Virus record (IMG/VR): IMGVR_UViG_3300046328_000207
Coordinates: 1-21,372 of that record
Direction: 5' to 3' (one strand)
DNA from: a virus
DNA: 21,372 nt
Shown here: one piece after another, positions 1-21,372 of the stretch
Layout of the letters: each line of letters starts with the position of its first letter
Numbering within the stretch: the first letter of the stretch is position 1
Program-made: the position numbers and the translations under genes
The notes under the pieces: generated by a model
What the model was told of the DNA's origin: nothing
The model's database searches: none
The model's input: the letters and a program-made list of their open reading frames with translations, nothing else

Positions 1-2307
1 ATTTACTAAACCACCAAACATTGCAGTTGATTTAGCATTAATAACTGACTCTCCGTTTGATAACATTGCTGCAATCGAATCTGAAGTACCAGTCCCTGGC
101 CCTGTTACATAACCACCACTTGCAAATTTACTTGCAGCAGGAGTAGGAGGTGTAGAAGCAGAACCACCAGCAGAACCACCACTTTCATTACCAGCACTTT
201 TAATTGCCGATATAGATTTTGCAGCTGATGCAATTGTTGATGCTATCGATAAACCAGCAGATACTGTATTAATAGCAACCCATGGCATACCACCTGTGAT
301 TGGGAATGCAGCCACAGATTTAGCATTGGCTACTGCAGTATTAGCAACAATTTTACCAATTGCAGCGGCTTGTTCAACTACTATACCTGCAATAGCAACT
401 GCTTTATTTTCACCTGCTATTTGTTGTAAGAATTGACCAGCTTGTGCAGCCACATCCATACCTGCAGATGCAATAGCAACTTTGGCTTCAAGTTCTGCAA
501 TCTCAATAGCTTTACGCGTATCAGCATTTTGTTTTAAAGCTGCAGTCTTTTGATTTTCGCTTTCATAAGTTATGTTCTTCAAGATCTGCTCATTAGCATC
601 TACTAATGCTAATTTTTGTTCAAATGAAGTAGTGTCTTGATCTATTTGCCATTGGTTAAAACCTAATTGGTCTTCCATGTCTTTTTGCTTAAACCCTGCT
701 TCTTGCTCTTTCTTTTGAGCATTATTAACCGCTCTAACAGCAGCAATCTTCTCACCTTTTTGCGTTTCAGTTAATTCAGATGCATTAATTTCTGCAATTT
801 GAGTATCTAACTGTAACTGTAATTCTGTTTGAGCTCTAACCTTTTGGTCTTCAATGCTCATCAAGAATGCTTGGTCTTTGATGTCTTTTAATTCTTTTGC
901 AAACGCCTCATCCTTTTCTTTTCTAGTTTTAGCTTGATCATCTAAAAGAATTTGAGTTTCACCAGCTTGTGTGGTTAACATTTGTTTTTGTTGACCGTAT
1001 AAAGACTCAAGATACCTTTGCTCTTCTTTAGTTAGATTCTTTTTATTGGCATATTTGTCAATTTGAATCTGTAACTCTTTGTTAGCATTCTCTTGTTGAA
1101 TCTGTAAAGTTCTTTGAGCTTTTACTTCTTCATCTTTAATTGCATCTAATTCTGCTTTTTGACGTAACTCAACTGTCTTCTTGTCAGCCTCTTTAGCAGC
1201 GTCAAGCATTTCTTTAGCATGCTCTTTATACTTTTCTTTTCTTTCTTTTTGCTTCTCAGCAGCTTTTTCATTGGCTGCTTTTTGATCATCTGCTACTTTT
1301 TTGTTGTATGCAGCTTGATCTATTTGAGCTTGACTATTTAAATCTTTGATTGCAGTCTGTAACTCAGCTAATTTCTTTTTCTTTTCATCATCAAGTTCAC
1401 CATCCATCGCTTGTAATTTTAACAATTCAGCGATTGCATTTCTTCTACTTGCTACTTCTTCAGCATTAATCTTCTTTTTTTGTGCTAATATAGCAGCCTC
1501 AGAAGCTCCTTGTGCTTCCATTAATGATAATCTTCTTTTGCTTGCTGCAATTTGTTGATTACCTGCTGAATTTACATCATCAAAAGCTTCGATAACTTTA
1601 TTTGCATTACTTCTTGTCTTTGAAGTAGCTGCATCGTCAATTAAACCACCTGATAAAAATGAACCAACATTACGTAATGTGTCCATTGTTGCTTCTGCAG
1701 CGTCATTTAGAAAGTCAAACGAACTAATCAATTTCTTGATAGGTCCAATTGCAGCCATTACACCAACAACTAATAGACCTAACGCAGTAACTACAAGTCC
1801 AATTGGATTCATAGATAACGTTAGATTAAATGCTTTGTTAACTGTGTTTAAAATTGCTGTACCTGCAGCTGCTGCTTTCTCGAGAACTAGTTTACGCTCT
1901 AACGCAGAGTTCAATAAACCTTCTTTGATAGCTCTAATACCCATTACAACAGCAAGTGCTTGTTGTGCTTTAGCTTCTGCTGCAGCAATCTCTGTATTTT
2001 CTTTACCAAATAAAGCGCTGGCTTGAGAAGCTATAGCAAAAGCACCACCAAGTGATTCTGCAATACCTACTAAACCTTGTAATCTCTTCTCAGCACCTCT
2101 ACCTTCTAAAGATTTGTCTAAATCTTCTTTTGCAGATCTTGCTTTGATTAAATCTTGTTCAATCGCTTTAAATTGTGTACTACCAAACTCAGCACTTTTC
2201 AGGGTGTCTTCTAACTGTTCAATCGATTTATCTAAATCATCAATCGATTTGATAGTCTGGTCGATACCATTTACTTTCAGTGTGAAACCTATAACTTTAT
2301 CTGCCAC
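1..2307 (-). CDS. Tail tape measure protein, N-terminal 769 residues (runs off left edge)
   Basis: This frame is open without a stop from a GTG codon at 2307 to the left edge, giving 769 codons. The product would set tail length and sit inside the tail tube. It begins with a short conserved-looking domain (MADKVIGFTLKVNGIDQTIK). A hydrophobic segment follows near residues 160-190 (NPIGLVVTALGLLVVGVMAA), which is typical of tape measure proteins. A very long K/E/Q/A-rich coiled coil covers about residues 240-600. An Ala/Ile-rich hydrophobic stretch comes next, and a Gly-rich motif (GGYVTGPGTGTSDSIAAMLS) sits near residues 730-750, a motif I know from the C-terminal part of Bacteroidota phage tape measures. 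GTG is the only plausible start: no early in-frame ATG exists and the leader is A-rich. The gene lies downstream of the tail-tip genes rather than upstream, which is unusual. The 3' end is not in the window. Confidence 0.88.
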   Translation of the reverse strand, partial: MADKVIGFTLKVNGIDQTIKSIDDLDKSIEQLEDTLKSAEFGSTQFKAIEQDLIKARSAKEDLDKSLEGRGAEKRLQGLVGIAESLGGAFAIASQASALFGKENTEIAAAEAKAQQALAVVMGIRAIKEGLLNSALERKLVLEKAAAAGTAILNTVNKAFNLTLSMNPIGLVVTALGLLVVGVMAAIGPIKKLISSFDFLNDAAEATMDTLRNVGSFLSGGLIDDAATSKTRSNANKVIEAFDDVNSAGNQQIAASKRRLSLMEAQGASEAAILAQKKKINAEEVASRRNAIAELLKLQAMDGELDDEKKKKLAELQTAIKDLNSQAQIDQAAYNKKVADDQKAANEKAAEKQKERKEKYKEHAKEMLDAAKEADKKTVELRQKAELDAIKDEEVKAQRTLQIQQENANKELQIQIDKYANKKNLTKEEQRYLESLYGQQKQMLTTQAGETQILLDDQAKTRKEKDEAFAKELKDIKDQAFLMSIEDQKVRAQTELQLQLDTQIAEINASELTETQKGEKIAAVRAVNNAQKKEQEAGFKQKDMEDQLGFNQWQIDQDTTSFEQKLALVDANEQILKNITYESENQKTAALKQNADTRKAIEIAELEAKVAIASAGMDVAAQAGQFLQQIAGENKAVAIAGIVVEQAAAIGKIVANTAVANAKSVAAFPITGGMPWVAINTVSAGLSIASTIASAAKSISAIKSAGNESGGSAGGSASTPPTPAASKFASGGYVTGPGTGTSDSIAAMLSNGESVINAKSTAMFGGLVN

Positions 2308-2339
2308 GGTGTTTAATTCTTTTTATAATTATAAATATA

Positions 2340-2368
2340 AAGAAGAGACCTTTTGAAAGCCTCTTCTT
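2340..2368. terminator. Inverted repeat between tail-tip and tape measure genes
   Basis: Arms AAGAAGAG (2340-2347) and CTCTTCTT (2361-2368) form an 8-bp stem around a 13-nt loop. A T7 run follows on the plus side (2371-2377), whereas on the minus strand, where the genes are, only a weak T/A-rich tail follows. It could be a weak attenuator between the two tail genes, a terminator for antisense transcription, or an mRNA stability element. The direction of action cannot be decided from sequence. Confidence 0.35.
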
Positions 2369-2375
2369 CATTTTT

Positions 2376-5300
2376 TTAGCAATATATTGTTTGTTGTATT
2401 AAATATGATCCACTTGCTTGGAATGATCCTTGTACCATACATGATGTAAAAAGTATTTCTCCATCAAACATTGTACCATACGTAATACCTCCACCACCAC
2501 AATATTCGTATGAATAATCTAAAGTTCCACCTGAAGTATTTAGCACTCTCAACGTTACACAGTTTTCAGAGATACCGCAATCAACACTACAATCACCTAT
2601 ATTTTGCACTACACCGTTAGTTCCTACTTGTAAAGCTATATTATTATTGTATGAATACCAACCAGATGATGCAAATGTAGATCCTAAAGAATCTGCGTAT
2701 AAAATTGCATTTGTACTCCAATTAGAATCTACGCCCCATACAGTAAAAGAATCTGGTATACCTACTAAACCACATGATGTACATTCATCTGCGTCATATA
2801 AAATATCAAATGGATATAAAGTGTTACACACACACGTATTAATATTTGTGTAACCGATAATTATACCATTACCATCTATTTGAGCAATAGATCCTCCGTC
2901 AGAATACCAACCAGTTGAAGCATACGTTGTTCCTGTTGCGTCAGAATATAAAATAGTAGAGGATATTAAACTATTGCCATTACCATAAACTGTATTATTG
3001 TATGTAGCATCACAATATGCAACACAAGAAGATTCAATACTATATGATGTATTAATTTCATACGTTGTGATCGTTTCAGATTCTTTATAAAGAATGTCTG
3101 ATACAATATTAGGATAAAAACCTACAATAGGTTTAAAACCCGATCCAACATTAAAACTTGAAATTATAGAACCGTTGTTTTTATCTAATGCAATTAAACC
3201 GCTTGATGTAGTAGCATTTAAACCCGAGAAAGTCCCGTATGCATATAATTTGCTTCCTAGTAATTTAGATTTAACGGTTAGCGTTATACCAGAAGTTGCA
3301 TTAAATGTTCCTGGCGCAAATGTACCAACTTTATTACCATTAAAATCTAAATTTACAATTCTATCTACAGCTAATCCTTTGTATGTGGTTACATTACTAA
3401 CATATAAACTAGTACCATCTGTAACAATACTTGAAGGAATTGTAGTGCCAAATCCAGTGTCTTGATTAAATGCAGAAACTCTATTACCAGTTGTCAAATC
3501 TGCTGCAATAATATTACCACATGCAACGCCATCATAATTTGGTCTAAATTCACCAACCAAATATAATATACCATTATTAATAGCTAGACCAGTTCCTCTT
3601 CCAGTTGTAGCACCTCCACCAGAGAACTTTACAAATTTATTAGTTTCTGTTGCATTAAACGTACCATCTAAATTAAAAACAAATACAGGTGTATATGCTC
3701 CAGTTGGTGTTGGTTGACTACTATTTTTCCAATAACCAGCAAAGTATAGTAAATTGTTATGTAAAATGACATCATTAACTGTAGGTACCGTAGAACTATC
3801 AGGCGTATTTAAACTCCATGTTGCATCTACAGTACCATCTAAATTATATCTGCGTATATAAAGATCTTGTGGTATGGTACCATTTATTCCATCTGTGTAT
3901 AATTTATCATTAATAATATCAATCCATGATACATCTTTTAAAGGAAAATTATTATCAAATGTAGAATTAAAAATACCAGTATTTGATAATTTTATGATTC
4001 TTTTATTTGTTTTATTTTCTTTATAGTTTGTTGGAAATGCTAATTGACTATTATTACCATACGCAACTACAGTATAAACATTACCTGTACTATCAGAAGC
4101 TATATTAGGTACTGAAAGTACACCAAATGTACCATTAATATCACCTAATCTAAATCCTTTTTCAATATTAAAATCTATTTGTCTTGTAGCAGTATTATCT
4201 AATTTAATAATATTGTTGCTTTCAGATCCTTTATATGTTTGAAAGAAACCAGTTACGTAAACACTGCCACTGATAACTAAAGCTGTATTAACTGAAGCTG
4301 GTGTAACGTTAATATCTGGTTTTCCAAAACCTAAATCTACATTAAAAGTAGAAATTCTAGAACCATCAGTTGCGTTAACTTTAATTAAACCACTAGATAA
4401 AACATTATTAACATTTTTAAAGAAACCTGTAATTAATAAATTAGATCCATCAATTGTTATATTATTAATTCTAACATCGACATACGTTAAATTATTATCT
4501 ACAAATAATCCTGTATTAAACGTAGGAATTAATGAAGCACTGTAATCTATTTTAAAGACATTATTAATAAATGCAAATTTATATCTAGGTTCGGTAGAAG
4601 TTGTTTGTGTAATACCAACGTAAATACCAGAATCGTCAGTTTTTATAGTGGTTACAGTACCGTCTGTTAATCCAGTTCCTACAGAAAAACCAGAAGCAAC
4701 ATTACCTGTTGTAATATCTAAAGCTACTAATTTAGAACTAGCAAGTCCTTTATATGTTGTAAATGATCCTCCAACTACCAATGTCGTATTGTATAAAGAT
4801 GCTGTTAAAACTTCACCGTTAAATGCGGTTCCAAATTTAGCAGATTCTGTGGCATTAACACTACCGTTTAAATTTAATACAACTATTCTGTTATATGTAG
4901 ATCCACCAACAGTAGTAAAGCTACCAAAAACATAATAAAAATTATTATAAAAAATAATATCAGTTATAGTATCGTTAGAACTACCAAAGGTAGGTGATGT
5001 AAACGATGCATCTGTTACACCATTAAAGTCTGTACATAAAATTCTAGGCACAAATGCGTTTGTACTAAATAATTTATTGTTTGCTATAAAGACTTTAGTA
5101 GGAGGCGAAAGTACCGATGAGATATTTTTATTATAGTTAGTTGAAAATACCGTATCTAATTCACCATTTAAATTTATTTTAACAACAGCATCTAATATAG
5201 GTGTATTTTTATAATAAAGATTACCATTTGCGGCATATACTTTATTAACTGCAACAAATATAGAGCTACCGTCAGTTACACTATTGCAGACGTTTTCACT

Positions 5301-8300
5301 TCGAAGCGAACCTAATATACCATTTTTAACATCAAACTCCGTATTAATATTAGCATCATTATCTAAACCTAATAAAGATCCAATTGCTCCACCATCAATT
5401 GAAGGCCATTCACCATCTTTATATTCTGAAAAATAACCAGACACTCTAATACCACCTGAAATTGGTGCAGGATCTCCACCTGAAACATAACCAGATAATT
5501 GATATAGGTTTGCTGCTGTAATAGTTCCTGTACTATAGATTGTTCTAGAACCTGGTGTGTCATTGATGTTATAAAATACTGTTTGACCATTTACGTAGTA
5601 ATACGTATATAAATCACCATTATTGACAGTTGATGTAAATGTTGCTCTAACATAAACGCCTTCTTCTAAACCAACCGTATCCTGTACGTCTCCACCATTT
5701 GTAAATGTTAAAGTACCTACTTCAATCCAGTTAATATTGTCAAATGATTTCTCTAAAGTTGCCGTACTAATATATCCTGGTTCTGAACCACCGATACCGT
5801 ATGTAACTTGAACTGGACCGGCATCACACGCAGCACAACCTACGCAAGTATCAATGGCTGAAATAACACCAGCTGTAGTTATTCTTGCAACAGCGCTTGA
5901 TGATTCTTTATAATAACCAATTGGTGCTGGACTAGCGCCTGCATTATCAAGCCACATTAAAGTACTTGATGCTAATGAAACATTATTAGTATACACTGTA
6001 GTTGGTTCATTATAGCAACAACATGCATCGCATAAAGCGCCTGAATAGCATGTTACGTGTGGATAATATGTTACACAATTACAATCAGCTAATGAAACTG
6101 TAACTAAAACTTGACCATTTGCACCAACTTGTAACGCAGTTAAACCACCTACAATTGCATAATATCCAGTAGTTGCAGGTATTGTTAACGCTGCATCTAA
6201 AAAGAAGTATGTTGAATCGGCAAAAGTGTTTGATGCACTATAAACTACTACAGTTGGATTTGTTTGGCAATATAGGTTACAAGGTTCTGTTAAAACTCTT
6301 TCAGTCGTGTATGGATATGATACAGGCGTACAGTTACATCCAGAAACATCTGGTCTACTCTCAATAGAACCAACTCCATTTAATTCAAGAGCTGTCATTC
6401 CATCTGAGTAAATACCAGCTGGTGCAAATTGACTACCTGCGTTATCTATGTAAATAGCAGTTGCTTCAAATAAATCAATGCCATTAATCCAATATGTGTT
6501 AGACTGTGCGCCTGTATAATCTTTACAACAGTATGCATCACACGCAGTTGCTGCTTTACATAAAGAAATTTCAGTTAATTGATTTTCTACAACTAACGGT
6601 AATGTAATACCAATGTTGTTACCAACTTTGATTAACTGTACTTTACATAAAGTATTTTGACCAACGATATAGTCTTTAATCTCATTTACAAAATACCATG
6701 AATTCTCAATAAAAACATAGTCATTAAATTTAAAGTTAATTAGATCTGAATAGTCTAATTGTACTTCTAATTCTGATAATCTTGAATATGGATCAAATGT
6801 AGTGTCATACCATGATTTCCAATATGTTGTAAAACTTGTATTAGCTGTTATACCATTTCCTAATTCAGAAATCTCTGTGTCCCAATATGGTGCAACGTTA
6901 GCCCAACATAAATCTAATGTTGTAGCTGTTACAGGAAACTCTGAGTACTGACTCATTAATGGATATGTTGTTTGAGCTTGCGCGCCACCTGAATAGTCTT
7001 TACTATACCATGTTAAAGGAGCTTGTCTCAATCCATTATAAAATACCAATCTCAATTTAGGTTGTACTGGTTCTCTTTTACCCACGATTGGTGAACCTGA
7101 TGCTGCATCTTGTGAGGCACCAGTATCTTTAGCAATATGAGGTATTACAAATTTAGGTGCTTGTGTGTCACCTTCTTTGAAGCCAATAGGAGCTAATGGC
7201 GCTGCAGCAAATTGATCCTGATATGTTTTAGTACCAGTAATTAATTCGTTTACTGAGTCTAAATTTAGCTGACCAAATGTCTGCTTGTATTGTAATTGGT
7301 AATCATAATTTAAATAATCTGAATCCTCTTGATCTTTAAAGACGTTAAATCTGTTTTGAGTATAGAAGATTGGTGAAGATTTAGCATCAATAAAACCAGT
7401 TACTTTGTTAGTCCAATCGATAGCTTCACCTTGTAAAATCCAATCTTTCCATGGTGTAATAGTAAAGTGATTTGTCTTTTCTTTAGACGGTACGAATACT
7501 AATCTAAATCTATTGATAATAGATCTCATGAAATCAATAGTCCTAACGTTATTAGGCATGATTGAATTGATTGAGAATATATCAGATTGTGTTACGTAAA
7601 CTAATCTACCTGAATAAATTCTAAATTCTGTTATACCATTAGAACAACCTGTACCCGTAGCACAAGTAGAACTAATCTTGATTATAATTTGTTGACCAGC
7701 TGTAGCATTAAATGTTAAATTAGCTGGTATCGTTTGAGAACCAACATTTACATAATAACCTTGACTAGCTAATGTTTGATTTGTATTTGCATCAACAGCA
7801 CTAACAGTTCCTGCAACACTAAAATTAGCTGATCCTGAATTAGTTCCTGAACCAACGTTTAAAGTAATTGCTGCTGTATATGAACCAGTTGCGGGTATAT
7901 TGTACGTGCTTGTTCCAGGATCGTAGTTATTACCATTATCTAGGACTTCAGTTGTAAAATTAACTTTATATGAACTACCAATAGTCATGTATTGTACATA
8001 CGATGATGTTGCTTCGGCGCCATTAGCATTAGATACTGCACCTTCTGCTTTATTCTCTGTAATTACATACATCTTTTTAAATAACTCAGAGTTTAAAAAA
8101 GCTGAATCGTATGTGTAACCAACATTTTCAAACACTTTATCCCAAATGGCTTTAGCTCTAAATTGAGGTTTCCATTGAGATGTTAATAAAGGGTTTAAAC
8201 TACTTGTAAATGATTTCTCAAATCCATTAGATAGAGTTGGAATATCAGGTCTGTTGTTCTTGTCGTATGTGTAACCCCACTCAATCAATCCATACACTAA

Positions 8301-8777
8301 ATCACCAGCGAATAGATCTAAATCCCATGATTTTTGAATGTTAACTAGATTTCTTTCGTGATTGTACTCCGTAAAGTCTAATTCATTTAGGAATCCACCA
8401 CCGATTTTAGCTCCAAAGTCTGATGTTTCACCCGTAAATAGGATTTCGTATTCAATAGATCCGTCTGCGTTATTGTTAAAAACGTTAATTAATCTAATGT
8501 TACCCCTGGTAAACAATTGACCATTGTCAAGAATGTATGCATCTGATTTAATACCAGCGTCAAAGTCAGTAGAGTTAACGTTAAACACACCTTTAAAGTA
8601 TGGACCGTTAATGCTATTATGTGCAACTCTAAATGTTCTAGAGAACACCGATGTAGCAGCAAGAGGATCTTGTATGCTAGTAACCGATAATGTTAGTTTG
8701 ACTGGATCTGAATCAAATAAAGCAAGGTTGACATATTCTGTCGAACCTTGCTTTTGTGCGAATATTTGTACGCTCAT
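2376..8777 (-). CDS. Giant tail-tip / baseplate protein (2133 aa) with inserted beta-propeller and Cys-rich modules
   Basis: Residues 1 to about 720 resemble the large tail-tip (Tal-like) proteins of Bacteroidota phages: an N-terminal domain (DSDPVKLTLSVTSI ... SRTFRVAHN) is followed by a region ending in EVQLDYSDLINFKFNDYVFI. Three Cys-rich modules of about 80 residues follow (about 740-990). Next is a fibronectin-like or carbohydrate-binding-like stretch (about 995-1130). About 760 residues (1135-1895) are then built of blades with motifs such as GSFTTYKG and KLDNTATRQIDFN, characteristic of delta-60/DUF5122-type repeats that form beta-propellers. Two more Cys-rich modules come next, and a Cys-containing C-terminal cap (about 2060-2133) ends the protein. 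Its likely place is the tail tip, with the C-terminal part exposed for receptor contact; that role is inferred. The ATG at 8777 lies one base after the stop of the preceding gene, so the two are probably translationally coupled. The family assignment of the N-terminus is from memory of the pattern. Confidence 0.85.
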   Translation of the reverse strand: MSVQIFAQKQGSTEYVNLALFDSDPVKLTLSVTSIQDPLAATSVFSRTFRVAHNSINGPYFKGVFNVNSTDFDAGIKSDAYILDNGQLFTRGNIRLINVFNNNADGSIEYEILFTGETSDFGAKIGGGFLNELDFTEYNHERNLVNIQKSWDLDLFAGDLVYGLIEWGYTYDKNNRPDIPTLSNGFEKSFTSSLNPLLTSQWKPQFRAKAIWDKVFENVGYTYDSAFLNSELFKKMYVITENKAEGAVSNANGAEATSSYVQYMTIGSSYKVNFTTEVLDNGNNYDPGTSTYNIPATGSYTAAITLNVGSGTNSGSANFSVAGTVSAVDANTNQTLASQGYYVNVGSQTIPANLTFNATAGQQIIIKISSTCATGTGCSNGITEFRIYSGRLVYVTQSDIFSINSIMPNNVRTIDFMRSIINRFRLVFVPSKEKTNHFTITPWKDWILQGEAIDWTNKVTGFIDAKSSPIFYTQNRFNVFKDQEDSDYLNYDYQLQYKQTFGQLNLDSVNELITGTKTYQDQFAAAPLAPIGFKEGDTQAPKFVIPHIAKDTGASQDAASGSPIVGKREPVQPKLRLVFYNGLRQAPLTWYSKDYSGGAQAQTTYPLMSQYSEFPVTATTLDLCWANVAPYWDTEISELGNGITANTSFTTYWKSWYDTTFDPYSRLSELEVQLDYSDLINFKFNDYVFIENSWYFVNEIKDYIVGQNTLCKVQLIKVGNNIGITLPLVVENQLTEISLCKAATACDAYCCKDYTGAQSNTYWINGIDLFEATAIYIDNAGSQFAPAGIYSDGMTALELNGVGSIESRPDVSGCNCTPVSYPYTTERVLTEPCNLYCQTNPTVVVYSASNTFADSTYFFLDAALTIPATTGYYAIVGGLTALQVGANGQVLVTVSLADCNCVTYYPHVTCYSGALCDACCCYNEPTTVYTNNVSLASSTLMWLDNAGASPAPIGYYKESSSAVARITTAGVISAIDTCVGCAACDAGPVQVTYGIGGSEPGYISTATLEKSFDNINWIEVGTLTFTNGGDVQDTVGLEEGVYVRATFTSTVNNGDLYTYYYVNGQTVFYNINDTPGSRTIYSTGTITAANLYQLSGYVSGGDPAPISGGIRVSGYFSEYKDGEWPSIDGGAIGSLLGLDNDANINTEFDVKNGILGSLRSENVCNSVTDGSSIFVAVNKVYAANGNLYYKNTPILDAVVKINLNGELDTVFSTNYNKNISSVLSPPTKVFIANNKLFSTNAFVPRILCTDFNGVTDASFTSPTFGSSNDTITDIIFYNNFYYVFGSFTTVGGSTYNRIVVLNLNGSVNATESAKFGTAFNGEVLTASLYNTTLVVGGSFTTYKGLASSKLVALDITTGNVASGFSVGTGLTDGTVTTIKTDDSGIYVGITQTTSTEPRYKFAFINNVFKIDYSASLIPTFNTGLFVDNNLTYVDVRINNITIDGSNLLITGFFKNVNNVLSSGLIKVNATDGSRISTFNVDLGFGKPDINVTPASVNTALVISGSVYVTGFFQTYKGSESNNIIKLDNTATRQIDFNIEKGFRLGDINGTFGVLSVPNIASDSTGNVYTVVAYGNNSQLAFPTNYKENKTNKRIIKLSNTGIFNSTFDNNFPLKDVSWIDIINDKLYTDGINGTIPQDLYIRRYNLDGTVDATWSLNTPDSSTVPTVNDVILHNNLLYFAGYWKNSSQPTPTGAYTPVFVFNLDGTFNATETNKFVKFSGGGATTGRGTGLAINNGILYLVGEFRPNYDGVACGNIIAADLTTGNRVSAFNQDTGFGTTIPSSIVTDGTSLYVSNVTTYKGLAVDRIVNLDFNGNKVGTFAPGTFNATSGITLTVKSKLLGSKLYAYGTFSGLNATTSSGLIALDKNNGSIISSFNVGSGFKPIVGFYPNIVSDILYKESETITTYEINTSYSIESSCVAYCDATYNNTVYGNGNSLISSTILYSDATGTTYASTGWYSDGGSIAQIDGNGIIIGYTNINTCVCNTLYPFDILYDADECTSCGLVGIPDSFTVWGVDSNWSTNAILYADSLGSTFASSGWYSYNNNIALQVGTNGVVQNIGDCSVDCGISENCVTLRVLNTSGGTLDYSYEYCGGGGITYGTMFDGEILFTSCMVQGSFQASGSYLIQQTIYC
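2597..3062 (-). repeat. Cys-rich modules 4 and 5 of the tail-tip protein
   Basis: Two related protein repeats are encoded here, at about residues 1905-2060. Each has a Cys-rich lead (CVAYCDATY; DECTSCG), a strand containing LYSDATGTTYASTGWYSDGG or LYADSLGSTFASSGWYSYNN, a short IAQIDGNG or IALQVGTNG turn, and a closing Cys pair. They match the three modules on the other side of the propeller, so the propeller interrupts or is bracketed by this repeat series. Function is unknown; pairing of the cysteines or metal binding is possible. Confidence 0.7.
3080..5375 (-). repeat. Delta-60/DUF5122-like beta-propeller region
   Basis: The encoded residues (about 1135-1895) contain many degenerate blades. 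Each has a hydrophobic strand, a GSFTTYKG-type turn (variants FTTVGGSTYNR, FKNVNNVLSSG, FQTYKGSESNN, FSGLNATTSSG), and then an I.KLD/NLNG..D..FN strand. This is the signature of delta-60 repeats found in large secreted Bacteroidota proteins. The number of blades was not counted exactly. In a virion this would be a rigid disc suited to binding a surface ligand. Confidence 0.75.
5807..6557 (-). repeat. Cys-rich modules 1 to 3 of the tail-tip protein
   Basis: Three repeats of about 80 residues (about 740-990) are encoded. Each opens with a Cys cluster (CDAYCCKDY, CNLYCQTNP, CDACCCYNE). An aromatic/Asp strand follows (IYIDNAGSQFAPAGIYSDG, FFLDAALTIPATTGYYAI, MWLDNAGASPAPIGYYKES), then a Leu/Val turn with Gly, and a C.C pair closes the module. 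Spacing is regular at about 85 residues. No enzymatic residues are recognised; receptor binding or structural spacing is likely. Confidence 0.7.
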
Positions 8778-8778
8778 A

Positions 8779-10242
8779 TTATAAATTTTGCATTTTTTGT
8801 GTTGTAAATAACTTGATTTCTATTTCAGCTTGAGTTAATTTAACTTGTCTGATATTCTTTACCGAATATGAGCTGTTAACTACTGAACAAGTATATGGAA
8901 ATTCATGAGAGATCGTGTTACCATTGTCTATATATGCCATCACTTGTGGTGATTTGATTAGGCCTTCAATTAGATCTACTTGTTGCTGATCTAACCAGTC
9001 TGATTGTAATTTATATGTAACTTGAGCTTCTTTGTTAAAGATCTTTGAACCACCTTTGATTCCAAGGTTACCAATCGGTAATGAGTCGTTTAACATTGGT
9101 ACGGGTGTTGAATCTGACCAATTCATTTGCTCTTGAGCATACATTTGCTGTGATGTAGAAACTGATTTCTCTACGAACATGTTAAAGTTGGCATAATCTC
9201 TACCTCCAAGTTCATTAAACCATGAAAGTCTAACGCGACGATATAAAGGGTTTGGACATGACTCTAACACATTAATAGTTACTGTCTCTGTAACTGGAAC
9301 ACCGAATGTACAGTTATCAGTTGCTTGAGAGTAACCTGTTATTTCTATTTTAGTAGTTGGATATGATGATGTGTAACCTAAAGCTTCGTAAAGATTATTA
9401 GGTCCAGCTAACACGTTAACGATTGAATATCTTGAATCTAATTCTGAGATTGTATTCTCACAAGCTGCTCTTTGACCAAAGCCATTTGATGCAGTCATTG
9501 GTTTATCAAAAGTTTGACTAGCTCCATCTGTATCATAGATTTTAAATCTAAAACCAAAGATAGCTCTATCATTTGCATCTGTAATGTTAGGAGTCCAGTT
9601 CAAGTATGAAAGTACCATCTTGTCAAACTCATAAAGATCTTGATTTAAAGAAGCCTTCATTAATGGGTATGCAAGTCCTAAACCATGGTCGTAGTTCTTG
9701 TTACCATCAAATGGATTATCACCCCAAATACCAGATTCTGTGGTCTTTTGCATATTCCATTGCTGCTCATGATCTGTCATGGATGCATTCCAAATATGGA
9801 CAGGTGTATTAGCAGTAGTTGTATTTCCTGATGTCAGGACATAGGCAGGAGCTCCTGGCGTATCAGCAGTTCCTATATAGGTTTGTGTTATGTTGTTAAC
9901 TGTGTACTCTTCACCAACTTTTAGGTAAACCTTGCGACTCATTAAATAGTTATCAGCGAAAGTATCACCGTTGTTGTAGTTGATTGATGTTTCACCTTGA
10001 GTAATCTTTGCATCTGGTGATGCTGAATTCAAATAGGCTTGTACCAATGTAGCTACATCGATCATTCCATAACCACTGATATTGGCTCTTTGTTTAACTG
10101 TGTTAACTTTAACGTTATCTACATAAACTTCAAACACATATTTAAAGTCTGTTGAGTTAACTTTAGAACTCAATACTGACCAAATAATTGGGTTATATGC
10201 TGGTCCAGTCCAAGTCGGTTTGTATGCTACACTTGTTATCAT
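8779..10242 (-). CDS. Baseplate / distal-tail-like structural protein (487 aa)
   Basis: The N-terminus (SSKVNSTDFKYVFEVYVDNV ... ISGYGMIDVATLVQAYL) is a beta-rich domain seen at the start of tail proteins in Bacteroidota phages. The C-terminal third (CPNPLYRRVRLSWFNELGGR, then DLIEGLIKSPQVMAYI and a final IEIKLF strand) is the matching half. No transmembrane helix or signal peptide is present. The product most likely forms part of the tail tip with the 2133-aa protein encoded immediately downstream; the stop of this gene precedes that start by one base. Six bases separate the end of the -1 frame of the chaperone from this ATG, placing all three genes in one translational unit. Exact equivalence to Dit of other siphoviruses is inferred from position and fold-like pattern only. 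Confidence 0.75.
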   Translation of the reverse strand: MITSVAYKPTWTGPAYNPIIWSVLSSKVNSTDFKYVFEVYVDNVKVNTVKQRANISGYGMIDVATLVQAYLNSASPDAKITQGETSINYNNGDTFADNYLMSRKVYLKVGEEYTVNNITQTYIGTADTPGAPAYVLTSGNTTTANTPVHIWNASMTDHEQQWNMQKTTESGIWGDNPFDGNKNYDHGLGLAYPLMKASLNQDLYEFDKMVLSYLNWTPNITDANDRAIFGFRFKIYDTDGASQTFDKPMTASNGFGQRAACENTISELDSRYSIVNVLAGPNNLYEALGYTSSYPTTKIEITGYSQATDNCTFGVPVTETVTINVLESCPNPLYRRVRLSWFNELGGRDYANFNMFVEKSVSTSQQMYAQEQMNWSDSTPVPMLNDSLPIGNLGIKGGSKIFNKEAQVTYKLQSDWLDQQQVDLIEGLIKSPQVMAYIDNGNTISHEFPYTCSVVNSSYSVKNIRQVKLTQAEIEIKLFTTQKMQNL

Positions 10243-10248
10243 TTTGTT

Positions 10249-11072
10249 TTATCTTTTGTTTTGTAATTCTAACTGACGTTGCTGATTACGTTCTTTGGTT
10301 TGTTTGTCTTTTCTGTATGAGAGATAGTTGAAGAACTGTGTTGCGTTAATTCTCGTAACTTCATCAACTTTGAGTAAATCGTCTCCAGCGACAAAGTAGA
10401 AGGCATCGTTCCATCCTCTTGCAATTCTAATATGAGCTGGCTCGCTGTTTGCATTGCCAACTTTAATGTCGGATCCTTCTCCTTCAAGATCTGATTCGTC
10501 ATCTCCATCATTTGTGAGTCCGCTATAGCGTTTAGTAAATATTTTGGCATTAGCAAAAAAAAACTCAAAGCTGAATACACATATTTCAGTGGTAAATCCA
10601 AGAATTCTTTAGCTCTTGCTTCTACTGCATCTGAATCGTATGGTTCAATTGCAATCCAATCCATATTCTCGTTAATAACTGTAGCTGGTCTGTAGATTAC
10701 AGCCATCATAGTATGTAACTTTTGTTCTTTCATTGGATCTGCCTTTAAAACATCCATATCTGCGAATTCACCAATGGTAATTTTACTAAAGTCAATTAGA
10801 CCGTATGCTTTACCATTTAATCCAACGTGTTTGTATAACTTCTTGCCAGCTTCTGTGTTTAAAGGTCCTTCAGCAATACTTGCAAACAATTGCATAAACT
10901 GAAAGTGCTCTAATGTTTTTAACTCATTGATTGGACATCCGCTCAATAGGTTTATAATCTGTAACTTGGCATCAGCACCATCTACAATTAAAAGGTGCTG
11001 TATCTTGTAAAATTGTCCGATAGTTACATCAGAAATTGTATAATCTTTGCCGTTTATGTTAAATTCTATCAT
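10249..11072 (-). CDS. Tail assembly chaperone, gpG/gpGT-like, with probable programmed -1 frameshift
   Basis: The zero frame from ATG at 11072 stops at 10269 and gives 267 residues. At residues 170-172 it reads AGT TTT TTT TTG, so a T TTT TTT heptamer sits in canonical register. A -1 slip after residue 172 enters a frame open for 102 more codons, ending with TAA at 10249-10251 and giving a 274-aa product. The -1 frame has coherent protein character (RIARGWNDAFYFVAGDDLL, INATQFFNYLSYRKDKQTKE). By hand count only about 6% of its codons end in G, like neighbouring genes, against about a third in the zero frame downstream of the slip. That frame has no start of its own, since a stop lies 16 codons upstream. 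The position between tail completion and tail structural genes fits the lambda G/GT role of chaperoning the tape measure. The first 14 bases overlap the preceding gene. A sequencing indel in the T9 run is the main alternative. Confidence 0.75.
10557..10563 (-). promoter_or_regulatory. Slippery heptamer T TTT TTT for -1 frameshifting
   Basis: Nine consecutive T residues on the minus strand (10563-10555) place a T TTT TTT heptamer in the X XXY YYZ register of the chaperone zero frame. Re-pairing of both tRNAs by -1 leads into the long open -1 frame that ends six bases before the next gene. No clear stimulatory hairpin or pseudoknot was identified by eye downstream; only a short CGCTATAGCG palindrome lies at 10521-10530. 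Confidence 0.65.
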
Positions 11073-11484
11073 ATAAATAATTTTCTATAAATTCATTTAA
11101 TCCCATTTGAAGATTTTGTTGAATAAAATCATCGTATCTGTCTTGTCTATTACGTAAACTCAACCAATATTGTGGTCTAATACCACCTTTACCTTTTCTA
11201 TAAACTCTTGGTGCTTTCATACCAAAGAATGTATCGTTAGCTGCTTCAGCATCATAGTACTGTCTGGTACCAAAAGCTGTGTATTTACCGTATGATGCAA
11301 ACTCAACTTCAATGGCATCTCCTTTAGAGTCTACATTAACTCTCAACGAGTCTTTTAAAACACCAGTTGAAGGAAAATAATTAGGCAATGCACCTTTTCT
11401 AGGTATATTTCTCCTAATATCAAGCTCCATCATACGTGCAACCTTGGTTAACACATCTTTTATAGTTTTGTCTATGCCTTCCAT
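11059..11484 (-). CDS. HK97 gp10-like tail completion / minor tail protein
   Basis: This 141-aa protein has the layout of the HK97 gp10-like family: an N-terminal helix, a loop with a Pro/Gly-rich stretch (IPRKGALPNYFPSTGVLKDS), the central strand pair ending in YGKYTAFGTRQYYD, and a C-terminal helix (DFIQQNLQMGLNEFIENYL). Such proteins join the tail to the connector or complete the head-tail interface. Its ATG overlaps the stop of the preceding 155-aa gene by one base, and its own 3' end overlaps the chaperone by 14 bases, as expected for co-translated assembly factors. The length is normal for the family. Confidence 0.7.
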   Translation of the reverse strand: MEGIDKTIKDVLTKVARMMELDIRRNIPRKGALPNYFPSTGVLKDSLRVNVDSKGDAIEVEFASYGKYTAFGTRQYYDAEAANDTFFGMKAPRVYRKGKGGIRPQYWLSLRNRQDRYDDFIQQNLQMGLNEFIENYLYDRI

Positions 11485-11951
11485 TACGCAACAGGATTAT
11501 TACAGTGATCTAAAGGTGCTAAAGCTTCTATCTGTAATTGAACTGTCCAACCGCATGTAGAGTTTTTGTAACCTTCGAAGAATGGTGTTGCTACTGCAGG
11601 TAAAGAGATGTTAAATCTAAACTCTTGCCATGTAGTCATTTTGTATTTAGCTAGAATATCGCGTAGAATCTCCATTGTGTTTGAGTGTGTTCTTTCTTCT
11701 AGGTCTAACTTGTCTTTCGCCAAATCCATTACTACTAAATCAAAGTCATACGTAGTAGAACCTTGTGTAATAGTAGCTGGTTGAGGTATTAACATTACGT
11801 ATGGGTACTTTGCTGAAACCTGTTGGTCCTCAGTTGGTATCTCAATCATAGAAGCTGGTCCACAACGAAATGTTTTAATTGCAGGGTGATCATTGCAAAC
11901 TTGTCTCAATGATTCAACTACGTTTCTGTATGTCGAGCTATATACTGCCAT
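11484..11951 (-). CDS. Tail terminator-like protein
   Basis: This 155-aa protein has an alpha/beta pattern: an N-terminal helix (TYRNVVESLRQVCNDHP), a strand before KYPYVMLIPQPATI, a long strand (TYDFDLVVMDLAKDKLD), a helix (HSNTMEILRDILAKY) and a C-terminal strand ending in LAPLDHCNNP. This pattern is familiar from tail-terminator-type proteins in Bacteroidota phages. The location after the large terminase and before the gp10-like gene supports a role at the head-proximal tail end. No close functional motif is present, so the name rests on fold pattern and synteny. The 51-bp upstream leader is A-rich and shares AATAACAAACAA with the leader of the gene starting at 19605. Confidence 0.6.
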   Translation of the reverse strand: MAVYSSTYRNVVESLRQVCNDHPAIKTFRCGPASMIEIPTEDQQVSAKYPYVMLIPQPATITQGSTTYDFDLVVMDLAKDKLDLEERTHSNTMEILRDILAKYKMTTWQEFRFNISLPAVATPFFEGYKNSTCGWTVQLQIEALAPLDHCNNPVA

Positions 11952-12002
11952 TTTTAATTTTTTTGTTTGTTATTAATAAATATATTTAGGTGAGAAATTG
12001 AA

Positions 12003-13229
12003 TTATAATTCCTCAAAATTATTTCTGCGTTTACCAGCGAATGCATATTGACCTTGTTTTGGTTTACTCAGAGCATATCTGATAGCATCGATTGCGTGGT
12101 TATGATCATCTATTGGTTTGTCAGTTCCGTTCTTCCATGAGTAAAGGAATGCTTCATCGTGCAAGTCTGAACTATCAGGATGCATAAAGACTTCATACTC
12201 TTTTAGTGTGTTAATACCAGCTTGAATTGAATCAGGACCTTTGTACGCTGGTTTAATGTTAAACCCAGCTCTCTTTAATTCTTCAATAGATTTAGGTTCA
12301 GCTGAGTCTGCAATTATTTGGTCTCTATTAGTAATTCCATGCTTTTTCATCTGCTGTACCAAGTCTGCATTCGTGAGTCCTGGTGAATAGACCAATTGCT
12401 TTAAATAAAGTTTATTGTTCTTTCTTTTAACTTCGACCAGTGCAGCGGGGTCATTCGAGAAGCCAAAATCCAGTCCGTAAACTGTATCGTACTCTCCTTC
12501 AGGATCAGGTGTACCAACTTGCCAGTTATCAAAGATTCTACCAACGATACCATCTAACCATTCGCCTTCAATATGGTGTGAGTAGTACTCAGGATCTAAA
12601 CCTTTCATACGTTCCCATTCTACAATCTTCTTTGGATCTAGGTTTTCTTCATTATCTTTATAGGTTGTGTGTATAAAAACATGATCATCGAACCATTTTG
12701 AGTTAGGTCGACCATCTACATACCATCTTTTGTGGATCCAATGTCTCTTTGAAGTAGGGTTAAACAAGATAAAGACCTTTCTTTCAGCTCCTTTAGCTCT
12801 AAATGAGTCATTTAACTTGATAAATTCTTCTTCTGAAGGTAATTCTGTTGCCTCATCTATCAAAAGGTGTGTAACTCCTGCTAAACCTTTACCTTTTGCA
12901 GTCATTGTACCGTCTTGTAGTTTCATGGCGTGTGTTATAACCATGTTACCATTTAGGACATTAGTCATTTCATCACCTTCGATTTTGATAAACTTCTTGA
13001 TGTTCCAAGACTCAGCTAAATCAAGAATATCTCGATAGATTGAACTCTTGATGGACTTTTGAGTATATCGCGATACAACACCTCTAAAATATTCATCACC
13101 CATCAGCTTGATCAAAAAGTATGCAGCTGCTTGAGTAGATTTACCTGAACCTCGTCCACCACTAATCAGATAATATGTTTTATCTGACCAAAACATTGGT
13201 GAATATGGTTCAAGGATTTTAAAGTCCAT
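12003..13229 (-). CDS. terL: Large terminase subunit, PBSX/Terminase_3 type
   Basis: This 408-aa packaging motor ATPase and nuclease has a complete motif set. Walker A is GGRGSGKST (24-32), Walker B is LLIDEATE (122-129) with D125 and E126, and the coupling motif is FNPT (156-159). The nuclease domain opens with YGLDFGFSNDPAAL (D254), continues with IIADSAEPKS (D308), and ends with DDHNHAIDAIRYAL (D381). It would cut concatemeric DNA and pump it into the prohead through the portal. The gene starts 11 bases inside the preceding 67-aa gene, and the start is preceded by AAAAAAGAGATCAG, one of the few leaders with a purine-rich stretch. Length and motif spacing are normal; no break was seen. Confidence 0.95.
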   Translation of the reverse strand: MDFKILEPYSPMFWSDKTYYLISGGRGSGKSTQAAAYFLIKLMGDEYFRGVVSRYTQKSIKSSIYRDILDLAESWNIKKFIKIEGDEMTNVLNGNMVITHAMKLQDGTMTAKGKGLAGVTHLLIDEATELPSEEEFIKLNDSFRAKGAERKVFILFNPTSKRHWIHKRWYVDGRPNSKWFDDHVFIHTTYKDNEENLDPKKIVEWERMKGLDPEYYSHHIEGEWLDGIVGRIFDNWQVGTPDPEGEYDTVYGLDFGFSNDPAALVEVKRKNNKLYLKQLVYSPGLTNADLVQQMKKHGITNRDQIIADSAEPKSIEELKRAGFNIKPAYKGPDSIQAGINTLKEYEVFMHPDSSDLHDEAFLYSWKNGTDKPIDDHNHAIDAIRYALSKPKQGQYAFAGKRRNNFEEL

Positions 13230-13422
13230 TGTTTCTGATCTCTTTTTTTAATCTTGTTAATACAGTATTAACGCAAGCACCACATGTTGTAACTGCTCTT
13301 CTTTCACCTGTGATATCGTTAAACAAGTCAAAGATTATTTTAGATTCTGGCGCCGTAAAGACTTGCTTGTTGTGTATCAATAGCTTTACATCTGCTAATC
13401 TGATTAATAGTTCTTCGTTCAT
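13219..13422 (-). CDS. Small conserved-looking protein with CGAC motif (67 aa)
   Basis: Function is not recognised. The 67-aa product is mostly helical, with an N-terminal helix (ELLIRLADVKLLIHNKQ), a middle IIFDLFNDITGE segment and a C-terminal TTCGACVNTVLTRLKKEI. The CxxC in that last segment could bind a metal or form a disulphide. It overlaps the preceding gene by 4 bases (ATGA) and the terminase by 11 bases, so it is embedded in a tightly coupled unit. Confidence 0.7.
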   Translation of the reverse strand: MNEELLIRLADVKLLIHNKQVFTAPESKIIFDLFNDITGERRAVTTCGACVNTVLTRLKKEIRNNGL

Positions 13423-13610
13423 TTGGGTTTGTTTTGTTTGTAATCAATTATAAAGCCTATGGCAACTATAATGTTCATACCTAGACTCATTAATATTTCA
13501 TGTAAATCCTGATAGACATTTAACATCAAATGGACGTGTCCTATGGACCAGAATGGGATTGCCAAATTCTGAGAGATCCATATAACAGTCCATTTAATAA
13601 AATGTTTCAT
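13419..13610 (-). CDS. Small membrane protein (63 aa), possible lysis-related
   Basis: The product has two hydrophobic stretches (FIKWTVIWISQNLAIPFW and ILMSLGMNIIVAIGFII) separated by a short polar segment with His residues, and a basic tail (DYKQNKPK). This suggests two membrane passes with a short loop, a size and shape seen in phage holins. No endolysin is recognised in the window, so the lysis role is only a hypothesis. Its ATG overlaps the stop of the preceding membrane gene by one base (TAATG), indicating coupled translation. Confidence 0.55.
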   Translation of the reverse strand: MKHFIKWTVIWISQNLAIPFWSIGHVHLMLNVYQDLHEILMSLGMNIIVAIGFIIDYKQNKPK

Positions 13611-13888
13611 TAGTAATCAATCCATTTTTCCATCATCAAAGTGACGGCGCCTGCGGCGAACATACAAATTAATGAGTATGCACCCAACCCAGTATACAAT
13701 GAAACCAATAGGGCCGACCATTGACTCAGACAAAAGCTACAGTTTAGTGGTTTTCTTTGTAGATTTACGTCTAGGAGGATTGACAGTATTTGTAGTATCT
13801 TGTGGTACCACGGGTTCCTCAGCAATGATACTATCGTTAGACTCAACGACAGACTCAATAACAGGCTCACTAATAATTGGTTTAACAT
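13610..13888 (-). CDS. Membrane protein with CSFC motif, overprinting the preceding gene (92 aa)
   Basis: The sequence has an N-terminal hydrophobic segment (LLVSLLLSLSLSLTIVSLL), a second one (ILQILSILLDV), a CSFCLSQWSALLVSLY segment with a CxxC at residues 50-53, and a third (ICMFAAGAVTLMM). The C-x-x-C followed by a Trp-containing helix resembles small integral membrane proteins of the DUF1360 kind. The first 152 bases overlap the C-terminus of the 113-aa gene in another frame. No ATG exists in this frame after that gene's stop until residue 75, so either the long overlap is real or a non-ATG start is used. Confidence 0.5.
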   Translation of the reverse strand: MLNQLLVSLLLSLSLSLTIVSLLRNPWYHKILQILSILLDVNLQRKPLNCSFCLSQWSALLVSLYTGLGAYSLICMFAAGAVTLMMEKWIDY

Positions 13889-14078
13889 CTTCTTCTACTT
13901 TTTTTACATTTAGGTATTCGATTTCTACATCAGCACCAACTTTGTACTTGTTACGCCAAAATTGGATGTTGCGTTCTAATTTTGTTTCATCTGATTTAAA
14001 TTCTAAATCAGTTCCTTTGAATTTCCAATGAATTCTGTTGTCGGTAATTTCTTTACCATCTACAATAAATTTAAACAT
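13737..14078 (-). CDS. Hypothetical protein with disordered acidic/basic tail (113 aa)
   Basis: Function is not recognised. Residues 1-60 look folded and beta-rich (FKFIVDGKEITDNRIHWKFK, then EIEYLNVKKVEE). The remainder is low complexity: an acidic stretch (EPVIESVVESNDSIIAEEPV) followed by a basic end (PPRRKSTKKTTKL). The low-complexity half is exactly the part overlapped by the downstream membrane gene, which fits relaxed constraint there. It starts from ATG behind an A-rich leader, 39 bases after the stop of the sigma-like gene. Confidence 0.65.
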   Translation of the reverse strand: MFKFIVDGKEITDNRIHWKFKGTDLEFKSDETKLERNIQFWRNKYKVGADVEIEYLNVKKVEEDVKPIISEPVIESVVESNDSIIAEEPVVPQDTTNTVNPPRRKSTKKTTKL

Positions 14079-14117
14079 AGTTTGATTGTTTTATTTTTAA
14101 TATTTATCCTATTCTAT

Positions 14118-14588
14118 TTATAGGTTTTTCTTTAGGTGTTTTCTCACTCTTTTGATTGTCAACGCGATAGACGTTCTAGGTATACCAGTTTCTTTGGCTA
14201 ATGTGGAGTAGTTATGATCGCCAGCTGCAAATAGTTTGAAGAGTTCTCTGTCATACCAATCAAGGTCTTCAATTAGTTTGTTAACATGATCAAAGTCAAA
14301 TTCAGCTTCTTGCTTTTCTACAATATCATGATGTTCTATTTCTGAATGTTGTTTAACAAACTGTCTGTGAAATGGACCTGTTTGAGATCTCCATTGAGTC
14401 ATGCATATACGTATCAAATAGAATCTTGCACCACCTGAGTCTACGATGTCCTGAAGATTGGCTTTACTTGACATGTCTTCGATTGCATAGTGCAGTAGAT
14501 CGACTGCAAGGTGATGATTACCTGTGATTTTGTTAGCTGCTTGAACTAATGCATCATAATCATTTGAAAGATATTGGTTAAATGTCAA
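14118..14588 (-). CDS. RNA polymerase sigma-factor-like protein (156 aa), TTG start
   Basis: The layout matches a small ECF-type sigma factor. Region-2-like residues lie at 5-60 (DYDALVQAANKIT, HLAVDLLHYAIEDM, GARFYLIRICMTQWRS), and region 4 is a helix-turn-helix at about 108-156 (DWYDRELFKLFAAGDHNYST, then LAKETGIPRTSIALTIKRVR). A phage-encoded sigma-like protein next to the terminase genes could redirect host RNA polymerase to late promoters. It could also be a terminase-associated DNA-binding protein, since small terminases share an HTH fold. The start is TTG at 14586-14588: a stop lies six codons upstream and the next in-frame Met is near residue 39. A strong hairpin just upstream suggests it may be transcribed separately from the preceding gene. 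Confidence 0.6.
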   Translation of the reverse strand: MTFNQYLSNDYDALVQAANKITGNHHLAVDLLHYAIEDMSSKANLQDIVDSGGARFYLIRICMTQWRSQTGPFHRQFVKQHSEIEHHDIVEKQEAEFDFDHVNKLIEDLDWYDRELFKLFAAGDHNYSTLAKETGIPRTSIALTIKRVRKHLKKNL

Positions 14589-14610
14589 GGATTGAGTATA
14601 TTTTTAAACT

Positions 14611-14647
14611 AAAATGAAGCATATAAACTATATATATGCTTCATTTT
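14611..14647 (-). terminator. Perfect 15-bp hairpin between small terminase-like and sigma-like genes
   Basis: Arms 14611-14625 (AAAATGAAGCATATA) and 14633-14647 are perfectly complementary around a 7-nt loop. Reading on the minus strand, the stem ends in TTTT followed by AGTTTAAAAA, so it can act as a weak intrinsic terminator. The symmetric A/T ends also permit activity on the plus strand. It sits in the only sizeable gap of the packaging block. Confidence 0.6.
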
Positions 14648-14654
14648 TAATGTT

Positions 14655-14954
14655 TTATTCCTCTTTCTTCGGTGGTATTATAATATTTAAAGGCGAATCG
14701 ATTGTCATTTCAGTTGATGTTTGCTTTGGAATAACGAATGGACTCAACTTGATTAGGAAATCTAATGCTCCTTTAGGATCTACTGATGCAGTCTGATTCA
14801 ACCAAAGCTGTATGTTGTCTAGGTTACCATTTAATAAATCTAAATAGTATGATTTAACAGCTTCAGTAGTTGCATTGGTTTTTCCTTTTGGTCTACCATT
14901 AGGATTTGCTGATTCTCCTTTTTGCCACGCTGGATTACCTCTCTTTTCTGCCAT
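14655..14954 (-). CDS. Small terminase subunit-like protein, DUF5681-type N-terminus (99 aa)
   Basis: The N-terminus GNPAWQKGESANPNGRPKGK is the hallmark of the DUF5681 group, found in proteins next to large terminases and often taken as small terminase or packaging DNA-recognition proteins. The rest is a helical segment (TEAVKSYYLDLLNGNLDNIQ, ALDFLIKLSPFVIP) with a Pro/Lys-rich end. The gene lies between the adaptor and the large terminase. It begins 20 bases inside the preceding 47-aa gene. The role as DNA-recognition subunit is inferred from family and context. Confidence 0.65.
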   Translation of the reverse strand: MAEKRGNPAWQKGESANPNGRPKGKTNATTEAVKSYYLDLLNGNLDNIQLWLNQTASVDPKGALDFLIKLSPFVIPKQTSTEMTIDSPLNIIIPPKKEE

Positions 14955-15078
14955 TTTTCTCTAGGTATTGTTTTAATAATTTTGCATTCTGTGCAGTTTT
15001 GGGGTACTCTCTGCTCAGTTTGATAACTGAGACGATAGAATTATTAGCCAAAACTTTTTGGTTTGCTGGTGTGCTCAT
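14935..15078 (-). CDS. Small hypothetical protein (47 aa)
   Basis: An ATG at 15078 opens a 47-codon frame ending with TAA at 14935-14937. It fills the gap between the adaptor-like gene (stop at 15090) and the small terminase-like gene, overlapping the latter by 20 bases. The product is hydrophilic and helical with a basic C-terminus (KLLKQYLEKNGRKER). Position, tight spacing and normal codon use support a real gene; function is unknown. Confidence 0.55.
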   Translation of the reverse strand: MSTPANQKVLANNSIVSVIKLSREYPKTAQNAKLLKQYLEKNGRKER

Positions 15079-15089
15079 GTGTGAGTTTA

Positions 15090-15737
15090 TTAGTTTAACG
15101 GTTGATCACAATTACCACAAGGTTGCTCATAATCTCCATAACCTGAACCATTGTAACCCGCTGGTGCAGTTCCAGTCCCGTATGGATAGTTTCTGTACTT
15201 CTTGTAGTTAAAGTATTGTGAGTTAGTTTGAATACCACTAAAATATGGTTTCTTTGTATCAGGTGCTTGTTGACCATCGTTAGCATTCCAGTTAGCATAC
15301 GCTGGGTATAATGACAAATGAAACGCTAGGTATCTTTGCATTTGATCTACGTATGATTCTGCAACTTCTTTAACATTTGATTGCAAGAATTTAACCTCAT
15401 CTAACTCTACTGATGGAGCGTTCTCTGAGTTTGGCTTTAGGATCGATTTGTTAAAGATCTTGTATGCCAAGAATGGTATCGCATGGTAGAATGAATAGTT
15501 ACAAAGGATTGGACCAATGAAATCATCTAACAATAATCTGTTAGGTGTTGAAACAGCTCCATTTCTAACTTGCTCTTTTAATTGGTTGTAGAATGTACCA
15601 CCTAAATAGTTACGTAGGTAAATATCCTGAGCTTGTAATACGTATGGTACCAAGTCTTCAGGTGACACAGACTCATGAATTGAAGTGTATGATTTTAGTT
15701 TCTCTTCCGAGATGAATAACACATTATATGCTGACAT
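15090..15737 (-). CDS. Head-tail adaptor-like protein (DUF6712-like, 215 aa)
   Basis: The N-terminal two thirds are helical: an initial EEKLKSYTSIHESVSPEDL segment, AQDIYLRNYLGGTFYNQLKE, IGPILCNYSFYHAIPFLAYK and VAESYVDQMQRYLAFHLSLY. This arrangement resembles the adaptor or connector proteins of Bacteroidota phages, a group I know as DUF6712. The C-terminal 50 residues are Gly/Tyr/Asn-rich and probably flexible, ending in CGNCDQPLN. Adjacency to the portal (17 bases downstream of its stop) supports a place in the neck, under the portal ring. Family naming is from memory of the pattern and should be treated as probable. Confidence 0.65.
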   Translation of the reverse strand: MSAYNVLFISEEKLKSYTSIHESVSPEDLVPYVLQAQDIYLRNYLGGTFYNQLKEQVRNGAVSTPNRLLLDDFIGPILCNYSFYHAIPFLAYKIFNKSILKPNSENAPSVELDEVKFLQSNVKEVAESYVDQMQRYLAFHLSLYPAYANWNANDGQQAPDTKKPYFSGIQTNSQYFNYKKYRNYPYGTGTAPAGYNGSGYGDYEQPCGNCDQPLN

Positions 15738-15754
15738 AGTTATAGTTTATTTTA

Positions 15755-16900
15755 TTATTCTGCAGCGATTGTATTCTCAGTCGCTTCAATCATTTTGTTT
15801 GGTTCAATATACAATTCAACTGTTTCATATCCTTTGTAATACATTAAAGTATCGAATGTCTTTAACATTGATTTCTGTAATGGTTTGATTACTGTTGCAG
15901 TAAAGTGTGCGTACGCTGTTTCAATTTCATCTTTGTTCGATCCCAATGAAGATCCACCTTCGTGATATAAACCTAACAATAAAGGTGAAGTGATTCTGTG
16001 TCCTGTTAATATTCTTGAAGTGATTCTAGACTCTAGGTTCACATAATAATCATCATTAGCAGATTCTATTGGTGTAACTGTTGGAGCGTGCTCAGCATCA
16101 TCAGAGAAAGCGATGAAAGCTTTATTTGCATTCTCAGAACCTCTAAAAGCCATTGTAATCTCATCATATATTTCTTGTCTTGCAAGAGGATCGGGTATAC
16201 CATTGTTCATTGAAATAAACAAACCTGGATTTAATCCATTTGCAAGCGCGCTGAGGTGGAATTTTGATACATTAATATCAATCTGAATATCATTTAAAGA
16301 TCCAGCGTATGATGGTAATGGGTAAAACAAGTTACCTGGTTCATAATCAAAGCAATATAAAACTTGAGATGGATTTGTTTCAGCACATGAAGGATCGAAA
16401 GCTTTATATTCAATTGGTCTAAATCTTCTGTATTGACCCCAATCTGATGAGTAGTAATAGTATTCTGGTCTATCGATGTCTGGTACATGAATACCTGATC
16501 TAACCTTTGTAAAGTCCATGTGATAGAACTCTGCAATTGTTTCGCCATCGTTAGCCCAAATGATATTCATTGCATAACCTCCAAATGTTAAATAGTCTAA
16601 TGCACACTTTTCGAATACATCATTCCAAGATTCTTTTGGATTTGCTCTTTTTAACAAATAATTGTCTTCTTCTTTTTTGGTCTTTAAACCTTGACCGATA
16701 ACACCGTCTAATTTAGACATAATGGCAGTACGATTCATTGCCGATTTCTGATATAAACCAGCAACAAAACCAGGCCACTGATTGTCTACTCCGTAATCGA
16801 TCCACTTTTTACCAGCTCTTTCTACGAATATTGGTAATTCTACTTCTATTCTGTCGACATTAAACGAAAAGTAGTTTTTGTTTTGAGATATTTCTGCCAT
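15755..16900 (-). CDS. Portal protein, PBSX/SPP1-related (381 aa)
   Basis: The protein forms the dodecameric portal at one capsid vertex, through which DNA enters and leaves. Portal-type features are visible: an N-terminal WIDYGVDNQWPGFVAGLYQK segment, SAMNRTAIMSKLDGVIGQGL, a clip/stem helix region with WNDVFEKCALDYLTFGGYAM, and the C-terminal helical part around LTGHRITSPLLLGLYHEGGS with FTATVIKPLQKSMLKTFDTL. At 381 residues it is in the short portal class often paired with PBSX-type large terminases, consistent with the terminase here. A 55-base A/T-rich leader separates it from the 78-aa gene; no clear promoter was seen in it. Confidence 0.85.
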   Translation of the reverse strand: MAEISQNKNYFSFNVDRIEVELPIFVERAGKKWIDYGVDNQWPGFVAGLYQKSAMNRTAIMSKLDGVIGQGLKTKKEEDNYLLKRANPKESWNDVFEKCALDYLTFGGYAMNIIWANDGETIAEFYHMDFTKVRSGIHVPDIDRPEYYYYSSDWGQYRRFRPIEYKAFDPSCAETNPSQVLYCFDYEPGNLFYPLPSYAGSLNDIQIDINVSKFHLSALANGLNPGLFISMNNGIPDPLARQEIYDEITMAFRGSENANKAFIAFSDDAEHAPTVTPIESANDDYYVNLESRITSRILTGHRITSPLLLGLYHEGGSSLGSNKDEIETAYAHFTATVIKPLQKSMLKTFDTLMYYKGYETVELYIEPNKMIEATENTIAAE

Positions 16901-16955
16901 TATATGGGTATTTTCTTTATTTTAAATATATGAATGTTGTAAACTGACAAAAAAA

Positions 16956-17192
16956 TTAAAAATCGTCATCAAAGTAGTCTCTAAAGTCCTTCAATACAGC
17001 ACAAAACTCAAAGTTTTGGTCTTCTAAAGCCTTGTTTAGTGCAACTTCGTAGACTTCTCTTTGTGAGATATCGTATGCAAGTGCTTGATTATTAAACAAA
17101 GCATAGAGGGCAAAGTATATTTGTTCTCTGTCCTCTATGCACATCTTTAAATATTGGTTGTATGTGAACTCAATCTCAAATTCTTCCATCAT
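16956..17192 (-). CDS. Small acidic hypothetical protein (78 aa)
   Basis: Function is not recognised. The product is helical, acidic at both ends (MMEEFEIEF and DFRDYFDDDF) and rich in aromatic residues, with no membrane segment. It starts 17 bases inside the 230-aa gene upstream, indicating translational coupling with that gene rather than with the portal. It could be a small DNA-mimic or partner protein, but nothing in the sequence proves this. Confidence 0.65.
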   Translation of the reverse strand: MMEEFEIEFTYNQYLKMCIEDREQIYFALYALFNNQALAYDISQREVYEVALNKALEDQNFEFCAVLKDFRDYFDDDF

Positions 17193-17868
17193 CCTCTTTT
17201 GGTTTTTTTACTGTATTGTAGTACCACTCCTTTTTCTTTCGAAGAGTTTCCATCTTGTTCTTCTCATACCAGTCTCTAGCTTGTTGCTGCTTCTTGCTTT
17301 TAGGTTTAACTTGAGTTTCACCTACTTCTGGTTTATCTATACGACTACAAGAAATATGGCGTTTAGTAAAAATATCGTTGTAGATTGGTGCTAAAATATG
17401 AGTTACAGATTTCTTTATAGACTTGTCATAGCTTTTTGAATTTGTAGGTCTAATGATTGCAATCTCTGTAATTTCTTGAGTAGCATCTACGTTGGCTAAT
17501 CTTCCTAACAGATAGGACCACAATAGAGCAGCTTCTTGTGATAACTGATATTCTATACATTCTGTGTAGATTGATCTTCTTCTGACATCTCCCATGAGTT
17601 CAGCTGAACAACGTAGAGTTACTTTGCCATCTACTCCTCTGATGGTTTCAATTAGACCAAGTTCTTTTAACTTCTTGGTCTCTTGAAATGCTTTGCCTTG
17701 TGGTGCATTATAGTTAACCGTATCGATATCATCTGTGTACATTTCAAAGTAATGATCTGGCCCATAAATAGCTGCAAACTTTGTGAGTAATCCTATGAGT
17801 AGAACTTGACCTTCTTTAGGATTAGTTGAGAGCCATTCTGAGTAACTTGATGGTATGTATAGTTTCAT
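17176..17868 (-). CDS. Hypothetical protein with winged-helix-like N-terminus and basic C-terminus (230 aa)
   Basis: Residues 10-90 show a helix-helix-wing pattern (EGQVLLIGLLTKFAAIYG, KAFQETKKLKELGLIETIRG, then VTLRCSAELMG) that suggests a winged-helix DNA-binding fold. The middle (TECIEYQLSQEAALLWSYLL) is helical. The last 50 residues are strongly basic with many Lys/Gln/Trp (KKQQQARDWYEKNKMETLRK), consistent with nucleic-acid binding. It lies between the HNH gene and the portal block. No named family is recognised; a role in replication or late regulation is speculative. Confidence 0.65.
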   Translation of the reverse strand: MKLYIPSSYSEWLSTNPKEGQVLLIGLLTKFAAIYGPDHYFEMYTDDIDTVNYNAPQGKAFQETKKLKELGLIETIRGVDGKVTLRCSAELMGDVRRRSIYTECIEYQLSQEAALLWSYLLGRLANVDATQEITEIAIIRPTNSKSYDKSIKKSVTHILAPIYNDIFTKRHISCSRIDKPEVGETQVKPKSKKQQQARDWYEKNKMETLRKKKEWYYNTVKKPKEDDGRI

Positions 17869-17941
17869 TTATTGTGTGTTATAATGTATGTATCTCTTTT
17901 TGAATTTTAATTGTTTTTTACAATTGTGAATGGTACATTTG

Positions 17942-18364
17942 TTACTTGCGTTTGATACCGATATCTGATCTTTGCTTTCTACCTTGTTGTATTGTAGGTC
18001 TATTAGCTTTAGCTGTCCATTGTAGATTATCAACATGATTGTTTTCTCTGTCACCGTCAATATGCTCTACAAATCGAAGTTGGTTTGGGTTTTCCATAAA
18101 GTTCTGAGCCACAAGACGATGCACATATTCACCAGTTGGTATACCTAACATTTTAGGAGATCCTACTCTACCTTTCCAAAATTGTCTGACTTCTCTTTCA
18201 CTAATTAAAGAGTTATCTTCTCTATAATGTTTTAGGATTACTCTACCATGGTTTGAGATTAACCACTCTGATAGACCTACTAATTCTGTTTTTGTACCAT
18301 TACTTTGTGGTATTCTGTAATTGATTTGTTTCTTCTTGAATGTTTTAAATTGTTCTGCTTTCAT
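17942..18364 (-). CDS. HNH homing endonuclease, NUMOD4-HNH type (140 aa)
   Basis: A short NUMOD4-like N-terminal part (GLSEWLISNHGRVILKHYRE) precedes the HNH nuclease core at residues 81-120, with VHRLVAQNFM, then VEHIDGDRENNHVDNLQW. His82, His101 and the Asn residues of the NNHVDNL segment match the metal-binding and catalytic pattern. Such free-standing enzymes nick or cut specific sites in related genomes and spread by repair. Its ATG is 2 bases after the stop of the preceding gene, and 73 bases without a gene follow it, which fits insertion between two older genes. Confidence 0.9.
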   Translation of the reverse strand: MKAEQFKTFKKKQINYRIPQSNGTKTELVGLSEWLISNHGRVILKHYREDNSLISEREVRQFWKGRVGSPKMLGIPTGEYVHRLVAQNFMENPNQLRFVEHIDGDRENNHVDNLQWTAKANRPTIQQGRKQRSDIGIKRK

Positions 18365-18366
18365 AA

Positions 18367-18714
18367 TTAAAATAATTGATTTTCTGTTTCTTGTTTAGGT
18401 ACACTCTGTGCTGTTGGTGTTAATTTTAATGGGTTAACTTTAAAAACCAAATCTGTGCTGCTGGGTGAAACTTGGTGACCACTGAGGTTAATGATATAAC
18501 CTTTAGCTAGAAGTTGGTTAAAGTTGTAGCAAATATCATCTACTCGAGTATCAAATATCTGTGCTGTCTTTAAAGGGTAGAAGGTTAGGTTCTCTTCTGA
18601 TTTATTCATTTTATAATAAAGAGCAAACATTGGTTTTTGCATACCATTTAGTTTCTTGTCCCTCATTATAAAGGCTGGAATTATTAAATCCATTTGTTGA
18701 TAACTTGTTTTCAT
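18367..18714 (-). CDS. Winged-helix-like replication or regulatory protein (115 aa)
   Basis: The product begins with a pattern often seen in phage replication proteins (DLIIPAFIMRDKKLNGMQKP followed by MFALYYKMNKSEENLTFYPL), then an HTH-like stretch (KTAQIFDTRVDDICYNFNQL) and a wing (GYIINLSGHQVSPSSTDLVF). The C-terminal 25 residues are polar and unstructured. It follows the candidate replication initiator by nine bases and is probably co-transcribed with it. It might assist initiation or act as a regulator; the exact role is not determined by sequence. Confidence 0.6.
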   Translation of the reverse strand: MKTSYQQMDLIIPAFIMRDKKLNGMQKPMFALYYKMNKSEENLTFYPLKTAQIFDTRVDDICYNFNQLLAKGYIINLSGHQVSPSSTDLVFKVNPLKLTPTAQSVPKQETENQLF

Positions 18715-18723
18715 AATTTTCTT

Positions 18724-19257
18724 TTATTTTATGTTTACTAGATCTAACCAGTTTTCTGGTATAACGGGTTTTTGGGGTTCTTCTGGCTTGGAAGAAGAAT
18801 CATTCTTTGATTCTTCTTCCCTAAAACTATTTTTATTAATAGTTTTAGTAGTTTTATTCTGTAACTCTCTGTTACATGATGTGTAACTCTCTGTTACATC
18901 AAAAGCTGTTTGTTGTAACTCTCTGTTACATGTAACTTTGTGTTCATTTATGATTTGAAGTAGTTTATTAACATTAACAGAGTACTCGTATTGTCCTTTA
19001 CCATGCTTTTTTCCTTCAATTAATATTCCTGATTTCTTTAGTTTATCAAATTTACGACTGATAGTTGCTCTTGAACAACCATACTCATCTGCAATTCTAC
19101 CTTTGGATTCATAAAACTTTTTGTTTTGTCTGGTCCAAGATTGTACACTTGATATAATTATAATTTCATAAATGTCAAAGCCCACTCCTAATAATGAATC
19201 TGGTATTGCTGTAAATTCTCCAGGTATTGTATTATTCTTTTTAGGTGGATTTTTCAT
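18724..19257 (-). CDS. Replication initiator-like HTH protein (177 aa) carrying iterons
   Basis: Residues 10-100 hold a conserved initiator-like fold: IPGEFTAIPDSLLGVGFDIY, a helix with VQSWTRQNKKFYES, and an HTH of the HTH_36 type (GRIADEYGCSRATISRKFDK, then LKKSGILIEG and a wing EYSVNVNKLLQII). Residues 105-160 are low complexity and coincide with repeated DNA: three identical 18-bp elements and two inverted repeats. The last 17 residues (KPVIPENWLDLVNIK) may contact a partner, as the C-terminus of lambda O does with the helicase loader. No helicase or loader is recognised here, so the protein could instead be a transcriptional regulator. Binding of its own iterons is predicted, not shown. 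Confidence 0.65.
   Translation of the reverse strand: MKNPPKKNNTIPGEFTAIPDSLLGVGFDIYEIIIISSVQSWTRQNKKFYESKGRIADEYGCSRATISRKFDKLKKSGILIEGKKHGKGQYEYSVNVNKLLQIINEHKVTCNRELQQTAFDVTESYTSCNRELQNKTTKTINKNSFREEESKNDSSSKPEEPQKPVIPENWLDLVNIK
18790..18820. repeat. Perfect 12-bp inverted repeat next to iterons
   Basis: GGAAGAAGAATC (18790-18801) and GATTCTTCTTCC (18809-18820) form a 12-bp stem with a 7-nt loop. The element lies inside the Rep-like coding region, in its Ser/Glu/Lys-rich linker. It may fold in single-stranded DNA or mRNA. Confidence 0.6.
18821..18848. repeat. Perfect 10-bp AT-rich inverted repeat next to iterons
   Basis: CTAAAACTAT (18821-18830) and ATAGTTTTAG (18839-18848) form a 10-bp stem around TTTTATTA. 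It directly abuts the other inverted repeat and lies 11 bases from the first iteron. This AT-rich part is the best candidate for the duplex-melting element of an origin. Confidence 0.55.
18860..18931. repeat. Three 18-bp iterons (candidate replication origin)
   Basis: TGTAACTCTCTGTTACAT occurs without mismatch at 18860-18877, 18882-18899 and 18914-18931, with start-to-start spacings of 22 and 32 bp. A half-site (TGTAAC) starts at 18931. Each copy is a dyad with 6-bp arms (TGTAAC/GTTACA) around TCTCT. Copies 1 and 3 are read in one codon phase (SCNREL and TCNREL) and copy 2 in another (VTESYT), so the identity is kept at DNA level and not for the protein. Iterons inside an initiator gene, beside an AT-rich segment, are the arrangement of lambda-type origins. 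Operator sites for autoregulation are the alternative. Confidence 0.75.
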
Positions 19258-19261
19258 ATTA

Positions 19262-19333
19262 TTATGCTATTTTTACCTCGTATTTTATCCCATAAATAAA
19301 TAGGATCGATTCAAATTGTTCTAACTTTGTCAT
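19262..19333 (-). CDS. Possible 23-aa small protein
   Basis: An ATG two bases after the stop of the 89-aa gene opens a 23-codon frame that ends four bases before the ATG of the initiator-like gene, filling the gap almost exactly. The product would be MTKLEQFESILFIYGIKYEV plus three residues. The fit to the gap and the tight spacing favour translation, perhaps as a leader peptide for the downstream gene; the short length leaves chance possible. Confidence 0.3.
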   Translation of the reverse strand: MTKLEQFESILFIYGIKYEVKIA

Positions 19334-19335
19334 GA

Positions 19336-19605
19336 TTATCTACCTATTTTTGTTATGTACCATTTTTTCTCTGGCATTGTTAGCGCACCTTTTAAAACAA
19401 GACCGTTACAAGTCCAATTGATCTCTTGCCAATTTAAACCAGTTGCTTGCATTAAAAAGTTAATGTTAGTTGGGAGTCCTTCTAATGAACGACGATAACA
19501 AGTCTGTAGTATTATAGCTTGTTCTAAAGTTAGTGAACCAGAAGTGACCAAATCATTTGTGTGTGAGTTGTAGTCTTCAACTGTGGGTAGGGATTGTGCT
19601 TCCAT
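19336..19605 (-). CDS. Small HTH-like protein at head of early operon (89 aa)
   Basis: The product is helical, with a central stretch (LTLEQAIILQTCYRRSLEGL) and a likely HTH/wing segment (NINFLMQATGLNWQEINWTC, then KGALTMPEKKWYITKIG). This looks like a small winged-helix protein. It is the first gene after the terminator pair and the promoter candidate, a position typical for an early regulator or replication accessory protein. No named family is recognised. Confidence 0.65.
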   Translation of the reverse strand: MEAQSLPTVEDYNSHTNDLVTSGSLTLEQAIILQTCYRRSLEGLPTNINFLMQATGLNWQEINWTCNGLVLKGALTMPEKKWYITKIGR

Positions 19606-19633
19606 AATTAATTTATATTTTTTATTGTTTGTT

Positions 19634-19663
19634 ATTATATTATATATTAAAACTTTGTTTCAA
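19634..19663 (-). promoter_or_regulatory. Promoter candidate upstream of early/replication operon
   Basis: Read on the minus strand, TTGAAA (19663-19658) is followed after 18 bases by TATAAT (19639-19634), a good match to a vegetative promoter. Transcription would start about 20 bases upstream of the ATG at 19605. The site lies just downstream of two terminator-like hairpins, where a new transcript would be expected. The surrounding DNA is very AT-rich, so chance matches are common, and the Bacteroidota consensus (TAnnTTTG) was not found here. Confidence 0.35.
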
Positions 19664-19701
19664 AATATTCATTTTTTAAAATTATAATATAATATTACAA
19701 C

Positions 19702-19732
19702 AAAAAGGCTCTGATCAGAACGACCAGAGCCT
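19702..19732 (-). terminator. Intrinsic terminator, second of a tandem pair
   Basis: Minus-strand hairpin with arms AGGCTCTG and CAGAGCCT (8 bp, plus positions 19706-19713 and 19725-19732) around an 11-nt loop, followed by TTTTT (19706-19702). It is GC-rich against an AT-rich background. It probably ends transcripts of the 64-aa gene and the upstream structural gene. Confidence 0.75.
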
Positions 19733-19751
19733 AAAACTATAGAAAAATAAT

Positions 19752-19859
19752 ATGAAAGAAGTCATCAAGAATTCAATGACTGTGATAGTATTTATACAAG
19801 TTATGCTAACTATGTTTCATAAAAAAGCCACTAATAAAATACTAGTGGCTTTAACATAA
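19752..19859 (+). other. Possible plus-strand 35-aa hydrophobic ORF between two hairpins (intergenic 19606-19934)
   Basis: The 329-bp gap holds two minus-strand terminators, a promoter candidate and this plus-strand ORF. The product would have a charged start (MKEVIKNS), one hydrophobic stretch (MTVIVFIQVMLTMF) and a basic polar end (HKKATNKILVALT). That is the shape of small membrane peptides, including type I toxins. It reads through one hairpin arm pair and no promoter for it was identified, so it may be chance. Confidence 0.2.
19821..19852 (-). terminator. Intrinsic terminator, first of a tandem pair
   Basis: Minus-strand hairpin with perfect 10-bp arms AAAGCCACTA/TAGTGGCTTT (19824-19833 and 19843-19852) and a 9-nt loop, with a run of six T on the minus strand (19826-19821), partly within the stem. 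It is the first stop signal after the 64-aa gene, 82 bases past its stop codon. Confidence 0.75.
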
Positions 19860-19934
19860 TAAAAACTATAAAAAAATATAAAAAAATCAATGGGAACAAT
19901 CCAATTAATTATTCTAACATATATATCGTTTAAT

Positions 19935-20129
19935 TTAAATTTGTTTCAATGAAATTACTTCATTTTCGATAATTATTTGACCTTCTTTAACTAAATTATC
20001 TACTTCTGTAGCAATATCAGCTGCGTCATAGCCATTTAATAGTCTACCAATCTCTTCAAGATTAGTTCCTTTCTTCATTTTTGTGTAGATGAAGACAACT
20101 TCTTGTACTTTTGTTTTTAAATCTTTCAT
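19935..20129 (-). CDS. Small winged-helix-like protein (64 aa)
   Basis: The product looks like a compact winged helix: helix 1 (KTKVQEVVFIYTKMKKG), the HTH-like pair (NLEEIGRLLNGYDAADIATE, then VDNLVKEGQ), and a short wing (IIIENEVISLKQ). It follows the structural gene by 15 bases and is the last gene before the terminators, so it is co-transcribed with a virion gene. It may be a small regulator; the target is unknown. Confidence 0.65.
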   Translation of the reverse strand: MKDLKTKVQEVVFIYTKMKKGTNLEEIGRLLNGYDAADIATEVDNLVKEGQIIIENEVISLKQI

Positions 20130-20144
20130 TTTAATGTTGTGTTT

Positions 20145-21372
20145 TTATGATATTGTTACTGAATCGATCCAAATATATTCTGCTGATAAATTACTTGCCA
20201 TACTAACAGCAAGATATGCGTACGATCCGGCATATAAATCTACGTTAGATTGGTTTTGTAAAGGCGTAAACGTATAGTCTGCCCAACTAGTAGTCAAAGA
20301 AAATGATTGTCGAAGACCTGCTGGTTGTGTAACTAATTGTGAAGGTGCACCGTATTCGCCATTTTTATTTATTAAAAAGTTAGCAGTTGTATTAGCAGAC
20401 GCTTTAGCTCTAATAGTTATAGTTTTAGGAGTTGCAAGTTCTGGTAAATAAAAGGATGAAATATCTACTAAAGCATCTCTAGAATTATCATTGTTATCTT
20501 TACCACTGTCTCTTCTCAATTTTAAAGAATTAGTGCCTGTTGAAAATTCTGTCGAATCTGCTTGTATTAAAGTACCACATCCAATAATTTGTTTATCGCC
20601 TTCAATATCTCTAACAGGACATGTCGATTGTGTACCGTTTATTAGTATAGATACTACATACGCAGCTGTACTCATATTTGGTATTACTGTACTAATATTT
20701 TGAGTAGGCATTAAAACTTGCACCTGTGCTGTTGGTTGTGTACGTATAGCCAATGGTCTAAATAATGGATTAGTAGATGGGTACGTACCGTATTGATTTA
20801 CATTTTGTACAGTATTATAACCATTAGCAAATAGTGCTTGAAATTGTGCAGTAGCTAACGGTGCAGTCCACGCTATATTATAATTGACAATAGTCCAAGT
20901 ACCGTTACTGGTTGGAGTTCTAACAGTTGCAGTAAAAAATCCATTAGCGTCCCAGGCTCTCATCCATAAATTATTAACTACGGTACTATATGCATTTGTT
21001 TGAATAGCGTTATTACCCGGGTTAGAAATAACGTATAAAGTATTAATTGTTAGTTTTTGTGGTACGTTTATCGAAGACAAATCACCTAAAGTAAATTGAG
21101 TAGCTGAGTTTAAATATAAATTACAACCTGTAGTAGCCTCTACACAGTTTATTTGCGTACCACCTGAAACTTGTAAAAACCAAATATTACCTAATTTAAA
21201 ATAATTATTTGATGGAATTGCTGTAAACCATTTAGTTCCATTCCACGGTTGTAAACCAGAAAATGCAAAATTATTAAAGGTATAACCACCAATAGCAGGT
21301 CCTGTTGTATTTCTAAAAATAGTGCCAGAGTTACCAGATACTGCTGTATAACTAACACCTGTAATACCGTTT
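20145..21372 (-). CDS. Tail fibre / surface structural protein, C-terminal 408 residues (runs off right edge)
   Basis: The frame is open from the right edge to TAA at 20145. The visible part is rich in Thr, Asn, Gly and Ser with beta-strand spacing, as in fibre or baseplate appendage proteins. The last 150 residues resemble a carbohydrate-binding jelly roll: CGTLIQADSTEFSTGTNSLK, then ATPKTITIRAKASAN, TTSWADYTFTPLQNQSNVDL and a closing AEYIWIDSVTIS. An upstream stretch has GLQPWNGTKWFTAIPSNNYF and a Cys pair (CVEATTGCNLYLNS). The nearest start-like codon (TTG at 21080) is unlikely to be the real start because coherent sequence continues upstream. Receptor or glycan binding is inferred. Confidence 0.7.
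   Translation of the reverse strand, partial: NGITGVSYTAVSGNSGTIFRNTTGPAIGGYTFNNFAFSGLQPWNGTKWFTAIPSNNYFKLGNIWFLQVSGGTQINCVEATTGCNLYLNSATQFTLGDLSSINVPQKLTINTLYVISNPGNNAIQTNAYSTVVNNLWMRAWDANGFFTATVRTPTSNGTWTIVNYNIAWTAPLATAQFQALFANGYNTVQNVNQYGTYPSTNPLFRPLAIRTQPTAQVQVLMPTQNISTVIPNMSTAAYVVSILINGTQSTCPVRDIEGDKQIIGCGTLIQADSTEFSTGTNSLKLRRDSGKDNNDNSRDALVDISSFYLPELATPKTITIRAKASANTTANFLINKNGEYGAPSQLVTQPAGLRQSFSLTTSWADYTFTPLQNQSNVDLYAGSYAYLAVSMASNLSAEYIWIDSVTIS

Follow-up and report, generated by a model that had tools for sequence, protein, structure and literature searches.

Tail-assembly chaperones of the G/GT type, which do not occur in the virion, bind the proteins of the tail tube and the tape measure. 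In the textbook form one short and one extended product are made, and the end of the zero frame is usually seen as incidental. In phage lambda a −1 shift in a small tail-module gene yields protein G and a fusion with a different C terminus, G-T, with G ending 5 codons after the heptamer G_GGA_AAG. Phage P2 produces E and E+E' from an essential tail gene by a −1 shift at the poly-T heptamer T_TTT_TTG, and E ends 6 codons after it. The chaperone frameshifts of the SEA-PHAGES collection and of the phages studied by Xu et al. are likewise −1 shifts, and the mean distance from the slip to the zero-frame stop is 26 nt and 36 nt, respectively (PMC10885494). This distance is one of the features used by PRFect, and sites with long distances are missed (PMC10885494).

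The gene described here is located on the minus strand (11072-10269) of a 21,372-base IMG/VR virus contig, the whole of which is called the window below. A T9 run was found at 10563-10555 in the context AG[T TTT TTT] TTG, and the T_TTT_TTT heptamer (10563-10557) is in register with the zero frame. The two Phe codons of the heptamer are invariant columns in the family alignment. Based on the open reading frame and alignments, the N-terminal part shared by both products (10557-11072, minus strand) has 172 codons including the heptamer. Past the heptamer, the zero frame has 95 further codons plus the stop (10269-10556, minus strand, ending at 10269) and gives a product of 267 aa. The −1 frame runs on for 102 codons plus the stop (10249-10557, minus strand, ending at 10249) and would give a fused product of 274 aa. 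The ATG of the next gene, at 10242, is 6 bases past the −1 stop. The nearest upstream stop in the −1 frame precedes the heptamer by about 15 codons, and from that stop to 20 codons past the heptamer no ATG, GTG or TTG was detected in this frame in the window or in the near-identical relative L002. Codons ending in G made up 37% of the zero-frame tail and 6% of the −1 tail, as compared to 15% of the N-terminal part and 11-14% of four other genes in the window. The first-pass annotation, made from the sequence alone, had described the in-register T9, a −1 frame without its own start and with few G-ending codons, a zero frame with about a third of them, both open lengths, the six-base spacing to the ATG and two products of nearly equal length; all of this was reproduced.

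Like lambda G/G-T, the locus has a −1 shift in a small tail-module gene that would give a protein plus a fusion form of it with a different C terminus, and like P2 E the shift is placed at a poly-T heptamer. In contrast to the 5 and 6 codons of G and E, the zero frame continues for 95 codons in the window and is under selection. The gene also differs from lambda G in not being next to the tape measure gene, and no sequence similarity was found to either system. In comparison with the means of 26 and 36 nt (PMC10885494), the slip-to-stop distance was 285 nt in the window and ranged from about 75 to 320 nt across the family. The first-pass annotation, whose interpretation proved largely right, had noted that the zero frame of lambda stops soon after the slip and had called two products of nearly equal length with different C termini unusual. 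Of the marks of a G/GT-type gene, a slippery X_XXY_YYZ sequence joining the frames was present as T_TTT_TTT in the window and its relatives, and the −1 frame has no conserved start and carries a conserved C-terminal domain. The zero frame does not end shortly after the slip (25-107 codons in relatives), and the gene does not directly precede the tape measure gene. The mark of dual coding, purifying selection in both frames restricted to the overlap, was present. In the open literature, to which our search was limited, we found no description of so long a dual-coded tail in this type of gene.

A search with the single protein yielded five relatives, four of them close and one distant, and many more were found with profile searches. 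In total, well over 100 distinct loci had a T-run (T7-T12) at the same position, among them IMG/VR contigs, Flavobacteriales prophages and the cultured Nonlabens phages P12024S and P12024L. The carriers are a large phage group, and the hosts, where known, are flavobacteria. Prophage-like relatives come from the isolate Flagellimonas onchidii as well as from MAGs with the labels Pricia, Winogradskyella and Flavobacteriales. In the first set, T_TTT_TTT was in zero-frame register at the same position in 81 out of 81 loci covering the full region, with −1 tails of 92-104 codons and zero-frame tails of 37-105 codons. With a second set added, the catalogue reached 117 unique loci, and across the family the tails were 81-104 (−1) and 25-107 (zero) codons long. 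Zero-frame tail length followed the clades of the N-domain tree, with about 86-105 codons on the side of the window and mostly 61-86 and 47-65 codons in two other large clades. For L091, L094 and L173 the script had picked a chance upstream heptamer, and they were dropped from later counts, leaving 114 loci; L091 and L094 had T9 on inspection, and L173, seen only as GGGTTTTTTT, was set aside. The run was T9 in 62 and T10 in 46 of the 114 loci, T7 in three, and T8, T11 and T12 in one each. Every relative open to checking had its T-run at the same position.

A further search with the −1 tail only, in which neither the T-run nor the N-domain was required, gave 74 distinct loci. T9 was present in 70 of them and T7 in three, and the match in L268 (from the same contig as L017) starts past the run. 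No uninterrupted fusion frame was found among the homologues from the N-domain or the −1-tail searches; such homologues had been named by the first-pass annotation as evidence against its proposal. The comparison of T-run lengths that it had suggested gave T7-T12 at a fixed position with the heptamer in register. In one locus, L167, the −1 tail was mostly lost and the zero-frame tail altered in a way that resembles an internal deletion or a misassembly; this was the only such case seen.

The cultured relatives were reached solely via predicted structure, as that search pointed to Nonlabens phage P12024S, while by tblastn neither the window product nor any of three clade representatives matched a cultured phage. 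In P12024S (JQ823122, 23136-23830; L175) the gene follows the terminase and, as a distant member of the family, has T9 with 81 codons in the −1 tail but only 25 in the zero-frame tail. In its annotation the two frames appear as separate hypothetical proteins, P12024S_38 and P12024S_39. The latter, a 55-aa gene, shares its stop with the −1 tail, and its annotated start falls within that tail. P12024L is nearly identical to P12024S. A distant fold relative was seen in Flavobacterium phage 6H (KC959568, from 10927 downwards on the minus strand; L176), with T_TTT_TTC at the expected position and a −1 frame that closes immediately and reopens further down for about 100 codons.

Selection on the two frames was determined codon by codon in 26 independent pairs of relatives, counting codons with an identical −1 amino acid in both members. 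In the N-terminal part 36.5% of these codons differed, a change that is synonymous in the −1 frame; the share was 18.8% for the overlap and 35.4% past the zero-frame stop, where only the −1 frame is read. The overlap differed from the two other regions (Fisher, 5e-32 and 1.4e-11), which did not differ from each other, and its rate was lower in 26 of the 26 pairs. Along the gene the synonymous rate changed from 0.35 to 0.20 at the slip and from 0.20 to 0.45 at the zero-frame stop. Amino-acid make-up was ruled out as the cause of the low synonymous change by a Mantel-Haenszel test stratified by pair and amino acid, with odds ratios of 0.42 and 0.39 for the overlap and of 1.08 for the two control regions. 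Identity between relatives was about the same in the zero-frame tail as in the −1 tail. Purifying selection acts on both frames, and only where they overlap. Conservation of the zero-frame C terminus alone, the second finding that the first-pass annotation had listed as contrary, was not what we observed, as both C termini are conserved in the homologues.

Openness of the frames was scored by fixing the protein of one frame, drawing synonymous codons at random and recording the open length of the other frame. With the −1 protein of the window fixed, the zero frame was open as long as observed in none of 4000 draws (median 13 codons), and in the converse case, with the zero-frame protein held constant, 0.3% of draws left the −1 frame open. 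Over all loci with the −1 protein fixed, the mean of the median zero-frame openness was 14 codons, as compared to 72 observed. Most of the 72 loci had a p-value below 0.01, and the shortest tails (47 codons or fewer) had values of 0.05-0.4; an open zero frame as a by-product of the −1 amino acids was rejected for most loci, with the exception of these short tails. The reverse test, with the zero-frame protein fixed, gave p ≤ 0.0135 in eight of the eight loci tried. In 110 of 114 loci, the codons of the −1 frame were closer to family usage than those of the zero-frame tail. Based on openness and codon usage, the −1 tail was shown to be the native frame and the zero-frame tail the overprinted one.

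AlphaFold2 modelled the N-domain (residues 1-170) with block means mostly of 89-98 and dips to 75-79. In the model helices run through the slip into the zero-frame tail (162-197, 201-219 and 226-249), with lower confidence there, the pLDDT falling from 84 to about 50. The −1 tail was modelled as a low-confidence linker, which is acidic on family average and probably flexible, followed by a helical domain at 78-88. Charge pairing was considered and dropped, since the zero-frame tail of the window has a net charge of 0, though zero-frame tails are basic on average. A fold search of the PDB gave no significant match (the HK97 chaperone 2ob9 was at Foldseek rank 12, E 4.5), and VIA-align matches were restricted to the helical stretch 174-222 with Z of at most 6 and were not meaningful. 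No match was found by profile search against PDB sequences or by hhalign against lambda G, lambda T and P2 E. Pfam gave scattered weak matches to unrelated families, and neither a Pfam nor a named PHROG assignment was obtained.

The following neighbouring genes are all on the minus strand. Upstream are a tail completion or Neck1-like protein (11059-11484; phrog_5, E 7.5e-5) and the terminase large subunit (12003-13229; phrog_2, E 3.5e-47). The next gene downstream (8779-10242), which starts 6 bases past the −1 stop, encodes a probable tail protein of 487 aa, and L018 and L023 have the same type of neighbour at this place. The tape measure gene (1-2307; phrog_339, E 5.9e-9) is the third gene downstream and is cut by the end of the window. 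Two large genes thus intervene in the window and four in the Flagellimonas prophage, where the gene is found between the terminase and the tail genes. The second intervening gene in the window encodes a 2133-aa protein (2376-8777), and several stretches of its middle part match phrog_5490 (function not known). Elsewhere in the window a small open reading frame (17942-18364, minus strand) appeared by eye to be HNH homing-endonuclease-like (VHRLVAQNFMENP...HIDGDRENNHVDNLQW).

The pair of products is most likely a tail-assembly chaperone by analogy with lambda gpG/gpGT, and this is our best guess because of the tail-module neighbours and the frameshift. The lack of similarity to lambda G/T, P2 E or HK97 and the distant tape measure gene count against such a role. 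The genomic context is what suggests it. The rarer fusion would bridge the tape measure and the tail-tube subunits, and the zero-frame protein would have a C-terminal domain of its own.

We estimate a probability of about 0.74 for the joint reading, in which a ribosomal slip leads into dual-coded tails, the −1 tail native and the zero-frame tail overprinted, in a likely chaperone pair. The majority of ribosomes would keep the frame at T_TTT_TTT and make the 267-residue protein with its helical zero-frame tail. A minority would slip back by one base, with two Phe tRNAs re-pairing in tandem, and make the 274-residue protein ending in the linker and the helical domain. The 95-codon overlap is dual coding, with both tails under purifying selection. 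The loss of most of the −1 tail in L167 and the immediate closing of that frame in phage 6H count against this reading. From the programmed −1 frameshift in a tail chaperone proposed by the first-pass annotation, the change of frame at the T-run stands, as does the long stretch of dual coding, and both were found to be family-wide, whereas the chaperone identity and the slip on the ribosome, together with its frequency, are what we infer.

The main rival to the ribosomal slip is transcriptional slippage, a known alternative among IS elements and genes for type III secretion (PMC5009743), by which the RNA polymerase would add one U at T9-T10 so that some mRNAs are read in the −1 frame. Genes of this kind are marked by a run of at least nine T or A and by mRNAs of mixed length. 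Both tails would still be made and selected, in a ratio set by the polymerase. Nearly all members have a run of at least nine T although the heptamer needs seven, T9 is found in all three codon phases, and no conserved RNA structure was found after the slip (mean z −0.09, with no peak above the rest of the gene). The run length and the missing structure count against a ribosomal slip, as does U_UUU_UUU being a weaker ribosomal slip site than A_AAA_AAG in E. coli (PMC5009743). We nevertheless favour ribosomal −1 slippage and regard slippage of the polymerase as the less likely of the two, because the T7 members (L013, L047, L065, L221, L237 and L238) and the T8 member (L079) each retain the minimal T_TTT_TTT exactly in register, and because the tail-chaperone frameshifts described so far are ribosomal (PMC5009743).

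A start codon of its own, from which the −1 tail would be made as a separate protein with no fusion, appears very improbable. The annotators of P12024S did call the 55-aa gene in that frame, and in 47 of the 114 loci the −1 frame has an ATG, GTG or TTG at the slip or ahead of it. Such a start is not conserved, however, with 56 of the 114 loci, including the clade of the window, having none near the slip; the −1 open reading frame begins 0-34 codons before the slip, and the T-run is always exactly at the frame crossing. The chance that one genuine frame has been made to look like two, through gene decay or through an error in sequencing or assembly, is negligible. Sequencing of T9 runs is error-prone, but the break recurs in well over 100 distinct loci, a cultured phage and a bacterial isolate among them, and this wide distribution rules out a sequencing error. 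A plain indel would not give two open, slow-evolving frames, and this explanation was refuted by the selection data and the −1-tail search.

The locus is a novel form of the G/GT-type tail-chaperone frameshift. On balance we think that this is a family-wide chaperone frameshift in which the unslipped product has a conserved overprinted C-terminal domain of 25-107 codons. That stretch would then encode two alternative working domains in two frames, and what the phages balance would be two full-length products of near-equal size instead of a short and a long one. The T7 and T8 members are useful natural variants for separating ribosomal from transcriptional slippage. The frameshift would explain split or missing annotations of the gene, such as that in P12024S. 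As the relatives differ in how far the zero-frame tail reaches, the family provides a natural set for studying the overprinting of a new tail on an old one.
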